This document shows positions 1 to 40,686 of a stretch of 40,686 nucleotides of DNA, piece after piece. The DNA is from Fervidobacterium thailandense (GTDB lineage Bacteria > Thermotogota > Thermotogae > Thermotogales > Fervidobacteriaceae). The notes under the pieces are model-generated. The model searched no databases and was not told the DNA's origin. It worked only from the letters and a program-made list of their open reading frames with translations. Both the position numbers and the translations under genes were made by a program. The stretch spans positions 1-40,686 of the forward strand of contig NZ_LWAF01000013.1 in NCBI RefSeq assembly GCF_001719065.1. Reading direction: 5' to 3'. How positions within the stretch are numbered: the first letter of the stretch is position 1; each line of letters begins with the position of its first letter.

Positions 1-1291
1 TGTCGGCTTGTGGGAGGAGGATTAGGATTTCCTCACCGCCCATCCGGATGGGAAAGTCACTCATCCTGGTGTTTTCTATTATTATCTTTCCGATTTTTTG
101 GAGTACCTCGTCACCTTTTTGGTGACCGTAGGTGTCGTTGATTTTTTTAAAGTTATCTGCATCGATTGCAATTGCCGAGAGTGGCATCCGATCTGCCTTG
201 CTTGAAACGTAAAGCCGTTCGATTTGTGAATTGAAAACGAACCTTGTCAGTAAACCGGTGAGTGGGTCTTTTTCTAAGAGTCGCCGGACTTCCTCGTTGA
301 GTTTTCGAAGACTCAAATTTTTCGATTCGAGTTCCTTCAGATAAACGTTAATTTGCTCCTTTTGGATGAGGTAGTGTTTGACAGCCTGTGCAAGCTGTCC
401 AATTTCATCGTCACGTACTGTGTACTGTTCCAAGGGATCTGTGGTGTTGTTTTCAATAGCGTACACGATGTTGGCAAACGGCTTTATGAGGTAGGATGAG
501 AGATAAGAAGTTACGAGAGTCAAAAAGACAATGACGAAAACCGTGAGGAGTAAAACAAGGATTATCATGCTGTTTACAAGGTGTCTGAAGGTTTTGAACT
601 CAATCATGGAGTGGATGTAGCCAATGATTTCTCCTTTGGAGTTTTTGATGGGTTTCTTGTATGTCAATTCACCAATTCTTTGCCTTGGTTCTTTTTCCCC
701 AATTGACGTGAATGTAATTCTTGTTCCGGATAAGTTTTCCAGGTTTGTTAAGTCTTGCACATCGTATATGTTGCCCATAACCAACCAGCCAGCAGGGTTA
801 GTCCTTTCAAGATCAGCTGATTTGCAAATCGGGTAGGAAACGATTTCTATTGGAAAAGTAATCCATTCTGGCCATTCAAAAAAGTAAGTAGATTTTTTTA
901 ATTCGCCTGCATTTAGTTTCTCCACAAGGAGTCCCTTGATTCGAGAATCGTTCGATTCAAAGAAAACAAGCTCGGTATCTCGGATGACAGCAACGAAATC
1001 TACTTTGAAAAGTTGGTGATAAGAAATGGACAAATTCGTTTTCGCGAACTCCTCGTTGGGTTGGAGGACGAAGTTGTAGAGCTCGTCCCAGAGAGAGTAG
1101 TCTTTGCACACCGTTTTCATGGGAAGCGAGTAACTTTCAAGTAGGTGGTCTACCGATTGTCCGTAAAATTCTTCCAGGAAGCTAAAGCTTTTTCGAACAG
1201 AAAAGGAAACGAACATGACTATTAAAGTTAAAGAGGAGAGAAAGGCTAACGTAGCCAAGATGTTGTATTTCTTTATCTTGTCACGTAACAT
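1..1291 (-). CDS. Membrane sensor diguanylate cyclase (CHASE4-like/HAMP/GGDEF), truncated by the window edge
   Basis: The minus strand is open from an ATG at 1291 to the window edge, so the C-terminus is missing. The visible 430 residues start with a membrane segment (about residues 11-32). A roughly 200-residue extracytoplasmic region follows, with the CHASE4-like signature YSLWDELY. A second membrane helix lies at about 240-262, then a HAMP-like linker and a GGDEF domain opening with DPLTGLLTR. The active-site signature reads GGEEI, and an RxxD motif (RMSD) sits exactly five residues before it, which in this family is the inhibitory c-di-GMP I-site. The expected activity is 2 GTP to c-di-GMP under control of an external signal. 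The ligand cannot be told from sequence. A GGGGG stretch about 12 bases upstream is a modest ribosome site. Confidence 0.93.
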   Translation of the reverse strand, partial: MLRDKIKKYNILATLAFLSSLTLIVMFVSFSVRKSFSFLEEFYGQSVDHLLESYSLPMKTVCKDYSLWDELYNFVLQPNEEFAKTNLSISYHQLFKVDFVAVIRDTELVFFESNDSRIKGLLVEKLNAGELKKSTYFFEWPEWITFPIEIVSYPICKSADLERTNPAGWLVMGNIYDVQDLTNLENLSGTRITFTSIGEKEPRQRIGELTYKKPIKNSKGEIIGYIHSMIEFKTFRHLVNSMIILVLLLTVFVIVFLTLVTSYLSSYLIKPFANIVYAIENNTTDPLEQYTVRDDEIGQLAQAVKHYLIQKEQINVYLKELESKNLSLRKLNEEVRRLLEKDPLTGLLTRFVFNSQIERLYVSSKADRMPLSAIAIDADNFKKINDTYGHQKGDEVLQKIGKIIIENTRMSDFPIRMGGEEILILLPQAD

Positions 1292-1370
1292 AAATTCGAA
1301 AACCCCCTTGAGATGTTTAACTCACAATCGACCAATCATATTATACATTACAATAAATGAAACGCCACTA

Positions 1371-1399
1371 TTGACAAGCGAGCAATCCTGAGTTAAAAT
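1371..1399 (+). promoter_or_regulatory. Upstream promoter of tRNA-Asn
   Basis: A perfect -35 TTGACA (1371-1376) and a -10 TAAAAT (1394-1399) are separated by 17 bases. The pair points at tRNA-Asn about 100 bases downstream and would act in tandem with the stronger promoter at 1455-1482. Confidence 0.55.
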
Positions 1400-1454
1400 C
1401 TTACTCGCTGCAAGAGAGAAAAAAATCTCAAAAACTTGTGGATTAATTAGGTAC

Positions 1455-1482
1455 TTGACAACTTTTGCCGATGTGGTATAAT
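1455..1482 (+). promoter_or_regulatory. Main promoter of tRNA-Asn
   Basis: Consensus -35 TTGACA (1455-1460) and -10 TATAAT (1477-1482), 16-base spacer, ending about 20 bases before the mature tRNA 5' end. The spacer ends CGATGTGG, which recurs in an orphan promoter at 21534-21562. Confidence 0.85.
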
Positions 1483-1502
1483 AAATAACGAAGTTCGGAA
1501 GT

Positions 1503-1578
1503 TCCGGCGTAGCTCAACCGGCAGAGCGGGTGGCTGTTAACCACTAGGCTGGGGGTTCGAGTCCCTCCGCCGGAGCCA
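1503..1578 (+). tRNA. tRNA-Asn (GTT anticodon)
   Basis: A complete cloverleaf can be folded. The acceptor stem TCCGGCG (1503-1509) pairs with CGCCGGA (1568-1574), followed by discriminator G and an encoded CCA at 1576-1578. The anticodon loop CTGTTAA places GTT at 1536-1538. The T-loop TTCGAGT is normal. The gene has its own promoter and terminator, so it is a single-gene transcription unit. Confidence 0.97.
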
Positions 1579-1586
1579 AGAACGAA

Positions 1587-1620
1587 AAAGAGTGGAGCGA
1601 AAGCTCCACTCTTTATTTTT
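1587..1620. terminator. Bidirectional terminator between tRNA-Asn and the ferritin-like gene
   Basis: A 12-bp perfect stem (1587-1598 with 1603-1614) closed by a GAAA tetraloop. It is followed by a T-rich run on the plus strand and, read from the other side, by CTTTTTCG on the minus strand. It lies between two converging genes and can serve both. Confidence 0.9.
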
Positions 1621-1626
1621 TTGTTT

Positions 1627-2112
1627 TTAAATCATACTTCCCTCGCTGAACATCGAAATATCTTCACTAAGGAGCTTTTCGCTCAACTTTCTCAGATGTT
1701 CTTTTTCCTCCCTGAGTATCTCCTCGACTGCCTTGCTATCTGGAACCACGCTCTTGATCTCGTTGTAGTAGATGATGGAATCTTTCTCAACTTCGATGGC
1801 CCTTCTTAAGGCTGCAACGATAGTTTCGGGTACCTCCTGCTCTTCTTTTTCAAGTTCCGGGAAGATGAACGCTTTTGCGTATTGCTCTGCGTATCCTAAA
1901 ACTTCTTCATTTTGCCAAGTTGCGAAGTTTTCATCGGCTTCGTACTTTCTCATGAGTTCTTCAAATCTTTTCATGTGTTCCCTCTCTTGCTGAGCCAGTT
2001 CCTCGAAAAGGCTTTTCAGGCTTCCCGTTGTTTTTCCGGCAAGCTTTGAGTAGTAGCTAAAGCCAGCACTCTCGATACGAACTGCGATGCTAAGAAGGTC
2101 TTTCCCTGTCAT
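1627..2112 (-). CDS. Ferritin-like / rubrerythrin-family di-iron protein
   Basis: About 161 residues forming a four-helix ferritin-like bundle. The metal-ligand pattern is visible: a Glu in the first helix (RIESAGFSYY), EREH in the second, E in VEKDSIIYY, and EEKEH near the end. This is the double ExxH layout of rubrerythrin-type di-iron proteins. There is no C-terminal rubredoxin CxxC domain, so it is an erythrin-like form. The likely role is peroxide or oxygen detoxification in an anaerobe. I chose the ATG at 2112 because GGGGGTGG lies 5 bases upstream. The longer open frame to 2199 would run into the preceding gene without a ribosome site. Confidence 0.85.
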   Translation of the reverse strand: MTGKDLLSIAVRIESAGFSYYSKLAGKTTGSLKSLFEELAQQEREHMKRFEELMRKYEADENFATWQNEEVLGYAEQYAKAFIFPELEKEEQEVPETIVAALRRAIEVEKDSIIYYNEIKSVVPDSKAVEEILREEKEHLRKLSEKLLSEDISMFSEGSMI

Positions 2113-2171
2113 CTTTGCCACCCCCGTTCCAGGATCACGTGAAGCAAGTTTACTCCAGCTGACATCTTTTA

Positions 2172-2615
2172 TTATACCACCTTTGCGAATTTTTTCCAAT
2201 CTTTTAACTCAACGTGCGGATAATCTTTAAAGTTTTTCCAGCGTCCACCCCAAACAAGATCCAGTTTTTCGGCCACTGAACCGCATTTTTCCCACAGCAC
2301 AAGGTCGTTCCACACCGGTTTTCCATCTTTAACGGGCACAAAGTCGAAGGCCAAACCGAAGCAATGAGGGGAAAGCTTAGTGTAGGTGACGATTACGTTT
2401 TCTTTCGGGCTAATCGGTGGTAATCCTGCCTTTTGTCTTGCACGATTAACCGTTTCAATGTCCGCGCGGCCTTGCAGAAAGAGTGCTTCCTGCTCCAGAA
2501 GCGTTCTGCACGTGTTGTAAATGAGAACCTCAATACCTATAGTCTTGCATATTTTGATGAACTGTCTTGCTTTTTCTTTCAACTCTGTGTGAAGGCATTC
2601 TAAGTCTTTCTTCAT
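2172..2615 (-). CDS. M15-type peptidoglycan peptidase (L-Ala-D-Glu endopeptidase / D,D-carboxypeptidase-like)
   Basis: About 147 residues. The zinc-peptidase signature is present as SPHCFGLAFDF (SxHxxGxAxD) followed by WGGRWKNFKDYPHVEL, in which WGG..W and the D.PH segment supply the remaining ligand and catalytic residues. This is the compact endolysin/CwlK-like M15 form. No signal peptide is visible, which is odd for a wall enzyme and may mean a cytoplasmic muropeptide role or a domesticated phage lysin. The start at ATG 2615 follows an excellent AGGAGGGGG. The open frame upstream to 2693 is unlikely to be translated. Confidence 0.85.
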   Translation of the reverse strand: MKKDLECLHTELKEKARQFIKICKTIGIEVLIYNTCRTLLEQEALFLQGRADIETVNRARQKAGLPPISPKENVIVTYTKLSPHCFGLAFDFVPVKDGKPVWNDLVLWEKCGSVAEKLDLVWGGRWKNFKDYPHVELKDWKKFAKVV

Positions 2616-2782
2616 CCGGCCCCCTCCTTTCAGCTCAGACAAACTCTCCAAATTCCCTCGCGCTGCCGAGTTTGGTAAGTCCGGTATCGACATCCGCGAT
2701 ATAAAATATCTTCGGTATATGGTATGATTAATTCGAAAGAGATAGCAGTGGAAGTAATATGGTAGGAGAGGAGTGTTCAGAA

Positions 2783-3400
2783 ATGGGAAGTCCCACCGGT
2801 AATTTAGAACGTGAGAAGAAGTACTTTGTTGATGAAGCCGAAGCGGAAAAGTTGAAAAAGATGTCCGTCGCTCGACTGGGAGTTGCTCAATGGTATCTAA
2901 GCGATTGTTCCGAGCTTTTGAAACAACTTGGTTTGAAAACGTGGACGCTGAGTGCGAAGGCCTCGGAGGGATGTAGGATTCGGTATACGGTGACTCCGAA
3001 CGGAGAGGAAGGCTGGGTAGTGGCGTTTAAAACGGACGTTCGTGACGATTTTACTCGCGAAGAATGGGAGGCTGAATTTGAGCCTTTTGAGGACCTCAGA
3101 AATTTTCTGACAGGTCAACCAGTAGTTGTAAAAGTGCGGTATTTCCTGCTTTTTGAGCCTGCGGAAGTTGTACTTGATGAGTTTATAAGGCTTGAGCGGG
3201 ATTACTCGGTTCAAGTTTCACATGTAGTGGAAGTTGAAACAGATGAACCGTTTGAGCGTTACGAAGAACTTTTTGGTTTAAAAAAGCCTATGGGAATTGA
3301 GGATTTCAAAAGGTACAGTAACAAGAACATAGCCGTTCAAAGTAAACTTGGGGTTGATGAAATTAAGGCGTTGTTGTTCAAGGCTCTTGGAGATGTTTAG
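2783..3400 (+). CDS. CYTH-like (triphosphate tunnel) domain protein
   Basis: About 205 residues. The N-terminus carries the hallmark ExExK-like strand LEREKKYFV. Alternating charged beta strands follow (RIRYT, VVAFKTD, EWEAEFE, VVKVRYFLLF, VVLDEF, VVEVETDE) and the protein ends with FKRYSNKNIAV, close to the usual Y-S-N segment closing CYTH domains. The family forms a beta-barrel tunnel that binds triphosphates with divalent metal (adenylate cyclase type IV, thiamine-triphosphatase, tripolyphosphatase). The substrate here is unknown. I prefer ATG 2783 because GGAGAGGAG lies 9-11 bases upstream of it; ATG 2759 has no ribosome site. The stop overlaps the converging AAA+ gene by 4 bases. Confidence 0.7.
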   Translation: MGSPTGNLEREKKYFVDEAEAEKLKKMSVARLGVAQWYLSDCSELLKQLGLKTWTLSAKASEGCRIRYTVTPNGEEGWVVAFKTDVRDDFTREEWEAEFEPFEDLRNFLTGQPVVVKVRYFLLFEPAEVVLDEFIRLERDYSVQVSHVVEVETDEPFERYEELFGLKKPMGIEDFKRYSNKNIAVQSKLGVDEIKALLFKALGDV

Positions 3401-4434
3401 CCTTGGATTTTCGTTACGATTTTACGGAGAAGGTTATCGCAAAACTCACCCTTTAGGCCTGGAGTATTTGACAAGCTCACCAACATGCGCGTGAAGGCCT
3501 CAAAACTATCCCTTGGAACAACTTGTGACAATTTAACAAGGTTGTCTGCCACAGTATCCACTTTCTCGAGTAGGTGCTGTAAATCGGTATCCTCGATCTT
3601 TCCGATGAAATCGACAAGACGCACGAGTAGTCCATTCGCTTCGTGAATGCTCATTTCGGAGGGAATCTTACCTTCCAAAAGTACGTCGATCGCACCTGGG
3701 ATGTTCAGCGTGACTTTGTCGATGAAGACCTTCGCAGCCTCCGGACCTACGATTCCACTTGCCAACACGTATCCGTATTCTCTTTTTTCGTTATCGTCCA
3801 GCAGTGCGAGAACTTTTCCAAGTTTGTACCAGCTCCTCGGACTTGGCTTTATCGTAGCTTTCAACGACACTGTGCAGTTAACCGAGAGAAACTCTGGAAA
3901 CTTACCTATGAAATCGATGATTTCCTGAGGTACGTTATTCTTCTTCGCCCACTCGATCCATTCTCCAATGTCCGGATGGATTTCCAGAATGAAGAACCTC
4001 GATAGAAAAGCGGGATCAGTGATGAGTTCAACCTGATCGTAATTTTCATCGGGTGGATTCATCGAGGCCATCAGCCAAACTCCGTCGGGTAGGATGTGGT
4101 TGTGGATTCGCTTATCGACAAGTAGTTGCATGATGGCGTTTCGGATGCTCCGGTGAGCTCGATTTATCTCATCGAGCAAGATGAGCACGTTCCCATCCTC
4201 AGGCCACCAATCCGGCGGTAGGAATCGGGTCTTTGATTCATCCCTGACAGGTAACCCGATTAGATCTCCAGGTTCCATTTGAGAAAGCACGAGAATTACG
4301 AGTTTCCTACCGTGCTCGGCCGCGATTTGCCGCGCAATATCGGTCTTCCCAACTCCGAAGTGTCCGATAAGGAGCGGTATCTCGCCAGCCATCATTATCT
4401 TTTCCGCTAAGTGCTTGGCTTCTTGTACAGTCAA
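3397..4434 (-). CDS. MoxR-type AAA+ ATPase
   Basis: 345 residues. Walker A is GHFGVGKT (Lys30) and Walker B is LILLDEINRA (DE at 88-89). Sensor 1 is MASMNPP and an arginine-finger segment DPAFLSRFF follows. This is the MoxR/RavA-like chaperone ATPase fold, which usually remodels partner proteins, often with a VWA-domain partner; none is visible here. It starts at a TTG overlapping the scpB stop by 4 bases (TTGA), after GGAGGAATCGCG, so the two genes are translationally coupled. Confidence 0.9.
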   Translation of the reverse strand: MTVQEAKHLAEKIMMAGEIPLLIGHFGVGKTDIARQIAAEHGRKLVILVLSQMEPGDLIGLPVRDESKTRFLPPDWWPEDGNVLILLDEINRAHRSIRNAIMQLLVDKRIHNHILPDGVWLMASMNPPDENYDQVELITDPAFLSRFFILEIHPDIGEWIEWAKKNNVPQEIIDFIGKFPEFLSVNCTVSLKATIKPSPRSWYKLGKVLALLDDNEKREYGYVLASGIVGPEAAKVFIDKVTLNIPGAIDVLLEGKIPSEMSIHEANGLLVRLVDFIGKIEDTDLQHLLEKVDTVADNLVKLSQVVPRDSFEAFTRMLVSLSNTPGLKGEFCDNLLRKIVTKIQG

Positions 4435-5111
4435 CGCGATTCCTCCTCGGGTTCCAAATTTCGGTCTTCCGTTTGACCTTCCGAAAGGTTACTAATCGAG
4501 CTTTCAGTAATAGGATCGCTCGCAACACGGACTTGGGACTCGCCCGCGTTGGTACTCGTCGTCTCCTCATTTACCGTTGCCAGTAACGCCTCGAACGAGG
4601 CACCACCTGCTTGTCTGATGAGTTCTTCTATCATACTCTCGTCTTTGAATGTTTCCGTTAGGCTGTAGACGTACCCTCGGCCGACTTTTCTCCTCTTGAT
4701 AACACCGGATGAAAGTAGTTGCCTGAGCAGGTTTGCAGAGTCCCTTCCACGCATACTGTCGATTTCGAACTTCGTGGCACCTTTCTTAACAGCTAGGAAA
4801 ATTGCTATTTCCAGCTGGGCGGGCGTCAAACTACCCAAGTGGCGTTTTCGGGCAACTTTGGAGATCCAGTCTGAAAAATCGCTCTTTGTGTAAAATCTGA
4901 AAAAACCTTCAATTTCCTTAAGTTCGACACCGTGAATGGGCTTTTTGTACTCCTCGATGAGTTCCTCTACAATTCTTCCTACCTCTTCCTTGTCAATCCC
5001 AGAAACTTGCGCAAGCTGTTCCAGAGTTATTCCCCTGGACGCAAATATTAAGGCTTCGATAAGAGCCTTATTCTTCGATGGATCGTTTGAAATCTCCCTT
5101 GATTTAGGCAT
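4431..5111 (-). CDS. scpB: Segregation and condensation protein B (ScpB)
   Basis: About 226 residues. The N-terminal winged-helix pair has the ScpB pattern: ALIFASRGITLEQLAQVSGI near the start and RRKVGRGYVYSLTETF toward residue 155. ScpB dimers bind ScpA and bridge the SMC heads in chromosome condensation. A hydrophilic acidic tail of about 60 residues follows the second winged helix and is longer than usual. It overlaps scpA by 8 bases. Of the starts available (GTG 5120, ATG 5117, ATG 5111) the last has the best-placed AGGTGA. Confidence 0.93.
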   Translation of the reverse strand: MPKSREISNDPSKNKALIEALIFASRGITLEQLAQVSGIDKEEVGRIVEELIEEYKKPIHGVELKEIEGFFRFYTKSDFSDWISKVARKRHLGSLTPAQLEIAIFLAVKKGATKFEIDSMRGRDSANLLRQLLSSGVIKRRKVGRGYVYSLTETFKDESMIEELIRQAGGASFEALLATVNEETTSTNAGESQVRVASDPITESSISNLSEGQTEDRNLEPEEESR

Positions 5112-5787
5112 GGACATCACCTGAGACTTTGGTCTTCTTTTTCATCAACCTTAATTTATCATCTATCGTGAATTTCTCAAATCGGATCAGCTCGAGAACA
5201 GCAAGGAACTTCACGATGACCTCGTAGCGCGACTGGCTCTGACGTAGGAGTTCGTATAAGTGGACGACTTCATAGTTTTGCTCAATTTCTTCCATTATCT
5301 TCTCGATAGAATACTTCTCCCGCTTAATAACGTACACTTTTTGTTTCACATCGACTTCTTGTAACGCAGCTTTCACTATCCGGACAAGCTTTCTTTCGTC
5401 GACTTTCGGAAATATGTACGCGACTTTCACAGGGTATTCGTCGACGTTTTCTTTGCTGGAGACGTATTCCACCAACTCTTTAAGTCGGGCGTATTCTTCG
5501 ATCCTTCTGAAGAGGAGTTCTTTGCTACGCTCGTACTCTTTACGTTCCCTCTCACTCATTGTGGGGAGCAAACTTTTTGATTTCAGCTCGAGTAAATACG
5601 CCGCCGTTGCGATGAATTCCGAAGTTACGTTGAGGTTCATCTGTTCCATCTGCCTTAAGTAAAATACAAACTCATCCGCCAGTTGCGAGATCGACAACTG
5701 GCGGATATCGATTTGCTTTTTTTGAACGAGGTACACCAAAAGATCTAAAGGCCCTTCGAATTGTTCAAGTTTGAAAAGTAGTTCCAA
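5104..5787 (-). CDS. scpA: Segregation and condensation protein A (ScpA)
   Basis: 227 residues, the usual kleisin length. The N-terminus (KLEQFEGPLDLLVYLVQKKQ) is a textbook ScpA start. A helical segment with LELKSKSLLP follows, and the C-terminal winged helix ends FLAVLELIRFEKFTID. It links the SMC head domains and recruits ScpB. The start is TTG 5787 with GGGAG seven bases upstream. It forms an operon with scpB and moxR. The smc gene is not in the window. Confidence 0.95.
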   Translation of the reverse strand: MELLFKLEQFEGPLDLLVYLVQKKQIDIRQLSISQLADEFVFYLRQMEQMNLNVTSEFIATAAYLLELKSKSLLPTMSERERKEYERSKELLFRRIEEYARLKELVEYVSSKENVDEYPVKVAYIFPKVDERKLVRIVKAALQEVDVKQKVYVIKREKYSIEKIMEEIEQNYEVVHLYELLRQSQSRYEVIVKFLAVLELIRFEKFTIDDKLRLMKKKTKVSGDVHA

Positions 5788-5836
5788 CGAATCGCTCCCT
5801 TACGTTATTGCCATTTTCCTCAGTTTCCTTAAACGA

Positions 5837-6442
5837 TTAGAAGAATCCTTCTTCTTCAACTATGGATTCGTAGGATATTTCGTAAACTTCCAGGATACCA
5901 GCCACGCTCTCGGCATCCCGACTGTCTACTTTTATCGATACAAGCCTGCTATCGTTGTCCTTCAAGGTCAGTATGGACAGTATGTTGATTTTGTTGCTGG
6001 CCAGAACATCGATAACTTTCTTTAGTTCCCCAGGGCGGTCCGGCAACGTCAGGTTAATCCTGATACCTGGTTCGTCCATGGCGGCGATCTCCGTCATAGC
6101 CTCGAGCACTTCCTGGATCGTCAGCACACCTATGACCTCGCTGTTGGAATTCACTACCGGTAGGATCGTTTCCTTGTTCTCAATCAGCATCATCGCCGCT
6201 TCCTCGATCGTTGAGTCCTCCACAACGTAAAAATCGGGAAACACAACGTGGTCGCCAACTTTCTCGTCCATTTCAACTTCTTTGATTATGGACTTGTGGA
6301 GTAATCCTTCGAATTTTCCGTCTTCATCTACCACAATACAGTAGTCACACGCGTACTTCCTCATCTCGTGTAGTGCGTCCGAGATCAAGGCTGTGGACTT
6401 GACCTTCGGAAAAAACGTGTTGACCCATCTGAGTGCTTTCAT
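5837..6442 (-). CDS. CBS-pair plus ACT domain regulatory protein
   Basis: 201 residues. Two CBS motifs cover about residues 1-120 (ALISDALHEM with YCIVVDEDG; STIEEAAMML with ILPVVNSNSEVIGVLT). An ACT domain covers about 128-195 (GIRINLTLPDRPGELKKVID). The order resembles AcuB-like proteins. CBS pairs bind adenine nucleotides and ACT domains bind amino acids, so this is probably a metabolic sensor; its target is unknown. GGGAGG precedes the ATG. Confidence 0.88.
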   Translation of the reverse strand: MKALRWVNTFFPKVKSTALISDALHEMRKYACDYCIVVDEDGKFEGLLHKSIIKEVEMDEKVGDHVVFPDFYVVEDSTIEEAAMMLIENKETILPVVNSNSEVIGVLTIQEVLEAMTEIAAMDEPGIRINLTLPDRPGELKKVIDVLASNKINILSILTLKDNDSRLVSIKVDSRDAESVAGILEVYEISYESIVEEEGFF

Positions 6443-6475
6443 ATGTGCAACCTCCCGTTCTTAGTGATTTTCCGT

Positions 6476-7438
6476 TTACTCGACAGTGTAGTACCAGATT
6501 TCACCACTATCCGAGCAATACACGGCAAAACCGTTGGATATTTCGAACACTTCAAGTGGATAATCTCCTGTTTCCAACACGTCCAAAGAACTTCCATCTC
6601 GCGTCACCATGACCTTATTGTAGGGAGCGCTGAGGATGACAATGAAATCGTAAACCTTTTTTACCGTAGTTGGTGTGTAAGGTACCTGGAATGACCGGAG
6701 TATTTTGTCCTCGTTGACCACGTAGATTGTTGAAACCGACTGAGAGGCGACGTAGTATACATTTCCGTCAAATGCTATCGATGAGATGTACGGTTTCAAC
6801 TTCACGATCTTACCCGTCTCTAAGTTGAGAAGCTGACCACCCCTTGTATCGACCAGGTAAGTTCCTTCAAGAAGCGCCGGCGTGGTCAACCCAAACTCCC
6901 TTGGTGTGTCACCGAGGAACTGGATATCGGCGTTGTCGTTCCAAAGATAAGTTACAAACGGGCGTGATTTCCACACGAGCAAGTACGCCGGACTTCCGGA
7001 AAAGTTGTGTGTTGATATTTGGTTCAACTCCGTATCGAAAATGTACAAGCTACCACTTTCCAAGAGGACATACAAGTTCGCTCCGTCAAAGTACGCTCCC
7101 TGTATCCTTCGTGGCAGTGCAACCCTCTTGACCGTTTTCCACTCTTTATCAAGTCTTGAAACTGACGGACTTGTTCTATCAACGACCAAGTAACCATCTT
7201 GGATATCGTAGACAGCGATGACGAAACTCCCGAACTGGTTCGCGGAGAATTCGATGCGTTTGTTTTCAAGATCGTAAAGTGCGAGCCTGCGCGAGAATGG
7301 ATCCACCAAGATTAGTTTGCCATCCGTTCTGAAGTTTCGAAACGAATATTTGATTCCAACGTACACTTTGTCAACGTTCCAAGCAAGAATTGAGGTTACG
7401 ACAAGTAACGCCGACAGAATTAACAGAAGTTTTCGCAT
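6476..7438 (-). CDS. Exported beta-propeller-like protein of unknown function
   Basis: 320 residues. The N-terminus is a classic signal peptide (MRKLLLILSALLVVTSILAW) with cleavage near residue 19-20. The rest is repeated short beta strands with aromatic and Gly/Asp turns (DGYLVVDR, GANLYVLLESGSLYIFD, GNVYYVASQ, SDSGEIWYY), as in a six- or seven-bladed propeller. No catalytic motif is visible. It overlaps the end of coaBC by 19 bases and so is co-transcribed with it, although the roles look unrelated. Confidence 0.7.
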   Translation of the reverse strand: MRKLLLILSALLVVTSILAWNVDKVYVGIKYSFRNFRTDGKLILVDPFSRRLALYDLENKRIEFSANQFGSFVIAVYDIQDGYLVVDRTSPSVSRLDKEWKTVKRVALPRRIQGAYFDGANLYVLLESGSLYIFDTELNQISTHNFSGSPAYLLVWKSRPFVTYLWNDNADIQFLGDTPREFGLTTPALLEGTYLVDTRGGQLLNLETGKIVKLKPYISSIAFDGNVYYVASQSVSTIYVVNEDKILRSFQVPYTPTTVKKVYDFIVILSAPYNKVMVTRDGSSLDVLETGDYPLEVFEISNGFAVYCSDSGEIWYYTVE

Positions 7439-8592
7439 ATCCTGAGCAACAACTCCTTTGCGACTTCTTCTTTCGTTCCTTCCACTTCAACAACTGCTTT
7501 ATTTTTCGAAATTACGTACACATGGTTTGTGTCCTTTCCCATCGCCTCGGAGACATCGTTTGCGACTATTATGTCAACGTTCTTCTTGATCAACTTTTCG
7601 ATAGCGTTTTCAACGACATGTTCCGTTTCCGCGGCAAAACCTACAACGACTTGGTTTTCCTTTTTCACTTGACCTAAGGTCGCGAGAATGTCGGGTGTTT
7701 TCACCAATTCAAGCACCAGTTTATCCTCTATCTTCTTGATTTTACTGCCACTTCGTTGCGCCGGAGTATAGTCTGCAACGGCTGCACACATAATTAGTAT
7801 ATCATATTGTTCGGCTCTGTCCAAAACTTCGCGGTACATTTCGCCTGCACTCTTGACAAAAACTACCTCGTCAATAAAGTACGGAACACTCAAACAGGTC
7901 GGACCACTGATGAGACATACGCTTGCTCCAAGCATTTTGGCCACCTTAGCAATGGCATATCCCATCTTTCCACTTGAGTGATTCGAAATGAAACGTACCG
8001 GATCGATTTCTTCCTGAGTTGGTCCGGCTGTAACCAAAACCTTTTTCCCAGCTAACGGTTTTTCGCTCACAACAATTTTTATGAATTCCATTATTTTTTC
8101 ATTCTCGGGATACCGTCCTTTTCCACTTTCACCACATGCCAGGTGCCCGCTCTCCGGCTCAAGTACGTACCATCCCAATTGCTGCAGGCGTTTCAGATTT
8201 TCGATAGTCGCAGGGTTTTCGTACATCCGCGTATTCATAGTTGGAACGACTATTTTCGAAGGTTTCTGGAACGCCAGCGCTGTTGTTGTGAGCAAGTTGT
8301 CTGCGAATCCGTGGGCAAGTTTCGCTATCGTATTAGCCGTCGCCGGTGCTACAACGAAGACGTCCGCCCACTTTGAGAGTTCGGTGTGGATGATCCAACC
8401 GTTCTCAATTTCGTACGTATCGGTGAAAACCTTGCAGTTACCAACCGCCGAGAAAACCACCGGATTTATAAGCTTTGCGGCGTTCTCCGTCATAATGACC
8501 TGAACATTCCAACCCTCTTTTCTCATCTTACTTACCAAATCAACGGCTTTATATATAGCTATTCCTGAACTTACCCCAAGAACTACGTTCAT
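7420..8592 (-). CDS. coaBC: Bifunctional phosphopantothenoylcysteine decarboxylase / phosphopantothenate-cysteine ligase
   Basis: About 390 residues carrying both coenzyme A steps. The N-terminal CoaC flavoprotein half has SSGIAIYKAVDL, the substrate clamp PTMNTRMYEN and the active-site Cys in HLACGESGKGR (Cys at about 153). The CoaB half begins near residue 183 (GKKVLVTAGPTQEEID), with FISNHSSGKMG, CAAVADYTP and NDVS. It converts 4'-phosphopantothenate plus cysteine to 4'-phosphopantetheine using CTP and FMN. ATG 8592 is preferred over GTG 8601 because GGGGGTG lies 6 bases upstream of it. Confidence 0.97.
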   Translation of the reverse strand: MNVVLGVSSGIAIYKAVDLVSKMRKEGWNVQVIMTENAAKLINPVVFSAVGNCKVFTDTYEIENGWIIHTELSKWADVFVVAPATANTIAKLAHGFADNLLTTTALAFQKPSKIVVPTMNTRMYENPATIENLKRLQQLGWYVLEPESGHLACGESGKGRYPENEKIMEFIKIVVSEKPLAGKKVLVTAGPTQEEIDPVRFISNHSSGKMGYAIAKVAKMLGASVCLISGPTCLSVPYFIDEVVFVKSAGEMYREVLDRAEQYDILIMCAAVADYTPAQRSGSKIKKIEDKLVLELVKTPDILATLGQVKKENQVVVGFAAETEHVVENAIEKLIKKNVDIIVANDVSEAMGKDTNHVYVISKNKAVVEVEGTKEEVAKELLLRICENFC

Positions 8593-8617
8593 GGAATTCA
8601 CCCCCAGTCTAAAAATA

Positions 8618-8644
8618 ATTATACATCACACGCGGCCATGTGAA
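8618..8644 (-). promoter_or_regulatory. Putative promoter of coaBC and the propeller gene
   Basis: On the minus strand a perfect TATAAT (plus 8618-8623) lies about 26 bases before the coaBC start. The best -35 is a weak TTCACA (plus 8639-8644) at 15 bases spacing. Confidence 0.45.
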
Positions 8645-8754
8645 CCTATTTTCGGCGTTTTAGACGAAAAATGCAAATGGAATGTAGAAAAAGTTGTCAA
8701 AACTCAGCATTTAAGAGTAATGACGACGATTTTCGCAGTATCTTTCACTATTTC

Positions 8755-8784
8755 TTGACTTAGCTGTGGCTAAAATGGTAAAAT
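8755..8784 (+). promoter_or_regulatory. Promoter of the liv operon
   Basis: The -35 TTGACT (8755-8760) and -10 TAAAAT (8779-8784) are 18 bases apart, giving a leader of about 55 bases to the first binding-protein gene. The rest of the 8593-8847 gap shows nothing else I can name. Confidence 0.65.
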
Positions 8785-8847
8785 ACAAACAAAAAAATCC
8801 CCATTGAGAGGGTGTCAAAACTGAAACACTATACAGGAGGTGGCGTT

Positions 8848-9960
8848 ATGAGGAGAACGCTCGTGGGGGTTTTACTTTCTATCCTCGTAATTTCCACTTT
8901 TGCCACTATCAAGATAGGTGCACTACTACCTCTCACCGGCGGAGTTTCCGCTTACGGTGAACTTGTCAAGAAAGGTATCGAACTCGCACACGAACAGAAA
9001 CCGAAAGTACTTGGTCAAGATATAGAGATCATCTACATGGACACCAGAAGTGAGAAGACTGAAGCGGCGAACGGTATGGCGAGGTTGATCGACCAGCAGA
9101 AAGTTATTGCGGTTATCGGTGAGGTTATCAGCGGAAACTCGATTGCGGCCGGAGAAATCGCTGAGAAGAAGAAAATTCCAATGGTGAGCCCGACTGCGAC
9201 GAATCCGATCGTAACACAGGGAAAGAAGTTCGTTTCGCGCGTTTGCTTCATCGACCCCGTCCAGGGAACGGCTCTTGCGGAGTTTGCCTTCAAGACGCTA
9301 AAAGTAACGAAAGCCGTTGTTTTCACCGATATCGAGCAGGACTACAGCGTCGGACTTTCAAACTTCTTTATGGAAAGATTCCAGAAATACGGTGGTCAAG
9401 TGCTTCAGGTCAGATACAAATCGGGTGACCAAGAGTTCAGTTCGCAGCTTTCCCAAGCACTGGCGTTCGGAGCGCAGGCTATTGTGATTACCGGTTATTA
9501 CAACGAAATAGCCCTGATTGCACAGCAGGCCAGGGCACTGGGATACAAGGGCTTCTTCCTTGCTGGTGACGGTGCAGACGCTCCCGAGTTGATAAAAATC
9601 GCAGGACAAGCTGTTGAGGGGCTCTACTTCACCAGCCACTTCCACCCGGATGCTCCAGTTACACCGGTCACCAAACCGTTCGTCGAAGCGTTTATGAAAA
9701 AGTACGGCTCAAGGCCATCGACATTGTCGGCGCTCGGTTACGATGCTTATATGCTCATCGTTGAGGCAATCGAGAGAGCGAAGACGACAAAACCAGAGGT
9801 CATCGCTACCGCGATCAGGAGCATCAAGAATTTCCAAGGGGCTACGGGTACGATAACGATAGATCAGAATGGAAACGCAATTAAGGATGTAGTTATAATC
9901 CAAGTCAAGAACCAGAATTTCGCTTTTGCCGCGAAGATTTCGGCAAGTGCACTGAAGTAA
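8848..9960 (+). CDS. livK: Branched-chain amino-acid ABC transporter, periplasmic binding protein (first copy)
   Basis: About 370 residues. A signal peptide (MRRTLVGVLLSILVIS) is followed by the type I periplasmic-binding fold of the LivJ/LivK family: IKIGALLPLTGGVSAYGE at the start of the mature protein and repeated Rossmann-like halves (AVIGEVISGNSIAAGEIAE, TDIEQDYSVGLSNFF, GYYNEIALIAQQARALG). It captures amino acids outside the membrane for the LivHMGF pump. ATG 8848 follows AGGAGGTGG; the open frame back to 8812 lacks a ribosome site. It is closely similar along its whole length to the next gene, so the two are tandem duplicates. Confidence 0.95.
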   Translation: MRRTLVGVLLSILVISTFATIKIGALLPLTGGVSAYGELVKKGIELAHEQKPKVLGQDIEIIYMDTRSEKTEAANGMARLIDQQKVIAVIGEVISGNSIAAGEIAEKKKIPMVSPTATNPIVTQGKKFVSRVCFIDPVQGTALAEFAFKTLKVTKAVVFTDIEQDYSVGLSNFFMERFQKYGGQVLQVRYKSGDQEFSSQLSQALAFGAQAIVITGYYNEIALIAQQARALGYKGFFLAGDGADAPELIKIAGQAVEGLYFTSHFHPDAPVTPVTKPFVEAFMKKYGSRPSTLSALGYDAYMLIVEAIERAKTTKPEVIATAIRSIKNFQGATGTITIDQNGNAIKDVVIIQVKNQNFAFAAKISASALK

Positions 9961-9962
9961 AT

Positions 9963-9999
9963 AAAGGGGGCGCGGGGGAGCGCCCCTTTAATTTTCTTT
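9963..9999 (+). terminator. Terminator/attenuator between the two binding-protein genes
   Basis: A GC-rich hairpin: AAAGGGG-GCGC pairs with GCGC-CCCTTT with one bulged G, followed by ATTTTCTTT. It lies 3 bases after the livK stop. It probably gives partial termination and extra transcript of the first binding protein. Confidence 0.75.
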
Positions 10000-10038
10000 G
10001 GGAAGTTCATAAAAGCTTAACTTCAAGGAGGTGCGGGT

Positions 10039-11151
10039 ATGAAGAGGTACTTAGTAATTTTACTGGCGTTTGTAGTGGCGGTGGTCTTTGCGGATATAAA
10101 GATAGGAGTACTTCTCCCGCTAACCGGTGGTATTTCGGCGTTTGGTGAGTGGACGAAAAAGGGTATCGAGCTTGCCAGAGAGCACCGTCCGACTGTGCTT
10201 GGTGAAAAGGTTGTGTTGGTTTACGCGGATACCAGGAGTGAGAAGACGGAAGCAGCGAACGCGATGGCGCGATTAACGGACAAGGAGAAGGTTGTTGCCG
10301 TTATCGGAGAAATCGCAAGTAGCAACAGTATGGCCGCTGCAGAGATTGCCGAGAGTAGAAAGATACCACAAGTTGCTGTAACTTCCACGAATCCTCTTGT
10401 GACGCAAGGAAAGAAGTTTGTTTCGAGGGTTTGTTTTATCGACCCACTCCAAGGAACAGCTCTCGCGGAATTTGCTGCAAACACACTGAAAGCCAAGAAA
10501 GTTACGATTTTCGTGGATATCGAACAGGACTACAGCGTTGGGTTGACAAATTACTTCACTGAACGTTTCGAAGGAAAGTACAGAGGTAAGGTGCAGAAAG
10601 TTCAGTACAAGTCCGGTGACCAAGAATTCAGTGCGCAGATTTCCCAGGCAATAGCTTTCGGAAGCGATGTTATCATGTTTACGGGTTATTATAACGAAAT
10701 CGCCTTGGCAGCTCAACAAGCCAGAGCGATGGGTTACAAGGGCTATTTCATTGCTGGGGACGGTGCGGACGCCCCCGAGCTAATTAAAATAGGTGGTAAG
10801 ACCGTCGAGGGGTTGTACTTCACAACGCACTACGTTCCGGAAGCCGCTAAGACCAAGAAAGCAAAGGACTTTGTCGAAAGTTTCAAGAAAAAATACGGAA
10901 CTTTGCCTGCCATGAACGCTGCTCTTGGTTACGATGCGTACATGCTGATACTCGATGCCATCGAACGTGCAAAATCCAAGGATCCGGTTAAAATCAACAA
11001 CGCTATCAGAAGTACGAAGAACTTTGAAGGAGTCAGCGGACTTATCACGATCGATGAGAATGGTAACGCTATCAAGCCTGTTGTCATAGTCCAAGTTAAG
11101 AATGGCAAATTCACTTACGTCACGAGTATCGAACCGGCTCAGCTCAAGTGA
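10039..11151 (+). CDS. livK: Branched-chain amino-acid ABC transporter, periplasmic binding protein (second copy)
   Basis: 370 residues, a tandem paralogue of the preceding gene with the same architecture: a signal peptide, then IKIGVLLPLTGGISAFGE, FVDIEQDYSVGLTNYF and AAQQARAMGYKGYF. Differences are spread along the protein and include the segment around residues 270-290 (YVPEAAKTKKAK against HFHPDAPVTPVTK), so ligand preference may differ. ATG 10039 follows AAGGAGGTG. Two binding proteins feeding one permease is a known way to widen substrate range, as in LivJ/LivK of E. coli. Confidence 0.95.
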   Translation: MKRYLVILLAFVVAVVFADIKIGVLLPLTGGISAFGEWTKKGIELAREHRPTVLGEKVVLVYADTRSEKTEAANAMARLTDKEKVVAVIGEIASSNSMAAAEIAESRKIPQVAVTSTNPLVTQGKKFVSRVCFIDPLQGTALAEFAANTLKAKKVTIFVDIEQDYSVGLTNYFTERFEGKYRGKVQKVQYKSGDQEFSAQISQAIAFGSDVIMFTGYYNEIALAAQQARAMGYKGYFIAGDGADAPELIKIGGKTVEGLYFTTHYVPEAAKTKKAKDFVESFKKKYGTLPAMNAALGYDAYMLILDAIERAKSKDPVKINNAIRSTKNFEGVSGLITIDENGNAIKPVVIVQVKNGKFTYVTSIEPAQLK

Positions 11152-11163
11152 GCTTTAAAATTG

Positions 11164-11198
11164 ACGGTACCTCCACATTCACCCTGTGGAGGTACCGT
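11164..11198 (+). terminator. Strong 14-bp hairpin between livK copy 2 and livH
   Basis: Positions 11164-11177 pair perfectly with 11185-11198 across a 7-base loop (TTCACCC). The following TCTTAG is a poor T-tract. It therefore looks like a leaky terminator or an mRNA 3'-end stabiliser keeping the binding protein in excess over the permease. Confidence 0.7.
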
Positions 11199-11247
11199 TC
11201 TTAGCGTTCCGCGGATTCCAAGCTTGTAAGGTTAGGAGGTGGCTCTG

Positions 11248-12159
11248 TTGTCGCTAAATCCCACAATGCTCATTCAAAACCTGCTCAACGGACTCATGGT
11301 TGGAGGACTTTACGCACTAATCGCCGTGGGATACACGATGGTCTACGGAATTCTGAGGCTCATCAACTTCGCATTCGGCGACGTTATGGTGATGGGTATC
11401 TATTTTGCCTATTACGGTGCCACTCTGATTCGTCTGAGTTTTCCCCTCGCGGTTACGGTGTCGTTGGCCGGAACTGCCCTGCTTGGTATAGTGATCGATA
11501 GACTCGCGTACAAGCCGCTGAGAAACTCCCCCAGGATCTCGGCTCTCATTACGGCAATAGGTGTTTCGTTCTTCATCGAAAGCTTCGCGGTTGTGTTTTT
11601 TGGCCCGAATTATAAACCGTTTCTCGATGCCCTCGAAAATAAAACCATCGCATTTGAGTCTTTCGTGATTGGTAACGTTTATCTTCCAAAGATCATCTTC
11701 ATAATCCTTGGTATCACCGCTATTGCGCTTTTCATGCTATTTGTGATCGTCTACAAAACAAAAATCGGAATGGCGATGAGGGCCATCTCGGCTGATATTC
11801 CCACAACGTCATTGATGGGAATAAACGTGGATAACGTCATAGGGTTTACGTTTGCCATCAGTTCGGCTCTCGCGGCACTGGCTGGTGTCATGTGGGCACT
11901 GAGGTATCCGAGCTTTTATCCGTACACCGGTTTTGTCCCGGGACTCAAAGCGTTCATTGCAGCGGTTTTCGGAGGTATCGGTTCTATCGGTGGTGCAGTT
12001 GTTGGAGGTATTCTACTTGGGGTAATCGAGATGATGATAATTACGTTCTTCCCAACGTTGATGCAATACAAAGACGCTTTCGCGTTCATAATCCTTATAG
12101 TCATTCTTCTAGTCAAACCTGCTGGCTTGCTCGGTAAGCGAGCTGTTGAAAAAGTTTGA
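11248..12159 (+). CDS. livH: Branched-chain amino-acid ABC transporter permease LivH
   Basis: About 303 residues and eight or so hydrophobic segments. The conserved LivH start is present (LLNGLMVGGLYALIAVGYTMVYG), as is the cytoplasmic EAA-like loop GMAMRAISADIPTTSLMGIN. AGGAGGTGG precedes TTG 11248. The open frame begins with a GTG inside that ribosome site (11239), and an ATG lies at 11266. LivH forms the channel with LivM. Confidence 0.95.
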   Translation: MSLNPTMLIQNLLNGLMVGGLYALIAVGYTMVYGILRLINFAFGDVMVMGIYFAYYGATLIRLSFPLAVTVSLAGTALLGIVIDRLAYKPLRNSPRISALITAIGVSFFIESFAVVFFGPNYKPFLDALENKTIAFESFVIGNVYLPKIIFIILGITAIALFMLFVIVYKTKIGMAMRAISADIPTTSLMGINVDNVIGFTFAISSALAALAGVMWALRYPSFYPYTGFVPGLKAFIAAVFGGIGSIGGAVVGGILLGVIEMMIITFFPTLMQYKDAFAFIILIVILLVKPAGLLGKRAVEKV

Positions 12160-12178
12160 GCAGGGGATGGTGAAAGTG

Positions 12179-13249
12179 ATGAGGACGATGAAAGAAAAGA
12201 CTCGCAGGGATTTGACATTAACGGTGCTCTTTGTGATATTCGCAGCCATCTTACTGCAGGTTGCAAACGTTAAATTCGACTCGTACCAAAAACAAGTGCT
12301 TTCTTTGATGGCCATTTACGGTATCATGGCTGTTAGCTTAAACCTCGTGAACGGAATAACCGGGGTTTTCTCGCTTGGACACGCTGGATTCATTTTACTT
12401 GGTGCGTACACTTCCGCACTGCTCACAATCCCACCGGAACAAAAAGCAATGATCTTTATCATAGAACCGGCGCATCCGTTGATTGCAAATTTGCACACGG
12501 ATTTCTTCACGGCAACAATTGTGGCAGGATTGGTATCCGCGTTGGGTGCTTTTATCATAGGATTTCCGGTTCTCAGGCTTTCCGGTGATTATCTGGCTAT
12601 CGCTTCCTTGGGATTCTCAGAAGTTTTGAGGATTTTGGCGCTGAACTTGCAATCCATCACCAATGGTTCGCTCGGTCTGAAAGGAATTCCGAATTATACG
12701 AATATATGGTGGAGTTGGGGTTGGCTACTCGTCACGGTTCTTTTCGTTGTGAGTCTTGTCAAGAGCTCGTACGGACGCGCGTTGCTTGCCATAAGGGAAA
12801 ATCCCATCGCTGCGGAAGCAATGGGAATTAACGTTTTCAAGCATACGCTCCTTTCTTTCGTTATCAGCGCATTCTTTGCGGGCGTCAGTGGTTCCTTGTA
12901 CGCTCACTGGCTCACCACGATAGATCCGAGGATAACAACTTTTGGACCAGTGCTTACTTATTACGTCTTGATCATGGTGGTACTTGGTGGACTGGGCAGT
13001 GTTAGCGGTTCGATAATTGGTGCCATACTCTTTGCGTTCCTCATGGAATGGTTAAGGATGTTCGAGCAACCATTCACGCTCTTTGGTAGGCAATACCCCG
13101 CAATTCAAGGTATGAGGATGCTGGTGTTGTCCGTACTCTTCGTGGTGACGATGATCGTCTGGAAACGCGGGCTCTTTGGAAGGGCTGAAATCACTTGGGA
13201 TGGGATTATCAAGTTGCTGAAAAAGTTTAGAAGGAGTGGTTCCAAATGA
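12179..13249 (+). CDS. livM: Branched-chain amino-acid ABC transporter permease LivM
   Basis: About 356 residues with multiple membrane helices. Family features: YGIMAVSLNLVNGITGVFSL near the N-terminus, GYLA-equivalent GDYLAIASLGFSEVLRI, and the coupling loop GRALLAIRENPIAAEAMGIN. The start is a choice among ATG 12167, GTG 12170 and ATG 12179. The last is best placed behind AGGGGATGG. It ends in an ATGA overlap with livG. Confidence 0.95.
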   Translation: MRTMKEKTRRDLTLTVLFVIFAAILLQVANVKFDSYQKQVLSLMAIYGIMAVSLNLVNGITGVFSLGHAGFILLGAYTSALLTIPPEQKAMIFIIEPAHPLIANLHTDFFTATIVAGLVSALGAFIIGFPVLRLSGDYLAIASLGFSEVLRILALNLQSITNGSLGLKGIPNYTNIWWSWGWLLVTVLFVVSLVKSSYGRALLAIRENPIAAEAMGINVFKHTLLSFVISAFFAGVSGSLYAHWLTTIDPRITTFGPVLTYYVLIMVVLGGLGSVSGSIIGAILFAFLMEWLRMFEQPFTLFGRQYPAIQGMRMLVLSVLFVVTMIVWKRGLFGRAEITWDGIIKLLKKFRRSGSK

Positions 13250-14115
13250 GTCAGAACACTCAAATTAAACCGCAAAGGAATCCTATCCTGAAACTTGAGC
13301 ACGTTACAATGCGTTTTGGCGGACTTACTGCCGTAGATGATTTTGACAACGTCGCTTATGAAGGTGAGATACTCGGTATCATAGGTCCAAACGGTGCAGG
13401 TAAGACGACCGTTTTCAACGTAATCACCGGTATCTACTTTCCAACGTCTGGCAGGATTATTTTTGATGGAATAGACATAACACCGTACAAACCTCACCAG
13501 ATTACGCACCTTGGAATTGCCAGGACGTTCCAGAATATAAGGCTTTTTGGAGATCTCACCGTTCTTGATAACGTACTGGTAGCTCAACATCATTTACTTT
13601 CTACAAGAGATGCTGACAGGATACTCGTTCAACATGGAAAAGAACCGAAGGTGAAGGGACATCTTTGGTTTTGGAGGGCGGTCTTTAAAATTGGTTATAG
13701 GGAGAAGGAAATGCAAATGGTCGAGGAAGCCATGAATTTACTTCGAAAGGTTCAGCTCGACCACTTAGCTTACGAAAAAGCTTCCTCACTTCCGTACGGT
13801 CAGCAGCGAAAACTCGAGATTGCACGTGCCCTTGCAACAGAGCCAAAATTATTACTCCTGGACGAGCCCGCGGCTGGGATGAACCCGAAGGAGTCAGAGG
13901 AACTGATGGAGTTCATAAAGTACATACGTGACGAATTCAAACTAACGGTTATTCTTATCGAACACGATATGAAGGTCGTTATGGGCGTCTGCGAACGCAT
14001 CATCGTTATGGATTCTGGAAAGATAATAGCCGAAGGTACTCCTCAGGAAATTAGCAGAAACCCGAGAGTCATCGAAGCTTACCTGGGTAAGGAGTGGGAA
14101 CATGCCAATACTTGA
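13246..14115 (+). CDS. livG: Branched-chain amino-acid ABC transporter ATPase LivG
   Basis: 289 residues. Walker A is GPNGAGKTT, the LivG-specific segment is GIARTFQNIRLF, the signature is YGQQRKLEIARAL, and Walker B is LLLLDEPAAGMNP. It ends with the LivG-type C-terminal extension (PRVIEAYLG). The insert around residues 118-140 (DADRILVQHGKEPKVKGHLW) is a little longer than in E. coli. It overlaps livM by 4 bases and livF by 14, so translation is coupled. Confidence 0.97.
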   Translation: MSQNTQIKPQRNPILKLEHVTMRFGGLTAVDDFDNVAYEGEILGIIGPNGAGKTTVFNVITGIYFPTSGRIIFDGIDITPYKPHQITHLGIARTFQNIRLFGDLTVLDNVLVAQHHLLSTRDADRILVQHGKEPKVKGHLWFWRAVFKIGYREKEMQMVEEAMNLLRKVQLDHLAYEKASSLPYGQQRKLEIARALATEPKLLLLDEPAAGMNPKESEELMEFIKYIRDEFKLTVILIEHDMKVVMGVCERIIVMDSGKIIAEGTPQEISRNPRVIEAYLGKEWEHANT

Positions 14116-14812
14116 AATAGAAGGACTTCACGTTTATTACGGTGCGATCCATGCGATAAAGGGTATCAGCTTTAAAGTGGAACCAGGTAAAATCGTCACG
14201 CTCATAGGAGCCAACGGTGCAGGTAAAACGACCACGCTTTCAACTATTGCAGGTCTCATAAAACCTCGCAGGGGAAAGATAATATACAACGGCCACGAAA
14301 TACAAGGACTACCACCACACGCAATAAACAGGATGGGAATTTGTCTTGTTCCCGAGGGAAGAAGGATATTCCCCAACCTAACGGTCATGGAGAATCTCAT
14401 GATGGGGGCCTACAATAGGAAGGATAAGAACGGTGTGAAACAAGATCTTGAATGGGTCTTCTCGCTCTTCCCGCGCTTGGCTGAGCGGAAGAACCAACTG
14501 GGGGGTACACTCTCAGGTGGCGAGCAGCAGATGCTGGCCATCTCGAGAGGTCTAATGAGTCGTCCGAGGGTAATGATGATGGATGAACCTTCTCTGGGGC
14601 TGGCACCGATTTTGGTTGAAGAGGTCTTTGAGATAATAAAGAAGATAAACAAAGAAGGGGTAACTATTTTGCTTGTCGAACAAAACGCGGTCGGTGCGTT
14701 GAAAATATCCGATTACGGCTACGTACTCGAGACTGGGAACATCACCTTAGAAGGTCCCGCTAAGGAACTCCTTGCAAATGAACAAGTGAAGAAAGCCTAC
14801 CTCGGTCTGTAA
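14102..14812 (+). CDS. livF: Branched-chain amino-acid ABC transporter ATPase LivF
   Basis: 236 residues, the usual LivF length. Walker A is GANGAGKTT, the Q-loop region reads CLVPEGRRIFPNLTVMENL, the signature is LSGGEQQMLAISRGL, Walker B is MMMDEPSLGLAP and the switch is LLVEQNA. It is the last gene of the liv operon, followed by a good terminator. Confidence 0.97.
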   Translation: MPILEIEGLHVYYGAIHAIKGISFKVEPGKIVTLIGANGAGKTTTLSTIAGLIKPRRGKIIYNGHEIQGLPPHAINRMGICLVPEGRRIFPNLTVMENLMMGAYNRKDKNGVKQDLEWVFSLFPRLAERKNQLGGTLSGGEQQMLAISRGLMSRPRVMMMDEPSLGLAPILVEEVFEIIKKINKEGVTILLVEQNAVGALKISDYGYVLETGNITLEGPAKELLANEQVKKAYLGL

Positions 14813-14832
14813 TTAAGAGCCAAAGAAAGTAA

Positions 14833-14860
14833 GAAGAGCCCGTTGAGGGCTCTTCTTTTT
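14833..14860. terminator. Terminator of the liv operon, possibly bidirectional
   Basis: A 9-bp stem, GAAGAGCCC (14833-14841) with GGGCTCTTC (14847-14855), loop GTTGA, then TTTTT. It lies between converging genes. The minus-strand side has only a short T-run. Confidence 0.88.
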
Positions 14861-14891
14861 CGCTGTTTCGCTGGTACATGCGGATTGCCCT

Positions 14892-16619
14892 TCAAAATCT
14901 CGAATTGCTCGCGTTGTTTTTTCTAAACCTTGGCCACTGAGAATTTTCCAAGCCCGGTGAAAGGCTTTGGATAGCGTAAAATGTACCATCGAAATTCCCG
15001 ATACATACAAACCCATCGGAAGTGATGGCGGGACTGGACCAGACGAATGGTTGCGTGGCTTCGTAGTACCATGCAATAGTACCATCCTCAACTTTTAGTG
15101 CGTAAAGTTTCTTATCCCAGCTTGCCACATAAAGGAATCCGTATTTTCCCAGAGCTGGTGTCGAGTATATTTGTCCTTCAGTCTGGAAGCTCCACTTTAC
15201 CGAACCGTTTTCACCATTTAGTGCGTAGACGCGGTTATCCCTACTCGCTATGTAAACTGTACCATCCGGCCCAATCACTGGACTTGAGAGGACCTGGAAA
15301 CCCGTTGTGTATTCCCACTTAAGCGTACCGTCCGGCTTTACCGCGTAAACCTTCCAATCGGTACTACCGAAATATATCGTCCCATCTGCGGCAATTGCAG
15401 GGCTGGAGACGATTTCAGCACCGGTTGCAAAGGTCCAGAGCAGAATCCCGTTTGGGTTGAGTGCGTACAATTTCCCATCCTCGCAGCCGAAGTACACTTC
15501 CCCTGCAGGGCCAATTGCGGGACTTGAATTGATAGCGTAAGGCCTTGCAGCGGAAGGAATGTCGTAATGCCAAAGCTCAACACCGATTGGTGCAATTGCG
15601 TACAGCCTACCGTTTGCGGTTCCGATGTATATCGTCCCATCACTTGCGATAGCAGGACTTGACCAGTTGATGGTACTCTCGGTGTTAAATTCCCATTTCT
15701 TTGTACCGTCTGGGTTGATCGCAAAGAGTATTCCGTCCCTGTTTGCTTGATATACGGTTCCGTCGTTTCCAATTGCGGGGCTTGACCAAGTAGTTTGCCT
15801 CAGGTTGAACGTCCAAAAGACGTTTCCGTCGACATTGAAAGCGTACAAATAGCCATTTGAAGCCGAAACGTAAACGCGGTTGTTCGAATCAACTGCTGGA
15901 CTGGTAAAGTCCGCACCGAGTGGGTAAGACCAATCCGTCGTACCGACCGTGGTGGGTGTGGTTCTTGTCCTGAAGACCCACAAATCACTCGAAGCTACCC
16001 CACCGTTCGGGTCTTTGGCAACAACTTTCCAGTGGTATTCGGTGTTGAAATACATCGTTCCGGGAGAGTAACCTGGTGTTGGACAATTCTCTTTTACAAG
16101 AGGAGGGTTCGTAGTTGTGCCAAAGTAAATATCGTAAACCAGCGCGTCACCATCTGGGTCAGAGCAATCCCAGCTTAGTGATTCGTTCAGGTCAACATCC
16201 AAAGCATTGTTAGAAGGTTTTGGATTAGCTGACTTGCTGGGAGCCGTGTTCAACGTTTTAAAACTCCAGACATCTCCGGAAGTAAATGCTCCTTTGCTAT
16301 CCTTTGCTACAATCATCCAGTAGTAAGTCCTGTTACCTAACAACGGTTCAGGCACGTAACTCGAAGTCGTGTGGTTGGATTTTACTAACGGTGGGCTGCT
16401 CACCGTCCCGAAATAGATGTCGTACGTTAGTGTATCACCTTCGGGATCCGAGCATTGCCAGGAGAGTGTGACGTTCGTTAGCACCTCTGTTGAGTCGTGG
16501 GAGGGACTCGGCGTGTGAGGTTTTACTGGTGCCTGGTTGAAGAATGAAAAGATCGCACATCCTGAAAAAATCAGTATCAGTGAAAAAGCCAAAGGCCACA
16601 GAAATCTTACTTTTCTCAT
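14892..16619 (-). CDS. Surface lipoprotein with two fibronectin-III-like domains and a PQQ-type beta-propeller
   Basis: 575 residues. A lipoprotein signal ends in LIFSGC, so lipid attachment is expected at Cys21. Two tandem Ig/fibronectin-like modules cover about 30-125 and 126-220; each holds a D(P)(E/D)GDxLxYDIYFGT motif and ends in VW.F(K/R)T. From about residue 228 to 565 there are repeated blades of the form SSPAI..DGT(I/V)Y.G..(D/N)G.(L/V)YA(I/L)..(D/N)G, each about 40 residues, as in PQQ-like/BamB propellers. The residues for PQQ binding cannot be judged, so a binding or scaffold role outside the membrane is the safest reading. A possible attenuator lies upstream at 16685-16730. Confidence 0.88.
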   Translation of the reverse strand: MRKVRFLWPLAFSLILIFSGCAIFSFFNQAPVKPHTPSPSHDSTEVLTNVTLSWQCSDPEGDTLTYDIYFGTVSSPPLVKSNHTTSSYVPEPLLGNRTYYWMIVAKDSKGAFTSGDVWSFKTLNTAPSKSANPKPSNNALDVDLNESLSWDCSDPDGDALVYDIYFGTTTNPPLVKENCPTPGYSPGTMYFNTEYHWKVVAKDPNGGVASSDLWVFRTRTTPTTVGTTDWSYPLGADFTSPAVDSNNRVYVSASNGYLYAFNVDGNVFWTFNLRQTTWSSPAIGNDGTVYQANRDGILFAINPDGTKKWEFNTESTINWSSPAIASDGTIYIGTANGRLYAIAPIGVELWHYDIPSAARPYAINSSPAIGPAGEVYFGCEDGKLYALNPNGILLWTFATGAEIVSSPAIAADGTIYFGSTDWKVYAVKPDGTLKWEYTTGFQVLSSPVIGPDGTVYIASRDNRVYALNGENGSVKWSFQTEGQIYSTPALGKYGFLYVASWDKKLYALKVEDGTIAWYYEATQPFVWSSPAITSDGFVCIGNFDGTFYAIQSLSPGLENSQWPRFRKNNASNSRF

Positions 16620-16684
16620 TGTTTCACCTCCAGGTTTTAGGGATTACCTTATCTGGAAGATAAAGTCCTCGAATCAACCTGTCT

Positions 16685-16730
16685 AAAAAGAAAAAAGGGA
16701 TGCAACTGTAAACCGTAAAAGTTGCATCCC
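16685..16730 (-). terminator. Minus-strand terminator upstream of the PQQ-propeller lipoprotein gene
   Basis: On the minus strand GGGATGCAACT (plus 16720-16730) pairs perfectly with AGTTGCATCCC (plus 16697-16707) across a 12-base loop and is followed by TTTTTTCTTTTT. It ends about 65 bases before the ATG at 16619, so it is either a leader attenuator for that gene or the 3' end of a separate small RNA. Confidence 0.75.
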
Positions 16731-16931
16731 CGTTTACAATACGTTCAACCTTTTCGCAGAGATATACGATTCAATTCTACGCTTAGGTTTAACGTTCTCA
16801 AAGGCGATTTTCCGAGAATATTGATCGTTTGGAAGCCGCTTGCTTGATCCCACGTATTCAAGCTTTTTGTATGTTAGACTATCGGTGTTAGTTGGGTTTC
16901 AGGTCCCATCTCTTATAGCGAAGAGGAGTGA

Positions 16932-16937
16932 TATAAT
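16932..16937 (+). promoter_or_regulatory. -10 element of the phospholipase C/P1-like gene
   Basis: A perfect TATAAT about 37 bases before the ATG. The -35 region is poor (TCTCTT at 17 bases), so activity may need a regulator. Confidence 0.45.
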
Positions 16938-16973
16938 AAATTTACAAAAGTCTAATGACCGGAGGTTTGTAGC

Positions 16974-17996
16974 ATGAGGATGATCAAGTCTATCAAAGTT
17001 CCTCTGATAGTTCTCCTGTCGGTTGTGCTTTCCGGCTCGCTGCTGTTCGGCTGGTCTGGACACGGAGCTTTTACGTTTTTGGTCATAGCGAACTCCAGAG
17101 TTGAACTCGATTTCAAAGTGCCGATTCGGCCAAAAGATTTTTCCGAGGCCAGGATTTATAAGACCGATGGTAATTTGGCAAATTTTCTTGAGCAAGACAT
17201 CCTTGGACAAAACCACAGGTTGATCGAAGGTTATCTGAAAAGCTTTTTTGATTTCTTGAACAACCCACCTGTTGACGGAACCGTTCCTGCATGGCAAATC
17301 GTGGCCTTTTACAGTATGTTTCCCGACATAGGGATTGACCATGTCAAGGGGCTTTCCTGGATCCAGGATAATCTTTTGGGGGATGGCCACGGTTTGCGAC
17401 ACGGAAGGGTAAAAGTTGGACCGTTGGAAGTTTTCGAAGCAGACAGCTCTTTCCTTTATTTCATGGACTTATCCCGTTCGCTGCTGATTTCGGGAAATTT
17501 GTACTGGGGCTTAAGGTTCTTTGGATATGCACTTCACTACCTTCAAGACATCACGCAACCTTACCACGTCAGGCCTGGAACGGTTTGGGAACTGATCGCT
17601 TATCCTTTCGATCCTAAGGTGCGAACCTTGCTGAGAAACGCGCATACCGCAGGTGACAGACTACTTGCGTACCTGATTCTTTACGAACGCGAAAGACTTG
17701 AGGCAGTCATACGTGAGTCCAAGCCGATTTTCTTTGATAGTCACCGCCAGCTTATCCTTGAGGCTTTCATGTACTCTTACTACAGGTTCCCGAAATTTCA
17801 CAACATGGTGAAGGACACGTTTGGAAACGTACTCTTCATTCGCGCACCGAGTGTGGAAGAGATGGCCAGTATGAGGAATAATCCTAAGTTCAAGGAGCTT
17901 GTTTCTTACACACTGGAAATAATCTCCACACTTTCGGGCCTTATGAAAGGCCTGCTTGTGGAGCTTGAAACGTTCCTAAAGCAAACACGTTTCTAA
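16974..17996 (+). CDS. Exported zinc-dependent phospholipase C / S1-P1 nuclease-fold protein
   Basis: 340 residues. A signal peptide (about 1-26) ends just before Trp27, so the mature protein would begin WSGHG. In Bacillus phospholipase C and P1 nuclease the N-terminal Trp itself binds zinc. The other ligands are visible with matching spacing: H188-x3-D192-x5-H198 in LHYLQDITQPYH, and H224-x3-D228 in AHTAGD (D in place of the usual E). D118 in FPDIG and H143 in RHG are candidates for the remaining pair. Family members cleave phospholipids or single-stranded nucleic acid. Which applies here cannot be told. GGAGG precedes ATG 16974. Confidence 0.75.
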   Translation: MRMIKSIKVPLIVLLSVVLSGSLLFGWSGHGAFTFLVIANSRVELDFKVPIRPKDFSEARIYKTDGNLANFLEQDILGQNHRLIEGYLKSFFDFLNNPPVDGTVPAWQIVAFYSMFPDIGIDHVKGLSWIQDNLLGDGHGLRHGRVKVGPLEVFEADSSFLYFMDLSRSLLISGNLYWGLRFFGYALHYLQDITQPYHVRPGTVWELIAYPFDPKVRTLLRNAHTAGDRLLAYLILYERERLEAVIRESKPIFFDSHRQLILEAFMYSYYRFPKFHNMVKDTFGNVLFIRAPSVEEMASMRNNPKFKELVSYTLEIISTLSGLMKGLLVELETFLKQTRF

Positions 17997-18072
17997 GGAA
18001 TTTTTAAGGTTAGAGGGTTAAACTAAACTTGGTAAGATGTTCAACCCCACACTATGATGGGAGGTGTTGGTG

Positions 18073-19017
18073 GTGAGAAAATCTTTTGTTTTGACAACCA
18101 TAGCTTTGGTGTCGACGCTTTTTGTACTTTTCAGTTGTACCCAACTCACTCAACTTTTCGAGCCAAGGAAAAGTGTTACCGTGGTACTGAACGCATTTTC
18201 AGATGACCAGCCCAAAGTTGCGAGTATTGACACCCCAGAACTTCTCGCACAACGAGACAAACCTTGGGTATCGGACATAGAAGCTTTGAAAGTCAAGGTT
18301 TCGAAATTCTCTTACAGGTATTCAACAGACCTTGGTGAGAACAAGTGGGCAACACCAACCACTGTGGATGTAGTTGTTGACCTTGTAAAACTGACAACAG
18401 AAGAATACGAATGGTTGAAATTCGAAGTACCCAACGGAGCTGTTATACTCGGAATTGCCTTGGAGATCAAGGAAGCCACGGTGACTATAAACGGAGTGGA
18501 TTATCCCGTCACGATTCCCGGTGATAAAAAAGTCATCAAGATTCCAAATATGAACTGGAAGATAGGAGAAGACGTGGTTCTCGAGCTGAGACTTGATCTT
18601 TCACGTAGCATAATAAAGAGAGCGAAAAGTAACAACGGAAGAATTGAATATGAATACATCCTCATTCCAAACTTCGGTTGGCGTTGGAGAAGCGATTTGA
18701 AAAATCTGTGGGCAATCCAAGGAACGATCACAATTAACAATCAAAAACCTCAAGAACCGCTGTACGTTGTCCTTTTCGAAGGCGAAACACCAACTTCCAC
18801 ACCTCTGGTAGCGCAGTTCTTGCCTGTGAGAAAGGAAGGCCAGTTCTACCTTGGCAAACACAAGAAGGGAACGTACACGATTATCATATACGACAACTTA
18901 GATTTCCAATACACCGATACCGGAGTGAGCATTTCTGGAAGAAAAGCTTATCAGAACACTTTCGAACACGGAAAAACGTCCGCGACAACAAACTTGACGA
19001 TCAACATTACAAAATAG
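18073..19017 (+). CDS. Lipoprotein with beta-rich domain (DUF4382-like)
   Basis: About 314 residues. A lipobox (LFVLFSC) marks a lipoprotein. The mature part has beta strands and a pattern (ALKVKVSKFSYRY, TTVDVVVDLVKL, GAVILGIALEIKEATVTING) like the DUF4382 family of secreted carboxypeptidase-regulatory-like proteins. The last third looks like a separate small beta domain (QPQEPLYVVLFEGE... DNLDFQY). No enzyme motif is seen. Several in-frame GTG/TTG codons begin the frame; GTG 18073 has GGGAGG at the best spacing. It follows the phospholipase-like gene by 76 bases and may share its transcript. Confidence 0.6.
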   Translation: MRKSFVLTTIALVSTLFVLFSCTQLTQLFEPRKSVTVVLNAFSDDQPKVASIDTPELLAQRDKPWVSDIEALKVKVSKFSYRYSTDLGENKWATPTTVDVVVDLVKLTTEEYEWLKFEVPNGAVILGIALEIKEATVTINGVDYPVTIPGDKKVIKIPNMNWKIGEDVVLELRLDLSRSIIKRAKSNNGRIEYEYILIPNFGWRWRSDLKNLWAIQGTITINNQKPQEPLYVVLFEGETPTSTPLVAQFLPVRKEGQFYLGKHKKGTYTIIIYDNLDFQYTDTGVSISGRKAYQNTFEHGKTSATTNLTINITK

Positions 19018-19043
19018 CAAGTGTATGAGAGAACCGAGAGTAA

Positions 19044-19076
19044 AAAAGCGGGGGCAATCCCCGCTTTTATTTTTTC
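19044..19076. terminator. Bidirectional terminator between the lipoprotein and SDH-protease genes
   Basis: AAAAGCGGGG (19044-19053) pairs with CCCCGCTTTT (19059-19068) across GCAAT, followed by ATTTTTTC. The A-run on the left gives a T-run on the minus strand. Confidence 0.9.
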
Positions 19077-19917
19077 ATTTCTTTGGTTGCTCCCCTCTTC
19101 TATAATCCATCGGAACGTATCCTATCGACGGCCTCCCACCCGCCGGGTTTTTGTATAACTCCATCAGTTCGTAAATCTCCTTTGGCATGTCGGTAGAGAC
19201 TCTCAGCCCAAGTTCTCTGGCTTTTTCAACTGTTATCGGATAATCGTGCGTCCAGTAGCCACTAACAAGCTTATCGGCCAGTTCCTCCGCTTTGTCGGGG
19301 TACTTTTCTTTTAGTAGATCAGTAACGTATTCCTTCATCTGTTTCATGGCCTTCTCCGCCACATCGGCGAGTATCAGCGTCTGGTCGTCTATCTCATCGA
19401 TGTTCTTTTTCTTCAAAACGGAGAGTATCGATGCGGCGGGGAATTGACCAATTTGTGGATCGACCGGTCCAAGGACCGCGTTCTCGTCCATGACGATTTC
19501 GTCGGCGGCCAGTGCGATTAACGTTCCACCAGACATGGCATAGTGGGGAACGAAAACGGTAACCTTTCCTTTGTGTTTTCTAAGAGCGTTCGCTATCTGT
19601 TCTGCTGCAAGTACCAGACCACCCGGTGTGTGGATTATGAAGTCAATGGGCATATCTGGTGGTGTCATCTTTATCGCCCTGAGAACTTCCTCTGAATCCT
19701 CAATGTCTATAAACTTTCTAATGCCAAAGCCAAGAAAACTTATGGACTCTTGTCTGTGTATCAACGTGATCACGCGACTCTTTCTTTTCATCTCGATGGT
19801 GCGCATCAGTGCCTCTCGAGAGGAATTCAAAGACAGGTTCTTGAAAAGTGGTGTGAGTGATGAAAAGATGAGTATCATCCAAAACAACTGAAAGATGATC
19901 GTAAAGAAATCGACCAT
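19075..19917 (-). CDS. Membrane-anchored ClpP-like serine protease (SDH/DUF114 family)
   Basis: 280 residues. One N-terminal membrane helix (about 5-25), then a crotonase/ClpP-type fold. DFIIHTPGGLVLAAEQIA provides the oxyanion Gly-Gly strand. HYAMSGGTLIALAADEIVMD contains the nucleophile Ser129 in the MSGGT context. VLGPVDPQIGQFPA closes the core. This is the family of serine dehydrogenase proteinases related to SppA/NfeD-type membrane proteases. The likely job is turnover of membrane or exported peptides. GAGGTAGAAAGC precedes ATG 19917. Confidence 0.88.
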   Translation of the reverse strand: MVDFFTIIFQLFWMILIFSSLTPLFKNLSLNSSREALMRTIEMKRKSRVITLIHRQESISFLGFGIRKFIDIEDSEEVLRAIKMTPPDMPIDFIIHTPGGLVLAAEQIANALRKHKGKVTVFVPHYAMSGGTLIALAADEIVMDENAVLGPVDPQIGQFPAASILSVLKKKNIDEIDDQTLILADVAEKAMKQMKEYVTDLLKEKYPDKAEELADKLVSGYWTHDYPITVEKARELGLRVSTDMPKEIYELMELYKNPAGGRPSIGYVPMDYRRGEQPKK

Positions 19918-19965
19918 GCTTTCTACCTCCTGTATAAAATGATAGTGTGTTACTTACCAATAAAA

Positions 19966-19974
19966 ATTATACCA
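19966..19974 (-). promoter_or_regulatory. Extended -10 promoter of the SDH-protease gene
   Basis: The minus strand reads TGGTATAAT (TATAAT at plus 19966-19971 with an upstream TGn), a typical extended -10. The -35 region is poor. Confidence 0.5.
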
Positions 19975-20063
19975 AAATTTACTTAAAGTTAGTCCCCCCT
20001 CTAAGTTTTGAGGTAGTTCTAAGGTTTTGGCTTCTTTTCTTAACGTGTTAAAGATATCTTTAA

Positions 20064-20306
20064 GGCGGAAAAAGCACAAAACACAAGGGAATATCGAAAA
20101 AAGGGAACAAAGTGCTGAGAAGGATATTCTACAACTTAGCGATAAGAGCGATAAGGTTGATAGAGAAGTACAAGAAGAAATACCGAGAGCTAATATCAAG
20201 TGGCAAAAAGCCAAAGCAAGCGATAATAGCCATAGCGAGGAAATTAGCTGAGTTAGTATGGATATTATGGACAAGAAAAGAGTCGTTTGACATGACGAAA
20301 GCATAA
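20064..20306 (+). pseudogene. Remnant of an IS110-family transposase (C-terminal fragment)
   Basis: One frame, open from just after a TAA at 20061, reads HKGISKKGNKVLRRIFYNLA and then GKKPKQAIIAIARKLAELVW before a stop at 20306. This is the recognisable end of the Transposase_20 (IS116/IS110/IS902) domain. The N-terminal RuvC-like DEDD part and the rest of the element are absent, so it is a dead fragment. I see no ends or duplicated target. Bases 20307-20480 hold nothing I recognise. Confidence 0.7.
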
Positions 20307-20489
20307 TTTCAAAGACCGAGAGAGCAAGCAGGAATAACAACTAAAGCGAAGATAAGGACGAATGCACGTAAGCGACGAGAAGTTGCAAAAATATGGTATT
20401 GGCAAAAACTTAAAAACTGAAGGATTCATCTAAGCAACATGCAAATTTTCGAATTCACCTATTGACTTTCTAGAGTACCCCTAAAGGAG

Positions 20490-20867
20490 GAGAGCCTGCG
20501 GCAAACAAGTCTCCTGTCACAAAACTTTCGGAACTTAACCTACCAGCTACAACTAAAATTTTTATGATCAACTCAAACCTTGGGTCTATTACAACTTCAG
20601 GGTTGTACGTGTTGATCACAGCATTGCGAATTACTCAGTTACATTAATCCGCAGCTGCTACGGAGTTCTACGATTATCGCTATTCCAGATATAGGATTTT
20701 CGATACGAGTTACCAAGACTGGCTCAAACGGCGGTAGTTTGGTTACATTCTTTTTTGAAAATCTGTCAGTCGCTTACTTCGAATACGATACGAGGACAGG
20801 ATTGCTACTTTATCAAGATTACACGGACGTAAGTTTTCGAACAGCGATCATGTTGACAGGAAGATGA
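20490..20867 (+). pseudogene. Degraded coding sequence, origin unknown
   Basis: Two overlapping frames look protein-like but neither has a start and ribosome site in place. One ends near 20646 (NLGSITTSGLYVLIT). The other runs to a TGA at 20867 (IGFSIRVTKTGSNGG, ENLSVAYFEYDTRTGLLL). The second reads like the last beta-rich domain of a secreted protein. A frameshift near 20616-20646 would join them. It lies just after the transposase scrap and is probably an eroded gene. Confidence 0.45.
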
Positions 20868-20960
20868 GGTTGAAAAAATAGTTGTTCAATAACTTTTCGT
20901 GCGCACATCCCTTTTAAGTTTATTGAGCTTCATGGTATAATTTTTTGAAGAAATCAAGTG

Positions 20961-21371
20961 ATGAGTGTGCAAAGGGGTGGAACACTTCTGAGCTTTAATA
21001 ATTTCGTTCGCAGAACGCTGTATTTTCTTATAGGTTTTGTTTCTCTTGTTTTTGGAATTATTGGAATATTCGTTCCGATCTTGCCAACGACACCTTTTCT
21101 TTTACTGTCGGCATGGTGTTTTCTCCGTTCCTCAAAGAAATTTTACAACTGGCTTCTGAATCACAAAGTTTTGGGATTTTACGTAAAAAACTACCTGGTT
21201 CACCGAGGAACAACTCGAAAAGCTAAGATCTATACGTTGGTTTTTCTCTGGCTCGTCATCTTGATTTCCACAGTGTTTTTCGTTCAAACTCTTTGGCTCA
21301 GAACTTTGCTGTTAGTAATCGCATGTCTTGTTTCGATACATGTAGTAACACTGCGAGATATTGAGAAATGA
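20961..21371 (+). CDS. DUF454 (YbaN-family) inner-membrane protein
   Basis: About 136 residues. The family core is clear: a helix pair with GIIGIFVPILPTTPFLLLSAWCFLRSS, then FYNWLLNHKVLG, and a C-terminal pair of membrane helices. The function of this family is unknown. The start is uncertain. ATG 20961 lacks a ribosome site, whereas AGGGGTGG at 20973-20980 points to the in-frame CTG at 20988, which would be a rare initiator. A TATAAT at about 20936-20941 is the likely -10. Confidence 0.8.
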   Translation: MSVQRGGTLLSFNNFVRRTLYFLIGFVSLVFGIIGIFVPILPTTPFLLLSAWCFLRSSKKFYNWLLNHKVLGFYVKNYLVHRGTTRKAKIYTLVFLWLVILISTVFFVQTLWLRTLLLVIACLVSIHVVTLRDIEK

Positions 21372-21533
21372 GCAAACATACGTTCGAAACAGTCATACAG
21401 CACGTATAAATAACTTTTCTGAATATTGACTGCTTTTACTGTGGGAGTACAATTGGCATGTACGTTTGAGAATCCGCATAAATACTGTCTCTTGTATTTT
21501 CTTTGTTTCCAAAGCGAATTTGGAAAAAGGTGC

Positions 21534-21562
21534 TTGACAAATTTTCATCGATGTGGTATAAT
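21534..21562 (+). promoter_or_regulatory. Orphan consensus promoter resembling the tRNA-Asn promoter
   Basis: TTGACA (21534-21539) and TATAAT (21557-21562), 17-base spacer ending CGATGTGG, as in the tRNA-Asn promoter at 1455-1482. Transcription would begin near 21569 and meet a terminator at 21584, leaving an RNA of about 40 bases with no tRNA or gene. Confidence 0.8.
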
Positions 21563-21583
21563 ATATGGTGACGTTGCTTGAAA

Positions 21584-21613
21584 CCCCAGGAAAACTGGGG
21601 CTTTTTTATTTTT
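21584..21613 (+). terminator. Terminator immediately after the orphan promoter
   Basis: CCCCAG (21584-21589), loop GAAAA, CTGGGG (21595-21600), then CTTTTTTATTTTT. A compact, strong intrinsic terminator. Confidence 0.85.
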
Positions 21614-21635
21614 AATGGATAATTAAGGAAATTAA

Positions 21636-21665
21636 AAAAGCCCGGGATGGACATCCCGGGCTTTT
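21636..21665 (-). terminator. Terminator of the NADH-oxidase-like gene
   Basis: A 13-bp perfect stem, 21636-21648 with 21653-21665, loop GGAC. On the minus strand it is followed by TTTTTTAATTT, just beyond the stop at 21682. Confidence 0.88.
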
Positions 21666-21681
21666 GTTTGCTTTATTTCTT

Positions 21682-22845
21682 TTACCTTGAAAAAATAACA
21701 TTTTCAGCTGCTTTGATCACGGGATAGACCGTTGGTGCTGCGGTTAAAAGTGGATGAGTTCCTATTTGCATGGTGTAAAGTTCAGAGACGGTCATCCGCT
21801 TTTGTATCGCGAGTCCAATGAAGTTGATTATTTCACCGGCGGAATCTCCTCCAACGACCTCTCCACCAAGTATCGTACCACATTCTTTGGCAACGATGAG
21901 TTTCACTATTTGCTTTTTCGCGTTCGGTAGTGTGCCTGGGTGCTTATCAATTGCTTCAGCATAGCCAACCATTACATCAAAACCGTTCTTTTTTGCTTCT
22001 TCTTCAATTAAACCAGCGGATCCGATTGCCAACGTCCCAACCTTGGTCGAGAAGATCGCAATAGTTCCAAGGAAAGTCCTAACCGTTGAGAGCTCGTAGA
22101 GATTAGCTCCAGCTATTCTTGCTTCTGTAGTTGCTGTGGAAGCGAGCATAACGGGGACGCTTCTTCTCGTAACAAAGTCAATTTTTTGTGCGCAGTCTCC
22201 AACGGCAAATACATCTGGATCCGTTACTGTGCGCATGTAAGAATCGACCCGAATCATACGATAGCGATTTACCTCGAATCCAGCTTCGATGGCAATTTCG
22301 GTATTTGGTACATAACCTGTTGCCAATATGACCGCATCTGCTCTTACTTCTTCACCGTTCTCAAATATTACCGTCTCCACCTTACCGTTTCCCCTTATCT
22401 CAAGAATCTTGGCGTTGACCATTATCTTCACACCCAGTTTTTCAAGTTCCTCGGCCGGGAATTTTGCAACATCTGCATCGAAAGCTTTGGGAAGAATGTG
22501 CGGCATAATTTCCACAAGGATGACTTCCTTACCTTCAAGGGCAAGCTGCTCCGAAACTTCAACTCCGATGAAGCCGGCTCCGACAACAATGACTCTGTTC
22601 AAGCTGGAAAGTTTTTCTTTCATCTTTGCAAGATAATTAGCATCTTTCGGAACTGTGAACACATTCTCAAGTTCTACACCCTTGATCGGAGGGATATACG
22701 GTTTTGAACCGAGCGCAAGCACCAGCTTCTCGTAAGAAACTTCTTTCCCTGCGCGCGTATAAAGAATTTTGTTTGTTCTATCGATTTTCACAACCTCGTC
22801 GATGAGAAGTTCAATACCCATCTGTTGATAGACTTGACCAGGCAT
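21682..22845 (-). pseudogene. NADH oxidase / CoA-disulfide-reductase-like flavoprotein, 3' part cut off by an IS605 insertion
   Basis: 387 residues continuing the fragment at 24616-24799. It retains the end of the FAD region (LVLALGSKPYIPPIKG), the NAD(P)H-binding Rossmann motif (VIVVGAGFIGVEVSEQLALEG), the second FAD contact (VFAVGDCAQ) and the dimerisation domain. The flavin GGSAAG motif and the redox Cys lie on the other side of the insertion. The IS ends directly before an in-frame ATG at 22845 (MPGQVYQQ), and its last bases supply AGGAGG four bases upstream, so a truncated protein could be made. An open frame extends back to 23088, but that part is antisense to tnpB and is not genuine. 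Confidence 0.85.
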
Positions 22846-22980
22846 TTGACCTCCTCCCCGCATTAAAATGCGGGGATTCTTCGTGCGGTGTGTTAGCTTA
22901 CTAACCTTAACCGCACTGGGCTGGCCAAGGCCCCTACTCCTACTCCTGCTACCGAGCTCGGAGATACCTTCTTGAGTATG
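22846..22980 (-). ncRNA. Probable omega (reRNA) scaffold of TnpB at the right end
   Basis: In IS605-type elements the TnpB guide RNA is read through the 3' end of tnpB and the right end, and its guide is the host sequence just past the element. Here the scaffold would end at 22846 after the hairpin 22856-22875. The natural guide would be the minus strand from 22845 downward, starting ATGCCTGGTCAAGTCT. The 5' limit is a guess. Confidence 0.5.
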
Positions 22981-24113
22981 TTCAAAGCACCGTTTACGTC
23001 GGCGTTTAGAACAGTACCACAGCTCGAGCAAACGTACAGACCTCGGTATTTTCTGTTCGCTTTGTCTACCGTTCCACAGCGCGAACACGTTTGCGAAGTG
23101 TACGCTTCATCGATTTGGACAACTTGAATGCCGTAGGCTTTAGCTTTGTACTTCAGCTTTTGCAAGAATTTACCATACGGCATCTGATGAAGCTTTTGGT
23201 TGCTTTGGCTTCCAATATCGATGTTAGTTATTCCATGGTTAAGTTTGCCAACAACTATTACTCCCACACCATTTTCGACGCAGTAGTCGACGATACTCTT
23301 TGATGCTTTGTGCACGAAGTCGTTAACGTAGTTTTGTCTGTATCGATAGAGCCTATGCAATCGCTTCGAGGTCTTGAGTTTTTGTCTATCGAGTACGGAC
23401 TTTAGTTTGGCTGTTTTCTTGTTCACCAGCCTGAGTTTGGAAAGTAGTACCCTGCCATCGATGATGAAGCTCTTGGCTCCATCAGTGCACGTTGCAAAGT
23501 TACTAACACCCAGGTCGATGGCTAAAATCTTGCTTCCATTTAGCTGTGGCTGGTCTTTGAAATCTTGGATAGGTTCTCTGTAGATTATCCTGAGTGAGTA
23601 GGAAATGTGCCCAAAGGCTTGATACGGAACAAGTTCAACTTGCTGAATCTTCACGGAATCGAGCGATAGAGTTCTTGGCAACTCTATCCATACGTACTCG
23701 GACTCGATTCCGTGGGCTGATTTGAGGTATTCCTTGGTTTGCTTTGAGAGAGACAACCTGAGCTTGCAACCAACGACTTTGAAACCGTTCTCTTTCCAAG
23801 TTACTGGGAAATGTCCGTCCTTGGGTTGGTAGCGTGGACGTTTGGTATGCTTATCGAACGTATTCTTCCAGGCAACTTGAAGCTTCTGGAGGACAGCTTG
23901 AGCACTCTGAGAATGCAAGTTACGAGCAAAGAAGTTATCTTTGAGCTTATGCTCAAGTTCATAGATAGACACACCGTTCTTCTCTATTTCGTAGTTAGCA
24001 ACATTCCACAGTTTGGATGCTGAATATGTTAGGTGTCCGAAAATTATAGCAAGTTTCTTATCCGTCTTTCTTGACAGGTCTAAGACAAAGCACTTAGTTA
24101 CAAATTCTGGCAT
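22893..24113 (-). CDS. tnpB: TnpB, RNA-guided nuclease of the IS605 element (variant active site)
   Basis: 406 residues, intact. An N-terminal OrfB-type helical/WED region is followed by a RuvC fold: first Asp in AIDLGVSNFAT (D200), zinc ribbon CSRCG...CSSCG (C343, C346, C362, C365) and last Asp in NADVNGALN (D372). The position that normally holds the RuvC-II Glu reads VVGKLN (G289). A Glu at 336 in QIDEAYTSQ, just before the zinc ribbon, is the likely replacement. TnpB cuts DNA next to a motif equal to the element's left target, predicted TTAC here. It overlaps tnpA by 16 bases. Confidence 0.92.
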   Translation of the reverse strand: MPEFVTKCFVLDLSRKTDKKLAIIFGHLTYSASKLWNVANYEIEKNGVSIYELEHKLKDNFFARNLHSQSAQAVLQKLQVAWKNTFDKHTKRPRYQPKDGHFPVTWKENGFKVVGCKLRLSLSKQTKEYLKSAHGIESEYVWIELPRTLSLDSVKIQQVELVPYQAFGHISYSLRIIYREPIQDFKDQPQLNGSKILAIDLGVSNFATCTDGAKSFIIDGRVLLSKLRLVNKKTAKLKSVLDRQKLKTSKRLHRLYRYRQNYVNDFVHKASKSIVDYCVENGVGVIVVGKLNHGITNIDIGSQSNQKLHQMPYGKFLQKLKYKAKAYGIQVVQIDEAYTSQTCSRCGTVDKANRKYRGLYVCSSCGTVLNADVNGALNILKKVSPSSVAGVGVGALASPVRLRLVS

Positions 24114-24490
24114 TCATCGATGTACCTCCTGATAGTTTCGGCAGAAACGTTGCCGTGTGTTGCGATAAAATAAGAGTCTGTCCACAAATGTTTCGAATTG
24201 CGCAGTGTTGGGAATTTAGCCCTGAGCTTTCTTGCAGTAGTTCCTTTGACGATTTTTATAATCTCAGCAGGGCTATACTTTGGAGGTGCTGAGAGGAACA
24301 AGTGTACATGGTCGGGCATAACCTCTAATGCTAAGATTTCAAAACCGAATTGTTGGGCAATTTCGTTGATTATGCTACAGAGTTCAGTTTTAACGTTGCC
24401 GTTCAAAAGCTGCTTCCAATATTTTGGAATCCAGACGAAATGATAGGCGATTTGGTATTTTGCGTGTCGTGAGGATTTAATTGCTACCAT
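24098..24490 (-). CDS. tnpA: TnpA, Y1-type HUH transposase of the IS605 element
   Basis: About 130 residues, the normal length. The HUH motif is PDHVHLFL and the single catalytic Tyr is in TIRRYIDEC, so the enzyme looks active. It performs single-strand excision and insertion at the subterminal hairpins. ATG 24490 follows GGGGTG by 8 bases; an in-frame TTG at 24496 is less likely. Confidence 0.95.
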   Translation of the reverse strand: MVAIKSSRHAKYQIAYHFVWIPKYWKQLLNGNVKTELCSIINEIAQQFGFEILALEVMPDHVHLFLSAPPKYSPAEIIKIVKGTTARKLRAKFPTLRNSKHLWTDSYFIATHGNVSAETIRRYIDECQNL

Positions 24491-24537
24491 ATACAATTCA
24501 CCCCACTATCCATTAATTAACACTTGCGCTCGACTTT

Positions 24538-24565
24538 ATTATACCATATGCAACAAAAATATCAA
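24538..24565 (-). promoter_or_regulatory. Promoter of tnpA-tnpB in the left end
   Basis: On the minus strand TTGATA (plus 24560-24565) and TATAAT (plus 24538-24543) are 16 bases apart, directly inside the left-end hairpin. Confidence 0.7.
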
Positions 24566-24615
24566 GGCTCTGTATCCCCGCACTGAAGTGCGGGGCTTTA
24601 GAGCCTCCAAATTTT

Positions 24616-24799
24616 GTAATTCTTTTCAACGGCGCCAAGTTCGTGGAAGATGTAGGGAATACCACATGGAACTAAAGGATTTTCGTCTTTTCGTATTACA
24701 AGGAAACGCTTCTCAGGATACGCACGTTTCCCAGTTGCAGCCGTTACAATCAATGCCTGCAGCACTTCCGCCAACAACTACCACGTCGAACTTCTCCAT
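24616..24799 (-). pseudogene. NADH oxidase-like flavoprotein, 5' part, with a frameshift
   Basis: Starts at ATG 24799 after GGAGGTG and reads MEKFDVVVVGGSAAG, the FAD-binding Rossmann strand. One extra base near 24750-24755 then breaks the frame. In the shifted frame the protein continues LIVTAATGKRAYPEKRF and LVPCGIPYIF, the latter holding the redox-active Cys of the NADH oxidase / CoA-disulfide reductase family. It ends at the TTAC abutting the IS element. With the second part the intact protein would be about 448 residues, a normal family length. Decay after the insertion is the simplest explanation. Confidence 0.85.
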
Positions 24800-24840
24800 G
24801 CTAAAGCACCTCCAGTTAAAATATAAAATATAGAGTAAGC

Positions 24841-24884
24841 TTGTCGACAAATCTTATTATATCCTCTTGTGATCAAAAGCGCAA
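24841..24884 (-). promoter_or_regulatory. Promoter with palindromic operator for the NADH-oxidase-like gene
   Basis: Minus-strand TTGCGC (plus 24879-24884) and TATAAT (plus 24856-24861) are 17 bases apart. A perfect 10-base palindrome, TTGTCGACAA (24841-24850), lies at the expected transcription start and may bind a repressor. Confidence 0.55.
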
Positions 24885-24908
24885 GGTTTATAAAGGTTTA
24901 TAGTTGTG

Positions 24909-26751
24909 TTATTTTTTCGAGAGCAAAACCACACTTCGAGCCGGAACGACAAGTTCCTGTCCCAGCTTGAGAACACCTTTCTTTTGACCAAAGGCAAAAT
25001 TTTCCCCATCAAATCGAGCTTCCCACAGAATTTCGTAATCATCATCCAGCGTAAAAGTTGAATTCCTTCTTAGGTTTATGTTTAGCAAAACAAGAATCGT
25101 CTCATCTTTGCAGTAAACTTTGTATGCGTACAAATTCCTCGAATCTGTTATTATTTCAACACTCCCATTTCTCAGCGCTTCGTAGCTCTTTCGCAACTCT
25201 ACTAAACTTCTGAAAAAGTTCAAAATTGAGAGTGGGTCTTTGTCCTGTTCTTCCACTGAAATTCCATCCATTCTTTTGTCGTATGCGCTAATAACGCTTC
25301 CCAGTCCAAGCTTTTCGTAGATTTGTCTGGTCCAAGATGTTTGTCCGGGGCCTTCCCCGTCTGCGTACCATTGCATAGGTTCTCGCACGCCCATATCCCA
25401 AGGTGCTTCAGGAAACTTGAGTCCCCTCAATCCGATTTCGTTTCCGTAGTATATAGCTGATATACCGGGCATGGTCAGTAAAAGAGCGTTCAACAACAAA
25501 TAGTGCTTTGTCGCGCTCAGTTCGTTCCCTCTGAAGGCACCTATCAAGACCGAAATCAAACGGTCACGATCGTGGTTGTCAAGAAATGGGAAGTGGTAAA
25601 ACGGAGAAACGTAAGCTTCACTGTTAAGCCATGAGAGTGAATCCGTTAGCATTCCATCCCTACCAAGGTAGTTGTTCGTTATTTCGAACATGAACTTGAA
25701 ATTGAACACAGGAAGTGGCGCGAATTTTGACAGAACGTAAGGATTCCCGTCGTAGGCTTCTCCAACGACGATAGTTCCAGGATACTTGTTTTGAATGTAG
25801 TTGTAAAGTTCTCCGGAATACTGCGCCGATGGTATAATGGCATCACTCCATTCCCAACCGAAAAAGTTCTTAACCGCATCAATCCTGAATCCATTTACAC
25901 CAACTGTGATCCAGAAGTCTACAATTCTTTCAACTTCTTTCTTAACCTCCGGGTTCTCAAAGTTCAAATCTGGCATTGTACGATCAAATAGACCAAAGTA
26001 CCATATCTCCTGCCCCTTTGAGTTTTTAATTGAATACCATCGATTGTTTGCGTTCTCGGGTCTCTCCAAACTCATGATGTAGTAGTTCCAGTACGGAGAC
26101 TCCGTCGTTCTTTCCACAGCATCCTTGAACCACGGGTGTTCCCAGGATGTGTGGTTGATGACCAAATCCATGACGACTGCGATCCCATTTTCGTTCAAAA
26201 CCTTTATCATTTCTTCAAGATCATCAAGTGTCCCATACTCGGGATTCACATCATAAAAATCAACAGGATCGTATCCATGGTACGTTGTACATTTTCCAAA
26301 AGGCAAGAACCAAATCACATCCGCCAACGATTTTAGATAGTCGACCTTCTCCATCACACCTTTAAAGTCACCGATTCCATCACCGTTCGAATCGTAGAAG
26401 GACCTGATGAAGAGTTTGTACATAACCCCCCAAGGTATGCTGGCATTCGTACCGATCCAAAGGTATACTGTCTCTACTTATTCTGAGCACTTCTTTTCCA
26501 TTCGATAACACCACAACCTCACTCGTGGCCAGAAACTCCATTGCGTGGATGTTTTCAAGCTTGACGCATTCTCCATAGCCCCTTGCAAGTTCTCGGCCAT
26601 CGAGCAAGATAGTGTACTCCAAAGGCTCTTCAAATTTTATGGAAAGAACGTTTTTTGAAACGTCGTACCTAACGCCCACCTGCGCAAAACTTGTAAGGCT
26701 TACAAGGATAATTCCAAACACAACTCGTAGGGCAACGCTCAACCTCACCAA
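24909..26751 (-). pseudogene. Alpha-amylase-family (GH13) secreted glycosidase, frameshifted
   Basis: Two overlapping frames make up one gene. The first (26751 down to 26380) gives a signal peptide, a beta-rich N-terminal domain and about 33 shifted residues. The second, open from 26477 to 24909, holds the whole catalytic barrel from MYKLFIRSFYD. Catalytic residues are intact: nucleophile Asp in GFRIDAVK, acid/base Glu in VVGEAYDG, third Asp in FLDNHDRDR. The shift lies between about 26426 and 26480; a run of six C at 26426-26431 is one candidate site. The N-terminal domain is far shorter than in the paralogue at 27514. AAGGAGGG precedes TTG 26751/GTG 26748. The catalytic part may still be made from ATG 26423, but without export. 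Confidence 0.85.
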
Positions 26752-26860
26752 GGCTCCCTCCTTTTTCTGCTTTACCGAGGGCATTATAAATCAAAAATCT
26801 GTGATAAAATACGCATGAAATTAAATTTTGAAAAGACGGACGCCGAGGAGGGATGTTTTC

Positions 26861-27409
26861 ATGGTTTCAGCAAGCGGCGCGTTTGGAAAATATTTCAAAA
26901 AAACTCCGGCGACGATAGCCATCCTACTGCTTGTGGGACTTTGGCTCTTCCTTCAACTCGAAGGTGGCGGAGTTGTTACAAGTGTTGTTGATGGTGACAC
27001 CATCAAGGTTCGAACTTTAACCGGCGAGCTTACGGTGAGGTTAATTGGTGTAAACACACCGGAAACAAGGCATCCCACCAAAGGAGCGGAACCATACGGA
27101 AGAGAGGCTAAGGAGTTCACAAAGAAAATGCTACTTGGCAAACGCGTGTACCTGGAGTTCGACGTACAGCGAACGGATAAGTACGGCAGAACACTCGCCT
27201 ACGTTTGGCTCGAAAAACCGAGAAAGTTTACAGAGGATGAGATAAGGGAAAAGATGTTTAACGCAATACTGCTTCTTGAAGGATATGCACAAATTATGAC
27301 CGTTCCACCCAACGTTAAGTACGCGGATGTTTTTGTAGAACTGCAGCGAGAAGCAAGGCAAAATTCCAGAGGGCTTTGGAGTCTTGATTACTACAAATCC
27401 GAAGAGTAG
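26861..27409 (+). CDS. Membrane-anchored or secreted thermonuclease (SNase-like)
   Basis: About 182 residues. An N-terminal membrane helix (around residues 15-32) could be a signal anchor. The staphylococcal-nuclease OB-fold follows: VVDGDTIKV (metal Asp), VRLIGVNTPET (first Arg and Asp/Asn region), AKEFTKKMLLGKRV, and DKYGRTLAYVWL with the second Arg, ending ARQNSRGLWS. This is the usual layout of calcium-dependent extracellular nucleases. GAGGAGGG precedes ATG 26861 by 8 bases. It sits between two divergent amylase genes and may share a divergent promoter region near 26783-26810. Confidence 0.92.
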   Translation: MVSASGAFGKYFKKTPATIAILLLVGLWLFLQLEGGGVVTSVVDGDTIKVRTLTGELTVRLIGVNTPETRHPTKGAEPYGREAKEFTKKMLLGKRVYLEFDVQRTDKYGRTLAYVWLEKPRKFTEDEIREKMFNAILLLEGYAQIMTVPPNVKYADVFVELQREARQNSRGLWSLDYYKSEE

Positions 27410-27513
27410 TTCTAAGGATGCAACATTTGGAACTGATTCCAGGGAGAACATTCACTGGCTCGAATTTGTCGTAAAATTCAAAATTGGAAACTTTATAAAT
27501 GGAGGGATGCTGC

Positions 27514-30429
27514 GTGCTGGGTTTTAGGAAGAATAGGTTTTTAGGCTTGCTCGTACTGGCGCTTACTCTTTCAGTTTTCCTTAGCTTGTCAACGGCTTGT
27601 TCGCCAAAGCCGCAGGTAAGGCTGGCGAAGATTTCAGTTGGAGTGATTTTACCTGAGCAAGTAGTTTCAAGGAAAACTTTTAACCAGATTCTTTCAAACT
27701 CTCTTGTTGATGAAATCAAAGAGATTAAGATCATCGTTAAAAATTCTCAAGGCGGGATTGTGTACGAATCGAAAACACAAAACAAGTTGAATCCAAGCTT
27801 CGAGTTTGAACTTGCACCGGGGAATTACCAATTTGTTGTTGAAGGAGTTAACAACGACGATCAAGTAATTCTGAGAGGTTCGACCACTCAAACAATCGAA
27901 CCTGCAAGAACTTACAATATTACAATCACCACGGACTTCCTGAACGGTTTTCTTGAAACTATCGTTGAAATTTCGGATGAGGTATACCAACGTTACAACG
28001 CCGCTGGCACACTCACACTAAAGTCGGCCACGGGAGCCACTGAAAGTGTTGAAATAAGTACTTTTTCTTCGAACACCGTACGCGTTACAAAGGAACTGAA
28101 ACCGGGAGTTTGGGAAGCTACGTTAAGTATCACTTTTACTGCTAAAGACCAGTACACATACCCTCGTCAACAGACTGTCTCCCAGACCTTCTACCAACAG
28201 GTATTACCAGTTAGAACAAGCAAAGCTAAGTTTTTCGTTTATTACGAGAGCAACCAAATTGCAATTTCGCAATCCCAAGTCCTGTTGCCCTACATTGCAC
28301 CCGTCCAGAACTTAAGAGCGTCGGTGGATTGGCAAAGAAAAGAGTTAACGATAACCTGGGATCATTCTATTGAAGGTGCCACTTTTGAAGTTTACAAGGA
28401 AATCAAGGTTACCGATGAAGGACAAGAAATTTTCCAATACGAGCTTGTAGGCCGCACAACTCAGAAATCCATTACTGTGCAAAATTATGACGTGAACGAA
28501 CACAGCAGAATAAACGGTGTAGCCGTGAACGCTATCTTTGAAGGGAAACAAAGCGGTCTTGCAAGACTTGAGAAGAAAGACTTCACAGGAGTACTCTCCG
28601 CTCCATATAACGTCGCTGGAACATACAACACAGACACGAATGTTCTAACATTGAGCTGGACACACGACGAAGCTGAATGCACATACGTCGTGTATGCGAA
28701 AATCGGAAATCAACTCGAACAGCTTGCAACGACAAACTCTAAGACTATTTCGGTGCAGGATTTTTTCGGAAATAAATTTTGGAACACCTCAAGTTTTGTG
28801 GTAGTTGCGCAAAAGAATGGCGCTCAATCATCTACCGAAATCCCCAAAAATCAATTAATCATCACCAATCTCACCGTCCAAACAAGTAGCGCTGTGATGT
28901 ACAAACTCTTCATTCGCTCGTTTTACGATGCAAAGGGTAACGACGGGATTGGGGATTTTCTTGGTGTAGTGCAGAAAGTTGATTACCTCAAGAACTTGGG
29001 AATCGACACAATCTGGTTCCTACCATTTAACAAGTCCGAATCTTACCATGGATACGACGTGACCGACTATTACGATGTAGAAGAAGATTACGGAACGATC
29101 GAAGAACTCGAACAGATGATAAAAGTACTCAACGAGAACGGAATTAGGGTCGTTATGGATGCCGTTTTCAACCACACCTCCGACAAACATCCCTGGTTCT
29201 TGGATGCTGTTGAGAACACAACAAACTCGCGCTATTGGAATTATTACATAATGACTTTGGAGGATAAGACGGGACAGGCCAACTGGCATTGGAAGATAAA
29301 TTCCAAAGGCCAGAAAGTTTGGTATTTTGGATTGTTCAGCCACACAATGCCGGATTTGAACTTTGACGATCCAGAAGTGAGAAACGAGGTAAAGAAAATT
29401 ATAGACTATTGGATCACGATGGGAGTCGACGGTTTCCGATTTGATGCCGCAAAACACTTCTACGGTTGGAGCTGGAACGATGGAATTTCGCAATCGGCCC
29501 AAATAGCAAAAGAATTGGAGGTGTACATTAGATCCAAACTCCCAAATGCTATTCTCGTGAGCGAGGTATTCGATGGAAACCCTTCTGTCTTATCACAATT
29601 TGCACCCATGCCCGTTTTCAATTTCAACTTCATGTACGAGATCACTGGAAACTATGAGGGTAAAGACAACTTATTGTCAAATTCCACAAATTGGGTTAGG
29701 AGTCTTACGTACCACCTACCGATTTACCACTTCCCATTCATTGACAACCACGACCTTAACAGATTCGTTTCGGTGCTTATAGACCAAAAATACGGTGGTA
29801 ACGTAACAAGTGGAACAAAACAGTACCTGTTGGTAAATGCGCTACTCCTGTCCTTAGATGGGATGCCGGCAATTTACTACGGAAACGAGATAGGCTTGCG
29901 TGGCTGGAAATGGAGTAGTGATCCGTGGGACATGCCAGTTAGGGAGCCGATGCAGTGGTACGCAAACCAACAAGGAACGGGTCAAACTTGGTGGACAAAG
30001 CCAATTTACCAGGCGAAAAATATAACGCTTGGAAATGCGCGCGTGGACGGTGCAATATACGACGACCCTAATGATGGAATTTCCGTCGAAGAACAAACGA
30101 CAGGATACACAATACTGAACTTCTTCAAACAGTTCATCAACTTGAGAAAACAATACCCGGCGTTAGCATTGGGAAGCATCACTATCGAACGTGACTGGAA
30201 AAATCTGTACGTGATAAGAAGAACTTATGGCTCTCAAGAAGTGCTCGTTATGATAAACCTTGATCCCAACTATCAGAATAACTTTACAGTACCAGCCGGA
30301 TTCAGATGGGTTTGGTATGCGTTTTTCAACGGAAATAGCTTCGAATTTGGAAGCAAGAACGAATCTCCACTCTCATCCAACACGAACTGGACAGTTAATC
30401 CCAGGCAGATATACGTTTTTGTGAAATAA
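27514..30429 (+). CDS. Surface lipoprotein alpha-amylase-type glycosidase (GH13) with N-terminal beta domains
   Basis: About 971 residues. A lipobox (LSLSTAC) anchors it to the membrane. Residues of about 30-270 form beta-sandwich repeats with no family I can name. About 280-455 hold two fibronectin-type modules (LRASVDWQRKELTITWDH; YNTDTNVLTLSWTHD). The catalytic barrel starts near residue 462 (MYKLFIRSFYD) and runs to about 880, with nucleophile Asp644 in GFRFDAAKHF, Glu in LVSEVFDGNP and Asp in FIDNHDLNR. It probably degrades starch-like or pullulan-like glucans at the cell surface. GTG 27514 is preferred because GGAGGG lies 7 bases upstream. It is paralogous to the gene on the opposite strand at 24909. 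Confidence 0.92.
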   Translation: MLGFRKNRFLGLLVLALTLSVFLSLSTACSPKPQVRLAKISVGVILPEQVVSRKTFNQILSNSLVDEIKEIKIIVKNSQGGIVYESKTQNKLNPSFEFELAPGNYQFVVEGVNNDDQVILRGSTTQTIEPARTYNITITTDFLNGFLETIVEISDEVYQRYNAAGTLTLKSATGATESVEISTFSSNTVRVTKELKPGVWEATLSITFTAKDQYTYPRQQTVSQTFYQQVLPVRTSKAKFFVYYESNQIAISQSQVLLPYIAPVQNLRASVDWQRKELTITWDHSIEGATFEVYKEIKVTDEGQEIFQYELVGRTTQKSITVQNYDVNEHSRINGVAVNAIFEGKQSGLARLEKKDFTGVLSAPYNVAGTYNTDTNVLTLSWTHDEAECTYVVYAKIGNQLEQLATTNSKTISVQDFFGNKFWNTSSFVVVAQKNGAQSSTEIPKNQLIITNLTVQTSSAVMYKLFIRSFYDAKGNDGIGDFLGVVQKVDYLKNLGIDTIWFLPFNKSESYHGYDVTDYYDVEEDYGTIEELEQMIKVLNENGIRVVMDAVFNHTSDKHPWFLDAVENTTNSRYWNYYIMTLEDKTGQANWHWKINSKGQKVWYFGLFSHTMPDLNFDDPEVRNEVKKIIDYWITMGVDGFRFDAAKHFYGWSWNDGISQSAQIAKELEVYIRSKLPNAILVSEVFDGNPSVLSQFAPMPVFNFNFMYEITGNYEGKDNLLSNSTNWVRSLTYHLPIYHFPFIDNHDLNRFVSVLIDQKYGGNVTSGTKQYLLVNALLLSLDGMPAIYYGNEIGLRGWKWSSDPWDMPVREPMQWYANQQGTGQTWWTKPIYQAKNITLGNARVDGAIYDDPNDGISVEEQTTGYTILNFFKQFINLRKQYPALALGSITIERDWKNLYVIRRTYGSQEVLVMINLDPNYQNNFTVPAGFRWVWYAFFNGNSFEFGSKNESPLSSNTNWTVNPRQIYVFVK

Positions 30430-30444
30430 AAGCTACGTGAAAGA

Positions 30445-30484
30445 AACCTGGCACGCGGAACGGCGTGCCAGGTTTTCTTCTTTT
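30445..30484. terminator. Bidirectional terminator after the amylase gene
   Basis: A 12-bp stem, 30445-30456 with 30463-30474, six-base loop, followed by TTCTTCTTTT. It sits between converging genes. Confidence 0.88.
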
Positions 30485-30818
30485 AAGTTGTCAAACTTTG
30501 CAGTATTTCCAGTGCCTTGATCCCATACATCAACGCAGGACCGCCACCCATTGCTACCGCAACTTTAATTGTATCAATAATTTCTTCAGGCTTAGCCCCG
30601 GCTTTCAACGCTGCATCAATATGCCACAGTATGCAAGGCTCACAGCGGAGTGCTATGGCAATTCCGACGGTGATGAGTTCTTTTGTTTTGGTGTCCAGCA
30701 CACCGTCACTTTCTGCAAGATGTACAAATTCTGCAAACTTTCCGAGTTCTGGGGCTTTTTCCATAACGACTTTCAGATCATTTTTAAGTTCTAAGAGCTC
30801 TTCTTTAAAGTTTTTCAT
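30483..30818 (-). CDS. Carboxymuconolactone decarboxylase-family (AhpD-like) protein
   Basis: About 111 residues, all helical. The AhpD-type redox motif is complete: CEPCILWHID (CxxCxxxH). A Glu in KTKELITVGIAIAL matches the conserved proton relay. Small single-domain members are usually thiol peroxidase partners or oxidative-stress proteins. GGAGGTGG precedes ATG 30818. The promoter upstream carries a palindrome typical of repressor control. Confidence 0.9.
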   Translation of the reverse strand: MKNFKEELLELKNDLKVVMEKAPELGKFAEFVHLAESDGVLDTKTKELITVGIAIALRCEPCILWHIDAALKAGAKPEEIIDTIKVAVAMGGGPALMYGIKALEILQSLTT

Positions 30819-30849
30819 CACTTCACCACCTCCAGTGCGATGTGTTTTA

Positions 30850-30877
30850 ATTATATCATACTAATAGAATTAGTCAA
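30850..30877 (-). promoter_or_regulatory. Promoter with embedded operator for the CMD-family gene
   Basis: On the minus strand TTGACT (plus 30872-30877) and TATAAT (plus 30850-30855), 16-base spacer. The spacer and edge of the -35 hold a perfect inverted repeat, ACTAAT-AGA-ATTAGT (30860-30874), a likely binding site for a MarR-type or similar repressor. Confidence 0.7.
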
Positions 30878-30939
30878 GACGAATTAATTTGTCTATCACA
30901 AATCAATCAAGCAGTTCCATTTTTCTCAGTGCCGTGTAG

Positions 30940-30945
30940 TATAAT
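30940..30945 (+). promoter_or_regulatory. -10 element of the sigma-like gene
   Basis: A perfect TATAAT 49 bases before the ATG. No good -35 lies at 16-18 bases, so the promoter may be weak or activator-dependent. Confidence 0.5.
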
Positions 30946-30993
30946 ATGTTTTGAAGAATGCTCAATGCAATCTGTAGTGAGGTGAATAAGTGA

Positions 30994-31692
30994 ATGCACG
31001 CATCGGACGAAAGAGCAGCGATGCTCACACTCTGTTCAAAACTTATCGAAAAGAATTCTCCTGAGGAACTTTCTTGTTTTATCACCGAATGTGCAAGGAA
31101 GGTACTTTTAATGATTCAAAAAAGGTTAGACGAGGATATTCTTCGGGAAATTGTTAACAGCTTTTTCCTCGAAAAGCTCCACCTTGTTTGTGAAAAGATT
31201 GTGAACACGCGGCCATTAAACCCCAGTGGTTATTTTTACAAGGCCGTCGAAAATTTTGTTTATTCTTGGTTGTCGAAAAGAAACAAGCAGAAGGTTGTCA
31301 GTCTCGATAGCCCGATTGACTCCTTGCAAACGTCGCGAGACGATCCCGAATCTGTTGAGTTCATTGACGTTATTTCGGCAGAGGATGATAAACTAACCGA
31401 AAGTCTTGTCGACGTTTTGGCGGAAGAATACTTTGAACCCTTCGTTAGTTTTTGCAAAAGGAAACGCACCGATATGTTTTTGTACATCTGTTTCCTTATT
31501 TCACAGCACTACAATGAGTCAGACAGATTTCGAAATCCCTCTTGGAGTCAGGCGAATGTTTACAAGATTATTGAGAGAACAAGAAAGTTCTTAAGAGAAT
31601 TTCAAGAAGAGTTCTCCATCGAAGACAGGGTACTTGGGAAAATACTGGAGACGTTTTACCAAAACGAATGCCGTAGGTATGAAAATCGATAG
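30994..31692 (+). CDS. Divergent sigma-70/ECF-like sigma factor (CalpS-like candidate)
   Basis: 232 residues. The middle resembles sigma region 2: DEDILREIVNSFFLEKL corresponds to region 2.2, and NPSGYFYKAVENFVYSWLSKRNK to regions 2.3-2.4. After an acidic linker, the end has SQANVYKIIERTRKFLREF, like the recognition helix of region 4. Sequence conservation is low, so this rests on pattern, not on a search. Its place as first gene of a cluster with a SAVED-Lon-like gene recalls CalpS, the sigma-like protein released in the type III CRISPR Calp cascade. ATG 30994 lies 9 bases after GAGGTG. Confidence 0.6.
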   Translation: MHASDERAAMLTLCSKLIEKNSPEELSCFITECARKVLLMIQKRLDEDILREIVNSFFLEKLHLVCEKIVNTRPLNPSGYFYKAVENFVYSWLSKRNKQKVVSLDSPIDSLQTSRDDPESVEFIDVISAEDDKLTESLVDVLAEEYFEPFVSFCKRKRTDMFLYICFLISQHYNESDRFRNPSWSQANVYKIIERTRKFLREFQEEFSIEDRVLGKILETFYQNECRRYENR

Positions 31693-31803
31693 CTAACGAT
31701 AACCAAAAGTCAAGATTTCGGCTTTGTTTGGGTCATAATTAGTGGACGGCGAAAAGCTATGATCAATGAAAGATTAAACAGTGATATGAGACGAGGTGAG
31801 CGT

Positions 31804-32583
31804 ATGATTCTTCAGGAACAGTTGTCCCTTTATAGAGAATCGGTAAAGAACTTGGAACAGTTGAAGATCTTTCCAGCTTCAAGAAGCTGGGAAGTTTGTG
31901 AGGGAATTGTCTTTGCCGTGGATACGAACGTTTTCCCCATGTACGGACTGATTAGCAAGGTCAACAGTGATGAAAGACAAAAAACCGTTGATTTTGTCTA
32001 TTTAACTCCGCATATCCTTCTTGCGTCAGTTGAAGCTCCGATTTTAAGAATAGACGATGACGTGTTTGAACTGGTTAAACTCACACACATAATGCATACC
32101 GTACCAGAAAAAGAACTGAAACAAGTGGCAAGGCCCGTGAAAAAAGTTAGCGACGTTCGGAAAGTTTTGGAACACGTTGAGAAGTTAAGCAATACCCCGT
32201 ATGGAAGGATTCACAGGGAGTTTTTCGATACTGAACGCAAGTTCGTTGAACTCGTTACTGAGCTCGTTGCTGAGTTTGAAAAGATTATCGAGTTGCCACC
32301 GGATCTTTTAAACAGCCTGAAATCGGAGATTTCGGAACTTGGAGTGGCTGCTTCTTTCGGAAGGGCTGTACGCTTTGGAAAATTCATCCTCGTAAATACC
32401 GATGTTGGTGCCAAGGTCTACTTGGACGACAGACTGGTAGGAAAGGTTGGCAAGATTTTCATCAAAGGAAAATTAGTCTTCGAAGGCAAGTTAACAAATG
32501 GGATGATTCTTCTCCACCTTGCTCAGTTCTTACCGTTTTTCGAAGAAGGCGACATTGTGATCGAAGTAGACGAAAATAACTAA
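31804..32583 (+). CDS. Unknown protein with possible MazF-like N-terminal domain (CalpT-like candidate)
   Basis: 259 residues. About 30-115 look like a small MazF/CcdB-type beta barrel: a strand (CEGIVFAVDT), a second (MYGLISKV), VDFVYLTPHILLAS where MazF has its PiTs strand, and FELVKLTHIMHTVPEKEL where MazF has its QIRTID..RL segment. A helical region (about 120-190) and a C-terminal beta domain (ILVNTDVGAKVYLDDRLVG) follow. No toxin active-site residues can be assigned. Size, possible fold and neighbourhood fit CalpT, the protein cut by SAVED-Lon CalpL. ATG 31804 has GAGGTG five bases upstream; the frame back to 31759 has no ribosome site. Confidence 0.5.
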   Translation: MILQEQLSLYRESVKNLEQLKIFPASRSWEVCEGIVFAVDTNVFPMYGLISKVNSDERQKTVDFVYLTPHILLASVEAPILRIDDDVFELVKLTHIMHTVPEKELKQVARPVKKVSDVRKVLEHVEKLSNTPYGRIHREFFDTERKFVELVTELVAEFEKIIELPPDLLNSLKSEISELGVAASFGRAVRFGKFILVNTDVGAKVYLDDRLVGKVGKIFIKGKLVFEGKLTNGMILLHLAQFLPFFEEGDIVIEVDENN

Positions 32584-32615
32584 ATGGTTAAACTTGTTTC
32601 GAAAGGATGAAAGAT

Positions 32616-34472
32616 ATGAGCTCGCTTCACGAAAACCTGAAATCCTTTACTTTGGGAGATTTTTACGAACGATTATCTCGTATTGATATAGAAAAGCGAG
32701 AAGCGGTCTTATCTAACTATGGGAAGAATATTGTCATCGCTGGTCCCGGTAGCGGGAAGACAAAACTCATAGAATACAAAGTCGCTCATCTGATAGCTTC
32801 GGGCGTCGAACCTTCGAAAATTTTGCTAATCACATTCACGAACTCGGCGGCACTGGAGATGAAAGAGAGAGTAGTAAGCTTGGTCGGAAAACCGGCCGAG
32901 CTGGTAACCTGGGGAACGTTTCACGGTGTATGCAATAAGATAATAAAGGAAAACTACAAGATAGTTTCCCGAATCATTGGTAACGGCAAAGAGATATGGC
33001 CGGGAAAAGATTACAGAATAGCCGAACCAGCGGACATCGTGCGTTCCATGAGATTTGACCCAGAATTTTCGAAGTTAATAAAAATACGTGTTGATTTTGT
33101 TGACACTTTGGCAAAGCTTCTTTCCGCTAATAAAGAAACGTTGGACGAATCAAACAAACTGCTTAAACTTACTCGCGGCGCTGTTGAGAAATACGTTGGT
33201 GGCTATGAACTGGAAAAAATTCTTGCAAACTCCAATAGACTCTTGGATGGACTTTTGGAACTCTATCAACTTTTCAAAGTAAAACACAACTTACTGGATT
33301 TTTATGACTTGCAAAACGTTGTGTACCTGTCTTTAACTCTCGATACTCACTTCCGAGAAAAGCTTTCCTCAAGATTCGAGTGGGTACTTATCGACGAATT
33401 TCAGGATACAACACCGCTGCAAGTTAAGATTGTGGAATTCCTTTCATCGTACCACGGTAATTTACTTTGCGTTGGAGACGATGCGCAGAACATATACAGT
33501 TTCAGAGGGGTCGATTTTGACTACATTGCCAGAGAATTCATTAAGTACGACCGAACAAGAGATATTGCAGATGGGGCAAAGTTATTCAAATTAACAAAGA
33601 ATTATCGTAGCACGAAAGAAATCGTTGAACTCACAAATAAGATCCTACCACCGGAATGTATCCCGAGGGTGTTGAGGAGCGTAAGCACTCACGGCCCAAG
33701 ACCTATCGTCCGCACTGTCTACCACCAAGTCCCTGCCTACAAAGAGGTCGTCGATAGAGTCGAAGAATTTTTGAAGGACGAAGAAAAACCGTCGAACATC
33801 TGTGTTCTGGTTAGAGCCAACCGGGAAGTCGAGGAAGTTGCGGAAGAACTCGAAAACCGTGGTATAAAAACGCAAACCTTGGAACGTAAAACCCGTGAAC
33901 GTGAACTTTTACTCGAATCGGTCAGGGCTTTGATACGAGCTTATCTGAAAGTGTTGAGTATTGTAGATCTATACTACTTAGTCGACAAACTAAATCTGCT
34001 CACTGTTTCGAGTATTGAACAATTAAAGGTCTTTGACTTATTTGAAGAGCTTGGAATACCCGTGCCCCGAACGTTGGTCGAATTCCTCAATCATAGCTTT
34101 ACACGTGTGCGCGGGCTGAAGGTTAATAGTCAACTGAACAGGGATTTTCAAAGAATACTTAAATTTGTGGCACAATTTAGTTCTGCCGAAGAAGCTTTGA
34201 ACAATTTGGAGTACGGTAACGTGTTCAAGAAATTCCTCCTTGATGATGCCGTCGTTGTTACGAACGTACATCAAGCGAAGGGCCTTGAGTGGAATTCGGT
34301 GGTTGTTCTGTTCAAATTGAATCGATTGGAACTTGATCCTGAAGAAAAACGTGTTTTTTATGTTGCCGTCACTCGTGCTAAGAAAAGGCTTGCAATAATT
34401 CTTTTGGATAAAGCATTTTCAGTGCGCACCGACAACTGGCTCGTCGAAAGATTGAGTGATTATATTGTTTAA
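32616..34472 (+). CDS. UvrD/PcrA-like superfamily 1A DNA helicase
   Basis: About 618 residues. All SF1A motifs are visible: I (GPGSGKT), Ia (TFTNSAALEMKERV), II (LIDEFQDT), III (GDDAQNIYSFRG), IV (KNYRST), V (TNVHQAKGLEWNSVVV) and VI (FYVAVTRAKKRL). It is shorter than PcrA (about 720) because subdomain 2B and the C-terminal tail are reduced. It is not the housekeeping copy by context: 32 bases after the CalpT-like gene and in the same direction. Either ATG 32607 or 32616 is possible; AAAGG is better spaced for 32616. Confidence 0.93.
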   Translation: MSSLHENLKSFTLGDFYERLSRIDIEKREAVLSNYGKNIVIAGPGSGKTKLIEYKVAHLIASGVEPSKILLITFTNSAALEMKERVVSLVGKPAELVTWGTFHGVCNKIIKENYKIVSRIIGNGKEIWPGKDYRIAEPADIVRSMRFDPEFSKLIKIRVDFVDTLAKLLSANKETLDESNKLLKLTRGAVEKYVGGYELEKILANSNRLLDGLLELYQLFKVKHNLLDFYDLQNVVYLSLTLDTHFREKLSSRFEWVLIDEFQDTTPLQVKIVEFLSSYHGNLLCVGDDAQNIYSFRGVDFDYIAREFIKYDRTRDIADGAKLFKLTKNYRSTKEIVELTNKILPPECIPRVLRSVSTHGPRPIVRTVYHQVPAYKEVVDRVEEFLKDEEKPSNICVLVRANREVEEVAEELENRGIKTQTLERKTRERELLLESVRALIRAYLKVLSIVDLYYLVDKLNLLTVSSIEQLKVFDLFEELGIPVPRTLVEFLNHSFTRVRGLKVNSQLNRDFQRILKFVAQFSSAEEALNNLEYGNVFKKFLLDDAVVVTNVHQAKGLEWNSVVVLFKLNRLELDPEEKRVFYVAVTRAKKRLAIILLDKAFSVRTDNWLVERLSDYIV

Positions 34473-34527
34473 AATGCTTTTGAATTACACAATTTCCGTA
34501 GTACTAATTCACCTTCAACACATAACT

Positions 34528-34552
34528 CCCGCAATTTGCGGGATATTTTTTA
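34528..34552 (+). terminator. Terminator of the sigma/CalpT-like/UvrD-like unit
   Basis: CCCGCA (34528-34533) pairs with TGCGGG (34537-34542) across a 3-base loop, followed by ATATTTTTTATT. A modest stem with a good T-tract. Confidence 0.7.
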
Positions 34553-34618
34553 TTGTCAGAAGTCCCACGTCTATGCTGTCTTAACTTACGGATTGAGTGA
34601 GATAAAATCAGGACCAGG

Positions 34619-34733
34619 AAACGGACGGAACAGTTAATTTGGGACCAGTTCTTAGTCCAGCATTAGTATGATTCTTTCAAGCCTATTCTTTCCTATCCTA
34701 TCTGACGGGGGATCATCCCCCGCATCTTTTTTT
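34619..34733 (+). ncRNA. Candidate small RNA between two terminators
   Basis: TTAACT and TAAAAT, 16 bases apart (about 34581-34608), form a plausible promoter. A transcript of about 115 bases would end at the strong terminator 34706-34733. The sequence does not match any RNA family I recognise. Its existence is inferred only from the flanking signals. Confidence 0.3.
34706..34733 (+). terminator. Second terminator in the gap
   Basis: CGGGGGA (34706-34712) pairs with TCCCCCG (34716-34722) across TCA, followed by CATCTTTTTTT. It terminates something starting downstream of 34552, or is a backup for the first terminator. Confidence 0.85.
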
Positions 34734-34745
34734 GAAAATTGCCGT

Positions 34746-34775
34746 TTGACTCGCTTAAAAACCTTATGATACAAT
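34746..34775 (+). promoter_or_regulatory. Promoter of the second half of the cluster
   Basis: TTGACT (34746-34751) and TACAAT (34770-34775), 18-base spacer. The leader of about 75 bases contains the small inverted repeat ATCA-TGCCG-TGAT. Confidence 0.65.
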
Positions 34776-34857
34776 GAAAATGTAACAGAGTGTAAATAAT
34801 CATGCCGTGATGTGAAATACACGATAAGATAAACGAAGCTGGGGGGCTCTGAAAAAA

Positions 34858-35478
34858 TTGAAATCCGCTCAAATTGATCTCGGAATCAGAATAAAGATTT
34901 CTTTTACGCAGCCGGATATCTTCTACGATAACGATATTGAAGAGCGAATATTCCAAAAACTAAGGGAAAGATTGGGTATATTTACGGCAACACGTTTGAT
35001 ATCAAAAAGACGCATAGAACAAAGTGACGGTTTTTACGCCCCCGACGCGAAAATCTTCATTAACCTGCTCTCCTCAAAACAAATTCCAGAAGTCATGGCA
35101 ATTTTCGTTTCTGAGGGATTTCCAATGAAGTATACCCACCTGAAAGTGGCTGGCTTTTCCTTGGAAAGGATCTCCTACTCAAAATACTGCAGAATTCTGC
35201 CAAGTATTGGCCACATCGATACGGAAAACCTCTCTTTCGATCCACACGTACTTGAAAGATTTAGAATTAATCTCCTGAGTGCGTATGAAAGGATGTTTTC
35301 CGAAAAGATAAATGATAGCCTCTTGCTTTTACCAAGAGTAACCAAGCAAGGACTTTTGTTCGAGCTATTTGGAACACAACGGACAATAGCACTATTTTGC
35401 GTACTTGGACTAATCGATGAAAGCTTTTCGCCGATTGCTTATCCGATGCCATTGAAGCAGTCCTCGAACGGACAATAG
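34858..35478 (+). CDS. Unknown 206-residue protein of the SAVED/helicase cluster
   Basis: I do not recognise a family. The first half alternates strands and helices (RIKISFTQPDIF, IEERIFQKLRERLG, HLKVAGFSLERISY), which could be a ferredoxin-like fold. The second half is more helical (FRINLLSAYERMF) and ends with a hydrophobic stretch (TIALFCVLGLID). There is no catalytic motif, signal peptide or zinc site. It starts at TTG 34858, about 11 bases after GGGGGG; an in-frame CTG at 34849 is an alternative. Its stop overlaps the ribosome site of the RecD-like gene, so the two are coupled. Confidence 0.6.
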   Translation: MKSAQIDLGIRIKISFTQPDIFYDNDIEERIFQKLRERLGIFTATRLISKRRIEQSDGFYAPDAKIFINLLSSKQIPEVMAIFVSEGFPMKYTHLKVAGFSLERISYSKYCRILPSIGHIDTENLSFDPHVLERFRINLLSAYERMFSEKINDSLLLLPRVTKQGLLFELFGTQRTIALFCVLGLIDESFSPIAYPMPLKQSSNGQ

Positions 35479-35491
35479 GAGGTCCTTTTCC

Positions 35492-37327
35492 ATGAACCTT
35501 ACAAAGGACCAAAAGGAAGCACTGGAAAAAATTATCAAATTCCTTAGCTCACCCTCGAAACAGATCTTTATCCTAACCGGTTATGCTGGAACCGGCAAGA
35601 CAACGCTCTTGTCCCTCGTGGTCGAGTATTTAGAAAAAGTGGGAATGACTTACGCTTTACTCGCACCAACCGGTAAAGCTGCACACGTTCTAAAACAGAA
35701 AACTGGACGAAAAGCCTTTACGATTCACAAAGCAATATACGACTTTCAAGATATCGAAATAGAACAATCTGGAAGTAATTATGAAGCAACTCGCTGGGAC
35801 GACGAAGACGAAGCGGAAACTCTGGACATCACACTGAAATTTCGATTAAAGAATAAAGAAGATTTCCAAGCAGATGTTTATATCATAGATGAAGCTTCAT
35901 TAATATCGGACGAGAAAAACGGTCCGAAGAGTAATCTCGTCTTCGGAAGTGGAAAGCTCCTCAGCGACTTGATAAAATTTACAAAAGGTGCGAAACTTAT
36001 CCTCTGTGGAGATCCTGCCCAACTTCCTCCGGTGGGTTCTAATGAATCTGTAGCCTTAGATGAGGAGTACATAAGAAGTAAATTCGGTTTGGTGGTGGAA
36101 AAAGCCGAACTTCGCGAGGTAGTACGAATTGGGGAAGATAACCACCTATTGAAGCTACTAATTTCACTTCGAAAAGCTATAGAATCCGAGCAATACGGGA
36201 ATATCAATATTCCAGAAGAATTATGTGTTTGTCACAGCAGCATTGAAGACCTCGTAAGGAAACTTTTTTCAGCAAAGGACGTAAGTTCTGTTATAATCAC
36301 TCATACCAACGAGGCTGTTCAGTACTACAACTCCTTAGTTCACTCGAAAATCTTCGGTGACGGTCAAGCACTCCATCCCAACCAAAACCTATTGGTTTAC
36401 AAAAACTACTACCCTTCTCCAGAACTCCAACTGTTCAATGGTGAATTGATAACTGTTGTTGATGTTGGTGAAATAGAAATCGTTGATGTTTCGTCGAAAA
36501 GAGAGGACAAAGTCTCCTATCAAAATTGTACCATCCGCTTTTTTGACTTTGAAAAGAACAGGTACGAAATCCTGAGAACGAAGATACTCCTTGACTTCTT
36601 CCATTCTGAAGATCCGGACCTCTCCCCTGAGCTATACAGGAAATTATTCCGAGTGGCTTTGCTAAAAAATTATGAGCTCAGAAATTTCAACAACGAATTG
36701 AGGAAACTTGAACACGAGCTAAAGAAGAATGCTGAGAATGCAATCCTGAAAGAAAAATTCCGATTTCTCAAGAAATATTTTGGAAGGCTACTCTTAAGCA
36801 ACCCGTATTTCAACCCTCTCCTGGCTAAATTGGGTTACGCAGTCACCTGTCACAAGGCACAAGGAAGTGAGTGGGAAAATGTCATCGTAGACTTGGCAAC
36901 AAAGAACCTGGCACCGGGCAACGAACAATTTTGCAGGTGGTTGTACACAGCTTTCACCCGAGTAAAAAAAGACCTCTTCATCGTGAATTGCAATGTCCTG
37001 AATCGATTTTCGAGGATAAATGTTGCACCGATTAAAGTTGAGTCATTGGATAAGATTTCCAAATGCCAAGAAATAAATGACGATAGACTGGCTGACGAAA
37101 AAATAGTTCAGTCGTTAAACAGATACGGCTTTCAAATTCTTGCCTTTAGAAAATGCCATTTCCGAGATAGATACGAACTTTCTTGTGAACTTGGTCGGGC
37201 CAGAATAGACCTTCTCTACGACTCCAAAGGGTTTTACACAAGACTTGAAATAACTGTGTCAAACGAAGAAGTCAAGCAATTGATGGAGCAGTGGGTTTCT
37301 GAGTTGATGGCTTCAAAGGACTGTTGA
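35492..37327 (+). CDS. RecD-like superfamily 1B DNA helicase
   Basis: 611 residues. Motif I is GYAGTGKTT, Ia LLAPTGKAAHVL, II YIIDEASL, III LCGDPAQLPPVG, V TCHKAQGSEWENVIVD, VI YTAFTRVKKDLFI. These are the RecD2/Dda-type signatures of 5'-3' helicases. A charged insertion follows motif Ia (around 90-120) and another sits around 380-430. The last 70 residues (QILAFRKCHFRDRYELS...LEITVSN) are an extra domain I cannot name. No RecB/RecC-type partner is visible, so it is a stand-alone helicase within this cluster. ATG 35492 follows AGGAGG. Confidence 0.92.
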   Translation: MNLTKDQKEALEKIIKFLSSPSKQIFILTGYAGTGKTTLLSLVVEYLEKVGMTYALLAPTGKAAHVLKQKTGRKAFTIHKAIYDFQDIEIEQSGSNYEATRWDDEDEAETLDITLKFRLKNKEDFQADVYIIDEASLISDEKNGPKSNLVFGSGKLLSDLIKFTKGAKLILCGDPAQLPPVGSNESVALDEEYIRSKFGLVVEKAELREVVRIGEDNHLLKLLISLRKAIESEQYGNINIPEELCVCHSSIEDLVRKLFSAKDVSSVIITHTNEAVQYYNSLVHSKIFGDGQALHPNQNLLVYKNYYPSPELQLFNGELITVVDVGEIEIVDVSSKREDKVSYQNCTIRFFDFEKNRYEILRTKILLDFFHSEDPDLSPELYRKLFRVALLKNYELRNFNNELRKLEHELKKNAENAILKEKFRFLKKYFGRLLLSNPYFNPLLAKLGYAVTCHKAQGSEWENVIVDLATKNLAPGNEQFCRWLYTAFTRVKKDLFIVNCNVLNRFSRINVAPIKVESLDKISKCQEINDDRLADEKIVQSLNRYGFQILAFRKCHFRDRYELSCELGRARIDLLYDSKGFYTRLEITVSNEEVKQLMEQWVSELMASKDC

Positions 37328-37376
37328 ATTAAAAGACAAATTCTCGTTGAGCTTGAATTTCGTGGAGGTGAGCTTC

Positions 37377-38864
37377 TTGGCATTTGTCAATGTTTTGAGG
37401 ATGAACGTGCAAACATACATCGAGCTCCTCCGAAACGGGGTAATAACAATTGAAGAGGCTGTCAAAGATTTGGAAATGCTCGATGAAGATGAACGTGACA
37501 TAAAATTGCGACTACAATACGGGATTGTTGAAGTTCTCATGAGAGGTGGAGCTCTGGATAGTTCGATACTCTCAAAAGTCCTTCAACTACCAGACGACTT
37601 CGGGACGTTAAAATTACTTGGCAGCTACAAATTTGAATTTCCCGTCGTTATCACACGAAATAAGAGCGGAAAAATCGTAGAGGGATTAGCCATTGAAAGT
37701 TCGGTATCCTTTACCAACATTCCGAACGCGGAAGAAGGGGTCAAAATTATTGAAAACATTCTTGGAAAAAAGCTTATTGTTCTCTTTAGCGAACCTTTCT
37801 CGGGCAATTCATTTATGCTCCCACTCTACCTCTCCGTTGCAACATGTGGAAAGATACAAGAAATGCTGCCTCACATCCTTTTCACCGGAGGTTTTAAGAG
37901 CCTTCACGGACTATTGCCCACCGATTACGTAGACGCAAAGCAAAAAACGGCAAATGCGGAAGGAAAAGAGTTGGTAATTATAGATGAGCTCGGAGATTTG
38001 AGAAAATTCAGCAACTTCATAACAAGTGAAGAAAAGCACGTGCCTCTTTTTGTTGGCTCGAAAATCACGCAAAAAAAGGCGGAGGATGAGTACAAAAAAC
38101 TTCATACTGCCGTTTTAGAGACCAAAAACGTTCCTACTCCTGAGCTCTTGGTTAAGCTCCTTGGAGAGGAACCATACGTTTGCTGGGAGGGGGATTTAGA
38201 TGTATCACAGTTCGAAGACATAGCGCAGGAAATTGTCGAATTTCTCAGAGGCGACAGGTTTAAGATACAAAAGGTCGGTGACTTTATTCCGCACATTGCG
38301 ATGAAGGTTCCAATATCGCTTGCGTTTTTAGTCGGTCTCAAACTTAAACCTTACAGAAAGCTCGTTTTATACCACTTCGACACAGATAAATATTTTCCCG
38401 TTCTTGATCTGAGCAGCAACCCAAGAGAAGTTGCTTCTCGTAATGTTAGCCAGGGGAACTTCAAAAAAATCGAGTTTTCGCTTAAAAATTTGACGAATGA
38501 CTCGAATACAGTTCTTAGTAATCATGAGTTCGCAATAATCATCGATATGGCTGGACGCTCGATCCAGGACGCCGTTGAAAAGTTTCTTTTAACGAACGAT
38601 AAAAAAATGCAAGTGGTGACAATCACACACAAGAACAGCGGTTGCGTTCCTCTTTCTAATTGGAGTGAAGAGGTGGCTGAGATTAAGAGTGTGATTAACA
38701 TGTTCAACTCGAGCAAAACGGTGTATCATCTTTTCTTCAGTTGCCCCGTACCAATTGGTTTTGGTCTGGGACTGGCTCTGAAGGAGGATACCCACAAACT
38801 AAACGTCTACCACTTCTTTCAAGGAGAATATCGATTAGTCTATTCAAACATCCAAAAACAATGA
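37377..38864 (+). CDS. Lon-like protease fused to a SAVED domain (CalpL-like)
   Basis: About 495 residues from TTG 37377, which has GGAGGTG six bases upstream. A helical N-terminus (to about 85) is followed by a Lon-type fold at about 88-250. SGNSFMLPLYLSVATC resembles the GPSAG helix (putative Ser145), and LFTGGFKSLHGLLP plus DAKQKT resembles the TGeIxLxGxVLP..K region (putative Lys188). The Ser-Lys distance is 43, equal to Ser679-Lys722 of E. coli Lon. The C-terminal half has the paired SAVED pattern: KVPISLAFLVGLKL with LVLYHFDTDKYFPVLDL, then HLFFSCPVPIGFGLGLAL with LNVYHFFQGEY. SAVED domains bind cyclic oligonucleotides, so this is probably a protease switched on by CRISPR- or CBASS-type second messengers. 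Confidence 0.75.
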   Translation: MAFVNVLRMNVQTYIELLRNGVITIEEAVKDLEMLDEDERDIKLRLQYGIVEVLMRGGALDSSILSKVLQLPDDFGTLKLLGSYKFEFPVVITRNKSGKIVEGLAIESSVSFTNIPNAEEGVKIIENILGKKLIVLFSEPFSGNSFMLPLYLSVATCGKIQEMLPHILFTGGFKSLHGLLPTDYVDAKQKTANAEGKELVIIDELGDLRKFSNFITSEEKHVPLFVGSKITQKKAEDEYKKLHTAVLETKNVPTPELLVKLLGEEPYVCWEGDLDVSQFEDIAQEIVEFLRGDRFKIQKVGDFIPHIAMKVPISLAFLVGLKLKPYRKLVLYHFDTDKYFPVLDLSSNPREVASRNVSQGNFKKIEFSLKNLTNDSNTVLSNHEFAIIIDMAGRSIQDAVEKFLLTNDKKMQVVTITHKNSGCVPLSNWSEEVAEIKSVINMFNSSKTVYHLFFSCPVPIGFGLGLALKEDTHKLNVYHFFQGEYRLVYSNIQKQ

Positions 38865-38887
38865 ATGCTTAGTTGGGAGGGATTTTC

Positions 38888-39667
38888 GTGGCAGAGCACG
38901 TACCAGTGCTCATTGCAATATCGTCGAGACTTGATGAAAAGCAACTCCTGGAAACATACACGGACTTAAAAACCAAAATTTCCGAAAACTATCAAGTCAG
39001 CTCGGAGGAAGTTTTGTACATCAGAAAGAGTGACTTGACAGATGATTGGGAAAGTGAACTGGAGAAAGTGAGTGAGATATTAGGCAAAGCGTTTTTAAAC
39101 GCAAAAACCGTGGCACACGTCGCATTAATGGTGCCTGCAGCTTTCGCATTCGGCCTTGGTGTAACTCTATCACGCTCCCAACTACCTCCCATGGTTATTT
39201 ACCACTTTCAATCGAACGAGTATATTCCAGTGATTGATTTAACGGACAATCCCAGAAAAATTAAAGACATCTCACAGCCCTTTGAACAAACCAATGTTTC
39301 ATTTACAAAGGGACAAGATACAAACCACTGCGCAGTTCTCGTACAACTTGCATCCCACTCATTAAAGGGGAGTGTTCTTAAGTATCTGGAGACCGTTGGT
39401 CTGAACCCTTCTGTTCTGGAAATCTCTCACAAAAATGCGGGAAATCTACAGACTTGGGACTGGTCAAAGGAAGTGGCCGAAATTTACAAGGCAGTCCAAG
39501 AAGTTAGAAAAGACTCATACATTGAAAGATTTCATATTTTTCTCAGCTCTCCAGTAAGCATTGCCTTTGCATTTGGACTCGCTCTCGGGAAATACGATAA
39601 ATTGACGATTTACCAATACGTCCCAAATTCGCCAAACATCTATACCGCTGTACTTAGCTTTGATTAA
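38888..39667 (+). CDS. Stand-alone SAVED-domain protein
   Basis: About 259 residues. It carries the same two SAVED half-motifs as its neighbour: HVALMVPAAFAFGLGVTLS with MVIYHFQSNEYIPVIDL, and HIFLSSPVSIAFAFGLALG with LTIYQYVPN. The central segment KNAGNLQTWDWSKEVAEI matches KNSGCVPLSNWSEEVAEI of the SAVED-Lon protein, so the two are tandem paralogues. There is no effector domain fused to it. It could bind and buffer a cyclic nucleotide, degrade it, or co-assemble with the protease. GTG 38888 is preferred: GGGAGG lies 7 bases upstream, and the TTG at 38873 sits inside that site. Confidence 0.75.
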   Translation: MAEHVPVLIAISSRLDEKQLLETYTDLKTKISENYQVSSEEVLYIRKSDLTDDWESELEKVSEILGKAFLNAKTVAHVALMVPAAFAFGLGVTLSRSQLPPMVIYHFQSNEYIPVIDLTDNPRKIKDISQPFEQTNVSFTKGQDTNHCAVLVQLASHSLKGSVLKYLETVGLNPSVLEISHKNAGNLQTWDWSKEVAEIYKAVQEVRKDSYIERFHIFLSSPVSIAFAFGLALGKYDKLTIYQYVPNSPNIYTAVLSFD

Positions 39668-39756
39668 AGTAGAGATTTTCATATTATCCTATGCACATGC
39701 GCGCAAACTCAACCTTATAAGACATTCCAGATCTCAATTATTCGCTGAGTCCAGAT

Positions 39757-39787
39757 AAAAAAGGCCTCCAAAACGGAGGCCTTTTTT
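39757..39787. terminator. Bidirectional terminator between the SAVED cluster and the CRISPR array
   Basis: A 13-bp perfect stem, AAAAAAGGCCTCC (39757-39769) with GGAGGCCTTTTTT (39775-39787), loop AAAAC. T-runs on both strands suit the convergent gene cluster and array. Confidence 0.93.
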
Positions 39788-39859
39788 GTTTCTTCATTTT
39801 TCACCTCACAAAGTCGCTACAACTTCCAGCACCTTCGCAAAGTTCCGTTACAAACCGCA

Positions 39860-40685
39860 GTTTTAATCGCTTATTGGGATGCTACAAACTAAGTGTTCAG
39901 GTGATATATAGAACCCCGATGGAAGCCTTTCAATCCCTCATGGGGACGCTACGAACCAAACTTGAAGACGATAAGTTCACAGTCTCAACGTAGTTTCAAT
40001 CCCTCATAGGGGCGCTACAAACGATGTTTGTATACGACGAAGAAACAAAAGAGTTGACGTTTCAATCCCTCATAGGGACGCTACAAACCTTAATCAACCT
40101 CAATCTCATAATACGCATCGCTCAGGTTTCAATCCCTCATAGGGACGCTACAAACGCGTAAACGACGGAATAGATTTCTACGAAAGATACCGTTTCAATC
40201 CCTCATAGGGACGCTACAAACTTACGGCTTGCAAAAGAACGGTCGGACGTTCACATTTTAAGTTTCAATCCCTCATAGGGACGCTACAAACAAAGACTAA
40301 GCAACTGTCAGAAATCATGTAGTCCCGGTTTCAATCCCTCATAGGGACGCTACAAACCAGTTTATGTGTACAGCGTTCCGATACATCGAAGGCGTTTCAA
40401 TCCCTCATAGGGACGCTACAAACGATAGTATGCCAGCAAAACTGCTATCGTATTACGGGTTTCAATCCCTCATAGGGGCGCTACAAACTTGTGGCCATGT
40501 CTTTCGAAGCGATTGATCTGAGAGGTTTCAATCCCTCATAGGGACGCTACAAACGCCTCCTCGCTGGGAGGAGGTGACATATCCAGAGATGTTTCAATCC
40601 CTCATAGGGACGCTACAAACTTTTGAGCCTCGGCTAAGCTTAGCTCCTTTACCGAGTTTCAATCCCTCATAGGGACGCTACAAAC
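39860..40685 (-). CRISPR. CRISPR array, distal (trailer) end, continuing past the window
   Basis: Thirteen 30-base repeats and 12 unique spacers are visible. The plus-strand repeat begins GTTTCAATCC and ends GACGCTACAAAC. Repeats start at 39860 (degenerate), 39927 (degenerate), 39993, 40059, 40126, 40192, 40262, 40328, 40394, 40459, 40525, 40591 and 40656. Spacers are 35-40 bases, mostly 36. Transcription is inferred to be on the minus strand: read that way each repeat ends in ATTGAAAC, the usual 5' handle of type I-B/III crRNAs, and the decayed repeats lie at the far left as expected for the trailer. Repeats 39993 and 40459 share an A-to-G change. Leader and cas genes must lie outside to the right. 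Confidence 0.97.
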
Positions 40686-40686
40686 C

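Follow-up and report, generated by a model that had tools for sequence, protein, structure and literature searches.

Hfq-dependent small RNAs carry a terminator hairpin followed by a U-tail at their 3′ end, and the product RNAs of 6S RNA, like transcription-start-associated RNAs, are very short molecules made by the housekeeping polymerase. Other systems close to the locus described here are the tRNA and rRNA units with tandem P1-P2 promoters and the leader attenuators or premature terminators (PMC2965389), which combine a promoter, a short leader and a terminator. In T. maritima, an ncRNA study reported 13 putative ncRNAs (12 in its abstract); its screen took only regions longer than 68 nt (PMC3636130), and it would therefore miss an RNA as short as the one considered below. 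No description of units consisting of a promoter and a hairpin was found in the open-licence literature searched.

The window, which is the whole stretch of 40,686 nt of Fervidobacterium thailandense DNA analysed here (contig NZ_LWAF01000013.1), contains such a unit at 21534-21613. It resembles the tRNA and rRNA units in its A-tract, TTGACA box, extended -10 element and tandem promoters, but neither a tRNA nor an rRNA separates its promoter from its terminator. By analogy with Hfq-dependent small RNAs, a GC hairpin with a U-tail would make up the 3′ half of its predicted RNA, whereas scarcely any seed RNA would lie 5′ of the hairpin (~15 nt in the window, and 0-1 nt in the family f2 discussed below). 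The predicted product is also comparable to 6S RNA product RNAs and start-associated RNAs in being a very short RNA of the housekeeping polymerase, but it would be encoded in DNA with its own promoter and intrinsic terminator. With leader attenuators it shares the order of promoter, short leader and terminator, and some of its relatives do precede genes; the window unit differs from these attenuators in having neither a downstream co-directional gene nor an alternative structure 5′ of the hairpin.

Architecture of the unit

The features of the locus are as follows.

21426-21453, plus strand: P1, upstream tandem promoter, TTGACT-16-TACAAT (10 of 12 positions), from the promoter scan
21523-21533, plus strand: A-tract or UP-like element GAAAAAGGTGC, immediately 5′ of the P2 -35 box; a similar A-tract occurs in most units of other families
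21534-21562, plus strand: P2, main promoter, TTGACA-17-TATAAT with extended -10 (GATGTGGTATAAT), from promoter scans and the stable-RNA promoter model
21569-21607, plus strand: predicted tiny hairpin RNA of ~38-40 nt, starting 7 nt past the -10 box and ending at the T-run
21584-21607, plus strand: intrinsic terminator, stem CCCCAG/CTGGGG, loop GAAAA and T-run, from sequence and folding
21636-21665, no strand assigned: bidirectional terminator of the convergent reductase gene, from the terminator scan; conserved in the relative G001
21682-23088, minus strand: convergent gene, the C-terminal part of a pyridine nucleotide-disulphide oxidoreductase, split by IS200/IS605

A first-pass annotation had described a consensus promoter that runs straight into a terminator, and the promoter scans together with the hairpin and T-run bear this out. 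P2 consists of TTGACA at 21534-21539, a 17-nt spacer ending in GATGTGG, and TATAAT at 21557-21562. It is the sole 12-of-12 match in a scan of 19000-24500 and the sole exact match in a 17-spacer scan of the window, where 0.24 matches are expected at one mismatch or fewer. Genome-wide, 24 perfect TTGACA-16..18-TATAAT sites were found compared to none with a reversed control pattern, so that this difference, along with the sole perfect match in 5.5 kb, argues against a chance match at P2. Inspection of the 24 sites showed that only P2 enters a hairpin terminator directly, within ~45 nt, and that five lead into tRNAs (Leu, Thr, Val, Asn, and Pro). At another of the perfect promoters of this genome (G000:C9:3762), a strong 10-bp terminator lies ~70-93 nt downstream, and this site could possibly give a ~90-nt small RNA or leader. 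The likeness to the tRNA-Asn promoter pointed out in the annotation holds at 85% identity over ~39 nt, including CGATGTGGTATAAT, although the spacer is 16 nt in tRNA-Asn and 17 nt in P2.

The A-tract, P1 and the bidirectional terminator add to what the annotation had noticed. The A-tract would presumably act as an UP element. P1 is the best promoter in the ~110 nt upstream, and its score is reached by 1% of dinucleotide shuffles. The tRNA-Asn gene of the window likewise has tandem promoters, TTGACA-17-TAAAAT and TTGACA-16-TATAAT, at 1371-1399 and 1455-1482.

Downstream of P2, the terminator reads CCCCAG-GAAAA-CTGGGG at 21584-21600, followed by C, T6 (21602-21607), A and T5. Its 6-bp GC stem lies ~15 nt past the expected start and is predicted to form at 37, 65 and 80 °C. 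The start at ~21569 was set from the 7-nt spacing after the -10 box that was measured in T. maritima (PMC3636130), and the predicted transcript from there to ~21607 agrees with the length of about 40 nt given earlier. Having its own promoter and intrinsic terminator, the unit is organised as an intergenic small RNA gene would be.

Searches for a known product gave the following. ARAGORN found one tRNA in the window, tRNA-Asn at 1503-1578; neither ARAGORN nor Rfam found a tRNA between the promoter and terminator of the unit, and the Rfam search found no tRNA remnant there even at E up to 1. The window unit has no gathering-level match to an Rfam family, and 10 unit loci searched at E up to 1 gave sub-threshold matches only. 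A leaderless 15-codon peptide was also considered and rejected: the window unit holds a GTG frame of 15 codons, but the frame in G001 encodes a different peptide, and the frame is thus not conserved between the two (both read by eye). Leaderless mRNAs were undetected in T. maritima.

Elsewhere in the window, an IS200/IS605-type insertion at 22846-24614 interrupts the oxidoreductase gene, with TnpB at 22893-24113 and a Y1 transposase at 24098-24496, and a CRISPR array of the CRISPR-DR2 repeat type at 40059-40685 reaches the window end.

Recurrence in relatives and promoter class

The unit is conserved across species, being syntenic in G001, and its architecture recurs in other families. Among the relatives, G001 alone belongs to the same genus, so that own-genus evidence comes from two genomes; its contig has a coverage of about 2 and the reductase frame is broken in places, which leaves single-base details uncertain. 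G001 aligns at 79% identity from 21422, which corresponds to P1, across the unit and on into the reductase gene. It shares P2 and the terminator of that gene with the window, and a P1 counterpart, TTGACA-16-TAGAAT, is present at the same offset of -108. The hairpin and T-run are retained in G001 with changed arms, GGTCCC/GGGACC compared to CCCCAG/CTGGGG in the window. When the arms are aligned by eye from their outer ends, five of the six pairs are doubly changed; MAFFT offsets the arms with gaps and yields no such count, which is therefore not relied on. No tRNA is found at the syntenic G001 site. G001 is uninterrupted at the point of the IS200/IS605 insertion, where window positions 22845 and 24615, the edges of two successive alignment blocks, both map to position 1740 of the G001 locus. 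On the other side, window 19931-21422 with a DUF454 gene is absent from G001, which has ~9.3 kb of other DNA there, and the unit is thus bordered by a variable region.

The order was surveyed in 45 genomes, for which the family and genus labels (f1-f3 and g1-g14) were assigned by a tool. A super-consensus pattern, TTGACA-N(12-14)-GTGGTATAAT, gave 35 sites in 23 genomes, all of which were inspected: 13 lead into a tRNA (12 by ARAGORN, and one, partly masked, by eye), 14 into nothing but a hairpin and T-rich tail, and three into mRNA-like sequence, with five unclear. The 14 hairpin-only sites represent about seven distinct loci and are not 14 independent events. Perfect TTGACA-16..18-TATAAT sites sum to 564 over the order; in our own reading of the list, the T6 pattern gave, among the 529 of these without GTGG, eight tiny-unit sites and eight copies before transposase-like genes in G016 and G017. 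A shifted control, with T6 at 84-114 nt, proved a poor null since many of its matches are terminators behind tRNAs, and it was replaced by the census and by the tRNA-Asn terminator control given below.

By strict patterns, at least 22 of the 45 genomes carry a unit (G000, G001, G005, G008, G009, G014, 10 of the 11 f2 genomes, G021, G027, G029, G031, G033, and G037). With the same patterns, a unit was counted in one of nine genomes of genus g2 (G009) and in none of g3, g4, g8, g9 and g12-g14. Sites in G003 (L087) and G035 (L082), a weaker candidate in G023, and a G005/G011 site with its promoter inside an ORF were examined but left uncounted. So were the copies of a multi-copy element in G016 (G016:C1:1127857 and four more) and G017 (three copies, L083), in which an identical promoter and hairpin terminator stand directly before a 525-aa transposase-like ORF, as an attenuator-like leader on a mobile element. 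In the class as a whole (103 genomes), the super-consensus pattern gave 15 more sites outside the order, which we read as five tiny units, four tRNAs and six others; units outside the order occur in families f9 and f11, and one of the five has a tRNA-Pro ~45 nt further on.

The annotation had also placed the promoter with those of tRNAs, and a sequence-only promoter model, with 15 promoters of units and 13 of tRNAs as its training set, supports this assignment. The best match in the window's genome is P2 (E 1.5e-11, the site being in the training set), followed by tRNA-Asn (1.1e-8). A tiny unit is the top match in 10 of 11 f2 genomes and six of seven g7 genomes, ranks that are partly by construction because most of these units are in the training set; in G009, G032 and G021, however, a unit takes first place without having been used for training. 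In G001, among the matches listed, the tRNA-Asn promoter comes first and the unit second. The model finds tRNA-Asn, tRNA-Leu and rRNA promoters; its 40 further matches outside training and not previously collected comprise 26 tRNAs, three rRNA operons (two by Rfam, the third sequence-identical), two new tiny units and nine others. The identities of these 40 matches indicate a stable-RNA promoter class with the tiny units among its regular clients. An upstream tandem promoter is present in 12 of 18 units, where 2% or fewer of dinucleotide shuffles match it, and is not significant in the other six.

Conservation of the hairpin sequence

In family f2, the sequence of the hairpin itself is conserved. 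On average over the 45 pairs of 10 genomes, identity is 0.99 at the 14 arm positions, whereas the promoter spacer reaches 0.47 and the flank 0.32. G036 has a further unit, whose arm reads AGCAGGA, and this average does not include it. As a control, the f2 tRNA-Asn terminators, found in seven of 10 loci, have a best-offset 7-nt arm identity of 0.64/0.63, with one of 21 pairs identical. The f2 hairpin pattern is nearly private to the unit and rare elsewhere in those genomes (G030 has three sites), and a generic terminator was therefore rejected. Between non-orthologous f2 loci, homology extends over 49-88 nt and does not reach beyond the unit itself, except for one 24-nt match between G030 and G024. 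The f2 hairpin begins 6-7 nt past the -10 box, at the expected start site, so that the predicted RNA would consist of nothing but the hairpin and its U-tail.

Outside f2, the hairpin is kept while its arms change, as between the window and G001, between the metE-linked unit of G031 and those of G033, G027 and G037, and within the f9 set. In the latter (L305, L308, and L312), a comparison of G089 with G090 by eye shows at least two hairpin pairs in which both bases differ. Constraint on the RNA sequence beyond hairpin formation is thus seen in f2 and is absent between the window and G001 and between G031 and G033, so that a sequence-specific action would be supported in one family only.

Candidate roles of the unit

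The reading that we favour, with somewhat better than even confidence, is that 21534-21613 is a dedicated ultrashort transcription unit for a stable RNA, whose hairpin RNA probably acts in trans. Tandem housekeeping promoters of the tRNA/rRNA class, with P1, a near-ideal P2, the A-tract and the extended -10 element, would load polymerase at a high rate, and the polymerase would halt at the hairpin terminator within ~30-45 nt. The product would be the RNA of ~38-40 nt in the window and, in f2, a hairpin RNA of ~28-31 nt, bare except for its U-tail, giving an overall range of ~28-45 nt. Its 5′-proximal GC hairpin would make the RNA long-lived and hence abundant. From these features we infer an RNA that is transcribed, stable and plentiful and that most likely works in trans, a protein or a second RNA being examples of what it might bind; engagement of the terminator module by Hfq or other RNA-binding protein would be a plausible, if purely conjectural, route. 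A trans-acting RNA is favoured because a single unit cannot titrate polymerase, the neighbouring genes vary between genera, and f2 keeps the hairpin across loci. Against it stand the patchy presence of the unit, the hairpins that are not kept between the window and G001 or between G031 and the other metE-linked units, and the position of several units in the leader of a co-directional gene, for which attenuation would account.

The main rival, although we consider it unlikely, is a promoter-terminator acting in cis, in which continuous initiation and prompt termination would form a roadblock or boundary at a gene end against read-through from the upstream or convergent gene. The unit precedes the 3′ end of an opposite-strand gene in the window, at most metE-linked g7 units, and in G030, G020, G036 and G056, and remains of such a gene lie in G001. 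Moreover, one hairpin can replace another in units that are syntenic (G001; G031 downstream of metE, at 80% identity; f9), as if only termination mattered. On the other hand, neighbours differ between genera and the next gene is co-directional in g10, G022, G024 and for the second G036 unit; a bidirectional terminator alone would suffice and one is already present at 21636-21665; and the 99% arm identity across different f2 loci would be left unexplained. A role as a decoy or as a guard against read-through, as proposed in the annotation, is possible for the unit.

It is considerably harder to believe that the terminator is a leader attenuator which tunes the following gene, with the tiny RNA as a by-product. 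This would suit those f2 units that stand before a HAD-family gene, whose ribosome-binding site lies directly past the terminator (g10, five genomes), before an NhaC-type antiporter gene (G022 and the second G036 copy) or before a 324-aa ORF (G024), as well as the transposase-like gene in G016 and G017; the HAD and NhaC identities are our own reading of the sequences. Other f2 units, in G020, G036 and G030, face opposite-strand genes. The next gene after the window unit (21682-23088) is on the minus strand with no co-directional gene downstream, and the f2 hairpin begins at the expected start, which leaves no room for an antiterminator.

The first-pass annotation had offered two explanations, a deleted tRNA gene or the production of a tiny RNA. 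The second is the one adopted above, whereas the first, a relic in which promoter and terminator remain after the deletion, is rejected here and retains very little probability. The tRNA-class promoter resembling that of tRNA-Asn, and an upstream side that differs from G001, would be expected of such a scar. However, the syntenic G001 site has promoter and terminator without a tRNA, which is half of what the annotation itself had named as contrary evidence, and neither ARAGORN nor Rfam found a trace of one; the perfect promoter is kept in both genomes, and the same architecture is present at other loci in other families. By the stable-RNA model (trained in part on this site), moreover, the unit has the best promoter of its genome, one that a relic would not be expected to retain. 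A tiny RNA gene that had escaped notice thus seems a better description of the locus than the scar of a lost tRNA. An ordinary terminator lying by chance behind a promoter-like sequence is likewise very improbable: terminators are plentiful in AT-rich intergenic DNA and a low background exists among the 529 other perfect promoters (the eight sites and eight transposase-linked copies), but 14 of 35 sites in the super-consensus class, the conservation of both halves in G001 and the unit-only homology in f2 speak against it.

Extended beyond the window, the trans-acting RNA leads to a tentative proposal, to which we give a little less than an even chance, that Thermotogota possess a class of 'bare terminator' RNA genes. 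In this class, the most consensus-like promoter of many genomes would drive a 28-45-nt hairpin RNA at tRNA-like rates from a mobile unit of ~80 bp, and the RNA would act in trans, its hairpin sequence being constant in some families and exchanged for another in others. If true, the paucity of ncRNAs reported for T. maritima would have to be corrected, and a minimal kind of RNA gene, a terminator with a promoter, would be added to those known. Many heat-loving bacteria would then spend one of their strongest promoters on an RNA that is too short for standard RNA-seq pipelines.

What the first reader, a model, noticed from the sequence alone, without database searches (positions are those of the whole stretch)
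37377..38864. SAVED-Lon protein keeps a Lon-type Ser-Lys pair in register
S in SGNSF and K in DAKQK are 43 residues apart, equal to Ser679-Lys722 in E. coli Lon. The intervening TG, LP and Lys positions also fall in step (T to P 11, T to K 18 residues in both). Overall identity is very low, so a routine search could miss the protease.
Basis: partly seen in the sequence, partly recalled or inferred. Interest (0 to 1): 0.8.

Follow-up and report, generated by a model that had tools for sequence, protein, structure and literature searches.

The report
CRISPR protease with separate off-switch
The gene encodes CalpL, a known kind of CRISPR-activated protease, with its catalytic serine and lysine intact; its built-in off-switch looks broken here, and the very next gene encodes a stand-alone copy of that switch.

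Summary
The protein (TTG start 37377) has Ser and Lys codons at 37809 and 37938, 43 residues apart, and these align with the SsCalpL dyad Ser152/Lys193. Both are invariant in the family alignment. It is a CalpL (SAVED-Lon) protease: Pfam misses the Lon half, but PADLOC CRISPR-Lon (2e-70), solved CalpL sequences (3.6e-16) and a predicted fold (Z 27-28) all find it. Upstream lie CalpT (convincing) and a weakly supported CalpS; a CRISPR array follows. The genome carries two cyclase-type Cas10 genes. The family is therefore known.

This CalpL alone, among the family members compared and SsCalpL, has lost ring-nuclease residues (SsCalpL K364 to Ala, S391 to Gly, H392 to Arg), yet keeps the dyad and Arg361, needed for oligomerisation. 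A stand-alone SAVED gene 23 bp downstream, of the type tentatively named Crn5, keeps all of them. My best reading is a split system: CalpL senses cA4 and cuts CalpT, and the neighbouring SAVED protein degrades cA4. The pairing was seen in one genome only and no activity was measured. New variant of a known kind.

The parts
37377..38864 (+). CalpL (SAVED-Lon) protease gene; longest open frame starts at 37347
   Evidence: PADLOC CRISPR-Lon 2e-70; phmmer SsCalpL 3.6e-16; VIA Z 27.7 to 9eyi_A, 27.0 to 7qda; ribosome-binding-like GGAGGTGAG at 37364-37372
37809..37811 (+). Ser codon of the catalytic dyad (aligned with SsCalpL Ser152)
   Evidence: invariant in A1
37938..37940 (+). Lys codon of the catalytic dyad (aligned with SsCalpL Lys193)
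   Evidence: invariant in A1
38052..38861 (+). SAVED half of CalpL (about residues 236-505)
   Evidence: Pfam SAVED 4.3e-10; model residues 227-505 match SAVED structures
38433..38435 (+). Ala where SsCalpL has Lys364 (AcrIII-2 Lys99), lost ring-nuclease residue
38553..38558 (+). Gly-Arg where SsCalpL has Ser391-His392 (AcrIII-2 His128), lost ring-nuclease site
38888..39667 (+). Stand-alone SAVED protein (Crn5-like candidate ring nuclease); longest open frame starts at 38873
   Evidence: Pfam SAVED 5.6e-20; phmmer CalpL 1.5e-20, AcrIII-2 9r8s 1.3e-17; keeps R, K, H, Q, S of the AcrIII-2 site
31759..32583 (+). CalpT, predicted anti-sigma substrate of CalpL
   Evidence: PADLOC CRISPR-T 8e-13; homologues directly beside calpL in seven family genomes
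30994..31692 (+). CalpS candidate, ECF-type sigma factor (weak)
   Evidence: PADLOC HTH 1.3e-5; L038 and L033 homologues match Sigma70_r2 at 7.9e-5 and 0.014, below cut-off; they sit directly before calpT
34858..35478 (+). Cas6-like protein, first gene of the transcription unit that ends with CalpL and SAVED (inferred)
   Evidence: PADLOC Cas6 1.4e-5; terminator-like hairpins at 34527 and 34706
35492..37327 (+). SF1 (RecD/PIF1-like) helicase directly upstream of CalpL
   Evidence: Pfam AAA_30 4.4e-24; PADLOC PDC-M16A 7.5e-134
39753..39791 (+). Terminator-like hairpin closing the CalpL-SAVED unit
   Evidence: 17 pairs followed by T-rich tail
39927..40685 (+). CRISPR array, 12 repeats of GTTTCAATCCCTCATAGGGACGCTACAAAC, cut by the contig end
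   Evidence: the same repeat also in C27 and C7

Best explanation
This is the CalpL protease of a type III CRISPR signalling branch, in a form whose off-switch has moved to a separate gene. A Cas10 makes cyclic tetra-adenylate (cA4) on detecting foreign RNA. CalpL binds it with its SAVED domain, stacks into oligomers, and its Lon domain (Ser155-Lys198) cuts CalpT, which frees the sigma factor CalpS to change transcription. Studied CalpLs also destroy cA4 in the SAVED stack. Here the residues for that step are replaced in CalpL (K to A, S to G, H to R), while Arg360 (SsCalpL Arg361), needed for stacking, is kept. The gene directly downstream encodes a stand-alone SAVED protein with the complete ring-nuclease site, which probably degrades cA4 in trans, either on its own or at a joint with CalpL. 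Shown by sequence: the dyad, the fold, the neighbours, the lost and kept residues. Inferred: every activity, cA4 as the ligand, and the division of labour.
For: CalpL identity. Dyad invariant. CalpT. CalpS-T-L adjacent in Thermosipho-type genomes. Cas10 genes with GGDD in this genome, type III-B on C4 and III-A on C30. Ring site: the window CalpL alone has A/G/R at K364/S391/H392, while the other family sequences, SsCalpL and AcrIII-2 keep the K and H. Leave-one-out: the window keeps 10 of 11 Lon-domain invariants but 14 of 20 SAVED ones; no other sequence loses K or H. The stand-alone SAVED keeps all five AcrIII-2 residues, and a hairpin closes the pair. Literature: SsCalpL H392A is nuclease-deficient, oligomerises more with cA4 and fully cleaves CalpT; R361E abolishes cA4-induced oligomerisation; mixing H392E with R361E restores the nuclease (PMC11417357). 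AcrIII-2 R96, K99 and H128 variants lost activity, and stand-alone SAVEDs in type III loci are tentatively named Crn5 (PMC12751052).
Against: The CalpL + stand-alone SAVED pairing was seen once (103 genomes of the phylum), so the co-occurrence of loss and gain is n = 1. The window CalpL sits on a long branch (2.19), and the excess of SAVED losses over Lon losses (6/20 against 1/11) is small enough to be chance; general divergence could explain some changes. Three lost glycines (G321V, G334K, G479K) might harm cA4 binding itself. In SsCalpL some nuclease activity survives in R361A and H345A/H392A, so H to R may not be a full knockout. No type III effector-complex genes lie on this contig. CalpS is weakly supported (model pLDDT 43).
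Confidence: 0.6

Rival explanations
1. Ordinary CalpL: the protease still degrades cA4 itself with a rearranged site (for example Arg404 or the basic residue a few places after Ala363), and the neighbouring SAVED gene is a redundant extra ring nuclease.
For: H345, H474, R361 and the AcrIII-2 S194 position are kept, and the SsCalpL K366 position holds Arg. Some nuclease persists in SsCalpL mutants such as R361A and H345A/H392A.
Against: The His is the pocket residue whose loss had the strongest effect in SsCalpL, and it is essential in AcrIII-2; Arg is a poor general acid/base. Two of the three essential AcrIII-2 positions are changed.
Confidence: 0.15
2. Sensor in trans: the CalpL SAVED has degenerated so far that it no longer senses cA4 well, and the stand-alone SAVED is the true cA4 sensor that recruits or templates CalpL into an active stack.
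For: Six of 20 SAVED invariants are lost, including three glycines. The window CalpL SAVED groups weakly with the stand-alone ones (78/83).
Against: The stacking Arg and the pocket His residues H345 and H474 are kept; the SAVED Pfam match remains above cut-off.
Confidence: 0.13
3. Changed ligand: the CalpL SAVED now reads another cyclic oligoadenylate (cA3, cA6) or another messenger, so the ring site for cA4 was released from constraint.
For: [quoted passage not shown]
Against: Mixed messengers in one locus are very rare in type III systems (PMC11229360); this genome also has a Csx1-like CARF-HEPN effector and a CARF7 protein, whose ligands I did not test.
Confidence: 0.07
4. The stand-alone SAVED is a captured viral anti-CRISPR (AcrIII-2) rather than a partner of CalpL.
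For: AcrIII-2 is a viral stand-alone SAVED of similar length, and this protein matches it at 1.3e-17.
Against: It matches CalpL slightly better (1.5e-20); its closest relatives are chromosomal, beside a type III-B locus in this genome and in a second species of the genus. Searches of viral contigs and phages found none, though the phage search also failed to show the known AcrIII-2, so that absence is weak.
Confidence: 0.05

Closest known systems
SsCalpL of Sulfurihydrogenibium sp. YO3AOP1 (7qda, 8b0r)
   Same: Lon then SAVED, aligned over nearly the full length; Ser152/Lys193 on S155/K198; R361, H345, H474 kept
   Different: About 22-24% identity over the structural alignments; dyad spacing 41 not 43; K364, S391 and H392 replaced by A, G, R; a stand-alone SAVED follows; calpT is not next to calpL
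CcaCalpL of Candidatus Cloacimonas acidaminovorans (9eyi, 9eyj, 9eyk)
   Same: Best structural match of the model by Z (27.7, 414 residues)
   Different: The literature reports R358, K361 and H396 as its ring-nuclease residues; the window keeps only the Arg
AcrIII-2 (viral SAVED, 9r8s) and the tentative cellular family Crn5
   Same: The gene after calpL is a stand-alone SAVED with R96, K99, H128, Q178 and S194 equivalents
   Different: Chromosomal and paired with a CalpL; whether this genome's genes are among the two Crn5 accessions named in PMC12751052 could not be checked
E. coli Lon protease
   Same: Ser-Lys dyad spacing of 43 and the TG, P and K register
   Different: No AAA+ ATPase domain; sensor is SAVED; no significant whole-protein match to Lon

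Membership tests
CalpL (CRISPR SAVED-Lon protease) | N-terminal Lon-like protease domain with Ser-Lys dyad | tested here: met
   PADLOC CRISPR-Lon 2e-70; S155/K198 on Ser152/Lys193; invariant in family
CalpL (CRISPR SAVED-Lon protease) | C-terminal SAVED domain | tested here: met
   Pfam SAVED 4.3e-10; model residues 227-505 match SAVED structures
CalpL (CRISPR SAVED-Lon protease) | Genetic link to CalpT and CalpS | tested here: met
   CalpT at 31759-32583 (8e-13), 4.8 kb upstream on the same strand; the CalpS candidate before it is weak
[quoted passage not shown]
   Cmr2 on C4 and Csm1 on C30, both with GGDD; not on this contig
CalpL (CRISPR SAVED-Lon protease) | cA4 binding, oligomerisation and CalpT cleavage | not testable with these tools
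   needs purified proteins
Self-limiting CalpL with intrinsic ring nuclease (a property of the two studied members, not of the family definition) | Conserved R361, K364, H392 (SsCalpL numbering) | tested here: not met
   R kept, K to A, H to R
Crn5 / AcrIII-2 type stand-alone SAVED ring nuclease (38888-39667) | SAVED domain without a fused effector | tested here: met
   264 aa open frame, SAVED only
Crn5 / AcrIII-2 type stand-alone SAVED ring nuclease (38888-39667) | Residues R96, K99, H128, S194 of AcrIII-2 | tested here: met
   all kept, and Q178
Crn5 / AcrIII-2 type stand-alone SAVED ring nuclease (38888-39667) | Ring-nuclease activity on cA4 | not testable with these tools
   biochemistry needed
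LonA protease (E. coli Lon type) | AAA+ ATPase domain fused to the protease | tested here: not met
   Pfam finds no AAA or Lon model in the protein

The most novel reading that the evidence does not exclude
CalpL and the stand-alone SAVED form a mixed stack: the stand-alone protein caps a CalpL filament, and the ring nuclease works only at the CalpL-SAVED joint, where the Arg face of CalpL meets the His face of SAVED. The number of caps, not the protease itself, would then set how long the transcriptional response lasts.
Probability: 0.2. Interest if true: 0.65.

Novelty: new variant of a known kind. Interest (0 to 1): 0.42.

Why it matters
The protease itself is known, so the Ser-Lys finding only adds a member. 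The split matters more. If the sensor-protease has lost its own timer and a neighbouring protein supplies it, nature has made the nuclease-deficient CalpL that was engineered in the laboratory as a more persistent protease, and has paired it with a separate off-switch. That would give a natural case for testing why type III effectors carry ring nucleases, support the tentative Crn5 family, and supply a CalpL without self-quenching for CRISPR-based sensing.

Tried and rejected
AlphaFold of the CalpS candidate with three sequences gave pLDDT 43 and was not used. The CalpL model has pLDDT under 50 at residues 152-173 and 181-191, so no Ser-Lys distance is claimed. Two genome-contig scans and two viral-contig scans gave only two Thermosipho loci, already held as family genomes. 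Plasmid and phage tblastn searches found no CalpL or SAVED relative; the phage search did not show AcrIII-2 either, so absence there means little. Tree tests neither show nor reject a single origin of the stand-alone SAVEDs with the window CalpL SAVED. G083 looked at first like a third species with a stand-alone SAVED, but its gene is the C-terminal part of a CalpL split by a frame change. Chance spacing of Ser and Lys was considered: spacing alone is not persuasive, homology is. CalpL proteins outside Thermotogota could not be sampled beyond SsCalpL and CcaCalpL (the latter from papers).

Full report
WHAT IS THERE. The frame at 37377-38864 is open and preceded by a ribosome-binding-like GGAGGTGAG. 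Taken alone this is modest: three S-K pairs in the protein have this spacing, and SsCalpL has 41.

WHAT IT IS. PADLOC calls the protein CRISPR-Lon and SAVED_LON (2e-70, 3.5e-71). A PDB sequence search finds CalpL at 3.6e-16 over residues 39-497, with S155 on Ser152 and K198 on Lys193. A family profile finds CalpL at 1.9e-79 and, at weak E-values, many Lon proteases over the catalytic stretch. An AlphaFold model from three sequences (pLDDT 65) matches CcaCalpL at Z 27.7 over 414 residues and SsCalpL at Z 27.0. Pfam sees only SAVED. S155 and K198 are invariant in the family alignment at 23-29% identity.

SURROUNDINGS. On the same strand upstream lie a CalpS candidate, CalpT (CRISPR-T 8e-13), a UvrD helicase, a Cas6-like gene and an SF1 helicase; downstream a second, stand-alone SAVED gene, a strong hairpin, then a CRISPR array of 12 repeats cut by the contig end. 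In Thermosipho-type genomes calpS, calpT and calpL sit side by side next to csm or cmr genes. In others of the family calpT is 10 kb or more away, so the separation here is not unusual. This genome carries Cas10 of type III-B on C4 and of type III-A on C30, both with GGDD.

THE UNEXPECTED PART. Studied CalpLs are also ring nucleases: they destroy their own activator at a composite site made of one protomer's His face and the next one's Arg/Lys face (PMC11417357; PMC12751052). I aligned that site across 13 other complete family CalpLs, the C-terminal piece of one more, SsCalpL and AcrIII-2. All keep R, K and H. The window CalpL keeps the Arg but has Ala for Lys364, Gly for Ser391 and Arg for His392; the pairwise HMMER alignment shows the same Arg-for-His. 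Leave-one-out counting on 13 non-redundant sequences gives 10 of 11 Lon invariants kept and 14 of 20 SAVED invariants kept in the window; no other sequence touches the K or H. That contrast between domains is not by itself statistically firm.

THE NEIGHBOUR. The next gene (38888-39667 from the GTG with GGGAGGG upstream; 23 bp after the CalpL stop) is SAVED only. It keeps all five AcrIII-2 residues and matches CalpL at 1.5e-20 and AcrIII-2 at 1.3e-17. A second stand-alone SAVED (46% identical) lies on C4 after a CARF7-CYTH-HD protein beside the Cmr genes, and a third in the same place in another species of the genus. Both have Ala at the AcrIII-2 Ser194 position. Among 103 genomes of the phylum, only this one has CalpL and a stand-alone SAVED side by side.

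HOW IT PROBABLY WORKS. In SsCalpL, H392A removes most nuclease activity, increases cA4-driven stacking and gives complete CalpT cleavage, whereas R361E removes stacking. The window CalpL has the pattern of the first kind: His lost, Arg kept. The expected behaviour is a protease that stays on until something else removes cA4, and the adjacent gene encodes a protein with the residues to do so. A mixed stack is also possible, because two half-dead SsCalpL mutants restore each other. None of these activities was measured here.

WHAT IS KNOWN AND WHAT IS NEW. CalpL, its dyad, its ring nuclease and a viral stand-alone SAVED ring nuclease are all described; the name Crn5 has been tentatively proposed for cellular stand-alone SAVEDs (PMC12751052). 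I found no description of a CalpL that has lost its ring site next to such a gene, in the papers I could search. Hence 'new variant of a known kind'.

LIMITS. One genome shows the pairing. The window CalpL is a long branch. CalpS is weak. CalpLs outside this phylum could not be sampled broadly.

Noticed in passing
L024:6491-7288 (G000:C4) and L040:19105-19773 (G010:C22): Stand-alone SAVED genes follow a 961-966 aa protein (CARF7-CYTH-HD by PADLOC in G000) at the end of a Cmr type III-B locus in both species of the genus; AcrIII-2 Ser194 is Ala in both.
   Followed up: partly
window 34858-35478: A weak Cas6-like protein stands between a UvrD helicase and an SF1 helicase, in the same unit as CalpL; relatives sit next to Cas6 in Thermosipho-type loci.
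   Followed up: partly
window 35492-37327: SF1 helicase strongly matches PADLOC candidate PDC-M16A (7.5e-134) and has a weak TBP-TOTE match at its C-terminus; a relative lies about 10 kb from calpL in G011.
   Followed up: partly
L063:8898-10435 (G083): A CalpL in another family of the order is split in two overlapping frames at 9455-9467, either a frameshift, a sequencing error or a true split.
   Followed up: no
L029:7320-7733, L030:12134-12553, L033:12325-12750: A gene of about 140 codons precedes calpS in Thermosipho-type loci; no counterpart was looked for in the window.
   Followed up: no
G002, G003, G004, G005 (L032, L034, L035, L036): CalpL genes here lack adjacent calpS and calpT; calpT is 10 kb or more away in three of these genomes and was not found in G004.
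   Followed up: partly
G000:C27:6669-7160 and G000:C7:93188-93550: Two more CRISPR arrays share the window's repeat; the C7 copy has one fixed base change.
   Followed up: no
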